Shown: piece by piece, positions 1-59,390 of the stretch
Position numbering within the stretch: the first letter of the stretch is position 1
Layout: each line of letters begins with the position of its first letter
Assembly (NCBI GenBank): GCA_945859965.1
Contig: CAMAPG010000002.1
Location: 1-59,390, forward strand
Length of the DNA: 59,390 nucleotides
Origin: Opitutus sp. GAS368
GTDB taxonomy: Bacteria; Verrucomicrobiota; Verrucomicrobiia; Opitutales; Opitutaceae
Reading direction: 5' to 3'
The notes under the pieces: generated by a model
Told to the model about the DNA's origin: nothing
The model's database searches: none
The model's input: the letters and a program-made list of their open reading frames with translations, nothing else
Translations under genes and position numbers: made by a program

Positions 1-235
1 CGCCGGTCGCGGTGACATCGAGGTAGTGCGGCGGGAAGGGATACGGCCGGGAATTTGTTGCGGAGCCGCGGGATGATGAGCGTCTCCGAAGGGTTTGCCT
101 CGATAGTCGCTAGGAATCGATGAAGCGGTGCGCTGCATCGATTGGCACCCCGAATGGGCAGAACAACCCGGCGAGCCCGAAGCAGATGACCGAGAGAAAA
201 AACCCGGAAATTTGCATTGTGGGGAGGAGGGAAGC

Positions 236-391
236 TTATGGCCCGCGACTGTACTTCTCTTTGAATTCGGCGTCGGCCGCCGCTTTGCCCCAAACCCAGC
301 CGGTCGAGGAGTCGGAGGCGGAGGGCATGTTGTAGCGGGCGGCAGCCTCTTGTTGCGCTTGCAGCAAGGATGCGTTGGGAGGCCCACCCAT
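236..391 (-). CDS. small hypothetical protein (51 aa, MGGPPNASLLQAQQEAAARYNMPSASDSSTGWVWGKAAADAEFKEKYSRGP)
   Basis: Manual reverse-strand translation gives an open frame from ATG to TAA with ordinary amino-acid composition; not in the supplied ORF track. Confidence 0.35.
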   Translation of the reverse strand: MGGPPNASLLQAQQEAAARYNMPSASDSSTGWVWGKAAADAEFKEKYSRGP

Positions 392-400
392 TTTCTGGAG

Positions 401-560
401 CTATTCAGAGCGACGAATGACGTAGTCGTTGTAGCCCGAAGGCCTGAGACCGGGGCGGTAAACGGTGACCGGTTTCGCGGGCGAACCACAACCGCCAGCC
501 ACCGCTGCGCAGGCGAGACATAGGGCCAGCCGGATCGTGGCGCCAACGTACGGGTTAGCG
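401..560 (-). CDS. possible small lipoprotein (ATIRLALCLACAAVAGGC lipobox-like); start uncertain
   Basis: C-terminal part of ORF 401..664 has a hydrophobic segment followed by AGGC; directly upstream of the 51-aa ORF on the same strand. Confidence 0.3.
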
Positions 561-715
561 GTGGCATGGCAAGCGGCGAGCTGGCACACTTGCAGGCCGA
601 AAACCAACGACTGCGTGGGAGACAGATTCCTCCGGCGGAACTGGAAAGTCTTCGGGCGGACCATGCGGCGTTGCTGCGGATGCGAGCGGAACTGAATGCG
701 CTGAAATTTTTGTGA

Positions 716-1474
716 CTAACGGCGGACGGAGAGGCGCTCTTTTTGGCGGCCCGTGGCGTCGAAGTTGGCTGGGTCGAGCCAGCGGAGAAAACCGGTCTGA
801 AGGGCGGGCCATTCCGCTTCGGTGATCGAATACCACGCGGTGTCGCGCGAACGGCCATTCTGAATGACGGCATTGCGAAAAATGCCTTCGAAGGAAAAAC
901 CGAGGCGCTCCGCCGCGGCGCGGGAGGCGGCGTTCAGGAGATTGCATTTCCACACGGTGCGCCGGTAGCCGAGGCTGAAGGCGCGCTCTATCATGAGAAA
1001 CATCGCCTCGGTTGCCGCCGGCTTGCGCTGGAGCAAGGGCGAGTAGGCGAGGTGGCCTATCTCGATAGCGCCGTTGGCGGGATCGATATTCAGGTACGCG
1101 GCCACGCCGCCGGGCTGGCCGGTGGAGCGATCGATGAGGGCGTAGAAGAGTGTGGTGGGGTCACGTAATGTTTCCTCGATCCACCGATAGTAGTCGTCGA
1201 AGGACGAAAAAGGCCCGTAAGGGAGGTAAGTCCAGTTCCGGCCTTCCGCATCGAGGGTGTTCACTTCCCACAGCGATTTCCCGTGGCGCGCCGCGTCGAG
1301 GGCCTCGAGACGGTAAAAGCGGCCATCCAGCGGCTCGCATCGCGGAAAGGGCGCGGCTTTCCAAGTCGGCACCACCCATCCGATGGGCTGGCCGAGATGA
1401 TTGAAGTCGTGAGGTATGGGGCGGGTTGGATTCACATGAGCCTGGCTGGGAAATGCAATGCGCAGCCATGTCAT
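716..1474 (-). CDS. GNAT family N-acetyltransferase (exact start uncertain)
   Basis: 252 aa; GNAT features (GGVAAYLNIDPANGAIEIGHLAYSPLLQRKPAATEAMFLMIERAF.. NAASRAAAERLGFSFEGIFRNA). Confidence 0.85.
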   Translation of the reverse strand: MTWLRIAFPSQAHVNPTRPIPHDFNHLGQPIGWVVPTWKAAPFPRCEPLDGRFYRLEALDAARHGKSLWEVNTLDAEGRNWTYLPYGPFSSFDDYYRWIEETLRDPTTLFYALIDRSTGQPGGVAAYLNIDPANGAIEIGHLAYSPLLQRKPAATEAMFLMIERAFSLGYRRTVWKCNLLNAASRAAAERLGFSFEGIFRNAVIQNGRSRDTAWYSITEAEWPALQTGFLRWLDPANFDATGRQKERLSVRR

Positions 1475-1606
1475 AGCCCGCGGCTGAAGGAAATGGGTGG
1501 TTTTTCAGTCTGGTGGGCGGGGTCCGGCAAAAGGAGCATTGACAAGGAGGGGCTCCGCTTTGTCTTTTCCTCCCTCTTTGTGGGGCGCAGACGCCTCCCA
1601 AGCCAC

Positions 1607-1681
<75 letters not shown>

Positions 1682-1847
1682 TTTTTACGGTCGGTTGAGA
1701 GGGGAAGACAATCCCTTCGGCTGGCATTGGTAAAAATGCCCACGGCGTCAAAGTTTTGGTTGCCTTCGATCGGTCCGGCCGTATGACCTGATCCTCTTTT
1801 CCACTACGCCTGCCTCCAATTCCGGGGTGACAGGGGGAACGAAAACC

Positions 1848-2624
1848 ATGAAACAACCGCATAAACTCAACGTTACGCCGCGCGCCCAGACAGGCCGCAG
1901 CGCCTCCCGTCGGCTCCGCAAGGCCAATCAAGTCCCGGCCATCCTTTACGGAAAGCACACGAAGCCGGAGAGCCTCACGATCGATGGCCCGGAATTTACC
2001 CGCCTGATCAAGGCTGTGGCCGGTTCCGCCACGCTGGTTGAACTCACTCGCAAGGACAAGGCCGACAAGGCTTTATCATTCTTCCAGGAGGTTCAGCGCG
2101 ATCCCATTACCGACAAATATCTCCACGTCGACCTTCGCGAAGTAAAGGCGGACGAGAAGTTCGAAATCCGCGTCAACCTGCACCTCGCCGGTGAGTCGTT
2201 TGGCGTGAAGAACCAGAGCGGCGTGTTGGAAACGCCCACCTATGCGGTGCGCATCCGCTGCCTGCCGAAGGATCTCCCTCCTTTTATCGAAGTCGATGTC
2301 ACGGAGCTCAAGGTCGGCGAAACCATTCACGTGGGTGAGCTGAAGCAGATCCCCGGAGTCGATTTTCTCGACGATAAGTCCCAGCCCGTCGTTTCGTGCG
2401 TCGAGCCGGTGGCCGAAATCGTCACCGAAGCCCCGGTGGCCGCTGCCGCCACGGCCGAAGGCGCCGCCGCCGCTCCAGCTGCTGGTGCTGCCGCTCCCAC
2501 CGCCGATGGCAAAGCCGCCCCTGCCGCCGACGGCAAGGCCGCCGCTCCTGCCGCCGCTGGCGACAAGAAGGCCGCCGCTCCGGCTGCGGGCGACAAGAAG
2601 CCCGCTGCACCCGCCAAGAAGTAA
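1848..2624 (+). CDS. rplY: 50S ribosomal protein L25/general stress protein Ctc with long Ala/Pro/Lys-rich C-terminal tail
   Basis: N-terminal L25 motif (RTGRSASRRLRKANQVPAILYGKH) and TL5/CTC-like C domain; low-complexity tail. Confidence 0.9.
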   Translation: MKQPHKLNVTPRAQTGRSASRRLRKANQVPAILYGKHTKPESLTIDGPEFTRLIKAVAGSATLVELTRKDKADKALSFFQEVQRDPITDKYLHVDLREVKADEKFEIRVNLHLAGESFGVKNQSGVLETPTYAVRIRCLPKDLPPFIEVDVTELKVGETIHVGELKQIPGVDFLDDKSQPVVSCVEPVAEIVTEAPVAAAATAEGAAAAPAAGAAAPTADGKAAPAADGKAAAPAAAGDKKAAAPAAGDKKPAAPAKK

Positions 2625-2685
2625 GTTTTTCCCCGGACCGGCCCGCCGCTTGACCCGGCTGGCCGGTCCGATTGTTCTTTGAGTC

Positions 2686-3285
2686 ATGTCCATCTCGCTC
2701 GTTGCCGGTCTCGGCAACCCGGGCCGTGATTACGCCGATACCCGCCATAACCTGGGCTGGGTCGTAATCGACGCCCTGGCCCGCCGTCAGGGACTTTCCT
2801 GGCAAAAGGAGCGCCGCTTCGACGCCGAAGTCGCCCGCTGGGACTACGCGCCTGGCCAGACCCGCTGGTTGGTGAAGCCGCTGTCGTTTATGAACGACAG
2901 TGGAGTCCCGCTCCGGTCGTTCGCCAGTTTTCACAAGATTCCGACGTCCGCGATCCTCGCCGTTTACGACGAAATCGCGATCGACCTCGGCCGCGTGAAG
3001 ATTTCTGTCACCGGCAGCGCCGGCGGCCACAACGGCGTCGCTAGTCTGCTGGAGCATCTCGGTGACGGATTTATCCGCTACCGGGTTGGAATCGGCCCGA
3101 AGGAGCCGGTGGAGATGGACCTCAAGGATTTCGTTTTAGGAAAATTTTCGCCCGCTCAACTCAAAATCATCGACCAGACCCTAGATTCCACTCTCCAAGG
3201 CCTCGCATTGCTCCTCGAAAGCGGTGTTGCCCGGGCCATGAACCTCCTCAATCGTAGAGCTCAAAATGAACCCGACCAAACGTAA
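2686..3285 (+). CDS. pth: peptidyl-tRNA hydrolase
   Basis: VAGLGNPGRDYADTRHNLGW, LVKPLSFMNDSG, GGHNGVASL motifs. Confidence 0.96.
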   Translation: MSISLVAGLGNPGRDYADTRHNLGWVVIDALARRQGLSWQKERRFDAEVARWDYAPGQTRWLVKPLSFMNDSGVPLRSFASFHKIPTSAILAVYDEIAIDLGRVKISVTGSAGGHNGVASLLEHLGDGFIRYRVGIGPKEPVEMDLKDFVLGKFSPAQLKIIDQTLDSTLQGLALLLESGVARAMNLLNRRAQNEPDQT

Positions 3286-3562
3286 CTACCGCGCGACCTT
3301 CATCCTCGATAATCGCGGCAAGGAAGATTCCATCGACCAGATCATCGAGGGCGTGAAAAAAGACATCTCGGCCGTGCAGGGCGAGGTCACCTCCGTCGAA
3401 AACATCGGCAAGAAGGACTTCATCCGCGTCACCGACCGGAAGTTCACCGGCGCTGCCTACGTGCACATGGCCTTCTCTGCTCCCGCCGAGGGCCCGGCCC
3501 AGCTCAAGGAACGTCTCCGCCTCAACAGCAGCGTCTACCGCACCTTCGTCCAGAGCGCCTGA
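3266..3562 (+). CDS. rpsF: 30S ribosomal protein S6
   Basis: 98-aa S6-like sequence (NYRATFILDNRGKEDSIDQIIEGVKKDI) directly before ssb; overlaps pth by 20 nt. Confidence 0.9.
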   Translation: MNPTKRNYRATFILDNRGKEDSIDQIIEGVKKDISAVQGEVTSVENIGKKDFIRVTDRKFTGAAYVHMAFSAPAEGPAQLKERLRLNSSVYRTFVQSA

Positions 3563-3585
3563 GCGCCGGACCGCTGCGCCACCCC

Positions 3586-4062
3586 ATGGCCTACCTCAAC
3601 AAAGTCTTCCTCATCGGCAACCTGACGCGCGATCCCGAACTGCGGGTTACGCCCAAGGGCACGGCCATCTGTCAGTTTGGCATCGCGGTGAACCGTCAAT
3701 TCAAGGACGAGTCTGGCGCGACCCGGGATGAGACGACGTTTGTGGACATCGAGGCGTGGGGCAAGCAGGGCGAGCTCGTTTCCAAGTACCTTTCGAAGGG
3801 CAGCCTCGCGATGGTCGAGGGCCGCCTGAAGTTCGACCAGTGGGAGGACAAGACCAGCGGCCAGAAACGCAGCAAGCTTAAGGTCGTCCTCGATAACGTC
3901 CAGTTTCTCTCCACCCGCGGCGGCGCGGCGGGTGGCGGTGGCGGTGGAGCCGCTCCCGACGAGGCCGGCGAAGCGCCTTCGCCCGAGCGTCATGCTCCCC
4001 CGGCCCGCGGCGCCAAACCGGCGGCGGCGGCCGAGACCGTCGACGAAGACGTGCCGTTTTGA
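3586..4062 (+). CDS. ssb: single-stranded DNA-binding protein
   Basis: MAYLNKVFLIGNLTRDPELRVTPKGTAICQFGIAVNR; acidic C-terminal tip DEDVPF. Confidence 0.97.
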   Translation: MAYLNKVFLIGNLTRDPELRVTPKGTAICQFGIAVNRQFKDESGATRDETTFVDIEAWGKQGELVSKYLSKGSLAMVEGRLKFDQWEDKTSGQKRSKLKVVLDNVQFLSTRGGAAGGGGGGAAPDEAGEAPSPERHAPPARGAKPAAAAETVDEDVPF

Positions 4063-4125
4063 GCGCGGACCTGTCTCCTTAAGCCTACCGCTTACATCTC
4101 TTAAAACTTACAACTAAATCCTCCC

Positions 4126-4608
4126 ATGGCCTACAATGAAGTTCTGCTCGTCAAACCCGTCGATGGTCTCGGCGGCGAAGGCGACCAAGTCAAAGTCCGC
4201 GCCGGTTACGCGCGCAATTATCTCCTTCCCCGCAGCATCGCGGTGCCGGTGACCACCGCCAATCGCAAGCAGGTCGAGGCGCTGAAGAAGCGTCGCGGCG
4301 AGCGCGAAGCGCATGAGCTCAACGGCGCGCAGGAGCTCGCCAAGAAGCTCGAGAAGACCGGTCTCGCATTCGCCGTGAAGACGGGCGAGGGCGGCAAGAT
4401 GTTCGGCGCGATCACCGCCACCGACATCCACGACAAACTCGTGGCGGCCGGGATCGACGTGGAAAAGCGCCGCATCCACCTGCACACGCCGGTCAAGACG
4501 ATCGGCAAGCACACCGTGAAGGTGAAGCTGCACTCCGATGTGACCGTCGAACTCAATTTCGACGTTGTCTCGGAGAATCCGATCGTCGCCTCCGAGGAGA
4601 AGAAATAA
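4126..4608 (+). CDS. rplI: 50S ribosomal protein L9
   Basis: EVLLVKPVDGLGGEGDQVKVRAGYARNYLLPRSIAVPVT. Confidence 0.97.
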   Translation: MAYNEVLLVKPVDGLGGEGDQVKVRAGYARNYLLPRSIAVPVTTANRKQVEALKKRRGEREAHELNGAQELAKKLEKTGLAFAVKTGEGGKMFGAITATDIHDKLVAAGIDVEKRRIHLHTPVKTIGKHTVKVKLHSDVTVELNFDVVSENPIVASEEKK

Positions 4609-4632
4609 TCTCGCGGCGACCCTTTTGCGCGA

Positions 4633-4657
4633 GCCGCGTCCCCGGGGCGCGGCTTTT
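4633..4657 (+). terminator. putative intrinsic terminator after rplI
   Basis: GCCGCG-TCCCCGGGG-CGCGGC followed by TTTT. Confidence 0.55.
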
Positions 4658-4747
4658 GCGTTTGGGGCGCGCGGTTGTGAGTTAAGCGAGAATAACTCCG
4701 CATTGCCTTCTTTCGCTTCGCCCGCTCGCATTTCCTCTTTCCTTTGA

Positions 4748-6145
4748 ATGGCTGAAGCCGTCGCTACCTTCCCCTCCACCCGTCGTTCCGACGGGGCGCC
4801 CGCGGTCTTCACCGGCCGCACGGCACCGCATAGCGTCGAAGCGGAAGAGTATTTGCTCTCCTGCTGCCTGTTGGACGGCGCCGACGTCATTTCCCGCTGC
4901 CTGGAAGCCCGGATCCGGCCGGAATCGTTTTACCTGGCGACGCACGCCATCGTCTATGAACGCCTGCTCGAGCTTTACAATCGCCAGAGCCCGATCGACA
5001 TCGCGGTCCTGGCCGAGGAGCTCAAGACCGCCAAACAGCTCGATTCGATCGGCGGCTATGCGTTCCTGACGCAGGTGAGCAGCCGCATCCCGACGACGGC
5101 CCAAGCGGGGTATTTCATTGAGAAAGTCCGCGAACTGCACCTGCTGCGCGAGCTGATCAAGTCGGCCACCGGCGCGGTCGAGGACTGCTACAATTTTTCG
5201 GGAGGGATCGACGAGTTTGTCGACAAGGTTGAGCAAAGCCTCTTCGCCGTGACCCAGAATCGCGTGAGCGAAAGCGCGAAGCAGATGAAGGAGCCGACGC
5301 GCGAGGCCATGAACGTCATCACCAAGATGATGATGAAGAAAGGCGAGCTCACCGGGGTCAGCTCCGGCTTCAAGGACCTCGATGCGCTGACCTTCGGTTT
5401 CCAGCGGCAGGAAATGATCGTGCTCGCGGCCCGTCCCTCGATGGGAAAGACCTCGCTGGCGCTCAATTTTGCCGAGGCGGCGGCGATGCCGAAGCGGGGC
5501 GAAGGGGTGGCGGCGCTGGTGTTTTCGCTCGAAATGAGCTCCTCGCAGCTTGCCTTGCGCATGCTGTGCTCGCGGGCGCGCGTGAACATGAAACTGCTGC
5601 GGGACGGCCTGCTGTCGAAGAACGGCACCGAACAGTCGGAATTGATCAAGGCGGCGGATGAATTCTCCAAGGCGCCCATCTTCATCGACGATTCGAGCGC
5701 GATTTCGATCATACAGCTCCGGGCCAAGGCGCGGCGCATCCATGCCCGGCACAAACTGGGGTTTATCGTCGTCGATTACCTCCAGCTCCTCAGCCCGACC
5801 GACTCAAAAACGCCTCGCGAACAGCAGGTGGCGGAGGCCTCGCGCGGATTAAAGGCCTTGGCGAAGGAACTCGACGTGCCCGTGCTTGTATTAAGTCAAC
5901 TCAACCGCTCCTCCGAGAAGGAAAACCGCACCCCCCGCCTGGCGGATTTGCGTGAATCCGGCTCGATCGAGCAAGATGCTGACGTAGTTCTCATGCTGGC
6001 CCGACCCAAAGACGCAGACGAAAAATTCCAAGTTGCCGCCGACTCGGCCGAGTTAATCGTTGCCAAGCAACGAAACGGGCCGGTAGGAGAGTTGAAACTT
6101 ACGTTCCTCCGAGACATCACCCGCTTTGAAAACTATACTCAGTAA
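4748..6145 (+). CDS. dnaB: replicative DNA helicase DnaB
   Basis: N-domain (PHSVEAEEYLLSCCLLDG), Walker A AARPSMGKTSLALN, FIVVDYLQLL, LSQLNRSSEKE. Confidence 0.97.
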   Translation: MAEAVATFPSTRRSDGAPAVFTGRTAPHSVEAEEYLLSCCLLDGADVISRCLEARIRPESFYLATHAIVYERLLELYNRQSPIDIAVLAEELKTAKQLDSIGGYAFLTQVSSRIPTTAQAGYFIEKVRELHLLRELIKSATGAVEDCYNFSGGIDEFVDKVEQSLFAVTQNRVSESAKQMKEPTREAMNVITKMMMKKGELTGVSSGFKDLDALTFGFQRQEMIVLAARPSMGKTSLALNFAEAAAMPKRGEGVAALVFSLEMSSSQLALRMLCSRARVNMKLLRDGLLSKNGTEQSELIKAADEFSKAPIFIDDSSAISIIQLRAKARRIHARHKLGFIVVDYLQLLSPTDSKTPREQQVAEASRGLKALAKELDVPVLVLSQLNRSSEKENRTPRLADLRESGSIEQDADVVLMLARPKDADEKFQVAADSAELIVAKQRNGPVGELKLTFLRDITRFENYTQ

Positions 6146-8507
6146 CCCGGTGCGCAGGGTCACCTGGCCCATTTTCGCCTTTTTATTAGCACTCGTGGCG
6201 GGCGAGTCGCACGGATGGGCCCAGGCCCAGCCACCGGCCCAGCCCGGCCAGCCGACGCCGGTGCTTTACAAAGTGGGGACGATAACGGTCAAATTCGTCG
6301 GCACGGCCAGCATCAACGAGCAGGTGGTCCGCGCCAACATGCAGGTGCGGGAAGGCGGGGATCTCGACGACTCGATGATCGACCGTGACATCCGCTCCCT
6401 CTACCGGACGGGCCTGTTTGAGTTTGTCGAGGTCCGTCGCGGTGATGTCGGCGCGGACCGCACCGTTGACCTCGTGTTTGAGGTGACCCCGAAATACCGG
6501 ATTTCGACGATCAAGTACGACGGCAACGTCAAGGTGAAGACCCGGTCGCTGGAGAAGGAAGTCAAATCCAAGCGCAGCCTTTCGCTCGACGAACGCCAGA
6601 TCAAGGATGACGCCGAAAAAATCCGCGAATATTACCAGAAGGCGGGCTACAACCAGTCCCAGATCACCTACGTCATCGACCGCGACCGGGTGACCGGTTT
6701 CGGCGCGGTGACCTTCAAGATCAAGGAAGGCAACAAGGTCAAAATTCAGGAAATCCGCTTTACCGGCAACGACCACGTCAAGGCCCGCACCCTCCGCAAG
6801 GAGATGGAGACGAAAAAGCGGACATGGATCTCCTGGCTGTTCGGCACGGGCCGGTTCAAGGACGATCAGTTCGAAGACGACTTGGACAAGCTGCGCGACT
6901 ATTACCGCGAGCAGGGTTTCCTCGACGTTGAAATCGCCCCGGACAAGATCGCCTACGATTATCCGACGCCGAAGAAGATGCTCATCACCATCGCGGTGGT
7001 GGAAGGCCGCCAGTACCGGATCGGCGACATCACCTTTACCGGTAATAAACTGTACCCGACGGATTTGCTGCGCCGCCTGCTGCGGCAGCGCACCGGCGCG
7101 GTGTTTGCCCCGGCTAAACTCGATAAGGACAGCGAACGCCTGCAGGATTTCTACGGTCGTGACGGCTATCTCGACACGCGCGTGCGGCTGGTCCGAAAAC
7201 CGAATGTCGGCACCGGCAACATCGACATCGAATACGCCGTCAACGAAAGCGACAAATTCTACGTGGAGTCCGTGCACATCGAGGGCAACACGAAGACCAA
7301 AAATACCGTCATCCTCCGCGAACTGACGCTGGGACCGGGTGATGTGTTCAACGCGGTGAGCATGAAGATCAGCAAGCTCCGTTTGGAGAACACGCGGTTC
7401 TTCGAAGACGTGAACATGACCGATGAGCCGACGAATCTGCCCGGCCGCCGCCATCTCAAGGTCGCAGTGCGGGAAGGCCGCACGGGCAATCTCTCCTTCG
7501 GCGCGGGCTTCAGCTCGCTGGAGCGCGCCTCGATTTTCGCGGAATTCTCCCAGGGTAATTTCGACCTTTTTAATCCCCATTCCCTTTTCCAGGGTGATGG
7601 CCAGAAATTCCAGCTCCGCCTGCAGTTGGGGTCGCAATCCAGCGAAATCGTCCTGTCATTCGAAGAACCCTGGCTCTTCCAGCAGCAACTCGCCCTCGGC
7701 TTCTCCATTTTCCGCTCGAGCTCCGACTACACCAGCTCGATCTACGAGGAAATCCGCACGGGCGCCGAAGTCTATCTGCGCAAGATGCTGATCCCGCAGA
7801 TGAATATCGAAGGCAAACTGTCTTATCGGTACGAAGTGGTGGACATCAACAACGTCGATCCCTCGGCTTCCGCGATCATCCAGTCGTTTGCGGGCAAGAA
7901 CAGTCTGTCGATGGTCAACTTCCAGTTGCTGCGCGATACGCGCGACAAAATCATCAACACGACCAAGGGTAATTACGCGGAATTTGACACGGGCATTGCC
8001 GGTGGTCCCCTCGGTGGCAGCGAGAATTATTATTCGCTGGAGTTCCGCGGCTCGCAATTTTTCCCGGTCTTCGAGGCCCAGGGCCAGACGCTGGCCCTGC
8101 TGTATCGCGCCGGCGTCAAACAGAACTATGGCGACAGCAAGACGGTTCCGTATTACGATCGGTTTTTCCTCGGTGGACCATATAATTTGCGCGGGTTTGA
8201 GTACCGTAAAGTTGGTCCCAAGGACGCCTCGGGCGAGCCGATCGGCGGTAAAAGCTACGGCTTCTTCAGTGCCGAATACTTCATCGATGTCGTCAGTCCC
8301 ATCCGGGTCGCCTTCTTCTATGACGCCGGCTTCGTGAACAAGGGCGCCTATGACTTTGCTCCCACCCAATACCGGGACAACTTTGGCTTCGGCATCCACT
8401 TGTTCGTGGCCGGTCAGCCGCTCACCCTGGACTTCGGCATCCCGATCACCGCGGACAAAGGTGATAAGAGCAACCAGTTCAACTTTTCCTTTGGCACCCG
8501 GTATTAA
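6126..8507 (+). CDS. bamA: outer membrane protein assembly factor BamA (POTRA repeats plus Omp85 barrel)
   Basis: Signal peptide, several POTRA-like repeats, barrel with FLGGPYNLRGFEYRKVGP (VRGF-type motif), C-terminal aromatic; TTG start overlaps dnaB by 20 nt. Confidence 0.95.
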   Translation: MKTILSNPVRRVTWPIFAFLLALVAGESHGWAQAQPPAQPGQPTPVLYKVGTITVKFVGTASINEQVVRANMQVREGGDLDDSMIDRDIRSLYRTGLFEFVEVRRGDVGADRTVDLVFEVTPKYRISTIKYDGNVKVKTRSLEKEVKSKRSLSLDERQIKDDAEKIREYYQKAGYNQSQITYVIDRDRVTGFGAVTFKIKEGNKVKIQEIRFTGNDHVKARTLRKEMETKKRTWISWLFGTGRFKDDQFEDDLDKLRDYYREQGFLDVEIAPDKIAYDYPTPKKMLITIAVVEGRQYRIGDITFTGNKLYPTDLLRRLLRQRTGAVFAPAKLDKDSERLQDFYGRDGYLDTRVRLVRKPNVGTGNIDIEYAVNESDKFYVESVHIEGNTKTKNTVILRELTLGPGDVFNAVSMKISKLRLENTRFFEDVNMTDEPTNLPGRRHLKVAVREGRTGNLSFGAGFSSLERASIFAEFSQGNFDLFNPHSLFQGDGQKFQLRLQLGSQSSEIVLSFEEPWLFQQQLALGFSIFRSSSDYTSSIYEEIRTGAEVYLRKMLIPQMNIEGKLSYRYEVVDINNVDPSASAIIQSFAGKNSLSMVNFQLLRDTRDKIINTTKGNYAEFDTGIAGGPLGGSENYYSLEFRGSQFFPVFEAQGQTLALLYRAGVKQNYGDSKTVPYYDRFFLGGPYNLRGFEYRKVGPKDASGEPIGGKSYGFFSAEYFIDVVSPIRVAFFYDAGFVNKGAYDFAPTQYRDNFGFGIHLFVAGQPLTLDFGIPITADKGDKSNQFNFSFGTRY

Positions 8508-8546
8508 TCCGGCCTAGCCTGACTGTTACTTCAGCAACACCGTTCC

Positions 8547-9227
8547 ATGAAAAAACTCGCGCAAACCCTGTTTACCCTGGCCGCTTTCGGTCTTTCCTCG
8601 CTCCTCGTCCACGCCCAGCCGGCTCCCAAGATCCTCGTGGTCGACCTGGCGAAGCTGTATGACAGCCACTATAAGACGGAAGAGCACGTGGCCAAGCTGA
8701 CCGGCGACGAGAAGAAAGCTTCGGAAGAACTCGAAAAACTGAATGCGGAAGGCAACACCCTCGTCGAGCAGTATAAGGAACTGATCGAGCAGGCGAAGAA
8801 TCCGGCCCTGACCGGCGAAGCACGGACCAAGGCCGAGGCCGAATCGCAGAAGAAGCTGGAGCAAATCCAGGCCAAGCAAAACGAAGTCGGTACCTTCCGG
8901 AACAATGCGACCCGTTCGATTCAGCAACGGCTCAAGACTTTCATGAGCTTGATGCTCGATGAAATCGGCAAGATCGCGACCGAGATCGCCAAGAAAAAGG
9001 GCGCCACGCTCCTGATCGACAAATCCGGCCCATCGGCCATCGGGGTCTCCAATATTATCTATTTCGATCCGGCTTACGACATCACCGACGAGGTGATGAA
9101 GGAGATCAACCAGGACCGTCCGGCTTCCCCCGTGACCGCTCCGTCGGCAGCGCCCGCCAGTTCCGCGGCTCCAGCGGCCAGACCCAGCGCTTCACCCATG
9201 ATCACGGTGCCAGGCGCGAAGAAATAA
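8547..9227 (+). CDS. skp: OmpH/Skp family periplasmic chaperone
   Basis: Signal peptide, coiled-coil OmpH-like sequence ending VLLIDKSG-like region; between bamA and lpxD. Confidence 0.88.
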   Translation: MKKLAQTLFTLAAFGLSSLLVHAQPAPKILVVDLAKLYDSHYKTEEHVAKLTGDEKKASEELEKLNAEGNTLVEQYKELIEQAKNPALTGEARTKAEAESQKKLEQIQAKQNEVGTFRNNATRSIQQRLKTFMSLMLDEIGKIATEIAKKKGATLLIDKSGPSAIGVSNIIYFDPAYDITDEVMKEINQDRPASPVTAPSAAPASSAAPAARPSASPMITVPGAKK

Positions 9228-9252
9228 CCTTCGCCACGCTTTGAATCTTCCA

Positions 9253-9280
9253 GTCCCGCTCGAATTGAGCGGGACTTTTT
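9253..9280 (+). terminator. intrinsic terminator
   Basis: GTCCCGCTC-GAATT-GAGCGGGAC-TTTTT. Confidence 0.8.
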
Positions 9281-9349
9281 GTGTCAAAGGCCCGAGCTCC
9301 GCACGAGTGGAACATTGCGCCGCGCACGGAAACCCCCACCATCGTCTCC

Positions 9350-10405
9350 ATGCAGGTTGCTTTCACCCCGGCTGAAATCGCAGCGATCGTCCAACCGAAA
9401 TCGACCCGTGGCACCACCACCGAGGCTATTCGCGGGATTGCCCCTTTGGAGGCAGGCGGGCCGGGCGACCTGAGTTTTCTGGGCAACGCGAAGTACCGGT
9501 CGCAGGTCGCCGCTACGCGTGCGTCGGTGGTACTCTTGCCGGTGGATTACGCGGGCCAGCCGGGGCCAAACCAGCTTTTCCTGATCGTTGACCAACCTTC
9601 GGTCGCGCTCGCCCAGATTTGTGCCCGGATTGAGCAGATGCTGTGGCCCAAGCCCGCACCCGGGGTCCATCCAACCGCTTTCGTCGGGCCTGGGGCCCGG
9701 ATTGCCGCTACGGCCACGGTCGGACCGCTGTGTGTCGTCGAATCGGGTGCCGTGGTCGGCGAACGGAGTCATTTGCAGGCCCAGGTGTTTGTCGGGCGCG
9801 AGGCCCGCATTGGTGACGATTGCTGGCTGATGCCGGGAGCGATCGTAGCGGCCGAGTGTGTCCTGAAGAATCGGGTGCGTTTACAACCGGGCGTGGTGGT
9901 GGGATCCGATGGCTTTGGCTATGAATTTGTCGCCGGCCGGCATGAAAAGGTCCCCCAAGTCGGGGTGGTCGTCCTTGAAAACGATGTCGAGATCGGGGCC
10001 AACAGCACCCTCGACCGGGCCCGTTTTAGCCGGACGGTCGTGGGTGAGGGCACCAAAATCGATAATTTGGTCCAAGTGGCCCATAATGTGATCATCGGCC
10101 GCCATTGCATTCTTTGTGCCTTGGTGGGGATCTCCGGCAGCACCGTCTTGGAGGATTATGTGATCGTAGGGGGGCAGGCTGGCGTGGCCGGCCATCTGAC
10201 CATTGGCCGGGCCGCCAAGATTGGCGGGCAATCGGCGGTCACCCATTCGGTCAAACCGAACGAATATGTGGTCGGGTACAATGCCCTGCCGTCCATGATC
10301 GAGCAGCGTATTCGGGCGCTGCGCCAGCGCCTGCCCGATCTTTTCAAGCGGGTCGACGCGATCGAGGCCCAGATGGACAGGTTAAAAAAGTCTTCCGCCC
10401 CTTAG
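9350..10405 (+). CDS. lpxD: UDP-3-O-(3-hydroxymyristoyl)glucosamine N-acyltransferase
   Basis: Left-handed beta-helix hexapeptide repeats, GSDGFGYEF, VQVAHNVIIGRHCILCALVGISGST. Confidence 0.94.
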   Translation: MQVAFTPAEIAAIVQPKSTRGTTTEAIRGIAPLEAGGPGDLSFLGNAKYRSQVAATRASVVLLPVDYAGQPGPNQLFLIVDQPSVALAQICARIEQMLWPKPAPGVHPTAFVGPGARIAATATVGPLCVVESGAVVGERSHLQAQVFVGREARIGDDCWLMPGAIVAAECVLKNRVRLQPGVVVGSDGFGYEFVAGRHEKVPQVGVVVLENDVEIGANSTLDRARFSRTVVGEGTKIDNLVQVAHNVIIGRHCILCALVGISGSTVLEDYVIVGGQAGVAGHLTIGRAAKIGGQSAVTHSVKPNEYVVGYNALPSMIEQRIRALRQRLPDLFKRVDAIEAQMDRLKKSSAP

Positions 10406-10430
10406 GATTCTCGTCACGCTTTCGTTTCTC

Positions 10431-11378
10431 ATGGGCGAAACGCGACTAAAGATCTTTTCCGGCAACTCCAACCGTCCTCTCGCTGAGGAAATCTGCCGCA
10501 CGATCGGAGCGCCGCTTGGCGAGGCGACCGTCACGAGCTTTCCCGATGGCGAGACCTTCGTGAAGATCAACGAGAACGTCCGGGGGCAGGATGTTTACAT
10601 CATCCAGTCGACCTGTCCGCCGAGCAATCACCACTTGGTCGAATTGCTGATCATGATCGACGCCGCCCGCCGCGCGTCGGCCCAGCGTATCACTGCGGTG
10701 ATGCCGTTTTACGGCTACGCCCGCCAGGACCGCAAGGACCAGCCCCGCGTGCCCATCACCGCCAAGCTGGTCGCCAATCTGCTGGTTGCCGCCGGCGCCA
10801 CCCGCATCCTGACGATGGATCTGCACAGCCAGCAGATTCAGGGCTTTTTCGATATTCCGGTGGATCACCTTTTTGCCTCGCCGGTTTTCTTCGATTACCT
10901 CGCGAAATCCCGCAGCGAAAAACTCGTTGTCTGCTCGCCGGATGTCGGCGGCATGAAAATGGCGGCCGCTTACGCCGACGTGCTCGGCGCCGGCCTGGCG
11001 CTCGTGGCCAAGAAGCGCAAAAGTGCGACGAAGGTGGAGGCCATCAATGTCGTCGGCGAAGTCGACGGCTGCGATGTGCTGCTGGTGGACGACATCACCG
11101 AGACAGCGGGCACCCTTTGCGCCGCCGCCAAGATCCTGCGCGAACATGGTGCCCGCAGCATCCGGGCCGCGGTCAGCCATTGCGTGCTCAACGAGATTGC
11201 CATCGATCGGTTGAAAACCGGCCTGATCGACGAACTTATCACGACCAATTCCACGCCGGTGACAACGCACGGCCTGCCGATCACCGTCCTCAGCATCGCC
11301 AACCTGCTCGGCCAGGCGATTTTCCGGATCAACAGCAACGAAAGCGTGACCAGCCTGTTCCGTATCAAAGGATTTTAA
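10431..11378 (+). CDS. prs: ribose-phosphate pyrophosphokinase
   Basis: KIFSGNSNRPLAEEI, YGYARQDRK, PRPP loop VLLVDDITETAGTL. Confidence 0.96.
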   Translation: MGETRLKIFSGNSNRPLAEEICRTIGAPLGEATVTSFPDGETFVKINENVRGQDVYIIQSTCPPSNHHLVELLIMIDAARRASAQRITAVMPFYGYARQDRKDQPRVPITAKLVANLLVAAGATRILTMDLHSQQIQGFFDIPVDHLFASPVFFDYLAKSRSEKLVVCSPDVGGMKMAAAYADVLGAGLALVAKKRKSATKVEAINVVGEVDGCDVLLVDDITETAGTLCAAAKILREHGARSIRAAVSHCVLNEIAIDRLKTGLIDELITTNSTPVTTHGLPITVLSIANLLGQAIFRINSNESVTSLFRIKGF

Positions 11379-11450
11379 ATGGCGGGGAAGTGCTGCGGAA
11401 CGGTTGCGAGGTGGAACTTTTGCGCCTATTGATTTGTCCTTCGTCCACCC

Positions 11451-12866
11451 ATGAAATCCCTCATTCGTTCCAGCGTGTTGGTGCTCGCGGTTGCCTTGCC
11501 GGCATTTCTCCTCGGCCTGAGGGCCAAGGAAGAGGCCGCCGTCAAGAAACCGACGCTTATCATCGATAATTCTCCCGTTTCGCAGAACGCCAAGTCCGGT
11601 GTGGTCAACAGCTATGCGGACGTGGTCGAACCGGTTCAGAAGGCCGTGGTTTCGGTTTATTCCACCAAGATCGTCCGGCAGCGCGTGCCGACGGATCCCT
11701 TTTTAAGGCAATTTTTCGGCCTCGGCGATCAGGAGCGCCAGTCCAAGGAGGAAGGCCTCGGCTCGGGCGTCATTGTCTCCCCGGATGGCTACATCCTCAC
11801 GAACAACCATGTGGTCGAGGGCGCCGACGAGCTCAATGTGCTGCTGCCCGATGAGCGCGAAGTGAAGGCCAAGGTCATCGGCGCGGATCCCAAGACGGAT
11901 ATCGCGGTGATCAAGATCGAGGCCGAGAACCTCCCGGTCCTGACTTTGGCGGACAGCGACAAGCTCCGGGTGGGGGATGTGGTTTTTGCGGTCGGTAATC
12001 CGCTCGGGGTCGGTCAGACCGTCACCATGGGCATTGTTTCGGCCAAAGGCCGCAACATCGGCATTCTCGACGAAGTGGGAGGCTACGAAGATTTTATCCA
12101 GACAGACGCCGCGATCAACATGGGCAACTCCGGCGGGGCCCTCGTCGACGCCAAAGGCCGCCTGGTGGGCATCAATAGCGCGATCGTGAGCAATTCCCGC
12201 GGCAATATCGGCATCGGCCTGGCGGTTCCGGTGAACCTGGCCACGACGATCATGAACAGCCTGATCGCGACAGGCACGGTTTCCCGCGGCTATCTCGGCG
12301 TGAATGTCGATCCGGTGACGTCTGACCTGGCTGAGACGCTCGGGTTGAAGAAAGACACCAAAGGTGTGGTGGTCACGGATGTCCAACAGGACACGCCGGC
12401 GGCCAAGGCGGGAATCAAGCAGGAGGACGTCATCCTCTCGATCGACGGCAAGACGATTGCGACCAAGCAGGAATTGCGGTTGTTGATTTCGCAAAAGGCG
12501 CCCGAGACCTCCGTCACGATAAAATTTATGCGGGCCGGCAAAGAGAAAACGGTCCAGGTGAAACTCGGCAAACTGACCGATGGCGGCAGCGGCAATGAGT
12601 TCATTCCGGGAGTGGAAGTCTCCCGCCTGACCGATGAAGTGCGGCGCACCTTCCGACTGACGGACCGGGTGAACGGCCTGCTGGTCACGGAGGTGGCTCC
12701 GACCTCACCGTACAGCGACCTGCGGCCCGGGATGATCATTGTCGAAGTAAACCGGGTGCCGATCACGGATCTTTCCGCGGCGAAGGAAGAGCTGAAGCCC
12801 GGCCGCAACCTGCTGCGGGTTTATGACCGCGGTGCGATGCGCTATCTCAGTATTACGGTGCCCTGA
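11451..12866 (+). CDS. degP: Do/DegP-family serine protease with two PDZ domains
   Basis: Triad contexts TNNHVVEGA, KTDIAVIKI, INMGNSGGALVD; two PDZ-like repeats; signal peptide. Confidence 0.94.
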   Translation: MKSLIRSSVLVLAVALPAFLLGLRAKEEAAVKKPTLIIDNSPVSQNAKSGVVNSYADVVEPVQKAVVSVYSTKIVRQRVPTDPFLRQFFGLGDQERQSKEEGLGSGVIVSPDGYILTNNHVVEGADELNVLLPDEREVKAKVIGADPKTDIAVIKIEAENLPVLTLADSDKLRVGDVVFAVGNPLGVGQTVTMGIVSAKGRNIGILDEVGGYEDFIQTDAAINMGNSGGALVDAKGRLVGINSAIVSNSRGNIGIGLAVPVNLATTIMNSLIATGTVSRGYLGVNVDPVTSDLAETLGLKKDTKGVVVTDVQQDTPAAKAGIKQEDVILSIDGKTIATKQELRLLISQKAPETSVTIKFMRAGKEKTVQVKLGKLTDGGSGNEFIPGVEVSRLTDEVRRTFRLTDRVNGLLVTEVAPTSPYSDLRPGMIIVEVNRVPITDLSAAKEELKPGRNLLRVYDRGAMRYLSITVP

Positions 12867-12891
12867 AGGCGCTGAGGGATTTCAGGAAGAA

Positions 12892-12919
12892 GGGCGCTCC
12901 GGAAGGGGCGCCCTTTTTA
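12892..12919 (+). terminator. intrinsic terminator after degP
   Basis: GGGCGCTCC..GGGGCGCCC followed by TTTTTAT; a second GC hairpin CCCGCGCCC-GGTC-GGGCGCGGG follows at about 12924-12945. Confidence 0.75.
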
Positions 12920-12976
12920 TTTCCCGCGCCCGGTCGGGCGCGGGAAAAATTCATCGGCTCACCGTGAATCCACCCG

Positions 12977-13546
12977 TTAGCTGCCCGGTTTTTCGATGGG
13001 CAGCTTGGCCAGTGAATCCGGCACGGCATCGGCGGCATAGGTGGGAAAACTGAGCTCAAGCAAGGAGAAGGCGGGAACATCGAACCGGGTGGTGCCGGCG
13101 CTGCGGTCCACCAGCATGGCCACGCCCACCGGGGTGCCGCCGGCCTGGCGAACCAGGGCGAGGCTTTCATTGACCCGGCCACCGCGGGTGACGACGTCTT
13201 CCACGACCAGCACGCGTTCGCCCGGGGCGAGGATAAAACCGCGGCGCATGACGAGGACGTTATTTTCCTTCTCGGCGAAAATGTAACGCGATTTTGTCTG
13301 GCGGGCCATTTCCTGGCCGATGACCAATCCACCCATGGCCGGCGCCAGGACGGTGGTGAAGGAAAGGCCCTTTAGTTTGGTGACCAACAACTGGGCCAAT
13401 CGCTCGACCGCATCCATCCGCTGACACACCTGGGCGCACTGGAAGTAATGCCCGCTGTGCAGTCCGGACCGGAGAACGAAATGGCCCTGCAGCAGGGCTT
13501 TGGTCCTGGTGAAAATGTCGAGGATTTCCTGTTGAGTTGGATCCAT
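12977..13546 (-). CDS. pyrE: orotate phosphoribosyltransferase
   Basis: MDPTQQEILDIFTRTKALLQGHFVLRSGLHS, PRPP motif RVLVVEDVVTRGG; start trimmed from ORF 12977..13753. Confidence 0.93.
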   Translation of the reverse strand: MDPTQQEILDIFTRTKALLQGHFVLRSGLHSGHYFQCAQVCQRMDAVERLAQLLVTKLKGLSFTTVLAPAMGGLVIGQEMARQTKSRYIFAEKENNVLVMRRGFILAPGERVLVVEDVVTRGGRVNESLALVRQAGGTPVGVAMLVDRSAGTTRFDVPAFSLLELSFPTYAADAVPDSLAKLPIEKPGS

Positions 13547-13565
13547 ACACAACGGTGCGGGATGC

Positions 13566-14465
13566 GTGCGAAAAAACAAAAACATTTTTACACGGAAGCA
13601 AGAATGGGTAAGCTGGGCTGTGCTCATCCACCACGTTCCGCTCGAAGACGAATTGGGCGATGTCATCGAGAAGGCGCTTCGCCACTCCGGCCTGACCCCG
13701 GATGAGGCGGCGCTTCGCTCGGGCGTGGACGCGGCTAAAATCAGGGATGCCATCGATTATCGCTACGATCTCAGCGGCCTTGAGCTCGGCCGTCTGGCCG
13801 CGGTGCTCAAGCTGAATGAGGTGGGGCTGTGCGCGCTGGCGCAGGATCGTTATCCCTTGCCCGAAATCGGTGTGCTTCCGTTTTGTGTCTGGCCGCTGCG
13901 CATGCCGCACGGCATCGGCGTGGCCAACGCCTACATCGTGGCCGAATCCGGGGGAAGCTCGGGCCTCCTGTTCGATGTGGGGCCCAATCTCGAAGCGTTG
14001 GTGGAAATCTGGCCGCGGAGCATCAAGTCGATTGAAGCGGTCTTTCTCACGCATGTGGAAGGTGAGCATACCGGCGGCCTGTGCGATGTGGTGGAACGTT
14101 TCGGGGTCCCGGCGGCCTTTGTGCCGGCCAATGCCGTGGCGCCCTGTGGTTCGCCCTTGGGCGAAGGAGAAGCCAAAACGGTCGGCCCGTTTGAAATCAC
14201 TGTGTTTGGAACTCCCGGCCATTCGGCGGCGCACAATTGCTATCTGGTGCGGCTCAAGACCGCCCGGGAAGCGGGAGCGCTGCTGGTTTCGGGAGACCTG
14301 ATTTTCGCCGGATCGGCCGGCGGCGGTTATTTCTGCCACAAGCAGCTCCAGGTGCATTTGCGCCGGGTGTTGGATGCCGTGCCTCCGTCAACCGTGATCG
14401 CGCCGGGCCATGGCCCGCTCTCGACCGCGGAAAACGAACTGAAATTCAACCCTTTCGTCGTTTAA
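13566..14465 (+). CDS. metallo-beta-lactamase-fold hydrolase with N-terminal XRE-like helix-turn-helix region (start uncertain)
   Basis: MBL motifs (THVEGEHTGG, FGTPGHSAAHNCYLV, GDLIF, IAPGHGPLS); N-terminal LEDELGDVIEKALRHSGLTPDEAALRSGVDAAKIRDAIDYRYDLSGLELGRLAAVLKL. Confidence 0.82.
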   Translation: MRKNKNIFTRKQEWVSWAVLIHHVPLEDELGDVIEKALRHSGLTPDEAALRSGVDAAKIRDAIDYRYDLSGLELGRLAAVLKLNEVGLCALAQDRYPLPEIGVLPFCVWPLRMPHGIGVANAYIVAESGGSSGLLFDVGPNLEALVEIWPRSIKSIEAVFLTHVEGEHTGGLCDVVERFGVPAAFVPANAVAPCGSPLGEGEAKTVGPFEITVFGTPGHSAAHNCYLVRLKTAREAGALLVSGDLIFAGSAGGGYFCHKQLQVHLRRVLDAVPPSTVIAPGHGPLSTAENELKFNPFVV

Positions 14466-14477
14466 CTCCGCGCAGTG

Positions 14478-14604
14478 CTAGGAGCTGTTTGGGAAATGCC
14501 GGTTGCTTTAGATTCTCGTAGCGAAACGCGTGAGCGTTTCGGGTTCGGACGAAAGCCTCACGGCATTCGCTACTCGGAGAGACGAATTCCCAACCAGCTC
14601 CTAG
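14478..14604 (-). repeat. family A palindromic element copy 1 (inverse orientation to copies 2 and 3)
   Basis: CTAGGAGCTGTTTGGGAA ... TTCCCAACCAGCTCCTAG terminal inverted repeats around GTAG-CGAAACGC-gtga-GCGTTTCG-...-CGAAAGCC-tcac-GGCATTCG-CTAC. Confidence 0.9.
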
Positions 14605-14655
14605 TGGTCGGAAATAATGGCCGTGCCATGCGAAGCTCGCTCCGCGAGCAAAGAA

Positions 14656-14732
<77 letters not shown>

Positions 14733-14935
14733 ACTGAATCTTTCCGACCGCCGTGACGATCGATGCGTTCTTGAATGGTGTTCCCCGCTACTCCGATCAA
14801 GCAGATTCTTCCTCAATGCAGGCCTGCTTAGATCGTGAAATCGGGACGAATCGCATCGGAGCAAGTGATTCTTTATCCCAATCATTAATAATTGGTTATG
14901 AGCTATTATAACCTGCAACTGAACACTGCGTTTAC

Positions 14936-17221
14936 CTACATTTTGAGGATTTCAAACAGGCTGGTGTAGTCATCGGTCCAAGGACGGGTCAGCGTTTCAT
15001 TTTCGCTGGGCCGAGCGGTGGCCTGGCGGATTTCCTCCATTTCCAGCCGGGCCTTGTCCTTGGTCAGCAGGATCCAGGTCGTCTGATAGATCCACCAGTC
15101 CTTCTCGTGATCGTTGAAAATAGTCGCGATCCCCAAGTCGAAATCTTTGGCGAGGTTTTCGACCACGGGCCGCAGGTCGAGATAGCGATTGGAGGTATGG
15201 ACGGCGAGGATGCCGTCTGGCTTCAAGTGCTGGAGGTAGGTTGCCATCGCCTCGCGCGTGAGCAGATGCACGGGAATGGCGTCGCTGCTGAACGCATCCA
15301 GGGCGAGCAAATCGAATTCCTGCGGTTGGTCGCGACGCAGCTCGTTTTCCATCATGAGCCGCGCATCGCCCAGAATGACGTCCACTTTGGCGGGACAGCG
15401 GGCGAGGTAGGTAAAATGGGTGCGGGCGAGATGTTCGACCTGGGAATTGATTTCGTAGATGCGGAAGTAATCGCCGGGCTCGCCATAAGCGGCCAGCGAA
15501 CCCGTGCCCAAGCCGACGAGGCCGATGCGTCTTTCGTGCAGGGGGGTGAGATGGCGAAGGGCCAGGCCCACGCCGCTGTTTTTACCGTAATAAGTCGTCG
15601 GCCACATGGCGCGATTGGCCCCCTTGAATTGCAGGCCATGGGTGATGGCGCCGTTTTGGAGCAAGACGTAGTCGTCATCCTCGGAGTCATCGTCGAAGCC
15701 ATAGTCCATCACCTTGAGCGTGCCGTAAAAATTCCGGGAGGAAGCCACGACCGATTCATCGCTCGAGCGCAGCTGAACCAGGAAGAGGACGCCGAGTTCG
15801 AAAGAAAGAAACAGGAGAAATGCGACCCAGCGCGGATGCCATGACAGCGGGTGCCCACGGCGTGGTCTGACGGCGATTAGGAAGGCGGCGAAAAGCAGCG
15901 TGATTTCCGGCCAGCCTTCGCGGTGAAAGCCTTTGAATTCGCTCCAGAAGAAAGTCAGCCACTCCCGGGCATTTTCTGGAGAGGAGACTCGCATGATCGG
16001 AATGATCACCGTGGCGAGCAACGCGCCGGCGGCGGCGCCAAACACCAGCGCTTTTCCCTGACTGCGAAAACAGACCACCGCCAACAGGTAGCTGAGCGCC
16101 CAGAGGCCGAGCTGCAGTTCGAGATACCGGTTGAAAACCAGCGGTGCGATCACCGCGACAATCAGGCCTCCCAAGGCTCCGCCGGCTGAAATCCAGAGAT
16201 AATAGCCGGTGAGATGACGGGGAGCTGGCCTGAGACGGTAGAGCTCACCGTGGCAGACCATGCAGGCCACAAAGAGGGTTCCGGCGTATCCGATGATCTG
16301 CTGGTTGAGCGGCGCTTTGTGGCCCGATTCCAAGAGGTAGTGAACCACGGCGAAGCCGATCACCAGCAATCCGTTGAACAGCCCGCGCCGATACCAGCGG
16401 GAATGATCGAAACAAAGAATGAAGCTGAGCAAGTAGAGGCACAGCGGGAGAACCCACAGAAAAGGGATGACCGCGACGTCCTGACAAAGCTTGTTGGTGG
16501 TGGCGAGAAGGAGGGTGGAAGCGATCGCGGAAAAACCCAGCCAGAGGAGCTTGTCGGAAGTGTCAGGGGAGGCGACGTCGGGAGGAACGGGGGAAGAGGC
16601 GAGGGGCTTGTCGGATTCCGGATTTGCCGGGGTTCGGTACAAACGCAGGGCGCAGTAGCCGCAAACCACCGCAAAAAGACCCAGACCCCAGGACCACAGC
16701 GTGGCTTGGACCGCCCGGGTGAACGTTGACTCGAAATAAAACGGATAGCTGATCAGGGCCAGCAGAGAGCCGATGTTCGAGAGCGCATAAAGGCGGTAAG
16801 GCGAGGCTTGCGGATTGGTGCGATTGAACCATTGCTGCATGAGCGGCCCGGTGGCCGACAGGACGAAATAAGGGAGCCCCAAGGTGACCGTGAGCAGAAT
16901 GAGGATCCGCCAGGTCGGATTACCCGTTCCGTCCGGTTTTCCGCTTTCCGAGGGAATGATGGGCAAAGCGAGCAGAGACAACCCTAGCAGCCCCAAATGG
17001 AGCAGTGCTTGCTGGCGGGGTTTCAAATGACGGCTGGAATAATGCGCGTAGGCGTAACCGCCGAGCAGCAGCACTTGAAAAAAGAGCAGACAGGTGGTCC
17101 AGACCCCAGGGCTGCCTCCAAACCAAGGGAGGATGTACTTGCCGATCAGCGGCTGGACCTGAAACAGCAGAAACGCGCCGGTAAAAATCGCCAAGGCGTA
17201 GGGCAGCACGGGTAGAAACAA
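14936..17221 (-). CDS. fused multi-pass membrane (MFS-like) / spermidine synthase-domain protein
   Basis: N-terminal TM helices, C-terminal SAM-binding GLVGLGTGSLAAYG and LALDAFSSDAIPVHLLT. Confidence 0.85.
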   Translation of the reverse strand: MFLPVLPYALAIFTGAFLLFQVQPLIGKYILPWFGGSPGVWTTCLLFFQVLLLGGYAYAHYSSRHLKPRQQALLHLGLLGLSLLALPIIPSESGKPDGTGNPTWRILILLTVTLGLPYFVLSATGPLMQQWFNRTNPQASPYRLYALSNIGSLLALISYPFYFESTFTRAVQATLWSWGLGLFAVVCGYCALRLYRTPANPESDKPLASSPVPPDVASPDTSDKLLWLGFSAIASTLLLATTNKLCQDVAVIPFLWVLPLCLYLLSFILCFDHSRWYRRGLFNGLLVIGFAVVHYLLESGHKAPLNQQIIGYAGTLFVACMVCHGELYRLRPAPRHLTGYYLWISAGGALGGLIVAVIAPLVFNRYLELQLGLWALSYLLAVVCFRSQGKALVFGAAAGALLATVIIPIMRVSSPENAREWLTFFWSEFKGFHREGWPEITLLFAAFLIAVRPRRGHPLSWHPRWVAFLLFLSFELGVLFLVQLRSSDESVVASSRNFYGTLKVMDYGFDDDSEDDDYVLLQNGAITHGLQFKGANRAMWPTTYYGKNSGVGLALRHLTPLHERRIGLVGLGTGSLAAYGEPGDYFRIYEINSQVEHLARTHFTYLARCPAKVDVILGDARLMMENELRRDQPQEFDLLALDAFSSDAIPVHLLTREAMATYLQHLKPDGILAVHTSNRYLDLRPVVENLAKDFDLGIATIFNDHEKDWWIYQTTWILLTKDKARLEMEEIRQATARPSENETLTRPWTDDYTSLFEILKM

Positions 17222-17330
17222 TCGTTAAGGGGGAAGGGGTAACCTCGAACGAAACGGACTTCCGCGGAAGCACAGAAGCGGAATGCAGCCCGGCTGCAAT
17301 CCCCTTTGGATCTGGGTCGTGTCCTAATTC

Positions 17331-17413
17331 GGTAGGGCGGCGATTCCACTCGCCGCCGGGAACGTCCTTATGCCCGGCGCGGAACGGAGTCCGCGCCCTA
17401 CCACACATGCGGT
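17331..17413. repeat. family B REP/BIME-like element (two facing hairpins with GTAG/CTAC feet)
   Basis: GGTAG-GGCGGCG-attccact-CGCCGCC ... GGCGCGGA-acggag-TCCGCGCC-CTACC; outer arms TGTCCTAATT (17320) / AATTAAGACA (17430). Confidence 0.8.
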
Positions 17414-17525
17414 AGGCTGAAATTAAGACACTGCCTGAGCCTGGGCGGGGCCAATGTGCGGCCCTAATGAACCGAGTCGTTTCCACTGCCGTTGGGCAGG
17501 AGATCCTTTCCCGGCAGGCAAAAAA

Positions 17526-17552
17526 AGGCCCGGTCGGGAAGACCGGGCCGCT
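17526..17552 (-). terminator. intrinsic terminator for the minus-strand exbB-tonB operon
   Basis: GGCCCGGTC-GGGAA-GACCGGGCC, followed by a T tract when read on the minus strand. Confidence 0.75.
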
Positions 17553-17574
17553 AAAATCTGAAAATACGCGGACC

Positions 17575-18108
17575 TTAGGAGGCCGGAGCAGGGGTAGGCG
17601 GAACCTTGGTCAAGGAGCTGTCCACTGCCCGTTTGGCGACCATTTCAGCCATGCGCTGGGTTTCGATCTCGGCCGTGCGGCGGGAGATCTTGGCCAGCTC
17701 CAAAGCCTTATCGAGGTCCAGCAGCTCACGATTGGCCTTTTCCTTTTGACCCCGGAGTTCGGTCAGCTGACGGGTGAGCTCGGAAATCTTCTTGTTGCTC
17801 AGGACGGACTTGGCATTCGCCTCGTTGATCGCGTCCTGGATCTCGTGACCGGTCTTTTCCCAGTCGGCACGGACCTTGGCCTGCTTGGCGGCTTCGTCCG
17901 CGGCGCGCTGCTCGGAGCGCTTCTTGCTATCCGCGCGGGCCTTGGCCTCGAGCAGATCCTTATCCGCCTGCTTTTTGGCAGCGATGCGGGTGGCTTCGGC
18001 CTTGTACTTGGTTTCGCGCTCGTGCGTTTTCTTTCCTTCGGAGAAGTAAAACGCGAGAAACAGCACCAGCATCGCGCCGGGGAAAATGAGATACATCCAC
18101 TTTTTCAT
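17575..18108 (-). CDS. N-terminal TM plus long coiled-coil protein (TolA-like architecture), paralogue 1
   Basis: MKKWMYLIFPGAMLVLFLAFYFSEGKK then a Lys/Ala/Glu heptad-rich helix. Confidence 0.8.
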   Translation of the reverse strand: MKKWMYLIFPGAMLVLFLAFYFSEGKKTHERETKYKAEATRIAAKKQADKDLLEAKARADSKKRSEQRAADEAAKQAKVRADWEKTGHEIQDAINEANAKSVLSNKKISELTRQLTELRGQKEKANRELLDLDKALELAKISRRTAEIETQRMAEMVAKRAVDSSLTKVPPTPAPAS

Positions 18109-18120
18109 AGTAAGCTCGGT

Positions 18121-18678
18121 TTATTGTTTCTTTTTGGCGGCGGCGGCGGCGATGGCGGCGGCCCGGGCGGCTTCCTCGGCGGCTTTGTCGGCTTCCTGGA
18201 TCTTAACCAGAATGGCGGCGTAGCTTTGGCGATTCACCTCGGCCTGCTTCGCGTATTTGCGTTGGAAGTCTTCTTCCTCCGCGGACAACTTTTTGGCGTT
18301 ATCGAGGTCGGCGATCTCTTTCTTAACCTCTTCCAATTGCTTGGTCAGGTTCTTGATCGAGTCTTCGAGCTTGGCGACTTCGCGCTGGGCCTTGTTGCGG
18401 TCATCGTAGGCCATCTGGCGGGCATCGCGCTCCTCCTGGTCCTTCTTGTCCTTCTCTTCGCGCTCTTTCTTGCGCTTGACCTGGGCGGCAATGGCCTCGT
18501 CGTAGGCCTGCTTTTTCGAGTCGGCCTCAAGCCGGGCCTTGGCATCGCGCTCCTGCTTTCTGGTTTGTTCTATCCTCTCCTGCTTTTTGAGATAGCCGGA
18601 TTGGAAATTCCAATAGATCGCTCCGAAAATGACGAGCCCGATCAAGGGAGCGATAAAGTAAATGGATTTCTTCTTCAT
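18121..18678 (-). CDS. N-terminal TM plus long coiled-coil protein (TolA-like architecture), paralogue 2
   Basis: MKKKSIYFIAPLIGLVIFGAIYWNFQSGYLKKQ then a charged helix and poly-Ala C-terminus. Confidence 0.8.
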   Translation of the reverse strand: MKKKSIYFIAPLIGLVIFGAIYWNFQSGYLKKQERIEQTRKQERDAKARLEADSKKQAYDEAIAAQVKRKKEREEKDKKDQEERDARQMAYDDRNKAQREVAKLEDSIKNLTKQLEEVKKEIADLDNAKKLSAEEEDFQRKYAKQAEVNRQSYAAILVKIQEADKAAEEAARAAAIAAAAAKKKQ

Positions 18679-18701
18679 GAGTAAATGGGGTGGGTTACGG
18701 C

Positions 18702-20123
18702 TTACTTCTTTTGCTTCCGCTTCAAGATTTCGTCCTGAATTTCGCGTTCTTTGATTTTGTCTTCAATCATCCGCTTCAGGTTGGGCAGCGGCTGGTCACT
18801 CTTGGCCTCGGGAAAGCTCAGGCCTTTGTTGGCGGCGGCAAGGGCATCGTCGTAATGGCGAAGCTCAAAGGCGCAGTAGGCGATCAGATACCAGATTTGC
18901 CAGTCCTTGCCGGGAATGCCCTTGATGGCGGCAACTTGGGCCATCTTGTACGCGTCCTCGAGCTTATCGAGCGAGTAGTAGATATTGGCGGCCTGAAGTT
19001 CGGCTTCACCCGAGGTCGGGAAGTACGCGGCGGCCTGCTTCAGGACATCGATCGCCTTGAGTTCCTTGTTCACCTGTTGGTAGGAGTAGGCGAGGAGGTT
19101 CCAGTTAGCCCAGCTGCGCTCAATCGTGCCGTTTTTGAGGCCGGCTTCCAACAACTCACAGGCGCGATCGAACTGACCGATCGTGAAATAGAGGGTGACG
19201 AGGTTGAAATTGTCCTTCGGGGCAATCAGTAAACCGGCTTTTTGGGCGCGTTCCACGGTCAGGATGGCGCGGATGTAATTCGCGTGGGACTCGCGCTTCA
19301 ACTTGTCGTCGGTGGCGAGGGTGTAATACAGGGGGAAAAGCTGCTCCCAATGGTTTTTGGACTTCGTAAAGCGATGGGCGAGCACTTCCAGGAGCTCGGC
19401 CATGCGGGCAAAATCGCCTTGATGCTGGAGGGTCGCGAGCAACACCGCGTAAGACTGCTCCTTGGGGTTGATGGTGGCCATCAAGCCCTGCTCAGCGGCC
19501 TTCTGGGCCTCGAGGATCAAAGCCTTGTCGGGTTTATCCGGAATCGCCATCGCCCGGTTATAGAGTAAGGTCGAGTAAAGGGCGTATTTCTCCGGATCGG
19601 GTTTCTTGTTACGATCCAAATTGCGCTTCAGGTATTCGATCGCCTTGCTCAGATAGAGCTGCTGCTGCGCGACCGGCCGGCCTTTTGCGCCCGCTTCGGT
19701 GTAGTAAAGCTGCATCAGATACTCGACCAGCGTGTCGGTTTGCTTTTCGCCGAGGTAGTTGTGCTGGTCGGTGAGGTGGAGCGCCGTTTCCAACGGTTCG
19801 ATCGCCTTTTCGTAGGCTTCCTTTTGGACGAGGAAGGTGCCCTTGAAGGAATTGAGCACGGCCTGCTCGTAGCTGCCACCCGGGGTGGCCACCGACAACA
19901 TCTGGTCAATCACGGCCAGAGCGCCATCCCAGTCCCTGGCATCCACCAAGGGCTGGAGCTTGCTCAGGTTTTCGCTGACCTTGGGAGAGAAGGTTTTGTT
20001 GTCCTGGCCATTGGCATTCTGCGCGGAAGCGCTGAATGGCAGAGCGAGCGTGAGCAGCAGGGTGGCTCCGCCCAAGACAATGCGACGCAGGCGGGAAGGG
20101 GTGGAAAGGGAGGATTCGGTCAC
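18702..20123 (-). CDS. TPR-repeat periplasmic protein
   Basis: Signal peptide, multiple TPR-like helical repeats; same operon as TonB/ExbD/ExbB. Confidence 0.82.
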   Translation of the reverse strand: MTESSLSTPSRLRRIVLGGATLLLTLALPFSASAQNANGQDNKTFSPKVSENLSKLQPLVDARDWDGALAVIDQMLSVATPGGSYEQAVLNSFKGTFLVQKEAYEKAIEPLETALHLTDQHNYLGEKQTDTLVEYLMQLYYTEAGAKGRPVAQQQLYLSKAIEYLKRNLDRNKKPDPEKYALYSTLLYNRAMAIPDKPDKALILEAQKAAEQGLMATINPKEQSYAVLLATLQHQGDFARMAELLEVLAHRFTKSKNHWEQLFPLYYTLATDDKLKRESHANYIRAILTVERAQKAGLLIAPKDNFNLVTLYFTIGQFDRACELLEAGLKNGTIERSWANWNLLAYSYQQVNKELKAIDVLKQAAAYFPTSGEAELQAANIYYSLDKLEDAYKMAQVAAIKGIPGKDWQIWYLIAYCAFELRHYDDALAAANKGLSFPEAKSDQPLPNLKRMIEDKIKEREIQDEILKRKQKK

Positions 20124-20129
20124 GGCAAA

Positions 20130-20777
20130 TTATTCGTCGGCGATGCTGAAAACGATGGGAACCTGCATCCGCGTATTCACAGCGCGTCCGCCTTTGCGGC
20201 CCGGCCGGAATTTCCATTTACTGACGGCCAGGATGGCGGAGGATTCAAATTCCCGTTGGGTGGAGCTGATCGCGTAAGCGTTTTGGGCATCGCCGTTCGC
20301 ATCGACGATGAAACCGACGGTCACGGTCCCGGTTATGCCGGCGCGGCGCATTTCAAACGGATAAACTGGTTTGCTCTGCAGGCGGGGCATCGGGACTTGA
20401 TCCAGATTGTTGAGATCGAACACCTCGCCGAGGCCCTTGCCGCCAATGCGGCCCTGGGGAATCGTGATGGCGCCGACATTGGGCTTCATGCCTTCAGGCG
20501 GTGGCGGCTGGATCTGCTGGACGAAAGCGTCCGGGGGAGCGATCTGCGGAATGTCGGTCAACATTGGGGGTGCGACATCCATGACCTCTTCGGGCTGATC
20601 CTCGGGCTCCACCTTCTCGGGTTCATCCGGCTCGATCGGGGGCATCTCGATCTGGATCAGCTTTTCCTCCTCCTTGGCTTTCATCTTTTTGGGGGCGTGC
20701 TTGAGAAAGCCAAGCCCGGCCACCCCACCGTGAAGGAGGACTGAAACAATGAGACCAATGATTAAATCGCGACGCAT
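20130..20777 (-). CDS. TonB family energy transducer
   Basis: N-terminal TM, Pro/Glu-rich linker (PPIEPDEPEKVEPEDQPEE), C-terminal YPFEMRRAGITGTVTVGFIVDANGDAQ. Confidence 0.9.
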   Translation of the reverse strand: MRRDLIIGLIVSVLLHGGVAGLGFLKHAPKKMKAKEEEKLIQIEMPPIEPDEPEKVEPEDQPEEVMDVAPPMLTDIPQIAPPDAFVQQIQPPPPEGMKPNVGAITIPQGRIGGKGLGEVFDLNNLDQVPMPRLQSKPVYPFEMRRAGITGTVTVGFIVDANGDAQNAYAISSTQREFESSAILAVSKWKFRPGRKGGRAVNTRMQVPIVFSIADE

Positions 20778-20794
20778 GTGAGGGCTTGGTTACC

Positions 20795-21223
20795 TTATCG
20801 GCCAGTGGAGCGAACTCGGGTTTCGACGGAGACCTGCTCGATGCCGGCCTTGCGCACTTCATCCAATACCTGGACGGTGGGCCCGAATTTGGCGCGGTCG
20901 TCGCCGGCAATCAGGATGCGGGCTAGGCTGACCGAACTCTTGTACTGCTGGATGCGGGGAGCGATTTCCTCCATCGTGATAAGTTCCCGGTTCCAATAGA
21001 CCGTTTTTTGGTCGGAAACCTGGATCGTGACCGACTCGTCCTGCTCGGTTTTCGTCGGCGGCGTGGCCACTGGCAAATTCACAGGCAGCGACCGGAGTCG
21101 ATCCAGCGAAAGCGTGAACAGAACAAAGGTCGCCAGCAAAAAGAAGATGACGTCAATGAGAGGGATGATCTCAATGCGCGCCTTCTTTGGACCGATATTT
21201 ACTCTGGGACCAGCACCAGCCAT
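20795..21223 (-). CDS. exbD: ExbD/TolR family biopolymer transport protein (2)
   Basis: ARIEIIPLIDVIFFLLATFVLFTLS TM with conserved Asp. Confidence 0.92.
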   Translation of the reverse strand: MAGAGPRVNIGPKKARIEIIPLIDVIFFLLATFVLFTLSLDRLRSLPVNLPVATPPTKTEQDESVTIQVSDQKTVYWNRELITMEEIAPRIQQYKSSVSLARILIAGDDRAKFGPTVQVLDEVRKAGIEQVSVETRVRSTGR

Positions 21224-21282
21224 GGGAAAAGGGATTTGGAAAAATTAAAGGATAAGAACCGGGGACGCTAGGTGCGTGGGGT

Positions 21283-21711
21283 TCAGGTGGACTTCGGCTT
21301 CGTCCTCGTTTCCACGAAAACTTTTTGAAAACCGGCTTTGCGGACTTCGTTGATCACGTAGGCAAACACCGAGACAAATGACGCATCCTCGTCTCCATTG
21401 ATCAAAATGCGTCCATCCGGATTGGCGACCCGGTAGGCTTGAAGACGCTGGATGAATTCATCCAGCGTGATTTGATCCTTGTCCCAGCCAACGGTGCCTT
21501 CCGAGGTAATGCTAATCGTGACCGTGCCAGCGGTATCGCGAGGCTCGCCGGAATCGGCCTTGGGTACAGCAACCTTGATGCCCCCGGTCGCGTTCATCGA
21601 GAGCGTGAACAAAACGAAGGTCGCCAGCAGAAAGAAGATCACATCGATTAAGGGAATGATCTCGATGCGGGCTCTTTTCTTGCCGCCGCTGCTTGCACTT
21701 GATCCGGACAT
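21283..21711 (-). CDS. exbD: ExbD/TolR family biopolymer transport protein (1)
   Basis: ARIEIIPLIDVIFFLLATFVLFTLS TM, ILINGDEDASF periplasmic domain. Confidence 0.92.
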   Translation of the reverse strand: MSGSSASSGGKKRARIEIIPLIDVIFFLLATFVLFTLSMNATGGIKVAVPKADSGEPRDTAGTVTISITSEGTVGWDKDQITLDEFIQRLQAYRVANPDGRILINGDEDASFVSVFAYVINEVRKAGFQKVFVETRTKPKST

Positions 21712-21778
21712 GGTGGAAATTTTAAGGGAAATGATGCCTACAGTACCGATAACGAACCTGCCGCGCGTTTCTTAGCGC

Positions 21779-22465
21779 TTAGCGGTTAAAAGGAGCGGTC
21801 GGCTCGGCCTTCTTCATCAACATCTCGAGGGCGGCGGCAGCGTCACCCATTTCGTGCTTCGCCTCTTCCGTGCGGGCATTGAGATAGTTATAGAAAGGAA
21901 GGGCCGTGACCGCGATCACGAGACCGCAGGCGGTCGCGATGAGCGCTTCACCGACACCACCCGTGATGGTCGCGGTGGCTGCACCGATGTCGCCGCCGCC
22001 GAGGCCGGCGAACGTCTTCATCATACCCGTAACGGTACCGAGCAATCCGAGCAAAGGAGCGGCCGTGATCACGGTGTCGAGAGTGGCCATGCCCTGGCCG
22101 AAGCGCGTGAGCTCCTTGGACGAGGCGCGGATGAAGGCATTGAGAATGGAGTGATCCTTGTTGTTCAGAGCGTAGAACAGGACGCGAGCGACAACATCGT
22201 TGCTTTTCTTGCCGGTCGCCAGCGCGCCTTCGATATCGCGGTGTTCGATTGCTTCCAGCATCTTCTCCACGACTTCGGCTTCGCGGTTTTTGTTCTCACG
22301 GAGAATGAACAGCAGACGCTCAATGATGACGGTGAGACCCACCAGGGACACCAGGAGAATGGGCCACATAACCGGGCCGCCGTGAACGAAAAGCTCCATG
22401 GTGCTCATGGGGCTGCCGTCCGGATTATTGAGAAGGAATGCGATAGGGAGGCTGTGTATGATCAT
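21779..22465 (-). CDS. exbB: MotA/TolQ/ExbB proton channel family protein
   Basis: TAAPLLGLLGTVTGMMKTF, GGVGEALIATACGLVIAVTALPFYNYL. Confidence 0.93.
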   Translation of the reverse strand: MIIHSLPIAFLLNNPDGSPMSTMELFVHGGPVMWPILLVSLVGLTVIIERLLFILRENKNREAEVVEKMLEAIEHRDIEGALATGKKSNDVVARVLFYALNNKDHSILNAFIRASSKELTRFGQGMATLDTVITAAPLLGLLGTVTGMMKTFAGLGGGDIGAATATITGGVGEALIATACGLVIAVTALPFYNYLNARTEEAKHEMGDAAAALEMLMKKAEPTAPFNR

Positions 22466-22945
22466 TGGAGAAAAAATTTAGAGTAAGTGGTTGGGTCGGG
22501 GGAAAACGGTGTTCGTTTGATGGAAAGACACAAAAGGGCCCGAAGCGCTCAATCAATTTCGCCGGCTATCAGCCGAGGCGCTTTCGAAAATTCGGCATGG
22601 TGATTCCGGTAACGCAGGAACTGGGCCGATTAAAACTTTTTTTGCAGGGGGGTGGAGGGGGGATACCAGCATCATGCTGAAAAAAATGAACAACTAGGTA
22701 ATTTGAGAAAGCGAACTAGGGGTCATTGAAAGTAGGGTGTCAACCCACTTTCAGGGCGCAGGGAGAAAATATTTTTGCTAATGCAGTCCATCACTCGGAA
22801 GGTCGTGCGGAACGTCGGGGAATGTCCGAAGTGCAGGTTCGAAAGCTTTGTCATTCGTGTGTGGAAGTGCGGCGGGACAGAGTGAATTTTGGATCTCAGG
22901 GGCGGAATTGGCAAAGGCTGATTCTGGATTCTCCGCATTCTTCAA

Positions 22946-23019
22946 TGGCTGCCCGACTAGGACTCGAACCTAGACAAAACGAGTCAGAGTCGTTTGTGCT
23001 ACCATTACACCATCGGGCA
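22946..23019 (-). tRNA. tRNA-Gln (CTG)
   Basis: Reverse strand TGCCCGA...AACGA-CTCTGAC-TCGTT...GGTTCGAGTCC...TCGGGCA G CCA. Confidence 0.95.
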
Positions 23020-23165
23020 GTGAAAAATCTTGAAGCGCCATCGGAGGTCGTTCGGCCCTGCTTCGCCGAAGGCTTCGCAGGACAACCTTCGCGCAGAAAT
23101 CGCGGTTGGATCAGAGCGGGGTTGCGAAGGTTGGCTTGCCAAGCCGTAGCTCAAAGAGCGAAGGC

Positions 23166-23240
23166 TGGAGCCGGCGATGGGATTCGAACCCGCAACCGCC
23201 TGTTTACAAAACAGGTGCTCTACCGTTGAGCTACGCCGGC
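23166..23240 (-). tRNA. tRNA-Thr (TGT)
   Basis: Reverse strand GCCGGCG...CCTGT-TTTGTAA-ACAGG...GGTTCGAATCC..., encoded CCA. Confidence 0.95.
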
Positions 23241-23323
23241 GCAGAAACTCGCAGCGCTTTGCCGAAAATAAATGAGAAAAAACGAAAGTGGCGCGCCCTC
23301 CGTAGCCCCGAAGGAGCGAAGGA

Positions 23324-23398
23324 TGGTGGCTCCCCGGGGACTCGAACCCCGAACCTACTGATTAAGAGTCAGCTGCTCTACCATTGAGCTAGGAAGCC
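23324..23398 (-). tRNA. tRNA-Lys (CTT)
   Basis: Reverse strand GGCTTCC...CTGA-CTCTTAA-TCAG...GGTTCGAGTCC...GGGAGCC A CCA. Confidence 0.95.
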
Positions 23399-23666
23399 AA
23401 AAGCCAAGAGGTCAAAAACCTCATAAACCCGTCGGTGATGTCAACTGCGATTTGAGCTCAAGCCTCAATGAAGCGGGTTCGCCCGGCCTCCCGGCCTGTC
23501 ACAAAGGCTTGTCGCGGGTCCTTTAAACAGAGGCCAACGCGCGATCCCGACCGGGATGACGAAAAAGCGAATGGCGGGGCGGACCGCACAGGAGGCCGCG
23601 TGAGAGGTGGTTGCAACGGGTGCGTTGACTCTAGGAAACGGGCGCGAAGAGTGGCGGTTTACCGCG

Positions 23667-24524
23667 ATGCATCCCGTCATGACCGACTCTGCGAATCAGC
23701 CCGCCCATGAGCCGCCGGCTCACCGCCTGGTTTCGGGTGAGCGGACAAGGGTCATGGGTATTCTCAATGTCACCCCCGATTCTTTTTTTGACGGCGGCCG
23801 GAATAATTCGCCCGATGCCGCCGAGGCGCGAGCCCGGCAGATCGAGGCAGAGGGAGCCGATTGGATCGATCTCGGCGCCGAATCCAGCCGTCCCGGCGCA
23901 GTGGCGATTTCGGAGGCCGAAGAGTTGAAGCGGCTATTGCCGGTCATCGCCCGCGCTCGCGCCGCTAGCCGTCTGCCTTTGTCGGTGGATACCACAAAGG
24001 CATCCGTGGCGCAGGCAGCCTTGGCGGCGGGAGCGACCTGGATCAACGATATCTGGGGCCTGCAGGGCGATGCCCGGATGGCCGGGGTCGTGGCCGAGGC
24101 GGGCGCATCGGTGGTGATCATGCACAACCAGCACGGGACGGATTATCCGGAGGGGATTTTTCCGGCCATCCAGCGTTATTTCGAGCGTTCGCTGCACCTG
24201 GCCGGGCGGGCGGGCATCCCGCACACACGCGTGATGCTCGATCCCGGGATCGGGTTCGGCAAAACGCCCGCGCAGAATCTCGAGGTGTTGCGCGGGCTGA
24301 AGGAATTCCAGCGCTTCGGCCTGCCGCTGCTGCTGGGGGCTTCCCGCAAATCCGTGCTCGGCCATGTGCTCAATCTTCCCCCGGCGGAACGCCTGGAAGC
24401 ATCGCTGGCGACGACGGTGGCCGCAGTGGCGGCGGGGTTTGACGCCGTGCGGGTGCATGATGTGCAGGCCCACGTACGCACGGCCCGAACGGCGGACGCC
24501 CTCTACCGGATTTCCCATGGATAA
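23667..24524 (+). CDS. folP: dihydropteroate synthase
   Basis: VMGILNVTPDSFFDGG, DWIDLGAESSRPGA, DPGIGFGKTPAQNLEVL, GASRKS. Confidence 0.96.
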   Translation: MHPVMTDSANQPAHEPPAHRLVSGERTRVMGILNVTPDSFFDGGRNNSPDAAEARARQIEAEGADWIDLGAESSRPGAVAISEAEELKRLLPVIARARAASRLPLSVDTTKASVAQAALAAGATWINDIWGLQGDARMAGVVAEAGASVVIMHNQHGTDYPEGIFPAIQRYFERSLHLAGRAGIPHTRVMLDPGIGFGKTPAQNLEVLRGLKEFQRFGLPLLLGASRKSVLGHVLNLPPAERLEASLATTVAAVAAGFDAVRVHDVQAHVRTARTADALYRISHG

Positions 24525-24876
24525 AGTCTTCATCGAAGGTTTCACGGTTTTCGCCCACCACGGCGTCCATCCCGAGGAGGCAGTGCTTGGGCAGCGCTTC
24601 ATCTTTGACGTGGAGCTGGGCCTAGACCTCAAAGCCGCGGGCGGTTCGGACCACCTGCCTGACACGGTGGATTATGGTGCCGTCATGGCGCGGATCACCC
24701 AGGTGGCGGAAACCCGCCGCTGCCGGCTGCTCGAGGCCTTGGGCGAGGCGATCGTCCAGGATTTGTTCGCGGCCTTTCCTCTCGTGCGGTCCGTGCGATT
24801 GCGCATTCACAAGCCGGCGGCGCCGGTGCGCGGGCAGTTTACCTCGGTCGGAATCGAAATCGCGCGTGACCGATGA
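24517..24876 (+). CDS. folB: dihydroneopterin aldolase
   Basis: MDKVFIEGFTVFAHHGVHPEEAVLGQRFIFDVELGLD; overlaps folP. Confidence 0.93.
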   Translation: MDKVFIEGFTVFAHHGVHPEEAVLGQRFIFDVELGLDLKAAGGSDHLPDTVDYGAVMARITQVAETRRCRLLEALGEAIVQDLFAAFPLVRSVRLRIHKPAAPVRGQFTSVGIEIARDR

Positions 24877-25352
24877 CTCGTGGATTCCTGGGACTGGGCA
24901 GCAATCTGGGCGACAAACGCGCGCACCTCGCCGCAGCGCTTGAAGCGCTGGCTCGCGAACCTGGAATCGAACTTCGGCGCACGGCGGTTTTTTACCGCAC
25001 CGCCCCGCTGGGCGGGCCCGCCGGTCAGGACTGGTATCTTAATACCGTGGTGGAGATCGCGACCGATTTGCGCCCACTAGCGGTGTTGGAGCGCTGCGAA
25101 GCGATCGAACGATCCCTGGGCCGCGTGCGGATCGAACGCTGGGGTCCGCGGACGATCGATATCGATCTGCTCTGGTTCGATGAGGCGGTTGAAGCCACGC
25201 CACGTTTAATCCTTCCGCATCCCCGGGCTCATTTGCGCAGCTTCGTCCTGAAACCGTGGCATGAACTGGAGCCGGATTTCCTGCTGCTCGGACATCCACT
25301 CGCTTACTGGCTGGAGAAGGCCGATCCCTTGGGGATCGCCAAAGTGCCATGA
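24873..25352 (+). CDS. folK: 2-amino-4-hydroxy-6-hydroxymethyldihydropteridine pyrophosphokinase
   Basis: GLGSNLGDKRAHLAAAL, LGRVRIERWGPRTIDIDLLWF, LPHPRAHLRSFVL. Confidence 0.96.
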   Translation: MTRGFLGLGSNLGDKRAHLAAALEALAREPGIELRRTAVFYRTAPLGGPAGQDWYLNTVVEIATDLRPLAVLERCEAIERSLGRVRIERWGPRTIDIDLLWFDEAVEATPRLILPHPRAHLRSFVLKPWHELEPDFLLLGHPLAYWLEKADPLGIAKVP

Positions 25353-26749
25353 GTGCGTCGGGACATGCCCGGGTCGTTTCCGCACCTGCGCCGACGGAGG
25401 CTTTTGCACGGCTGGCGCAGCATACGGGCGTTTTCTGGCTCGATAGCAGCTTGCCGCGCAAAAGTGACGGTCGCTTCTCAATCATGGGTTGCGAGCCGCG
25501 CTGGGTTTTTATCGCTCACGGGCAGGAGTGGAGGATCGAACGCCGCGGCGTGGTGGTGGAGAGGGGAGCGCATGACGCACTCGCGAAGCTTGAGGAATTG
25601 CTCGCGTCCCATCGCGTGGTTTCTCCGGTCAGGCCAGAGCTGCCCTTTTGGGGCGGTGCCATCGGCTGGTTTTCCTATGACCTCGGGCGGCAGTTCGAAT
25701 CGATGGAGGGCACGGCGTTGGCTGATTTGCCGACTCCCGATATCCGGCTGGCGTGGCATGATGCCGCCCTGGTGTGGGATCATCAGGAAAACCTCACCTG
25801 GCTGGTGGGAGCGGATGGCGAACGCCCGGCCGCGCTGGCGATGGACGAACTCGCGGTTTGGCTGTCGGAATCGGCTCCGGCGGAAGCGTCCGGCGCGTGC
25901 CTGAAAAAAACGGCGCCCGCGATCAGCGATCTTCTGCGCGGGGAATATCTGGAGCACGTTGAAGCGATTCGCGACTGCATTGCCCGGGGAGAAGTGTACC
26001 AGGCAAATCTGGTCCAACGTTTCACTTGTGCCCATCACGACACGACGGCGGCGATTTACCTGCGACTGCGCGAACTGAATCCGGCACCCTTTGCGCTCTA
26101 CCTAGACGCTGGCGACTGGGCTGTGCTGAGCAGTTCGCCGGAGCGATTTCTCGAGGTGGAACCGGGTGGACGCATCCGGACGTGCCCGATCAAAGGGACG
26201 CGCCCGCGCGGCCGCAGCGGGGCGGAAGACGAGGCGCGACGCCAGGAGCTGGCGGCCAGTGTGAAGGAACGCGCGGAATTGCTGATGATCGTGGATTTGC
26301 TGCGCAACGACCTCGGTCGCGTCTGTGAATTCGGCAGCGTCCAGGTGCCGCGCCTGCATGCCTTGGAAACGTTTGCTACGGTCCACCATCTGGTGGGCGA
26401 GGTGACCGGACAACTGCGCGCCGGGGTTCGGCTGGGCGAGTTGTTGCGCGCGGTTTTTCCCGGCGGTTCAATCACCGGGGCACCGAAAATCGCCGCGTTG
26501 CGCTTGATCGACCGGCTCGAGCCGCACCGTCGCGGCATCGGGATGGGTGCGCTGGGGTATTTGAGTGCGCATGGGCGCATCGATCTCAATATCGCCATTC
26601 GCACCATCATCTGCCGGGGAGGGCAGGCGTATTTTCATCTCGGTGCGGGCATCGTCTGGGATTCCAATCCGGCGGCAGAGTATGAGGAAACCCTGGTCAA
26701 AGGCCGCGCCTTGTTTGCGGCTCTCGGTCTGCCGGAGGCCAACCCATGA
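25349..26749 (+). CDS. pabB: aminodeoxychorismate synthase component I / chorismate-binding enzyme
   Basis: SSPERFLEV, PIKGTRPRG, MIVDLLRNDLGRVC, PGGSITGAPK, GALGYLSAHGRIDLNIAIRT. Confidence 0.92.
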   Translation: MSASGHARVVSAPAPTEAFARLAQHTGVFWLDSSLPRKSDGRFSIMGCEPRWVFIAHGQEWRIERRGVVVERGAHDALAKLEELLASHRVVSPVRPELPFWGGAIGWFSYDLGRQFESMEGTALADLPTPDIRLAWHDAALVWDHQENLTWLVGADGERPAALAMDELAVWLSESAPAEASGACLKKTAPAISDLLRGEYLEHVEAIRDCIARGEVYQANLVQRFTCAHHDTTAAIYLRLRELNPAPFALYLDAGDWAVLSSSPERFLEVEPGGRIRTCPIKGTRPRGRSGAEDEARRQELAASVKERAELLMIVDLLRNDLGRVCEFGSVQVPRLHALETFATVHHLVGEVTGQLRAGVRLGELLRAVFPGGSITGAPKIAALRLIDRLEPHRRGIGMGALGYLSAHGRIDLNIAIRTIICRGGQAYFHLGAGIVWDSNPAAEYEETLVKGRALFAALGLPEANP

Positions 26750-27567
26750 AGCGGATCATTAATGGGGTGGCCGAGGAGACGCCTTCGCTGGAAATGGTGG
26801 AGCTGCCGCACGATGGCACGGGAGTGTTTGAAACCCTGCTCCTCCGCGAGGGGACACCGGTCTTTTTCGAGGATCATTGGGCTCGTTTCGCCCGCGGATG
26901 CCAGTGGTATGGTTTCGCCGCTCCGACGACTGCTGAGACCATGGCAGGAATTGCGAGACACCTGTCCGTGGAAAACAAGGTGGCGACCGGCGTTCTGCGG
27001 TTTGCCGCGTGGAAGCACACCGACAAGGTGGTGGAGTGGCGGGTGGAGGTCTCACCACCGCGGCCGCATATGACGCGAAGCTCCGTGCGGATCACGGTCG
27101 GACCCTCCTTGCCGGCGGCGGACCAGGACCGGGCTTTCAAACACCTCAATCGCGGGGCTTGGTTGCAGGCTCTGCGGGCGGTTCGCGCGAGTGGGTGGGA
27201 CGACGCCCTGCTGCTCGATTCAATGGGTTATGTCGTCGAGACCTGCGTCTCGAATGGGTTCTTTGTCGATCAGCACGGTTTGCACACTCCCGCCTTGGAG
27301 ACGGGAGCCTTGCCCGGCGTCATGCGGGGCCGGGTCATCGCGTTGGCCAAGGAACTCGGGCTAAATGTAAAAGAAGGCCATTATCGGCTGTCGGACCTGC
27401 AGCAGGCGTCGGAAATCTGGCTCTCCAACTCCCTTTTGGGCCTGCGCCCGGTGACGGAGTGCGCGGATCGGTCGTTTTCCGCTCCTTTTCCGGTTTTGCA
27501 GCGATTTCGCGCCGGCTGGGAGGCCCGCCATGGCTGGGATCCGGTGGTTGTTGTGCCCACCCTGTGA
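26746..27567 (+). CDS. pabC: aminotransferase class IV / 4-amino-4-deoxychorismate lyase
   Basis: GVFETLLLREGTPVFFEDHWARF, VETCVSNGFFV, ETGALPGVMRGRVIALAKELG; ATGA overlap with pabB. Confidence 0.88.
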   Translation: MKRIINGVAEETPSLEMVELPHDGTGVFETLLLREGTPVFFEDHWARFARGCQWYGFAAPTTAETMAGIARHLSVENKVATGVLRFAAWKHTDKVVEWRVEVSPPRPHMTRSSVRITVGPSLPAADQDRAFKHLNRGAWLQALRAVRASGWDDALLLDSMGYVVETCVSNGFFVDQHGLHTPALETGALPGVMRGRVIALAKELGLNVKEGHYRLSDLQQASEIWLSNSLLGLRPVTECADRSFSAPFPVLQRFRAGWEARHGWDPVVVVPTL

Positions 27568-27628
27568 TTCGAGGCCACTTTCCCCTTGCCAAGGCCGGTC
27601 GCGATCTCTGTTTTCGACCGCTCTCTTT

Positions 27629-27823
27629 ATGCAAAAGACCAAAAAGTCCGTAGCCAAGCGCTTCAAGCTTACCTCCAGGGGCAAGCTCGTCCGCCGTACG
27701 CCTGGCTTCCGTCACTTGCTCGCCTCGAAAAGCACGAAAGCCAAACGTCGTGCCTCCCGGGACAAGCTGGTGGCTGAAGGTCATGCCAAGCCGCTCAAGC
27801 GCTGTCTGCCGTTCGGTCTCTAA
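27629..27823 (+). CDS. rpmI: 50S ribosomal protein L35
   Basis: MQKTKKSVAKRFKLTSRGKLVRRTPGFRHLLASKSTKAKRRASRDKLV. Confidence 0.95.
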   Translation: MQKTKKSVAKRFKLTSRGKLVRRTPGFRHLLASKSTKAKRRASRDKLVAEGHAKPLKRCLPFGL

Positions 27824-27908
27824 ACCGACGCGCTTCAACCACAACCACGCCAGGCGGGTGAAATCCAAAGCCGACCCGCCGGCAATTTAACCTAAGGAAT
27901 AACACAAC

Positions 27909-28292
27909 ATGGCTCGTGCAACAAACTCACCCGCGTCGCGCAAGCGACACAAGAAGGTGCTGAAATACGCCAAGGGCTATTTCGGCAATAAATCGAAGCT
28001 CTTTCGCTATGCGAAGGAAGCAGTCCAGCATGCCTGGCAATACGCCTACATCGCGCGCAAAAAGAAGAAGGCGGACCGTCGCGGTCTCTGGATCATTCGC
28101 TTGAACGCTGCCTGCCGCAATGCGGGTATCACCTACAGCCGCTTTATCGAGGGCTTGAAGGCCGCGAACATCGAACTCGATCGCAAGATTCTGTCCGATA
28201 TCGCGATTCGCGACGAGGTGGCCTTTAATAGCCTGGTCAAAACAGCCCAGGACGCGTTGAAGACCAAGGCTAGTTCGGCAGCGAAGGCCTAA
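27909..28292 (+). CDS. rplT: 50S ribosomal protein L20
   Basis: MARATNSPASRKRHKKVLKYAKGYFGNKSKLFRYAKEAVQHAWQYAYIARKKKK. Confidence 0.97.
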   Translation: MARATNSPASRKRHKKVLKYAKGYFGNKSKLFRYAKEAVQHAWQYAYIARKKKKADRRGLWIIRLNAACRNAGITYSRFIEGLKAANIELDRKILSDIAIRDEVAFNSLVKTAQDALKTKASSAAKA

Positions 28293-28339
28293 CTCTGACA
28301 AACGCGAGCCGGGCGGCTCGCCTTCCATTCTGTTCCAAG

Positions 28340-28379
28340 GAGGACGGGCCTCGGTCGAGGTTCCGTCCTCTTTGTTTTT
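28340..28379 (+). terminator. putative intrinsic terminator after rplT
   Basis: GAGGACGG...CCGTCCTC followed by TTTGTTTTT. Confidence 0.75.
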
Positions 28380-28505
28380 CCGCCCTGCCATCCGCCCCAC
28401 GTTCGCAATCCGTCTCGTAATCGTTTTTAACCCGGGCTTCGCTTCGATCACGTCCCCGACCAGTCTGGACTCTTTCCTCCGAGAACGACCGCACCGATTT
28501 TCTTC

Positions 28506-29549
28506 ATGCAATCCACCTTGAACGCCCTTGTGGCCAAAGCGTCGACCGAACTCCCGGCTTTGAAAACCCGGCCTGAATTCGAGGCCGCCAAGGCCCGTTT
28601 TGTCGGACCGAACGGCGAATTGACGGCGTTGATGAAGCAGATGGGCGCCGTGCCCAAGGAGGAGCGGCCCGCGATGGGCAAGCTGATCAACGAGACCAAG
28701 GCCCAGATCCAGGTTCTGCTCGACGCCGCGCTGCGCACCCTCGAGACGGCCGAAATCGCCGCCCAGCTCGGACCAGCGGTCGACCCGACGCTGCCGTCAC
28801 CCGATGCCGGCCCCGGCACGTATCATCCGCTGACGCTCGTGCGCGAGGAAATGTGCCGCATCCTGCACAAGGTGGGCTTTTCCGTGGCCGACGGTCCGGA
28901 AGTGGAAACGGAGTTCTATTGTTTTGACGCTCTGAACACGCCGGCCGATCACCCGGCGCGCGATGCCCAGGACACGTTTTATTTCCCGGAGAGCGCCCGG
29001 TTTGGAAACGTTTCGAAAAAGAATCCGGAGGAGAAATATCTCCTGCGGACCCATACGTCGTCGGTGCAGATCCGCACGATGCTGAAGGGTTCGCCGCCGC
29101 TGCGCATCGTGTCGCCTGGCCGCGTGTACCGCCGCGATACCTCGGATGCGTCCCACAGCGCGAATTTCCACCAGCTCGAATGCCTGTACGTGGACAAGAA
29201 CGTCACGGTGCGGGACCTGAAGGCATTGTTGGATTATATTTTCGAATCGCTCCTCGGCGCGGGCACCAAGACGCGTTTCCGCCCGCATTATTTCGGCTAC
29301 ACCGAACCGAGTTTCGAAGTGGATCTCAGCGCGAAGCACCTGCCGAAGGTCAACAAGGAGTGGATCGAGATCGGCGGCTGCGGCATGGTCGATCCGAGCG
29401 TTTTCGAGACGGTGGGCTACGATCCCAAGGTCTGGACCGGCTATGCGTTCGGCATGGGCCTCGAACGCCTGGCGATGATCCTCTACGGCATCGATGACAT
29501 CCGCTACTTCTACCAGAACGACCTGCGGTTTCTGAAACAATTTGCCTGA
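28506..29549 (+). CDS. pheS: phenylalanyl-tRNA synthetase alpha subunit
   Basis: PLTLVREEMCRILHKVGFSVADGPEVE, LRTHTSSVQIRTM, FGMGLERLAMILYGIDDIRYFYQNDLRFL. Confidence 0.97.
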   Translation: MQSTLNALVAKASTELPALKTRPEFEAAKARFVGPNGELTALMKQMGAVPKEERPAMGKLINETKAQIQVLLDAALRTLETAEIAAQLGPAVDPTLPSPDAGPGTYHPLTLVREEMCRILHKVGFSVADGPEVETEFYCFDALNTPADHPARDAQDTFYFPESARFGNVSKKNPEEKYLLRTHTSSVQIRTMLKGSPPLRIVSPGRVYRRDTSDASHSANFHQLECLYVDKNVTVRDLKALLDYIFESLLGAGTKTRFRPHYFGYTEPSFEVDLSAKHLPKVNKEWIEIGGCGMVDPSVFETVGYDPKVWTGYAFGMGLERLAMILYGIDDIRYFYQNDLRFLKQFA

Positions 29550-29634
29550 AGCTTTTCCCGCGGATGACACCGATGACCGCGGATATTTTTTTACCCCATC
29601 CGCGCTCCTCTGCGTAATCCGCGGAAACTCTCCG

Positions 29635-32100
29635 ATGAAAATCTCCCTCAACTGGCTTAAAGACTACGTGGCGCTCGACGCTTCGAACGACGAGATCTGC
29701 CGGGCCATCACGTTTCTCGGCTTCGAAGTGGAGCACGTCATTGCCACCGGCGCGCCGAAACTCGAAAACGTCGTCGTGGGCGAGGTGCTCACGCGCAACA
29801 AGCACCCCAATGCGGACAAGCTTTCCGTCTGCACGGTCGACATTGGGCCCGCGGGTGGCGTCAAGACGATCGTCTGCGGCGCGCAAAATTACAAAGTAGG
29901 GGACCACGTTCCCGTGGCCTTGCCTGGCGCGGTGTTGCCGGGAAATTTCGTCATCAAGCAATCGAAGATCCGCGGCGAGTCCTCGGATGGCATGATGTGC
30001 TCCGCGAAGGAACTGGGCGTGGCGGAGGATGCCGCGGGGCTCCTGATTCTCGAGGATCGTCCGGCGATCGGCACTCCGATCAATGCGGTGCTTCCTCCAG
30101 GCGACACGGTGTTCGACATCGAAATTACCCCGAACCGGCCGGACTGCCTTTCCCATTTCGGCGTCGCCCGGGAACTCGCGGCCTGGTTCAAGAAGGACCT
30201 CGTTTATCCCCAGACGGAATTCCAGGGATGCCTCGACGAGGCAGCTGGCGCGCCGCGCTCCGATCTGCTTTCCGCTGTGCGGGTGGATGCTCCCGAAGAC
30301 TGTCCCCTGTACACCGCGCACATTATTGCCGGTGTGAAGGTCGGGCCGAGCCCCGCCTGGCTGCAGGAACGCCTGCGCGCGGTCGGCCTGCGTCCCATCA
30401 ACAATATCGTCGATATCGGCAATTATGTGATGCTGGAGACCGGCCAACCGATGCACGCTTTCGATGCCCGCCGTCTGGGCGGGTCGCAGATCATTGTCCG
30501 CCGCGCCGCGGATGGCGAAAAAATCACCACGCTGGATGGCAAGGAGCGCGTGCTGAACAGCCGCATGCTGGTCATCGCCGACGCCACGCGCCCGGTCGTG
30601 ATCGCCGGCATCATGGGCGGGGAAAATTCCGGTGTGACTGCCGAGACCACGGACCTCGTTCTGGAAGTGGCTTATTTCAAGCGTCTGTCCGTGCGCTGGA
30701 CCTCCAAGCGCCTCGCACTCTCGTCCGATTCGTCCTACCGTTATGAGCGTGGCGTGGATGTCCATGCCGCCGTGGAATCCGCACACCGGGCGATCGATTT
30801 GATCCTGAAGACGGCGGGTGGCCGCGTCGTGGGTCCGATTTACACGGTGGGGGGCGATGTCCCCTGGCAGCGGGAAATCGTGGTGACCCCCGCGTATATT
30901 CGCGAGCGGCTGGGGTTCTCCATTCCTGATGCCGACATGAAAGCCTCGCTGGAGGCGCTCGAACTCAATCTCACGCGCGAGGAAGACGTTCCGGGCCAGG
31001 GCCTGACCTGGACCGTTTCGGTGCCGAGCTGGCGCGACGATCTCGATCGTCCGATCGACCTGGTTGAGGAAGTCCTGCGCCTGTACGGCACGGAGAAAAT
31101 TCCGGCGGCAGTCGTCTCCGCGCCCGGACTCGTGGGCGAGGACGACCCCACGGTGCGCTTCAACCGCCGGGCGATGGGTTACCTGGTGGGGCAGAATTTC
31201 CATGAGTGCGTGAATTATACGCTGCGGCCGGCCAAGGAACTGGCGACCTGGGTGTCGCAGACGGCGGCGGCGGAACTCGCGCTCGCCAACCCCTTCGTCG
31301 AGGATCAGTCGCATCTCCGTCCGACCTTGACGATGGGCCTGCTCGAGACGCTCAAGCTCAACCAATCGCGCGGCGTGGTCGTTTCGCAGCTGTGCGAGAC
31401 CGGCCGGATTTTCATCGAGTGCAACGGCCAGAATTTCGAATGCACCGCGGTGGCTTTCATCGTGGCCGAACCCGTTGGCGCGCGCACCTGGCTCCGGCGT
31501 GAAGCCGGCGATTTTTCCATGGTGAAACATCATGCCGAGGCCCTCGCCCAGGCGGCGGGAGTCGATCTGGCGCGCCAACCGCTCGTCCCGATCGTGGGAA
31601 CTTACTATGGCTGGCAGGAAGGCCATTCGGTTTCTGGCGGCGAACTGCAGCACGGCTGGATCGCGCGGTTCGGTCTCCTCAACCTGGCGATGATCAAGGC
31701 GCTGGGCATCGAGGGCAAAGTCTACGGGGGCATTCTTGCGATTCTGCCGGAGAAACTGGCCGCCGTTTCGTCGCGCCGGCGTTATGCGGATTTCAGCCTG
31801 TTTCCCGCGGCGTTGCGCGATCTCGCTCTCGTGGTCGATCTGGCGACTCCGTCCGCCGAAGTGCGCAAGGCCCTTGCCGGGCTGGCCCGCGCGGCGGTGG
31901 GCAATGCGTTTGTGGTCGAAAGCGTGGATGTGTTCGACGTTTACCAGGGTAAGGGCTTGCCCGAGGGTAAAAAGAGCTTCGCCTTCTCGCTCGTATTCCG
32001 CGCCAACGACCGGACGCTCACCGACGAAGAGGTGAACAAGGTGTTCACCCAGATTCAGGACGAAGTGGGTAAGACCACGCCGTACCAAATCCGCAAATAA
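29635..32100 (+). CDS. pheT: phenylalanyl-tRNA synthetase beta subunit
   Basis: MKISLNWLKDYVAL, tRNA-binding domain, B3/B4, B5 and FDX-ACB domain regions. Confidence 0.97.
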   Translation: MKISLNWLKDYVALDASNDEICRAITFLGFEVEHVIATGAPKLENVVVGEVLTRNKHPNADKLSVCTVDIGPAGGVKTIVCGAQNYKVGDHVPVALPGAVLPGNFVIKQSKIRGESSDGMMCSAKELGVAEDAAGLLILEDRPAIGTPINAVLPPGDTVFDIEITPNRPDCLSHFGVARELAAWFKKDLVYPQTEFQGCLDEAAGAPRSDLLSAVRVDAPEDCPLYTAHIIAGVKVGPSPAWLQERLRAVGLRPINNIVDIGNYVMLETGQPMHAFDARRLGGSQIIVRRAADGEKITTLDGKERVLNSRMLVIADATRPVVIAGIMGGENSGVTAETTDLVLEVAYFKRLSVRWTSKRLALSSDSSYRYERGVDVHAAVESAHRAIDLILKTAGGRVVGPIYTVGGDVPWQREIVVTPAYIRERLGFSIPDADMKASLEALELNLTREEDVPGQGLTWTVSVPSWRDDLDRPIDLVEEVLRLYGTEKIPAAVVSAPGLVGEDDPTVRFNRRAMGYLVGQNFHECVNYTLRPAKELATWVSQTAAAELALANPFVEDQSHLRPTLTMGLLETLKLNQSRGVVVSQLCETGRIFIECNGQNFECTAVAFIVAEPVGARTWLRREAGDFSMVKHHAEALAQAAGVDLARQPLVPIVGTYYGWQEGHSVSGGELQHGWIARFGLLNLAMIKALGIEGKVYGGILAILPEKLAAVSSRRRYADFSLFPAALRDLALVVDLATPSAEVRKALAGLARAAVGNAFVVESVDVFDVYQGKGLPEGKKSFAFSLVFRANDRTLTDEEVNKVFTQIQDEVGKTTPYQIRK

Positions 32101-32120
32101 TCCCGCTGCCCTCACCGACC

Positions 32121-32411
32121 ATGTCCGATCTCACCGACCTCAACATCGACCGGGTGGCCAACCTGGCCCGGCTGGCGCTCACCCCGGAAGAGAAGACGAA
32201 ATTCGCCGCGCAGCTCGGCGATGTGCTGCTACACATCGAGCAACTCGGCAAAGTGGACGTGACCGGCGTCGAACCCACGGCCCACGCGTTTCCGATTTAC
32301 AATGTCTGGGCGGACGATGTCGCGCAGGCCGGCCTGCCAGTGGAGGCCGCACTCCAAAACGCCCCCGCGCAGCGCAACCACATGATCGCCGTGCCCAAGG
32401 TCATCGAATGA
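32121..32411 (+). CDS. gatC: Asp/Glu-tRNA amidotransferase subunit C
   Basis: NIDRVANLARLALTPEEKTKFAAQLGDVLLHIEQLGKVD. Confidence 0.94.
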   Translation: MSDLTDLNIDRVANLARLALTPEEKTKFAAQLGDVLLHIEQLGKVDVTGVEPTAHAFPIYNVWADDVAQAGLPVEAALQNAPAQRNHMIAVPKVIE

Positions 32412-32414
32412 GCA

Positions 32415-32447
32415 GGTAGGGCGGGGCTCTGACCCGCTCTCCGTACC
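32415..32447. repeat. family B REP-like hairpin (single, half-size)
   Basis: GGTAG-GGCGGGGCTCTGACCCGCTCTCCGTACC between gatC and gatA, similar to the 35486 element. Confidence 0.55.
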
Positions 32448-32462
32448 GTTCACTCTTCCCGA

Positions 32463-33929
32463 ATGTCCTCCGACCTCACCTTCAAATCCATCGCCGAACT
32501 CGCCGTGCTGCTCGAGGCGAAGAAGCTCTCCTCCGTCGAACTGACGCAGGCGACGATTGCCCGCACCAAGGCGGTCGAGGCCAGGGTGAAGGCGTTCAAT
32601 TCGTTCGATGAAACCGATGCCTTGGCGCAGGCGGCGGCCTCCGACGCGCGTCGGACTGCAGGGCAGGCGAGAGGTCCGCTCGAAGGTATTCCGGTGGGTT
32701 TGAAGGATGTGATTTCCGTGGCGGGGCAGCCGCTGACGGCGTCGAGCAAGATGCTCGTGAACTTCGTTTCCCCTTATGACGCTACGGTGACCCGCAAATT
32801 GAAGCATGCAGGGGCCGTGCTCTGGGGACGGCTGAATCTCGATGAATTCGCGATGGGTTCCTCGACGGAAAACTCGGCTTTCCATACCACCCGCAATCCG
32901 TGGGATCTGACCCGGGTGCCGGGTGGTTCATCGGGCGGCAGTGCGGCGGCGCTGGCCGCGGGCGAGGCCAGCATGACCCTGGGCTCGGACACCGGTGGTT
33001 CGATCCGCCAGCCCGCCGCGCTTTGCGGCGTGGTGGGTTTTAAGCCGAGTTACGGACTCATCTCGCGCTATGGCCTGATCGCGTTTGCATCGTCGCTCGA
33101 CCAGATCGGCCCGTTCACCCGCACCGTTGAGGACGCGGCGATCACCCTGAGCGTGATTGCCGGCCACGACCCGCTCGATTCGACCTCGTTCAAAACCGAG
33201 CTGCCCGACTACCGGGCCGAACTCGGCCGGCGCAATGGACCCTGGCGGCTGGGAATTCCGAAGGAATATTTTGGCGAAGGCCTCGACCCCGAGGTCGCCG
33301 CGGCGGTGCAGGCGGCGGTGGAGCATTACAAAAAGCTGGGATGTGAGATCAAAGAGGTCTCCTTGCCCCATACGAAGTACTGCCTCGATACCTACTACAT
33401 CATCGCGACGGCCGAGGCGTCCTCGAACCTCGCGCGCTACGACGGCATCCGTTACGGCCATCGTTCGAAGGATGCGAAGGACGCCATCGACATCTATTTC
33501 AAATCGCGCGCCGAGGGTTTTGGCGCCGAAGTGAAACGCCGGATCATCCTCGGCACTTACGTGCTCTCCAGTGGCTATTACGATGCGTATTATCTCCGGG
33601 CGCAAAAAGTCCGCACCCTGATCCGCCAGGATTTCCTCAACGCTTACAAGGAGGTGGATGCGCTTCTCACTCCGACCACACCCACGCCAGCGTTCAAGAT
33701 CGGCGAAAAGGCCGATCCGCTCGCGATGTACCTGTGCGATGTCTACACGATCGGGGTGAATCTCGCTGGGCTGCCAGGACTGAGCCTGCCCTGCGGTTTT
33801 TCGAAGAGCGGTCTGCCGATCGGATTGCAGGTGATCGGCCAGCCTTTCAAGGAGGCCGAATTGCTGTCCATCGCCCGCGCCTACGAACAGGCGCACGACT
33901 GGCATTTGCGGCATCCCAATCTTTTATGA
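32463..33929 (+). CDS. gatA: Asp/Glu-tRNA amidotransferase subunit A
   Basis: Amidase signature [45 protein letters not shown]. Confidence 0.97.
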
Positions 33930-33933
33930 AGGA

Positions 33934-34014
33934 GCGAGTAGTGGGTAGCGAGTAGCGAGCATGGCTACCGCTTCCGACCTACTCGCTACCCACTACTCAC
34001 TCCTCGCTCCTCCC
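33934..34014. repeat. inverted pair of 7-mer micro-arrays (GCGAGTA-type / TACTCGC-type)
   Basis: GCGAGTA GTGGGTA GCGAGTA GCGAGCA ... TACTCGC TACCCAC TACTCAC TCCTCGC TCCTCCC read directly. Confidence 0.85.
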
Positions 34015-34016
34015 AC

Positions 34017-35468
34017 ATGAAATACGAAGCGGTCATCGGTCTTGAGGTCCACGTCCAGATCAAGACGCACTCCAAGATGTTCACGCGCGTGGCGGCCGGT
34101 TATGGCCACAAGCCGAACACGCTCACGGATCCCGTGGTGCTCGCGTTGCCGGGTGTGCTGCCAGTGATGAACAAGGCCGCGCTCGACGCCATCATCAAGG
34201 CGGGGCTCATGCTTAATTCTGGGATCGCGCCGGTTTCAAAATGGGACCGGAAGAACTATTTCTATCCCGACTCGACAAAGAACTATCAGATTTCGCAGTA
34301 CGACCAGCCGATCTGCCTCGGCGGATTCGTGGAGATCGAGTTGCCGGGATCCGCCCGGAATGTGATGGGTGAACACAAAAAAATCCCTCTGACCCGCATC
34401 CACCTCGAGGAGGACGTCGGCAAACTCACTCACTTCGCCAGCGAATCCCTGGTCGATTATAACCGCGCCGGCACACCGTTGATGGAAATTGTGTCCGAAC
34501 CCGCGATGCACACCGCCGACGAGGCGTTTGCCTACCTGACGTCGCTGCGGGCCGCGATGGTGTATGGCGGGATTTCCGATTGCGACATGGAGAAAGGCCA
34601 GCTCCGCTGCGATGCGAACATTTCGATCCGTCCCGTTGGTGAAACCAAGCTGGGGACAAAGGTGGAGCTGAAGAACCTCAACTCGATCTCGTTCGTGCGC
34701 GACGGCATTGCCCACGAGATCAAGCGCCAGATCGCCGCGGTGGAAAGTGGCGGCACAATCGTGCAAGAGACCCGCCAGTACGACGGCGAGGCGGGCGTTT
34801 CGACCTCGATGCGCTCCAAGGAAATGGCGCACGATTATCGCTATTTCCCCGACCCGGACCTGATGCCGGTCAAGGTGGATGATGCTTGGAAGGCACGCCT
34901 GCAGGCCGAATGTCCTGAGCTGCCCTTCGAGAAGCAGCGCCGGTTCATCGAGCAGTATCAGGTGCCTTACACCATCACTTCGGTGGTGGTTTGGGACCGT
35001 GAACTGGCTGATTTCTTCGAGGAAGCAGCCAAGCTCAGCGGCAAGCCGCAGGCGGCCGGCAACTGGATCGTCAACGATCTGCTGCGGGAGCTTGGTACTG
35101 CGAAACAAGTGCTGGCCGAGTCCAAGGTCCGACCGGCGCATGTGGCCGAGCTGGTGAAATTGGTCGACGCGGGCACGCTCCTCAACAACTCGGCCAAAGA
35201 AGTCTTTATCGACATGTTTTCGACCGGCGAACTGCCGTCGGTCATCAGCGACCGCAAAGGCCTGAAGGCCGCGCCCACGGATCTCGGTGAGCTCGAGCAA
35301 TGGTGCCGCGACGCGATTGCCGCCAATGCCAAAGCCCTCGCGGAATTCAAGACGGGCAAGGACAGCGCGATCAATGCGTTCAAAGGCCCGGTCATGAAAG
35401 CGGCCAAGGGGAAGGCGAACCCGAAGGCGGTCGACGAGACCCTGCGCAAGCTGCTTGCGCAGATGTAG
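34017..35468 (+). CDS. gatB: Asp/Glu-tRNA amidotransferase subunit B
   Basis: YEAVIGLEVHVQIKTHSKMF, DYNRAGTPLMEIVSEP, LRCDANISIRP. Confidence 0.97.
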   Translation: MKYEAVIGLEVHVQIKTHSKMFTRVAAGYGHKPNTLTDPVVLALPGVLPVMNKAALDAIIKAGLMLNSGIAPVSKWDRKNYFYPDSTKNYQISQYDQPICLGGFVEIELPGSARNVMGEHKKIPLTRIHLEEDVGKLTHFASESLVDYNRAGTPLMEIVSEPAMHTADEAFAYLTSLRAAMVYGGISDCDMEKGQLRCDANISIRPVGETKLGTKVELKNLNSISFVRDGIAHEIKRQIAAVESGGTIVQETRQYDGEAGVSTSMRSKEMAHDYRYFPDPDLMPVKVDDAWKARLQAECPELPFEKQRRFIEQYQVPYTITSVVVWDRELADFFEEAAKLSGKPQAAGNWIVNDLLRELGTAKQVLAESKVRPAHVAELVKLVDAGTLLNNSAKEVFIDMFSTGELPSVISDRKGLKAAPTDLGELEQWCRDAIAANAKALAEFKTGKDSAINAFKGPVMKAAKGKANPKAVDETLRKLLAQM

Positions 35469-35485
35469 GCTTGGGCTGCCAGGCA

Positions 35486-35549
35486 GTAGGGCGGGTTTTT
35501 GACCCGCCCTCCGAACAGACTTTGAGGGCAGGTTAAAGACCTGCCCTAC
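35486..35549. repeat. family B REP/BIME-like element (two facing hairpins, GTAG/CTAC feet)
   Basis: GTAG-GGCGGGT-tttt-gACCCGCC-ctccgaacagactttga-GGGCAGGT-taaag-ACCTGCCC-TAC. Confidence 0.85.
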
Positions 35550-35647
35550 GTCGGCCATGACAATTACCTGACAAACGGCTGACCCGGCTCTGACAACCCC
35601 TGCCGGGTTTTATGGTTGAATCCCAGTGTCCCAACCAGGGATTCACT

Positions 35648-37018
35648 ATGAAACATCGCCTTATTCTCACCCTCGCGGTCGCGCTCATTGGCGCGTGGTC
35701 GCTCGTTCTCTCCGCCAAATCCACTGCGTCCCCCGAAACCGCCGGCGAATCCGTGCGGCTGCGGGTCGAGGTCGACCGCGCCGTCTTGCCGGCTGAAACC
35801 ACGGAAAAAGCCGTGATCAAGATCGCCCTCGATGGCCTGCGGCTGCCGCGCCGGGAAACGCGTCCTCCCGTCAACCTTGCGCTAGTCATCGATCGCTCCG
35901 GTTCGATGAACGGCGACAAGATCATCAATGCCCGGGAAGCCGCGCTCGAAGCGGTTCGCTGCCTGGCACCCGATGACATCGTCTCGCTGATCGCCTACGA
36001 TACGCGCGTCGAGACCTTGGTCTCGGCCCAGCAGGTGGGCGACGGACGCCGGCTTGCCGCGGCGATTCGCAGTATAGAGGCGGGCGGCAACACTGCGCTC
36101 TACGGGGGCGTGACCCGCGGCGCGGCGGAAGTCCGCCGTTACCTTGAGGACCGGAGCTATGTGAACCGTGTCATTCTGCTCTCCGACGGCCTCGCCAATG
36201 TGGGCCCGAGCTCGGCGGACGAACTCGGCCGCCTCGGAGTCTCGCTGATGAAAGAAGGCATCTCGGTCACCACGATCGGACTTGGGCTCGGATTTAACGA
36301 GGATCTCATGACGCGCCTGGCGCAGCGGAGCGACGGCAACACCTATTTCGTTGAGGAAAGCTCCGATCTTCCGCGCATTTTTGCCGCCGAACTGGGCGAT
36401 GTGCTGAACGTGGTGGCGCGCCGCGTCGTGATCGAAATTGAATTTCCCGCGGGCGTACGGCCCCTGGCCTTTGTCGGGCGCGACGGCGTGATCCGTGGCC
36501 AGAAAGCGGAGCTGACTCTGAACCAGCTTTATGGCGGCCAGGAAAAGTTCGCCCTGGTCGAAGTGGAGGTGTCTCCCTGCGAATCGGGTGGGGAACGCGA
36601 GGTCGCGCGTGCCCGGGTCAGTTACGAGGATGCCAACAGCCGCCGGAGCGCCACGCTGACGGCGAAGCGCACGGTGCAATTCAGCGCGAGCCGCACCGTG
36701 GTCGTGGAATCGGCTGATCACCGCGTGCAGGCGGACTATGCCGCCAACGTCATGGCTGTGGCCAAGGACGAGGCGGTGACCCTGGTCGACTCCAACCGGC
36801 GCGACGCAGCCGCGATCGTCATCCGGAAACGCGCCGAGGAGCTCAGCAAAATGGCAGCGACTTATAGCAACAACGCGGTCCGGGCGGTCGCCGCGGCGGC
36901 TGCGCCCGAAGCCGATCGCGTGGAAAAGGAAGGACTGGGCAATGCGGAGCGCAAAGCCTACCGGGCGGAAAGCGCCCAGGTGAAAAGCCAGCAGAACTCG
37001 GGTTTAAGCCAGCCTTGA
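35648..37018 (+). CDS. VWA domain-containing secreted protein
   Basis: Signal peptide; MIDAS LALVIDRSGSMNGDKI; GITRG-like and LSDGLANVG segments. Confidence 0.9.
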   Translation: MKHRLILTLAVALIGAWSLVLSAKSTASPETAGESVRLRVEVDRAVLPAETTEKAVIKIALDGLRLPRRETRPPVNLALVIDRSGSMNGDKIINAREAALEAVRCLAPDDIVSLIAYDTRVETLVSAQQVGDGRRLAAAIRSIEAGGNTALYGGVTRGAAEVRRYLEDRSYVNRVILLSDGLANVGPSSADELGRLGVSLMKEGISVTTIGLGLGFNEDLMTRLAQRSDGNTYFVEESSDLPRIFAAELGDVLNVVARRVVIEIEFPAGVRPLAFVGRDGVIRGQKAELTLNQLYGGQEKFALVEVEVSPCESGGEREVARARVSYEDANSRRSATLTAKRTVQFSASRTVVVESADHRVQADYAANVMAVAKDEAVTLVDSNRRDAAAIVIRKRAEELSKMAATYSNNAVRAVAAAAAPEADRVEKEGLGNAERKAYRAESAQVKSQQNSGLSQP

Positions 37019-37069
37019 GCGCCTGTTTCGCGTCTTTTCAATCCGCCCTTTTGCTTTAGCCTTCCACCT

Positions 37070-38944
37070 GTGTTGCCCGTCTCGCGCCGCATCTTCCTCT
37101 ATTGGTTCCTGCTGCTGGTGCCGACACTGGTGGTCGGCGGCGGGGCCATCCTGTTGTTGCGACGTGAACAGGCCCGGCTGGCTGAGCAAGGGGCGTATGC
37201 CGAGGAGGCGCGCCGGGCCGCCATCACGGCCCGCGCGCGGCTGATCGCGGAAAACGTGGAATTGCTCGTCGGCGATGTGCAGACCGGTTTGCTCGATACG
37301 CTGGCGGCGCAGCCCGGCCAGGGGCTCGAGGCCTTCCTCGATCAGTGGGAAAAGAATAATCCGCTCGTCCGCACCACGTTTCGCTCCACGGCGGAAGGCC
37401 GCTTGCTGCGGCCCGCCGCCGATGCGCCGACCGAGGCCGAGCGCGGGTTTATCCGCCGATTTTCGCGCGAATTCGTTCTGCATCCGCCCTGGAGCCAGTC
37501 TCTTTCCGCTGAACATTTCGCGCCGGCCAATCCGGAGAAGAAAGCCAGTGAAGAAGAGGCCACGGCCCGGAAAGAGGTGACCCGCAACGTGGCGCAAATC
37601 CAGGCGGCGCGACGTGACGTCCAGGAACTGGCCAATTCCAGCCAGCTGGCGGATGCTCCTTCCCTCATGAAACGAGCGGCCGCCGCCAAAGGGGAGGCCG
37701 ATCGGCAGGAGGCCGGAACCACGGAACGGGAACGCGCGAATGGCGTGAGTCGTTACAGTTCCGATGATTCGAAAGTGCGGAAATCGCGATCGCTGGCCGC
37801 GCCCGCGTCTGCCCAGGCGAAGGATGAGGCGGTGGAACGCCGTGGCTGGAGGGTGCCAAGTGTCGAGGGCCGGCTGCATCTCCTCGGCTGGGTCCAGCCC
37901 GCGCCGGGTGGCGAGGTGCGCGGGGTGGAGGTGGAACTCACGGCGCTGGTCAGCCGGCTCGCGGGCGCGCTGCCGGCGGAGATTGGCAGCGGCGAGGGCT
38001 ATGCGTTGCGCGACGATCAAGGCCGGATTCTGCATCAAATGGGAGCCGTGCCGCGCACCGGAGGCCCTGCGGCCCGGGTTCCGCTGGCCGGTGCCCTTCT
38101 GCCGGGTTGGGATGTCGTGGGCTATCTGACACTCGATTCCAACCGATCCGGGGCCAGCTCCGGATTTTTCGGCATGGGGGTGCTGCTGGTGGCGATCTTC
38201 GTCACCGCGATCCTGGCCGGGGGTTCGTTGCTGCTCTGGCAGGCCCGTCGCAGTGAAGAGGAGGCGCTGCAAAAAACCTCCTTCGTCGCCAACGTTTCCC
38301 ATGAATTCAAAACCCCGCTGACCACCATCCGGCTTTACGCCGAACTGCTGGAGGAGGGCCGGCTCCGCGATGCGGCGCAGGGGAAGGACTATCTCCGCAC
38401 CATCAGCCGGGAGACGCAGCGACTCGCGCGCCTGGTTAATAATGCACTCGATTTCAGCCGGCTGGAGCAGGGGCAGAAGAAATACGCCCATGATCGGGTG
38501 GATCTCACCGCCGAACTCTCGCGTCTGCTCGATACCCACGGACCCCGCGTGGCGGAGGCGGGCTTGAAGCTCGGGCGCGCCCTGCCGACGCAACCCCTGT
38601 TCATTGCGACTGATCGCGATGCCGTGGAACAGATTGTGATCAACCTGCTCGACAACGCGTGCAAGTATGGCGCCGACGGCGGTGAGGTAATTGTCATGCT
38701 CGCTCCGCGCGCAGCCGGCGGAGCGGAGCTCAAGGTGGCGGACCGCGGCCCTGGAGTGCCGCAGGCTCATGTGGAACGCATTTTCGAAAAATTCCACCGG
38801 GTGGAAGACGCCCTGACCGCCGAGAAGACGGGCGCTGGGCTCGGATTGAGCATTGCGCGGCAGCTGGCGCGCGGCCTGGGTGGCGACCTGCGTTACACCC
38901 CCCGCGTCGGCGGCGGAGCCGAGTTTGTCCTGGATCTACCATGA
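37070..38944 (+). CDS. membrane sensor histidine kinase (GTG start)
   Basis: Two TM segments; H-box VANVSHEFKTPLTTIRLYAE, N-box INLLDNACKYG, G boxes DRGPGVP and TGAGLGLSIAR. Confidence 0.94.
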   Translation: MLPVSRRIFLYWFLLLVPTLVVGGGAILLLRREQARLAEQGAYAEEARRAAITARARLIAENVELLVGDVQTGLLDTLAAQPGQGLEAFLDQWEKNNPLVRTTFRSTAEGRLLRPAADAPTEAERGFIRRFSREFVLHPPWSQSLSAEHFAPANPEKKASEEEATARKEVTRNVAQIQAARRDVQELANSSQLADAPSLMKRAAAAKGEADRQEAGTTERERANGVSRYSSDDSKVRKSRSLAAPASAQAKDEAVERRGWRVPSVEGRLHLLGWVQPAPGGEVRGVEVELTALVSRLAGALPAEIGSGEGYALRDDQGRILHQMGAVPRTGGPAARVPLAGALLPGWDVVGYLTLDSNRSGASSGFFGMGVLLVAIFVTAILAGGSLLLWQARRSEEEALQKTSFVANVSHEFKTPLTTIRLYAELLEEGRLRDAAQGKDYLRTISRETQRLARLVNNALDFSRLEQGQKKYAHDRVDLTAELSRLLDTHGPRVAEAGLKLGRALPTQPLFIATDRDAVEQIVINLLDNACKYGADGGEVIVMLAPRAAGGAELKVADRGPGVPQAHVERIFEKFHRVEDALTAEKTGAGLGLSIARQLARGLGGDLRYTPRVGGGAEFVLDLP

Positions 38945-39639
38945 AAGCCAAAATTTTGCTGGCGGAGGATGACGCCAATATTCGTCACGGGCTGGTGGCC
39001 ACGCTGGAGAGCGAAGGGTACGCCGTGACGTCCGCAGTCGATGGAGCACAGGTGCTCCGGTTGTTTTCCCAGGAGAAATTCGACCTCGTGCTGCTCGATG
39101 TGATGATGCCCAAGGCGAGCGGCTACGACGTGTGTCGCGAATTGCGAGCAAAGGGAGCACGCGTCCCGGTGCTTTTCCTCACGGCCAAAGGGGAGGAAGT
39201 GGACAAGGTGGTTGGGCTCAAGCTGGGGGCGGACGACTACGTCACCAAGCCTTTCGGGGTCCACGAACTCTTGGCCCGGGTCGAAGCGCTGTTGCGCCGT
39301 ACCCGGACCAGCGTGGCGGAGCCGGAGGGAGTGCCATTGCCGACCTTCCGGCTCGGCGAAGCGGAGATCGACCGGCGCAAATTCACCGCGACCGTGGCGG
39401 GGCGCACCCAGCCGCTGACGGCGCGCGAGCTGAAGCTGGCGGACGTTTTTTTCGCCCATCCAGGGGAAGTGCTGACTCGCGACATCCTGCTCAACGCTGT
39501 GTGGGGCGTGGATTACTTCGGGACCACGCGAACCCTGGACCAGCACGTGGCGCAATTGCGCAAGAAAGTGGAGGTCGATCCCGATTTCCCGTGCGTGATT
39601 GTGACGGTGCACGGGGTCGGCTATCGGTGCGAAGCGTGA
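38941..39639 (+). CDS. OmpR-family response regulator
   Basis: LLAEDDANIRHGL, VLLDVMMPKASGYDV, FLTAKGEE, YVTKPF, winged-helix C-terminus; ATGA overlap with the kinase. Confidence 0.95.
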   Translation: MKAKILLAEDDANIRHGLVATLESEGYAVTSAVDGAQVLRLFSQEKFDLVLLDVMMPKASGYDVCRELRAKGARVPVLFLTAKGEEVDKVVGLKLGADDYVTKPFGVHELLARVEALLRRTRTSVAEPEGVPLPTFRLGEAEIDRRKFTATVAGRTQPLTARELKLADVFFAHPGEVLTRDILLNAVWGVDYFGTTRTLDQHVAQLRKKVEVDPDFPCVIVTVHGVGYRCEA

Positions 39640-39735
39640 GTGGACGTTGAGGACCGGCCGGCGCAAAATTTGTCGGCCGCAAATGACCGAGCATTGCCAT
39701 GCGGGGCCTTTTCTTATTCCGCTGAAGGCTGGTGT

Positions 39736-40457
39736 ATGATTCTGCTTGTGGCAGCTCCCGGTTCGACGCGCTCGGCTTTGATCTCCTGTCTCGAACACGA
39801 GGGTCTTTCGGCGCGGGTGTGCGCCACCTATGAGGAAGCGCGGGCGGCCTATGCGAAAATCCCGCAATTTCAGCTCGTGATCGGCGAGTACCGCATCGCA
39901 TCGCGGCGGAGCGGGCGGAAACGTTCATGGCGGACCTGGCCCGACAGGCCGCGGCGATACCGATCGTCGTCCTGTCCGCGCCGCTGAAAGCCGAGGCCGA
40001 CCTGTTGCGACGGGGTGCGCTGGTGGTGCTGGCCCCCGGCTACTCCCCGCTGTCTCTCGCTTTGCAAAGTGCGAACCTGGTCCGTTTTGCCGCCCGAAAG
40101 GAACCTCCGCGCGTGCTGGCAAAGCGGGCGGTGAACGCGTTCGAATTCGGCGGAGCCCTTGTCGTGCCGGAGCAGCGCACGCTGAACGTGAAGCGCGGAA
40201 ACAAGTCTGCGGGAGCCATGGTTCCGCTGACCCGGCTTGAGGTCCGGCTCTTGCAGACCTTCCACGCCTCTCCCGGCGCGGTGCTCGATTACGAATTTCT
40301 CTTCCATGCGGTCTGGGACCGGGATTACCAAGGGGACAGTGCGGTCTTGCGCGAAGCAGTTTCAGCCTTGCGCAAACGGTTCCGCCGGCTGGGACTCGAC
40401 CTCGACCAGTGCGTGACCTCAGCCTACGGAGAGGGCTTTCGTTACGATCCGGTCTAG
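39736..40457 (+). pseudogene. frameshifted OmpR-like regulator with degenerate receiver and winged-helix output
   Basis: Two ORFs in adjacent frames (39736-39987 and 39927-40457) become one continuous protein if one of two tandem GCATC copies at 39893-39902 is removed. Confidence 0.75.
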
Positions 40458-40460
40458 CAT

Positions 40461-41666
40461 GTGCCCATGACGACTCTGCTGCCCAATGTTTTGATGGTGG
40501 ACGATGACGTTTCCATCCACCACGCGGTTGAACTCCAGCTGCGCCGCCGCGCCAATCTGACTTGCTGCAAAACCGCGGAAGCCGGGCTCACAGCGGTGAA
40601 GTCGCAGCCGTTTGACGTGGCCCTCGTCGACATGAACCTCGGGACGGAAGCGTCGGGGGCGGCTTTGATCTCGCGCCTGCGCGAGCTCGACGGGGATCTG
40701 GCGGCGATCGTTTTCACCGCCCATGCCGATTACCGGACCGCGGTCGAATCCCTTTCGGCCCACGCGTTTGATTTCATCCCCAAGACTCTGGGCGACGATC
40801 GCGAATTCATGGTCAAGCTGGAGCGGGCGATTGCCCATACCCGGGAACAGCGGGCCAGGACCCGGAGTGAGCAGGAAGCGAAACGGCTGCGCTCGGCCCT
40901 GGCCGATGCCGTGGTCAACAATGAGCTCGAGCTGACCAGCAGTGACATTCAACGCGGCTTGCTGAACGAGTCGCTACATTCGTTTTCCGCCCTGCTGGGC
41001 CGGGTGGAACTGCTGAATGTGCAGCTGGAAAAATACCAGGCGAAGCCATTGTATAACCTGGGTGGTCTGGCCAAGCTTTCGCGCGAAACCGTGGCCGAGC
41101 TGCATGAGCATGTGGGCAAACTGAGGGATTATTTCATGCAGCCGGAGCGCATGGTCAGTTCGGTCAATGAACTGATCAGTTATGTCCTGAGGGTCATGCA
41201 CGATGACTATCCGGAACTCACCGCCGGCAAGCGGATCGAGTCGATCGAATTGAAGCCGGACCAGCGTTTCACCGGCGAGGGACGGGCTCTGTTCCGGGCG
41301 GTGGTGATCCTTCTGCGCCTGGTGTTGAAATCGGCGCCGGCGGGGGTCGGAGTGACCCTGAAACCGGCGCTGCTGCTCAATCCGGCGGGCGAACTGCAAG
41401 TGCTGAAGGCGCGCCCTTACGCCTTCATTTTGAACACGCCTGATTTTCGCAAGGATGACCGGACCGCGCTGGCCATCGAGATCTCGGGTCCGGGCGCGGA
41501 ACTGGACGTGAAGCAAGTGGCGGCGCTTTTTTCCGCCTCCGATCTCCTGCTGGAGGGAGGGCCGCCTTGGAGTGCCGTCGCCATGATCGCCAAATTAAAC
41601 GGCGCCCTGGTCGTCGAGTCCAAGGCGGGGATGATCTGCTACCGCATCATCGTCCGCATCGTTTAG
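40461..41666 (+). CDS. response regulator receiver fused to a histidine-kinase-like (probably degenerate) output region
   Basis: Receiver VLMVDDDVSIHH ... VALVDMNLG ... VFTAHAD ... FIPKTLGD; C-terminal region resembles DHp/HATPase without clear N/G boxes. Confidence 0.75.
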   Translation: MPMTTLLPNVLMVDDDVSIHHAVELQLRRRANLTCCKTAEAGLTAVKSQPFDVALVDMNLGTEASGAALISRLRELDGDLAAIVFTAHADYRTAVESLSAHAFDFIPKTLGDDREFMVKLERAIAHTREQRARTRSEQEAKRLRSALADAVVNNELELTSSDIQRGLLNESLHSFSALLGRVELLNVQLEKYQAKPLYNLGGLAKLSRETVAELHEHVGKLRDYFMQPERMVSSVNELISYVLRVMHDDYPELTAGKRIESIELKPDQRFTGEGRALFRAVVILLRLVLKSAPAGVGVTLKPALLLNPAGELQVLKARPYAFILNTPDFRKDDRTALAIEISGPGAELDVKQVAALFSASDLLLEGGPPWSAVAMIAKLNGALVVESKAGMICYRIIVRIV

Positions 41667-41722
41667 ACCGGGGAAAATGTCCGGCGGTTAAATCCTGACT
41701 GGTTACTGACAATTGTTGGGAT

Positions 41723-42634
41723 GTGCTTTCGTGGCTCGCCGCGTCCTGTCGCGGCCTTCGCATGCTCGCTTTCATCTATCGGGAGACTTTAGGGGGATTC
41801 GGCCCGCCCATTTTCCGGCGCCGCCGGGCCTTGGCGCTCGCCTTGGTGGCGCTGGGGGTGGCGGAGTCCGCCGCCGCTGAATCCCCCTTGGGTGCGCTGG
41901 GGGAGGTGGCGCGGATTTTCGATTATCCGGTGAAGAAAATGGTGGCGAAGGACCTCACGGAAAACTTTCGGATCAGATACGGGGACGATCTCGTTTCGGC
42001 CTACGAATATTCTTCCTGCGACAACACGTTCGCCCCGATCACGGTGACGGTGGCCCGACAGGGGGTCTTGTTCACTCCGGAACTCAAGGTCAGCTTGAAA
42101 GGCACCCTGCAGGCGGACGCGGCTGGGGGAGGAAACGGTCCCCGGAAACTACGCTCGGTCGCACTGGGCGGTGGCGGGGAAGGATTCGCCGGGATCAACG
42201 GCTTTGGTTCCAGTGAGGAACGGTGGCATCTCGTGCTGACCCTTCCGCAAAGACACCTTGATCTGCACATTTCGGCGGCGGCGGCTCCGACCGCAGCCGG
42301 CCTGGATATTGCGCCCGGAACGACCCGATATTACGAACTTGCCTGTGCTGGAGGAGACCGGTGGTGGACCGCATTGGCCGAGGTGGGCCGGCAGGGCGTC
42401 GGCGCCTTGTTGCGTGAATCCCCGGTGGTTGCACCGCGCGTGGATCCGCCTGCCCAGACCATGGGGAATTTTGGCGGGAACGAGATGCTTTTCCTGGGAG
42501 AATCCACCCTGGCGTCGTTTCAGGCCCTGCGCATTGCCCTCGAAGGCGGACCATCGCGCTGGCTCTTAATGGGAACCTTTGGGTGGCTGATCATCGGCGT
42601 TTTGGCGGCGAGGATCGGCCTCTACAGCAAATAG
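41723..42634 (+). CDS. hypothetical membrane-anchored protein with C-terminal TM
   Basis: 303-aa ORF with coding-like composition and hydrophobic C-terminus WLLMGTFGWLIIGVLAARIGLYSK; start uncertain. Confidence 0.6.
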   Translation: MLSWLAASCRGLRMLAFIYRETLGGFGPPIFRRRRALALALVALGVAESAAAESPLGALGEVARIFDYPVKKMVAKDLTENFRIRYGDDLVSAYEYSSCDNTFAPITVTVARQGVLFTPELKVSLKGTLQADAAGGGNGPRKLRSVALGGGGEGFAGINGFGSSEERWHLVLTLPQRHLDLHISAAAAPTAAGLDIAPGTTRYYELACAGGDRWWTALAEVGRQGVGALLRESPVVAPRVDPPAQTMGNFGGNEMLFLGESTLASFQALRIALEGGPSRWLLMGTFGWLIIGVLAARIGLYSK

Positions 42635-42637
42635 GCT

Positions 42638-43516
42638 TTAGACACTGCAGAGTTTGACTGCCGCGCCGAGCGAGACGAAGGGATCGCGGGTGGGAATAAA
42701 TTCCTGTGCGACATAGCCGGTGTAACCGGTGGCCTTGATCGCGCGCATGATCGCCGGATAATAAAGCTCCTGGCTTTCGTCGATTTCATGGCGCCCCGGA
42801 TTTCCTCCGGTATGGTAGTGTCCGATCGCGGCGTGGTTTTCCTGGATCGTGCGGATCACATCACCCTCCATGATCTGCATGTGATAGATGTCGTAGAGCA
42901 GCTTGAACCGTTCGGAGCCCACGCGTTTGACGAGTTCCACGCCCCAGGCGGTGTGATCGCACATGTGGTCCTTGTGGTTCACCTTGCTGTTGAGCAGTTC
43001 CATGCAGACGGTGACCCGGTGTTGCTCGGCGGCCTTGACGATTTGCTTGAGGCCAATCGCGCAGTTTTCGAGCCCCTGTTCGTCGGAAAGCCCGGCCCGG
43101 TTGCCGGAAAAACAAATGACATTGGGCAGGCCCGCCGCGGCGCAGGCCTCGATCCGTTCGATCATTGAGGGGACGAATTGGGCGTGGTGCTCGACCCGGT
43201 TGAACCCCTTGGCGATGGTGGTGGTGCCGTTGGCCATGGCACAGGTCAGGCCGTATTTTTTGAGCAACGGCCAGTCGGGGGGATCGAGCAATTCGATGGA
43301 TTCCAGCCCGAGGGCTTTGGCGCCTTTGGCCAAGTCTTCGAGCGAGGTGTCCTTATAGCACCATTTGCACACCGAGTGATGCAATTGTCCGGGGGAAGGG
43401 GAAGGGGCGTTGGCCGGGGATTTTTGCGCGGCGGTCGCTGAGCGTGGCAGCGTGGCTAGCGCGGCGACGCCGGCGAGGGTGGTCAGGGCTTCGCGGCGGG
43501 TCAGGGAGCGGGACAT
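42638..43516 (-). CDS. TAT-signal hydroxypyruvate isomerase-like TIM-barrel (sugar phosphate isomerase/epimerase family)
   Basis: [75 protein letters not shown]. Confidence 0.88.
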
Positions 43517-43654
43517 GCCCGATGTTCGTGTGCCCGGCGTCGCTTTGGCAAGCGCGGGGTGGGACCGGCTGGAAGTCGTGCAAAAATATGGCCGCTCGAT
43601 CGTCGATTTCGGACGCAGCCTTGCGGAGACGAGGTGAACGCTTACGTTGGAACG

Positions 43655-44398
43655 ATGAATCCCCGAAATTCACTGACCCGCCGCGATGCCCTCAAAACCC
43701 TTGGCGCCGGAGCGGCCCTGCTGGGCTTGGGGGCACTGACTTCGCGAAGCCTGGCCGCCGACGTTGCGTCCGAGACGCCACAGCCTTTCACCCTCCCGAA
43801 GCTTTCCTACAGCTACGATGCCCTTGAGCCGCACATCGATGCGCGCACGATGGAAATCCATCACACCAAACATCACCAGGCCTACATCAAAGCCGCGAAT
43901 GCCGCGCTGGAGGATTACATGGAGCTGCAGGCTTTCACCGGGGAGCAGATTCTCCAGCGCCTGCCGGAAATGCCGGAGAAAATCCATGTGGCCCTGCGCA
44001 ACCAGGTGGGTGGACACGTGAATCACAGTTTTTTCTGGCGGTTGTTGAGTCCCACGGGTGGCGGCGCTCCGGGCGGTTCGCTCGGTGCAGCGATTGTTCA
44101 GACGTTCGGCTCGTTCGAGGCCTTCAAGACTCTTTTTTACGATGCGGCCACGAAACGCTTTGGCAGCGGCTGGGCTTGGCTCAGTCTCAAGGACGGCAAA
44201 CTCGTGGTGCACTCGACGGCCAACCAGGATTCCCCATTGAGCGAAAATGCCACGCCGGTGCTCGGTCTCGATGTGTGGGAGCACGCTTATTATCTCAAAT
44301 ACCAGAATCTACGCCCCAGCTATGTGACGGCGTTCTGGAACGTGGTGAACTGGCGTCAGGCCGAGGCCAATTACGATGCGGCCAGGACGTCGGTTTAG
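43655..44398 (+). CDS. TAT-exported Fe/Mn superoxide dismutase
   Basis: [21 protein letters not shown] signal; [37 protein letters not shown]. Confidence 0.93.
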
Positions 44399-44436
44399 GT
44401 TTTCCGGGCCGGGCGGGCGTTTTTCCCAATAAAAAA

Positions 44437-44463
44437 GGCGCAGACCTCAGTCTGCGCCCTTTT
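44437..44463. terminator. bidirectional intrinsic terminator between sod and fur-like gene
   Basis: AAAAAA-GGCGCAGAC-ctca-GTCTGCGCC-CTTTT. Confidence 0.75.
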
Positions 44464-44486
44464 GGTTTAAAACGATTTTTTCCGGA

Positions 44487-45059
44487 TCAGCGGGGTGCGG
44501 TCGCCGCGTTGGCCGTCGCGGCCGCGATCCGGCCGGCTTGGGGTGAAACCCCGAAAAATTCCACGACATGCGAGACTTCGTTGTACCCGCGGGTCTTGAG
44601 GATTGTCTCGATCCGGTTGAGGGCCTCGCGAAGTTCAGCGGTCGTTTCCGCGTCGATCTCTTCCACGTGATTGGTGGATTTGCAGATGACGTGGTAACGG
44701 TTCAGTCCGCCGAGGTTGATTTCGTAGAGACCGGTGCCGTTGTGAAAGAAGGACCGGCGGACGAGCCCCAGCTCTTCGAAGACCGCCAGGCAGCGGTAAA
44801 CGGTCACCAGATCGCACGAGTCGTGGGCGAGATCGCCGTGGATTTGCTCGATGCTGGCCGGCTGGCCGATGCGGATCAAAGTCTCCAGAATGGCGATGCG
44901 AGGCTGCGTGATCCGCAACCCGGCACTTTTGAGGCGAGCGGTGGCTGTTTCGATGGGCCGTGCGGCGTCGTCGGCTTCGGCTTTGACCCCGGAGAGCGGG
45001 TGATTTGTCTGCGTGGAGGCGATCATGGGCTTTGTTGAGTGAATAGTCGGTTGCGACAT
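44487..45059 (-). CDS. Fur family transcriptional regulator
   Basis: KSAGLRITQPRIAILETLIRIGQPASIEQIHGDL ... LVTVYRCLAVFEELGLVRRSF ... YHVICKSTNHVEEID. Confidence 0.9.
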   Translation of the reverse strand: MSQPTIHSTKPMIASTQTNHPLSGVKAEADDAARPIETATARLKSAGLRITQPRIAILETLIRIGQPASIEQIHGDLAHDSCDLVTVYRCLAVFEELGLVRRSFFHNGTGLYEINLGGLNRYHVICKSTNHVEEIDAETTAELREALNRIETILKTRGYNEVSHVVEFFGVSPQAGRIAAATANAATAPR

Positions 45060-45074
45060 CCATGCGAGGCTATT

Positions 45075-45093
45075 GTTGCGATTGAGTTACAAC
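45075..45093. promoter_or_regulatory. candidate operator: GTTG-N11-CAAC dyad between divergent fur-like gene and 45163 gene
   Basis: GTTGCGATTGAGTTACAAC 16 bp upstream of the fur-like start codon. Confidence 0.3.
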
Positions 45094-45162
45094 GAAGACC
45101 TTTTGGCCGGGTTGCGGGATTGCACGGTTCGGCCTCGTGTGCTACTTCCTAGCCAGAAATCC

Positions 45163-45609
45163 ATGCAAGATCTTGAATTTGCCGAAGTCGTTGCCCTGAT
45201 CCGGAAAGAGGATCCGCGTTTTGACCGAAAAGCGTATGATTTCGTCCGGCTGGGTTTGGATCATACGGTCAAGGAGCTGAAGAAAAAGGACTCACCGCGG
45301 GCCTCAACATCTGCCCATGTCTCTGGCAGAGAGTTGCTTGAGGGCATGCGGGCCTACGCACTCGATCAGTACGGCCCCCTGACCAAGACCGTGTTGAATT
45401 CGTGGGGCGTGAAACGTTGCTCGGATTTTGGCGATATCGTTTTCAATCTCATTGAATACAATGTGTTCAGTAAGACGGAGAACGATCGCCGGGAGGATTT
45501 TGCCGATATTTATTCCTTCGAGGACGCCTTTGTGAAGCCGTTCCTGCCGACGAAGCCACCGGCTTCCGGCCCTTCTTCTTCCCCGACCGAACCGGTCGGT
45601 TCGGCCTAA
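45163..45609 (+). CDS. conserved protein resembling the Minf_1886 family
   Basis: MQDLEFAEVVALIRKEDPRFDRKAYDFVRLGLDHTVKEL ... ALDQYGPLTKTVLNSWGVKRCSDFGDIVFNLIE; recognised from memory, not searched. Confidence 0.75.
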   Translation: MQDLEFAEVVALIRKEDPRFDRKAYDFVRLGLDHTVKELKKKDSPRASTSAHVSGRELLEGMRAYALDQYGPLTKTVLNSWGVKRCSDFGDIVFNLIEYNVFSKTENDRREDFADIYSFEDAFVKPFLPTKPPASGPSSSPTEPVGSA

Positions 45610-45687
45610 ATTGGCCGGGCTTTTTCGCCACCGGGCGCATCGCGTCTGGCTAATCTTTAGGCGTCAGTGATCTTTCCCTCTCCTTTC

Positions 45688-48291
45688 ATGCCTAAAACCG
45701 CTTCCCGTTCCGCTGATTTTCGTTTGCTGGATCCTTTCTGGCGCGAGCCGGTCGAGCGCACGGTTCTTCCGAACGGACTGACGGTCATTCTCAAGCCCGA
45801 TCACTCGGCGGCGCTCGCCTCGGTCCAGGTGTGGGTCAAGACCGGCAGCATTCACGAGGGCGATGCCTTGGGGGCGGGACTGTCGCATTATCTGGAGCAC
45901 ATGCTTTTCAAGGGGACGTCGCGGCGGGCGGGCCGGGAGATTTCCGCGACGGTGCAGGCCCACGGCGGCTACATCAACGCCTACACGACCTTCGATCGCA
46001 CGGTCTATTACATCGATCTCCCCAGCGAGCATACCACCGTGGCTTTGGATCTGCTCGCGGATGCGGTGCTGAATTCGACGCTGCCGGCCGACGAAGTGAC
46101 GAAGGAGCGCGAAGTCATCCTCCGTGAGATCGCGATGACGCGTGACGATCCGGACAACCGTTTTTGGGAATCGCTCTATGCCACCGCGTTTCGCGAACAC
46201 CCGTACCGTCATCCGATCATCGGTTATCGCGACGTGTTTTCCGCCATCACCCGCGAGGATTTGTGGACTTACTATCGCACCCGTTATGTGCCCAACAATC
46301 TCGTGCTCGTGGTCGTGGGCGATTTCGACCCGGTGGCCATTCGCGCCAGTATTGAGCAGCACTTTGGTTCGGTCCCCCGCGCACGTCTGGCCCCGGTGCT
46401 GGTGCCCGCCGAACCGGTTCCGCTGGCCCGTCGGGAACAACACCGGTTTGAGGACGTGGAACTCACGCGCGGCGGCCTGGCCTGGCAGATCCCGGGGCTG
46501 ACCCATTCTGATGCGCCGATCCTGGATTTGCTCGGCACGATCCTCGGTGCGGGCGACAGCTCGGTCTTGTGGCAATCCATCCGCGAAAAAGCCGGACTCG
46601 TGCACACGATCGACGCCCAGAGCTGGAATCCGGGGAGCGTCGGACTTTTTTGCGTCTCGTTTACGTGCGATGCGGCCAAGCGCGAAGCCGCGTCGGCCGC
46701 GATCGAACGCGAGCTGGTCCGTTGCGCGGCGCGCGGCTTCACCGCTTCGCAGCTGCGCAAGGCGCGGCGCCAGCTCGTGGTCGGGGAAATCAACACCCGC
46801 AAGACCATGGCCGGCCAGGCCTCGCGCCTGGGCGCCGCGGAGGTCGTGGTGGGCGATCTCGACTACAGCCGGACTTATTTCGAGCAGCTGGCGGCGGTGA
46901 CTCCCGCCGATTTGCGCTCGGTGCTGAAACATTACCTCGTGCCTTCGCGCGTGACGAGCATCTCGCTCAATCCGACTGCAGCCGGACCTGCGGCCAATGC
47001 GGCCACGCGGGTGTCGGTGACGGCGTCGCGTGACTTCGAGGAGATCACCCTGGGCAACGGAGCGCGCCTGCTGTTGCAGCCGGACTCCCGTCTGCCGAAT
47101 TTGCATTTCCGTCTGCTCTGCCTGGGCGGGCCGATGCAGGAAAGCCCCGGACGGCGCGGCGCGAGTGCGCTGCTCGCCACGATGCTGACCAAGGACACGC
47201 GTCACCGCAGCGCGGCGGCGATCGCGCATTTCATCGAGGAAGTGGGCGGAAGTTTCTATCCCTTCTCGGGCAACAACAGCCTGGGGCTGGCCGCGGAAGT
47301 GCTGCCGCCCGATGCCGACCGCGCGCTGACGGTGCTGGCGGATGCGGTTGTGGCGCCCGCCTTCAAGGCCGGGACCTTCACGACCGAGCGCAATGCGCAG
47401 CTAGCGGATTTGCAGCAGGACGCTGACGATGTCGTCACGCTCGGAAAAAAACGGCTGCGCCAAAGATTCTTTGGCCTCCATCCGCTCGCGCTTTCCGCCC
47501 ACGGCGATGAAGCGGGCGTGCAGGCGCTGGTGCCCGCCGATCTCGCGACTCTGCACCGCCGTTTGTTTGTCGCGCCCAATGTGGTGCTGGCCGTGGCGGG
47601 CGATTTCACCCCGCGCACGCTGATGCCGAAATTGCAGCGCTTCCTCGGCCGCCTGCCCCTGGCGTCGCCCGTGGCGACGGCGTCCCCGGCGGTCACGGTC
47701 GATTTTCCCGCGGACCGGGGCGATTTTGTCGAACAGCAAGCACGGGAGCAGGCCGTGGTTTTCCAGGCCTTTCCCGCGCCCGCGTTGCGTGCACCCGACT
47801 TCTACGTCGGCGAGGTGGCCGATGAGCTTTTCAGCGGTATGGCGTCGCGGCTCTTCGAACGCGTGCGGGAGGAAAAAGGCCTCGCATATTTCGTGCGCTC
47901 GGCGCGCGTGACCGGTCTGGATGCCGCGATGTTTTATTTTTACGCCGGCACCGCGCCGGCCCATGCCACCGAAGTGCTGGCGGAAATCGACGCGGAAATT
48001 GCGCGCGTGCAAACTGGCGGGGTCGAGGAGGCGGAATTGCAGCGTTGCCAGATCCGGCTCAAAGCGGCCCGCCGCCAGAGCTTGCAGACCAACGGCGCGC
48101 GCGCGATGCAGGCGGGGCTCAACGCCCTCTACGGCCTGCCGATCAACGACTGGAAAAATTACGACGGGCGCATTGAAGCGGTTACCCGGGCCGATCTCTC
48201 GCAGTTTGCCCGCAATTATTTCCAGCGGGAACGGCGCACCCAGTTGATTGTGACACCGGGACAATCCCCGCTGGGCGAATCGGCGCGCTAG
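45688..48291 (+). CDS. M16 family zinc metallopeptidase (two M16 halves)
   Basis: HXXEH-type motif LSHYLEHMLFKGTSRR with downstream Glu; second inactive-type half. Confidence 0.93.
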   Translation: MPKTASRSADFRLLDPFWREPVERTVLPNGLTVILKPDHSAALASVQVWVKTGSIHEGDALGAGLSHYLEHMLFKGTSRRAGREISATVQAHGGYINAYTTFDRTVYYIDLPSEHTTVALDLLADAVLNSTLPADEVTKEREVILREIAMTRDDPDNRFWESLYATAFREHPYRHPIIGYRDVFSAITREDLWTYYRTRYVPNNLVLVVVGDFDPVAIRASIEQHFGSVPRARLAPVLVPAEPVPLARREQHRFEDVELTRGGLAWQIPGLTHSDAPILDLLGTILGAGDSSVLWQSIREKAGLVHTIDAQSWNPGSVGLFCVSFTCDAAKREAASAAIERELVRCAARGFTASQLRKARRQLVVGEINTRKTMAGQASRLGAAEVVVGDLDYSRTYFEQLAAVTPADLRSVLKHYLVPSRVTSISLNPTAAGPAANAATRVSVTASRDFEEITLGNGARLLLQPDSRLPNLHFRLLCLGGPMQESPGRRGASALLATMLTKDTRHRSAAAIAHFIEEVGGSFYPFSGNNSLGLAAEVLPPDADRALTVLADAVVAPAFKAGTFTTERNAQLADLQQDADDVVTLGKKRLRQRFFGLHPLALSAHGDEAGVQALVPADLATLHRRLFVAPNVVLAVAGDFTPRTLMPKLQRFLGRLPLASPVATASPAVTVDFPADRGDFVEQQAREQAVVFQAFPAPALRAPDFYVGEVADELFSGMASRLFERVREEKGLAYFVRSARVTGLDAAMFYFYAGTAPAHATEVLAEIDAEIARVQTGGVEEAELQRCQIRLKAARRQSLQTNGARAMQAGLNALYGLPINDWKNYDGRIEAVTRADLSQFARNYFQRERRTQLIVTPGQSPLGESAR

Positions 48292-48444
48292 GAGCTGTTT
48301 GGGAATTCGTCTCTCCGAATAGCGAAAGCCGTGAGGCTTTCGTCCGAGCCCGAAACGCTCATCCCCCTTCGCCAAGCCCACGGAGGATAGGCGCGTTTCG
48401 CTACGAGAATCCAAGGCAAGCGGCATTTCCCAAACAGCCCCTAG
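48288..48444 (+). repeat. family A palindromic element copy 2, with about 30-nt extra sequence in the second hairpin loop
   Basis: CTAGGAGCTGTTTGGGAA...TTCCCAAACAGCCCCTAG; TAG at 48289-48291 is the stop of the M16 gene. Confidence 0.9.
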
Positions 48445-48460
48445 GGGTTTTAGATCATCT

Positions 48461-48549
48461 GTCATTCTGAGCGGAGCGAAGAATCCACGTCGATAGGGCC
48501 GAAGCTGAAAGCGACATCGCACTGGATTCTTTGCTCCGCTCAGAATGAC
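48461..48549. repeat. long hairpin GTCATTCTGAGCGGAGCGAAGAATCCA ... TGGATTCTTTGCTCCGCTCAGAATGAC
   Basis: 27-bp inverted arms with one mismatch, 35-nt loop. Confidence 0.9.
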
Positions 48550-48645
48550 AATCCTCGGGAGGGCATCACCGCACCCGGCAAAAACGGCGAGGGCGATTCA
48601 CTCTTGTGAAAGATTGAATCACGTGCGCCCGTTTCGTGGGGTGTT

Positions 48646-48915
48646 ATGAAAACAAATCGTTTCATCGCCCTCTGCACGACGCTGGCTGCCCTCGCGGTGG
48701 CCGCGGTCGTTTTTGTCCCTGGCGTTCACGCCGAAGAAAAATCCGATGCCGCGGCCAAGCGGGCCCAGCGGGAAAAGGAAAAATTGGAGAAGTACGACAA
48801 GAACAACGACGGCAAACTCGATGAAGAGGAGAAAGCCGCCGTGAAGGCGGACCGGGAAAAGGCGAAGTCGGAAAAAAAGAAATCGCGCGACGAAATGAAA
48901 GGAGAACGGAAGTAG
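48646..48915 (+). CDS. small secreted EF-hand protein
   Basis: Signal peptide; EF-hand-like loop DKNNDGKLDEEE; highly charged C-terminus. Confidence 0.75.
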   Translation: MKTNRFIALCTTLAALAVAAVVFVPGVHAEEKSDAAAKRAQREKEKLEKYDKNNDGKLDEEEKAAVKADREKAKSEKKKSRDEMKGERK

Positions 48916-48994
48916 GCTGGGGTCTGGGCTGATCCAGCCATTGAATCCGGTCCCGCCGTCCGGCGAACGGTGCGGCCGTTTTTGGGCGCAAAAA

Positions 48995-49019
48995 GGGGCG
49001 GGTTGATTTCACCCGCCCC
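48995..49019 (-). terminator. intrinsic terminator for the minus-strand oxidoreductase
   Basis: GGGGCGGGT-tgatttc-ACCCGCCCC with T tract on the minus strand. Confidence 0.7.
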
Positions 49020-49043
49020 TTGAAAACAATGGCCGTAGCGGCC

Positions 49044-50294
49044 TCAGAATTTGTACTGAGGGATCTTGATCAACTCGCCGTCCTTCAGGGCCGAGGTGTG
49101 GGCGACCACACCGGAAACCGTCAGGTTCAAGGCGACATCGATGGAGACGAGTGGCTTGCGGTTCTGGAGGATGGAGCTGATGAACTCGTCCGTCAGGCGT
49201 CCGTGCGAACCTCCGTGGCCGCCGGCTGCAACTCCCGGGGGCAGCGCGGGACGGGCCAGGTTGGGCAGGGATTTTTCGAGCCCCTCATATTTTCCGTAGT
49301 ACGAACCCCGCTGACCGCGGATCCGGCCTTTTTCCCCGTGATCGCCGGGCGTGTCCCAGCTCACCGTCATGCGCGACATCCCGCCTTCGCTCGTGCGGAA
49401 GAGGGCCACTTCGGTGCCAAACGGATTTTTGTACCGATTGTTCGCGGGCTGCAGGTGGGTGACGATGCTGGGCATGCCCATGCAGCTCACTTCAGTGAAA
49501 CTCCCGCCGGTGACGCAGATGTAATACGCGCTGGAGTGGGTCGGATACCATTGTGGCGGCAGCCCGGTGCGCCATTCCCTCATGCCCGGCAGTGGCTGCT
49601 CCATGTAGTGATAGTACTCGCCTTCGGAGTACAGGAGTTTGCCCAGGCCACCGGTAATCCCGGTCTTATAAATCTCCCGCATGGCGTGGAGATCCTCGTG
49701 AAAGGCGGAGGTCTCGAACATCATGTAGTTGCGCCCGCTTTTCTTGACGGCGGCGAAGAGCTGTTCCGCTTCCTCCAGTGAACCGAAGACGGCCGGCACG
49801 GCCGTTCCCACGTGTTTGCCGTGTTTCAGCGCTTCGATGGCGTGTTTCGCGTGGCTCGGGGCTTCAGTGGCGATAAACACCGCCTCGATGGTGTCGTCCT
49901 TCACGAGTTCCTCGAGGGAAGGGTAGGTTTTTTTGCAGCGGGCCACCTTCGCCATTTCGGCGCAGCGGTCGGGCATCAAATCGCTGACGGCGACCACCTC
50001 GACGTTGGGATGATCCTGAAAACCGAAAGCGGTGCCGAACTTGCAATAGCCGTATCCGATCAGGCCGACGCGGATTTTCCGGTCGGAAATCGGTTTCCAG
50101 GGTTTTTCGGGCGCGAGGGTTTCGACGGTTTTTTCAAAGCCCTGAATCGCCTTTTCTTCGGAATGGCCGATTTTCGGCAGTCCCAAGGCTGCGGCACCGA
50201 TTCCCATCGATTGCAAAAACAGGCGGCGCGAAAAAGGATTTTTCAGATCTCGCGGACTCAAAGGGGAATTCTCGGAACGATCGTCTTTTGTCAT
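49044..50294 (-). CDS. TAT-signal Gfo/Idh/MocA family oxidoreductase
   Basis: FSRRLFLQSMGIGAAALGLP; Rossmann RVGLIGYGYCKFGTAFGFQDHPNVEVVAVSDL; EAPSHAKHAIEALKHGKHV. Confidence 0.9.
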   Translation of the reverse strand: MTKDDRSENSPLSPRDLKNPFSRRLFLQSMGIGAAALGLPKIGHSEEKAIQGFEKTVETLAPEKPWKPISDRKIRVGLIGYGYCKFGTAFGFQDHPNVEVVAVSDLMPDRCAEMAKVARCKKTYPSLEELVKDDTIEAVFIATEAPSHAKHAIEALKHGKHVGTAVPAVFGSLEEAEQLFAAVKKSGRNYMMFETSAFHEDLHAMREIYKTGITGGLGKLLYSEGEYYHYMEQPLPGMREWRTGLPPQWYPTHSSAYYICVTGGSFTEVSCMGMPSIVTHLQPANNRYKNPFGTEVALFRTSEGGMSRMTVSWDTPGDHGEKGRIRGQRGSYYGKYEGLEKSLPNLARPALPPGVAAGGHGGSHGRLTDEFISSILQNRKPLVSIDVALNLTVSGVVAHTSALKDGELIKIPQYKF

Positions 50295-50533
50295 TTTAGG
50301 GAGGGTTCGGGTTGCCAGGTACGCAAAACTGTCAACAAAAAGAACAGCCAAATGTAAACGCATTGAATGGGCCAATTTGGGCGCACATGGCAAGAGGCAT
50401 GTTGGTTTTCCCCAATGGTCCTCCTGAAACGGGTCGCGGGCTGTTTTGGTGTGGGAGGGGCTTTATGCCCCGACTTGTCGCGGGATAAACCCGCTCCCAC
50501 ATTTGATTGAAGGCCAAAACTGCCCACTACCGA

Positions 50534-51376
50534 TCAACGGCGTTGCTCCACAAAGCCGCCACTCCACTTGAGCTTGGTCCGGAGCACCGCGAAATGGGAG
50601 TAATCCAGGCGCTGGGCGAGCGGCAGCGTGCGCGGCGAAATCGAAATTTCCACGGGCGAACCTTCGCAAAACACGAGGTTGCGCTGGCCGTCCATCGCCA
50701 CGAGGAGCTTGGCGCCCTTGCTGCGACTGTAGATGCGCAGGCGGACATCCTGCCGAAAAATGATCGAGCGGTTGCTCAGGGTATGGGGACAGATCGGGGT
50801 CATCGCGATCGCCTCGACTCCCGGATGGATGATCGGACCTCCGGCGGAGAGATTGTAGGCGGTCGAGCCGGTGGGCGTGGAGAAAATCAAGCCGTCGCAG
50901 GTGTAGTCTGTCACCAATTCCTTGTCCGCATGCACTTCCAGCCGGACCAGGCGGGAGTTGATCTCGTCCTTGATCAGAACGTCGTTGAGCGCGATGTCGT
51001 GCAATCCCGAGCCGGTGGAGCAATCGAGGACCGAGCGGTGTGTCACCCGATAGGCGCCGGCGAGCAGCTCGGCAAAATGGGTGCGCGCTTCATCGGCGGA
51101 AAAGGTGGTGAGAAATCCCAGGCTGCCCCGGTTCACCCCAATGATCGGAACCTGTTCGCGCACCGCCTCCTGCACGACCCCCAGCAGCGTGCCATCGCCG
51201 CCGATGACGCAGCAGGCATCCTGTTCCTTCAGGAAACCGGCTGAAATGGGGAACGTGCTGGTTTGCTTGATCGTCGCTCCCGCGCGTTCCGCCAGCGCGA
51301 TGAGAGCCCGGGCCAGCTCAGGCGCGCCGTCTTTCTCGGGATTGACGACGAAAGCGAGTTTCCGGATGGGCTTCAT
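50534..51376 (-). CDS. nadK: NAD kinase
   Basis: CCVIGGDGTLLGVVQ, GVNRGSLGFLTTF, CDGLIFSTPTGSTAYNLSAGGPI. Confidence 0.95.
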   Translation of the reverse strand: MKPIRKLAFVVNPEKDGAPELARALIALAERAGATIKQTSTFPISAGFLKEQDACCVIGGDGTLLGVVQEAVREQVPIIGVNRGSLGFLTTFSADEARTHFAELLAGAYRVTHRSVLDCSTGSGLHDIALNDVLIKDEINSRLVRLEVHADKELVTDYTCDGLIFSTPTGSTAYNLSAGGPIIHPGVEAIAMTPICPHTLSNRSIIFRQDVRLRIYSRSKGAKLLVAMDGQRNLVFCEGSPVEISISPRTLPLAQRLDYSHFAVLRTKLKWSGGFVEQRR

Positions 51377-51450
51377 GGACGTGTACAGATGAACACAGAT
51401 GAGTCCATTTGGGGAAACCTTTTGTTTTTAGCCCGGAGACACAGAGAAGA

Positions 51451-51543
51451 ACGCTCAACACCCAACGTTCAACGTCGAACGCTCAAGTAAGGCCGGCCCA
51501 TTGAGCGTTGAACGTTAAAAGTTAAGCGTTGAGCGTTGAGCGT
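51451..51543. repeat. inverted pair of 7-mer micro-arrays (ACGCTCA-type / TGAGCGT-type)
   Basis: ACGCTCA ACACCCA ACGTTCA ACGTCGA ACGCTCA ... TGAGCGT TGAACGT TAAAAGT TAAGCGT TGAGCGT TGAGCGT read directly. Confidence 0.9.
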
Positions 51544-51633
51544 TTTCCGCCGAGCGGCGCGCGCTGAATGAGGCCGCCTCCTCTTCATCCCTCCGTGCTC
51601 TCTGCGTCCTCCGGGTTAAAAACCCCGAAAATC

Positions 51634-52383
51634 TCAGTCTTTTTTCAACCCGAGCAGAAACTCCCGATTTCCATCCGCGCCCGTGATCGGCGAATCCATC
51701 GTCCCGATCCGCCGGCTGCGGGGTAATTCCTGCTGGGCGAATGCAATGATATCGGCCAGTACGGCGTCCTGCACGGCCGGGTCGCGGATCACGCCGCGCC
51801 CCTTGTCGACCTCAGCCTTGCCCGCTTCGAATTGCGGTTTGACGAGCGCGATGAGCAAACCTCCGTGGCGGACAAACGGCCAGACTGCGGGCAGCACGGT
51901 CTTCAGGGAAATAAACGACAGATCCATGACAACCGCATCGAACACGGAGCGCGGCAGGTCGCCGGGCCGGAGATGGCGGGCATTGACCTTTTCGAGATTG
52001 GTCACGCGGGGGTCGCCCAGCAGCTTGGCGTGCAGCTGGGCCCGGCCGACGTCGACACACATGACATCCGCTGCCCCGGCCTGCAGTGCACAGTCGGTGA
52101 ATCCGCCCGTGGAGGCGCCGACGTCGAGTACATGCGCACCGCGCAGATCGATCGCGAATTTTTCGAGAAAGCCCGCGAGTTTTTCGCCTCCGCGGCTGAC
52201 AAAGCGGGGCGGTTGTTCGACGGTCAGTTCGAGATCGACGGGATAATCCTTGCCCGGTTTGTCGAGTCGTTGCGTGCCGCTCAGCACGCGCCCGCTCATG
52301 ATCAGCCCCTTGGCTTGGGCGCGACTGGCCGCGAGTCCGCGCGCGACCAGCAGTTCATCCAGACGTTGTTTGGGCGTCGCCAT
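51634..52383 (-). CDS. tlyA: TlyA family rRNA (cytidine-2'-O)-methyltransferase / hemolysin-like
   Basis: S4 domain [66 protein letters not shown]. Confidence 0.95.
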
Positions 52384-52388
52384 GTGCG

Positions 52389-53216
52389 TCATTTCAACTT
52401 TTGCCGGGCCGGCGACCAGCACGTCGTGCGTCCGCCAATTTCCGCGTGGGCCAGCGGCTTCCCTGTTTTCGGGCAGTGTCCTCCCGGGCGCCAGCGGTGG
52501 CGGAAGAGCCAGCTTTCCGGAATGTTGACGTTGAGATCGCGCGGCAGGCGCCGGCCGCGGCCCGCGATCGCATCGAGGGCCAGCCGGCAGACCGTGCGGC
52601 ATTCTTTCCATAGCCTTTTAATTCCGGCCGCAGTCAACGAGCCCGCTTTCTGTCGCGGATGAATCGCGGCGCGCCAGAGGATTTCATCCGCCATCCAGTT
52701 GCCGATGCCTGGAAAGCGTTCCTGCATCAGCAGCACCGCCTTGATGGGTGCCCGCGCCCGCCGGCGCAGAAAGGGCGCCACGACCGCGGGGGTGAATTGG
52801 GCCGAAAGAATCGGCGGGGCGATTTTGGTCCACCAGGCAGGCGGTTGCTTGCCCACATGGAATTGAACCCGGCCGAACATGCGCGGATCGCTGAAAACCA
52901 AAGCCTGCTTCGCGGTGAACAGCACCAGATGGTCGTGTTTTTTGAGTTCGTAGCCGGCCGGCTTCACCTCGAGCTCCCCACTCATGCCGAGATGGATTCC
53001 CAGCCGCGCGTCACCGGAGAAACGAAACGCCATTTGCTTGGCGGCGGCCTCCGATGATTTTAACCGGGCGCCCGTCAGGGCCCGCTGGAGGGCGGCCGAA
53101 TCGACCCCGCGGAAAATCCGGGCGCGATCGTGCGTTGCGACGCGGAGGACCGTTTTTCCGGCCGCAGCCTGATCCCAGCGCTTGCGGAAATAATCGACTT
53201 CGGCGAGTTCAGGCAT
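52389..53216 (-). CDS. mutM: Fpg/Nei family DNA glycosylase with atypical C-terminal zinc finger
   Basis: [64 protein letters not shown]. Confidence 0.85.
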
Positions 53217-53288
53217 GGAGGAGCGTAAGAGGTTCAGCCGAAAAAGGGGATAAGGTCGGTTTCGGAAACCCAATCCCCGTAAAAATTT

Positions 53289-53399
53289 GCCACAAAAAGG
53301 CGCAAGAATTTCTGGGGCTTCGGCTCGATTTTTCCGCGCGCTTATAAGCGCAATGGAGGCTCATTCGCAGTCTCAATCCCTTTGTGCCTTTTTGTGGCC
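53289..53399. repeat. inverted pair of degenerate 9-mer micro-arrays (GCCACAAAAAGGCGCAAGAA / TTTGTGCCTTTTTGTGGCC)
   Basis: Inverted arms read directly; shares right-arm phrase with 58312-58409 locus. Confidence 0.75.
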
Positions 53400-53450
53400 A
53401 AAAATTCCGAAGCGGGATTTCGCTGCAGACATGATCTTCGCCTGCCACGA

Positions 53451-53981
53451 TCATTTGAGGGTGGCGGCGAATTCGGAGAGGTTTTCGTAAACCGGCACGC
53501 GTTGCAGGGCGACTTCGGGCAAAGTTTGCGGATCGACCTTGCCGGTCCGAACGGCGGCCACGTTGATTTTTGCGTTCAGGCCCGCACCCAGATCCGCCGC
53601 CGAATCGCCCACCATCCAGCACTGCGCCGGATCGAGGGCGTGCTTGGCGATCATTTCGAGTATGAAGCGCGGCGAGGGCTTGCGATAAACGACCGGCTGG
53701 TCCGGGGCTTCGGGTGCGATGCACACCTCCGTGAAAACGGGGCGGGGCAGTTCCAGCAATTCCTCCAGGCGCGCGTTGACCCGCAGCGTGTCTTCGAGCG
53801 TGTGCAAACCACGGCCAATGCCGGACTGATTCGTGAAAAGAAAAAGTTGGTAGCCCCGGCTGCGGGCCAGGCACAGGCCGTCGAGTGCCCCGGGGAGAAG
53901 TTCTACTCCCATCGGGTCGGCGAGATAAACCTTGTCGATGATAAGCGTTCCGTCGCGATCGAGGAAAAGTGCTTTGGCCAT
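53451..53981 (-). CDS. gmhB: HAD family phosphatase, D-glycero-D-manno-heptose 1,7-bisphosphate phosphatase-like
   Basis: ALFLDRDGTLIIDKVYLADP, LFTNQSGIGRGL, KPSPRFI, MVGDSAADLGAGLNA. Confidence 0.88.
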   Translation of the reverse strand: MAKALFLDRDGTLIIDKVYLADPMGVELLPGALDGLCLARSRGYQLFLFTNQSGIGRGLHTLEDTLRVNARLEELLELPRPVFTEVCIAPEAPDQPVVYRKPSPRFILEMIAKHALDPAQCWMVGDSAADLGAGLNAKINVAAVRTGKVDPQTLPEVALQRVPVYENLSEFAATLK

Positions 53982-54011
53982 GGAATTTTCCCGTGCGGAG
54001 AAAGTCGTTCC

Positions 54012-54998
54012 CTACCGGTGGTTGACGTATGCGATCAGTTCGGCCGGCGAGACGGTCGCAGTGCCGAGCTTGCTGACCACCACGCCGGAGGCGGCGTTGG
54101 CGAAATGAGCCGCGGTTTCCAGGTCCGCGCCGGCCGCCAGTGCGAGCACAAGTCCGGCGATGGAGGTGTCGCCCGCTCCGGAGACATCGAAGACTTCACG
54201 GGCGGCGGTGGGAATCTGCCGCACGACCTCGCCATCGCGGCTGAGAAGGAGGCCGTCCTCGCTCAGGGTGATCACGAGATTGCGCGGGTGGTATTTCTCG
54301 TGGAGGCGGCGGCAGATTTCTTTGGCAGGGAAAGGCGCGTGCGGGCTGAGTTCGATGCCGGCCAGGAGCGCGGCTTCCTTGCGGTTGGGAGTGATCAGGT
54401 CCAATCCCGAGAAGGAGAGGGGACGCTTGGGTTTTGGGTCGAGCGCGATGAACGTGCCGGCGGCCCGGCCCAGGGCGACCACCCGCGCCACCAGGGAATC
54501 GTCGATCAGTCCCTTGGCATAGTCCGAGATGATCACCGCGTCGGCCGAGCGGATGGCGGGACCGAGCAATGCGTCCAGCTTGGAGGGTTCGATCCGGTAC
54601 GAGTCAGGCGGCGACTCGCGATCGAGCCGGCAGAGTTGCTGGTGCTGTACCAGAACCCGCGTTTTCACGATCGTGGCGCCGCGGCCGGGCGTCGCGAGTA
54701 CCTTGATGCCTTTGTCGGAAAAAATGCCCTTCAGCCGTTCGCCCGCTTCATCGCGGCCGAGGAAACCGGCGACGGTGCACTGGGCGTTGAGCGAGGCGAT
54801 GTTCAGGGCGACGTTGCCCGCGCCGCCTGCGGTGAAGGAGTCGCGGTTGATGTCCACGACCGGCACCGGCGCCTCGGGCGAAATGCGCGTGGCGTCGCCC
54901 CACATGTAATGGTCGAGCATCATGTCGCCGATGACGAGGATGCGGAGGCCGGCGATTTTCTTCAGCAGTGCGCGGATTTTGGGAGCGGTGATGGCCAT
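54012..54998 (-). CDS. rfaE1: D-glycero-beta-D-manno-heptose-7-phosphate kinase-type PfkB carbohydrate kinase
   Basis: ILVIGDMMLDHYMWGDATRISPEAPVPVV, GGAGNVALNIASL, DVSGAGDTSIAGLVLALA. Confidence 0.92.
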   Translation of the reverse strand: MAITAPKIRALLKKIAGLRILVIGDMMLDHYMWGDATRISPEAPVPVVDINRDSFTAGGAGNVALNIASLNAQCTVAGFLGRDEAGERLKGIFSDKGIKVLATPGRGATIVKTRVLVQHQQLCRLDRESPPDSYRIEPSKLDALLGPAIRSADAVIISDYAKGLIDDSLVARVVALGRAAGTFIALDPKPKRPLSFSGLDLITPNRKEAALLAGIELSPHAPFPAKEICRRLHEKYHPRNLVITLSEDGLLLSRDGEVVRQIPTAAREVFDVSGAGDTSIAGLVLALAAGADLETAAHFANAASGVVVSKLGTATVSPAELIAYVNHR

Positions 54999-54999
54999 G

Positions 55000-56178
55000 T
55001 TAGCGAAGTTCCCAGGCGTACGGGGCGGAGGATAAAAATTTGGGCCCGGTGGCGGTGACTTGCACCACGTCCTCGATCCGGCAGCCGCCAAGGCCGGGGT
55101 AATAAAGTCCGGGCTCGACCGTGACGACGGAACGGTTGCGGAGGATGTAATCGATGCTGCCGCTGACGCGGGGCACTTCATGGATCGCCAGGCCGAGTCC
55201 ATGGCCCGTGCCGTGGAAAAATCCGACGGAGCCTTTTTTGCCGTGCTTCGTTTCGTAGCCCCGCTGGTGGAAGACCTCGACCACCTTCGCGTGGACCGTG
55301 CGGCCGTTCACCCCCGCACGAATTTCCCGCAAGGCCGCCAGCTGGGCCGCGCGCACGGCGGCGACCAGCGCTCGCTGGGCGTCGCTGGCTTTGCCGCGGA
55401 GAAATGTGCGCGTCATGTCGCCGTAATAACCCGTTGCGGTGACGCGGGGAAAAACATCGACGATGATCAGTTCGTTGGCACGCAACGGGCCCGAGCCGCG
55501 ATGGTGCGGATCGCAGGCCTGGTCACCGCCGGCGGCAATGGTGTTGAGCGACGTAGCCCCGGCCTCGAGGCAGGCGATTTCGATGGCGAACTTGAGGCGT
55601 TCGCTGGTCAACTGCTTGCCTTGGTAAATGAGCCGGCCGTTTTTGATTTTGCTCGCCCGCAGCACGCGCTCGGCGGCGGCGATGCCGCGCGCGCTGCAGC
55701 GGTTGCCCTCTCGAATGGCGGCGGCTTCCGCAGGGGTCTTGAGTTCGCGTTCGGGAAAAAGCGGCCCGTCGGCCACTTCAAGGTCGAGCCCGAGCTCGAA
55801 CAGTTTCTCGTAGATTCCCGCGGGGAAGTCTTGGGGAATGGTGAAGCGCGTCTGCTTCAGCTCCTGCGCGAGCAGGGAAATGACCTCGGCTGCGCCAACT
55901 TTGCGGTGGGGCCAGAGCGACCGGGCGCGTTGCAGATAAGGCTCCAGCGGCAGGACGCTGTCGAAGGCCGAGTGTTTGCGCACGCGGCCGAACTCGAGCG
56001 CGTTGACCACGGCGTACTTCCGTCCGCGCACGCCCAGCGCGATGAAAGGGTCGGGCACACCCACCCGGCCGAAATAGAGCGCGTCGGCGCTGGTTTCAGT
56101 GTCGGCGTACAGCAGGGGGGCAAAGGTTTTTTTGGCAGCCACGGGAGAGGAGGTTTCGGCTCGAAAACGATTAGCCAC
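55000..56178 (-). CDS. M24 family aminopeptidase (Xaa-Pro peptidase-like)
   Basis: LIIVDVFPRVTATGYYGDMTRTFLRG, FFHGTGHGLGLAIHEVPRV, VVTVEPGLYYPGLGGCRIEDVVQVT. Confidence 0.92.
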   Translation of the reverse strand: MANRFRAETSSPVAAKKTFAPLLYADTETSADALYFGRVGVPDPFIALGVRGRKYAVVNALEFGRVRKHSAFDSVLPLEPYLQRARSLWPHRKVGAAEVISLLAQELKQTRFTIPQDFPAGIYEKLFELGLDLEVADGPLFPERELKTPAEAAAIREGNRCSARGIAAAERVLRASKIKNGRLIYQGKQLTSERLKFAIEIACLEAGATSLNTIAAGGDQACDPHHRGSGPLRANELIIVDVFPRVTATGYYGDMTRTFLRGKASDAQRALVAAVRAAQLAALREIRAGVNGRTVHAKVVEVFHQRGYETKHGKKGSVGFFHGTGHGLGLAIHEVPRVSGSIDYILRNRSVVTVEPGLYYPGLGGCRIEDVVQVTATGPKFLSSAPYAWELR

Positions 56179-56226
56179 AGACTCGGCGGAAAACGCAAAT
56201 CCGGTTTCTCCGGACCGGTGAGATCG

Positions 56227-57087
56227 TCACTTCGATTTCAACCGCACTTCAAACAGCTTGGGCCAGTTCTTTCCGGTGACGAAGAGCCTGTCTCCGGCTG
56301 CGTCATAAGCCAGACCGTTGAGGACATCGGTGCCCGGACTGCGGTCTCCCGGCGCGAGCAGGCCGGAGAAATCGATCAGGCCCAGAACTTTTCCAGTCGC
56401 TGGATCGATGCGCGCCACGGCCGGCGTCTGCCAGATGTTGGCGAAAATTTCCCCTTTGATGTATTCCAGTTCGTTTAACTGAGCGAGCGGCTGGCCTTGA
56501 TTCCAGACCTCGATGGTGCGCGTCACCTGGAACGTGTGGGGATCGAGGAAGCGGATCCGGTTTGTCCCGTCGCTCATGATCAGCGAATGTCCGTCCGTGG
56601 TCAGGCCCCAGCCTTCGCCCTCGTAGGCAAATTCCTTTTCCCGCTCCAGTGTGTCGAGCCGGTACACAAAGCCTTGGTGATTTTGCCAGGTCAGCTGGAA
56701 AATCCGGTTGTCCAGCACCGTCATGCCTTCCGCAAAATACTGGGCGGACAACCGCACTTCCTCCAATACCCGCCCGGTGGACAGGTCGACTTTCCGCAGG
56801 CTGGAGCGTCCGTTCAGCCCGGTGCTCTCCAGCAAAATACCTTTGAGGAAAACCAGGCCCTGGGTGAAGGCGTGAGGGTCATGCGGCCAGACATTCACCA
56901 CGTCGTAGGTATAAAGCGGGACTTCCGCGGCCGGCGCTCCGCGCGCTGGCGCGCCGTGGTCCACCTGCCCGCCGCTCGCCGGGGGCGTGGCGGGCTTCTC
57001 TTTGCAACCGGCGGATAACGTCAGGCCCAATCCCAACAGGCAGGAGACAACAGTGCGGCGGAGCATCACGTTTCTTTCGTGAGGCAT
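56227..57087 (-). CDS. lipoprotein glutaminyl-peptide cyclotransferase (glutamine cyclotransferase)
   Basis: Lipobox LTLSAGC; YDVVNVWPHDPHAFTQGLVFLKGILLESTGLNGRSSLRKV, LNELEYIKGEIFANIWQT, VLNGLAYD. Confidence 0.9.
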   Translation of the reverse strand: MPHERNVMLRRTVVSCLLGLGLTLSAGCKEKPATPPASGGQVDHGAPARGAPAAEVPLYTYDVVNVWPHDPHAFTQGLVFLKGILLESTGLNGRSSLRKVDLSTGRVLEEVRLSAQYFAEGMTVLDNRIFQLTWQNHQGFVYRLDTLEREKEFAYEGEGWGLTTDGHSLIMSDGTNRIRFLDPHTFQVTRTIEVWNQGQPLAQLNELEYIKGEIFANIWQTPAVARIDPATGKVLGLIDFSGLLAPGDRSPGTDVLNGLAYDAAGDRLFVTGKNWPKLFEVRLKSK

Positions 57088-57137
57088 GGTCGCCCGTGGT
57101 TCAATCGCCAAGCGTGGCCTGAAAGCCGCGCCGCCGC

Positions 57138-57575
57138 TTACTCCTTCGGGATTTCGTTGTCCGTCCGCAAGACCAGCACCGGAGTCTTGGTCTTCACCCA
57201 GACTTCGGCTTCCTTGAAATTTTTCGCGGGCACGTTTTCCAGCGCCTCGCCCACGGTCTTGGCCGGGTAGAGCCGGCCTTTCCGGGTGGTGTTGTAATCG
57301 TAGACGCTGCGGAAAATGCGCTCCTGGGTCGTCGCCGGGCTCTCGCTCTCGGGGATTTGCAGGACCCAGCCCACGAAATCGTTCTTTGGGAGGCGGCCCT
57401 CGGGATCGCTCACCAGGATGGCGAACTGCTTTTTGACCGCCGGCGGCTTGTCTTCGTCGCCCGTGTCCGGCTGCACCACCAGGTTCATCTCCTCCATCAC
57501 GCGCCGGAGCACGGAAGGATCGATGTGGTTTTTCTTCAAAATCTCGGCGACTTTACTGACATCAATTTTCGGCAT
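57138..57575 (-). CDS. conserved hypothetical protein
   Basis: 145-aa ORF MPKIDVSKVAEILKKNHIDPSVLRRVMEEMNLVVQP...; coding-like composition. Confidence 0.75.
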   Translation of the reverse strand: MPKIDVSKVAEILKKNHIDPSVLRRVMEEMNLVVQPDTGDEDKPPAVKKQFAILVSDPEGRLPKNDFVGWVLQIPESESPATTQERIFRSVYDYNTTRKGRLYPAKTVGEALENVPAKNFKEAEVWVKTKTPVLVLRTDNEIPKE

Positions 57576-57635
57576 GGGAAATTCTCTTTGGGAAGAACGA
57601 ATGGACACGAACGCGCCGCAATGTAAAGGCCTGCG

Positions 57636-58145
57636 ATGAGCGAGGAATTCTTCGACATCGTAAATCCGCACGACGAAGTCATCGGCCGTGCGCTGCGGCG
57701 CGAGGTGCATGCCTCCGGCCTGTGGCACCGGGCAATCCACGTCCTGGTGTTCGACCGCCTGGGACGGGTGTTTCTCCAGAAACGGTCGATGCTCAAGGAC
57801 ATGGCGCCCGGCTTGTGGGACTCCTCCTGCTCCGGCCACGTCGATTCCGGGGAAGACTATGATGCGGCGGCGACCCGTGAACTGGGCGAAGAGCTCGGTT
57901 TGCCAGAACCGGAGGCGAAGGCGCGGGAGCGCTGGTTTCGGAAAGAGGCATGCCGGGAAACCGGTTGGGAATTCGTCTGGGTGTACCGGCTCCGGCACGA
58001 GGGACCCTTCGTACTGCATCCGGAGGAAATCTCTGGCGGCGAATGGCTCGCGCCGGACGAAGTGACTGCGCGGATGGCAAGGCGGCCGGAGGACTATGCC
58101 CCGGCGTTTCGCCTGCTATGGGGCATCGCGGCGCAGAAGCCCTAG
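57636..58145 (+). CDS. NUDIX hydrolase (isopentenyl-diphosphate isomerase-like)
   Basis: Nudix-box region SSCSGHVDSGEDYDAAATRELGEELGL. Confidence 0.9.
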   Translation: MSEEFFDIVNPHDEVIGRALRREVHASGLWHRAIHVLVFDRLGRVFLQKRSMLKDMAPGLWDSSCSGHVDSGEDYDAAATRELGEELGLPEPEAKARERWFRKEACRETGWEFVWVYRLRHEGPFVLHPEEISGGEWLAPDEVTARMARRPEDYAPAFRLLWGIAAQKP

Positions 58146-58267
58146 GAACTGTTTGGGAGTTCGTCTCTCCGAGTAGCGAAAGCCGTGAGGCTTTCGTCCG
58201 AACCCGAAACGCTCACGCGTTTCGCTACGAGAATCCAAGGCAAGCGGCATTTCCCAAACAGCCCTTA
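58142..58267 (+). repeat. family A palindromic element copy 3
   Basis: CTAGGAACTGTTTGGGA...TTTCCCAAACAGCCCTTA; TAG at 58143-58145 is the stop of the NUDIX gene. Confidence 0.9.
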
Positions 58268-58311
58268 TGCATCTGCAATTTAATTTGGCCCATGATTCCC
58301 GGACCGGTTTT

Positions 58312-58409
58312 GGCCACGAAAAGGCACGAAATGACACGATAACAGCGGGATCTTTCTGAGAGATCCGAGTCCAGGATTTTTTTTGCGTCATTTCATGCCT
58401 TTTTGTGGC
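58312..58409. repeat. inverted pair of degenerate 9-mer micro-arrays (CCACGAAAA GGCACGAAA TGACACGAT / GCGTCATTTCATGCCTTTTTGTGGC)
   Basis: Inverted arms read directly. Confidence 0.75.
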
Positions 58410-58461
58410 AAAAAATTCCGAGGCTTGGACTTGGCCGCGGCCCCGCGTTATCGAAAAGGCC

Positions 58462-58755
58462 CTAGAATGACGGCGAACTGCGGAAGCGCCGGCCGGAGAT
58501 TTTTCCCGCCCCGACGTTTTCGCTCAGGCGTTTTATTTCCTCGAACTGCTTCTGGGAAATCAACCGGCGCGGCACCCGTTTTTCCGCCTCGTAAATCAAC
58601 TTGGCCCGATCGTCGTCGTTCGGGATGTGTTCCTCCCACGAGGTATGGTGACCTTGGTGGCGCGTCCATTCAATGTTGCCGCCATGGACGACGACATTGA
58701 CCTGATACTTCCCCTGCTCGGGGTTCTTGTTCCACCAGCCAAACTCGATGCTCAT
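58462..58755 (-). CDS. hypothetical protein
   Basis: MSIEFGWWNKNPEQGKYQVNVVVHGGNIEWTRHQGHHTSWEEHIPNDDDRAKLIYEAEKRVP; same strand as and 22 bp downstream of the phosphoesterase. Confidence 0.65.
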   Translation of the reverse strand: MSIEFGWWNKNPEQGKYQVNVVVHGGNIEWTRHQGHHTSWEEHIPNDDDRAKLIYEAEKRVPRRLISQKQFEEIKRLSENVGAGKISGRRFRSSPSF

Positions 58756-58777
58756 CCCAATGGGTTTCGGCGAAAGT

Positions 58778-59390
58778 TCACTTTTCCGCGAGCGCAAACT
58801 CCGCCTGGACCTCGCCGGGATGGAATGCGCCTCGCTGCCGTTTCACCGTCCGCACGATCAGGCGGTCCACCGTCATGTCCACCACGCAGCTGCCGAGGGG
58901 AGGACAAAAGGAGCCGGTGTTGACGACGATTTGCCCGTGCGGTGAGCGCCAGACGCCCGGCCGGTGCACATGGCCGGTGATGACGAACCGGGCGGCCGGA
59001 CGATGCGCGCGGACCAAGGCGACGGCGCGCCGGAGCGCTTCGTGCCAGGCGCGCAGGACGTCGACGAAACGGAAGGGTGGCCAGAAGGTATCCGCGGCAA
59101 AGCTCTTGAGATATTTCCAACGATTATGCTCCGCCTGGTGACGCTGGGGCAGTGCGACACACATGCCGCGAAAAAGCTCCAGGCGGTTTTCCAGCACGCT
59201 GTAGTCGCGATCCGGGGCGTTGGCGCGGGCTGCCACCAAGCCCGTCCGGATGGCGGAGACGTCCCGGCCCCACGGCACAATATCGTCGAACACCACATCG
59301 CCGTGCGTGACGAAAACGCGCCCGGCGTCCAAGTCCAGGGCGTGCACTGCGGAAATATCGGGGTCGTGATTGCCGGTGATGAACTGGGTG
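58778..59390 (-). CDS. metallophosphoesterase, 5' end truncated by window edge
   Basis: Frame runs to the window end with FITGNHDPDIS; VFVTHGDVVFDD; FVITGHVHRPGVW; VVNTGSF. Confidence 0.85.
   Translation of the reverse strand, partial: TQFITGNHDPDISAVHALDLDAGRVFVTHGDVVFDDIVPWGRDVSAIRTGLVAARANAPDRDYSVLENRLELFRGMCVALPQRHQAEHNRWKYLKSFAADTFWPPFRFVDVLRAWHEALRRAVALVRAHRPAARFVITGHVHRPGVWRSPHGQIVVNTGSFCPPLGSCVVDMTVDRLIVRTVKRQRGAFHPGEVQAEFALAEK

Follow-up and report, generated by a model that had tools for sequence, protein, structure and literature searches.

Repeats that supply the stop codons of neighbouring genes have published precedent. The sections of the BOX report that bear on this point (PMC3049150) describe 36 genes of Streptococcus pneumoniae whose stop codon is encoded by the repeat at the extreme 3' end, without strong evidence that the proteins are truncated. 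The termini of GTAG REPs, likewise, often supply the TAG stop of flanking ORFs (PMC3733652). Among mobile elements, IS630 prefers TA in CTAG, as stated in the title of Tenzen and Ohtsubo 1991 (cited in PMC2170065).

Here we describe an element that contributes to a stop codon in Opitutus sp. GAS368 (GCA_945859965.1), based on a window of 59,390 nucleotides of contig CAMAPG010000002.1 and on the rest of the genome. Our reading, to which we assign a probability of roughly 0.86, is that the element is a lineage-specific MITE that inserts at the TA of GnnYTARnnC and whose insertions survive when they rebuild the stop codon. Relative to the earlier systems, our analysis adds the composite structure, an explicit account of how target motif and first base together yield the rebuilt stop, and a comparison of protein ends with those of orthologues. 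Coordinates are collected in Table 1.

Results

The stop codon of an M16 peptidase gene

The element at 48288-48444 has the boundaries gcg/CTAGGAGCTG...CAGCCCCTAG/gggg (slashes mark the borders), as given in the initial annotation of this DNA. It adjoins an ORF whose product is a two-lobed M16 peptidase, with two stretches each of Peptidase_M16 and Peptidase_M16_C. The initial annotation placed the terminal TAG inside the element boundary, regarded TA as the target duplication, and proposed that insertion at or near the stop had rebuilt a TAG. All of this is borne out. The TAG consists of TA plus the first G of the 151-bp element, a duplication of TA only is seen across copies of the family, and the insertion is at the stop codon itself, with the G of the element completing the rebuilt TAG. 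The further suggestion that the stop may be element-derived does not hold at this locus. Empty sites, that of the M16 gene included, were inferred by joining flanks; joining at 48290/48444 gives GGCGCGC-TA-GGGGTTTTAG, which has an in-frame TAG even with the element removed. Because the joined site is C-TA-G, the M16 stop is independent of the element. If the TAG preceded the insertion, the locus without the element would be expected to read ...GCGCGCTAGGGG....

Table 1. Features of the M16 peptidase locus and further element copies in the window
Feature	Position	Strand	Remarks
Intergenic copy, 121 bp	14481..14601		CTAG target; not at a stop codon
M16-family peptidase ORF	45667..48291	+	874 aa; the boundary TAG is its stop
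GGA codon where most homologues have a stop, directly after Pro864	48259..48261	+	70-homologue comparison
Remainder of lineage-specific C-terminal extension, QSPLGESAR	48262..48288	+	Homologue comparison
TAG stop codon	48289..48291	+	TA is the left target duplication, G is element base 1
Target duplication, left copy (TA)	48289..48290		Sequences at element ends
MITE proper, 151-bp length class	48291..48441		Genome matches, paired ends
Left terminal inverted repeat GGAGCTGTTTGGGAA	48291..48305	+	15 bp
REP hairpin 1: (A/G)TAG CGAAAGCC GTGA GGCTTTCG	48319..48342	+	Sequence, REP comparison
REP hairpin 2, opposite orientation: GTAG CGAAACGC ... GCGTTTCG	48351..48404	-	Sequence, REP comparison
30-bp insert in hairpin 2, separating the 151-bp from the 121-bp class	48362..48391		Copy comparison
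Right terminal inverted repeat	48427..48441	-	One mismatch to the left repeat
Target duplication, right copy (TA)	48442..48443		Flank G follows, so that the empty site is also TAG
Boundary-stop copy, 121 bp	58145..58265		Boundary TAG 58143-58145 ends NUDIX-hydrolase-like ORF 57636-58145

The peptidase does end differently from its homologues. We compared the 70 M16 homologues with a readable stop, a set that counts the window gene and in which a few genomes are present twice. In 52 of the 70, the stop (mostly TGA) comes right after the residue matching Pro864, and in the remainder it falls within a few residues. The window gene is the sole one with ten extra residues past Pro864, and its extension ends at the CTAG that received the element. 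Hence, the 10 residues by which the protein exceeds most of its relatives stem from the loss of a stop 30 nt upstream and not from the insertion. The initial annotation had raised the possibility of a different ancestral C-terminus and proposed to align orthologues; the alignment supports it insofar as the M16 end is non-ancestral (10 extra codons) and differs from that of homologues, and contradicts it as to the cause, which lies in the lost upstream stop rather than the element.

Two other repeats occur in the window. Just downstream of the M16 copy, at 48460-48550, is an unrelated palindromic repeat with 35-nt arms, TGTCATTCTGAGCGGAGCGAAGAATCC, found at ∼6 places in 0.96 Mb of the genome, one of which (C9:25106) is near a MITE at 25217. 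At 33930-34004, between ORFs 32463-33929 and 34017-35468, lies an inverted repeat, AGGAGCGAGTAGTGGGTAGCGAGTAG, whose 26-nt arms match almost perfectly.

A REP pair within inverted ends

At its core, the element carries two GTAG-type REP hairpins arranged head to head, with CTAC at the end of the second. Extra hairpin DNA of the CCTTCGCC...GGAGGA type, lodged in the second REP's loop, gives the 151-bp and 184-bp classes, making the element a nested mosaic; motifs like this hairpin DNA are also present elsewhere in the genome. A search of Rfam gave no family match to the element up to E = 1.

We found 45 matches to the element in the genome (3.02 Mb, 338 contigs, assembly 84% complete). Pairing of ends in 0.96 Mb of contigs, the sequence also used for the background sites below, gave 45 two-ended copies plus half copies. 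The paired copies contain no transposase and are 103–185 bp long, mostly about 121, 151 or 184 bp. Besides the M16 copy, the window contains two others, at 14478-14604 and 58142-58267.

The complete element with its ends was found in none of the others among 252 genomes of its family, Opitutaceae, and not in a sample of the order. When we searched the 252 genomes for the ends, five other genomes had single matches with one mismatch, at or below the level of the reversed-pattern control, and the same search of viral contigs gave no matches. REP pairs without MITE ends do occur elsewhere in the element's own genome (e.g. C6, C15, C47, C152 and C199), and the REP core without MITE ends is also found in the relatives G003, G010, G030 and G159. 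Given that the REP pair occurs alone in the genome and in relatives, the MITE is a composite; with the complete element in no other searched genome, it is a lineage-specific MITE carrying a REP pair.

Insertion at TA within a palindromic target

TA was present at 83 element ends, where the outer base was C (50), T (30), G (2) or A (1). A 4-bp duplication of CTAG was considered and ruled out, as several copies (C31, C190, C237 and C296) pair a CTAG at one end with a CTAA at the opposite end. Since the base beside TA can differ between left and right, the duplication is TA alone (2 bp). The joined targets form the palindrome GnnYTARnnC, in which half-sites carry G at –4 (74%), C/G at –3 and Y at –1 (94%). 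This palindrome and the TA duplication fit the insertion mode of IS630/Tc1-mariner elements.

The element thus has the inverted ends, short length, lack of coding sequence, TA duplication and CTAG-like preference of an IS630-type MITE. Its ends, on the other hand, matched no IS630-family element that could mobilize it. No transposase with the inverted ends of the MITE was found in the genome, and a search of 0.96 Mb for an autonomous copy (260–4000 bp with MITE ends) yielded only chance pairs or pairs from neighbouring copies. The sole DDE_3 match is to one resident IS630-family transposase, also in a CTAG site, whose element has ends unrelated to those of the MITE and was ruled out as its partner for that reason. 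This resident element (L105:890-2090) lies at a CTAG inside a TonB-receptor-like ORF, with its transposase divided between two frames that overlap. Because the assembly is 84% complete and in 338 contigs, the mobilizing transposase may be missing from it. For these reasons, our claim is that the element works like an IS630-type MITE, short of proven membership.

For the core only, the hallmarks of GTAG REPs and BIMEs are present, namely the tag with opposed hairpins, many copies, and RAYT-like genes, the last falling below the curated cut-off: the genome has four Y1-transposase matches, and the two examined resemble REP-associated tyrosine transposases. The mobile unit, however, ends in GG...CC with a TA duplication, not at the REP.

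Reading frame and protein ends at the insertions

The initial annotation proposed tabulating, genome-wide, how often the element starts within a stop codon. Of 44 two-ended copies, 20 lie exactly in the stop codon of a gene, with 14 in gene 3' regions, 8 in other intergenic DNA and 2 in gene bodies. For these site classes, elements were removed by script and genes were called on the joined sequence with a home-made codon-usage caller. In a separate frame test, three frames were read to each element end, and ORFs of ≥100 codons were compared with a null of one third. The boundary TAG was in frame in 29 of 31 coding-like ORFs touching an element end, with 2 in the other frames (P = 3e-12). These data show that the family's coincidence with stop codons is not chance. 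In one copy, C305 (L225:546-651), the target was a TTAA in the overlapping stops of convergent hisF and its neighbour, both of which were rebuilt as TAG.

The explanation advanced in the initial annotation was that the element brings a new stop, i.e. that it inserted in or beyond genes, which were then truncated or ended by its border TAG. The TAG does include the G of the element, and the C-terminus of the M16 peptidase is unlike those of its orthologues. In addition, the joined site of the NUDIX copy (58145) reads TAT, which is not a stop, so that the stop of that gene is now element-dependent; here we consider it more probable that the right flank changed later, because nearly all other targets are YTAR. 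Random insertion within genes, however, would have placed the TAG in all three frames, contrary to the strong bias seen, and the stop is still present in the joined sites at 20 copies. At the M16 gene, the joined flanks read TAG, and the altered end goes back to the lost upstream stop. Orthologues from other genomes provide a further comparison: the end residue is the same in 10/10 for PriA, 10/13 for HisF and 7/10 for MutS, and the stops of these element-free orthologues vary (TGA, TAA or TAG). Since the orthologues mostly share the same end, these three insertions left the C-terminus unmoved, and the notion that the element changes the C-terminus is wrong in general. As a general account, then, the acquisition of new stops is refuted, and we regard it as highly improbable.

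Selection of sites or survival of insertions

Gene bodies contain none of the 39 copies with a YTAR site, compared with 708 background YTAR sites. Relative to all non-coding YTAR sites, copies are concentrated at stop codons (19:20 versus 148:845; odds ratio 5.4, P = 1e-6). We also derived a motif-weighted null, from a motif model trained on copies outside stop codons. With non-coding DNA as the opportunity, the stop share was 48% observed versus 22% expected (P = 3e-4). An over-representation of this kind would be produced if the transposase or its complex actively sought stop codons or gene 3' ends beyond the motif, for example via translation termination or transcript structure. Gene 3' ends, however, are generally safe sites for insertion, and stop codons often carry the target motif. 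When the opportunity was instead limited to stop codons plus 3' regions, the stop share was 59% observed versus 49% expected (bootstrap 43–55%; P = 0.16). Moreover, the element has no preferred orientation with respect to the gene (9 versus 9). The target motif together with survival at gene ends is enough to account for the stop-codon excess. Active seeking of stops is very unlikely on these data, and a special targeting mechanism was set aside, as the motif-weighted null explains the excess. It is similarly doubtful that the transposase truly prefers stops or gene ends over and above GnnYTARnnC, which would make the element a safe-haven transposon that restores the stops it lands in.

Copies might also be kept for a role at the mRNA 3' end, as a REP-like stabilizer or terminator, with those at stop codons selected for. 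REPs have been suggested to act in this way (PMC3733652), and the element combines a REP-pair core with a strong predicted RNA fold (–67 kcal/mol, z –5.2). Against this, the element is lineage-specific, and many copies are decayed or halved. As its arms face the gene equally often (9:9), nothing favours a directional function, which we set aside on that ground; retention for a role at the mRNA 3' end is improbable.

Discussion

We favour the view that a MITE with a particular target and a particular first base persists where it does no harm. The element is probably non-autonomous, moved by a transposase that we infer to be of the IS630/Tc1-mariner type. It inserts at the TA of the palindrome GnnYTARnnC, preferably in CTAG, and duplicates the TA. 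In this GC-rich genome, TAG and TAA stops preceded by a pyrimidine are a major source of non-coding target sites. Both ends of the element start with G, and when it enters a stop codon of either type, TAG or TAA, a TAG is formed again. With TAG recreated, the protein is unchanged, and copies of this kind hence survive. Most insertions into gene bodies and promoters would be lost, presumably through purifying selection.

In this way, a small repeat can spread while doing little harm to a genome densely packed with genes: the motif that it targets coincides with stop codons, and its first base restores them. An IS630-type MITE built around a REP pair represents the merging of two repeat systems. 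There is also a caution for annotation: a stop codon within a repeat does not imply a truncated protein.

The closest described systems each share part of these properties. In common with RUP of Streptococcus pneumoniae and Correia/NEMIS of Neisseria, the element is about 100–190 bp long and non-coding, with terminal inverted repeats and a TA duplication; its CTAG preference is like that of IS630. Unlike RUP and Correia/NEMIS, it has another end sequence, a REP-pair core and no identified partner IS. The core, two opposed GTAG-tagged hairpins, resembles GTAG REPs, BIMEs and REPIN dimers (GTAG families, Opitutus terrae, PMC3733652). In contrast to GTAG REPs, the MITE provides the stop from its outer end plus the target duplication rather than from the GTAG of a REP, and REPs lack its 15-bp outer inverted ends and TA duplication. 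BOX, as far as its description in PMC3049150 bears on the comparison, is unrelated in sequence and different in modular structure, and its stop codons are not tied there to the choice of target, whereas those at the MITE are.
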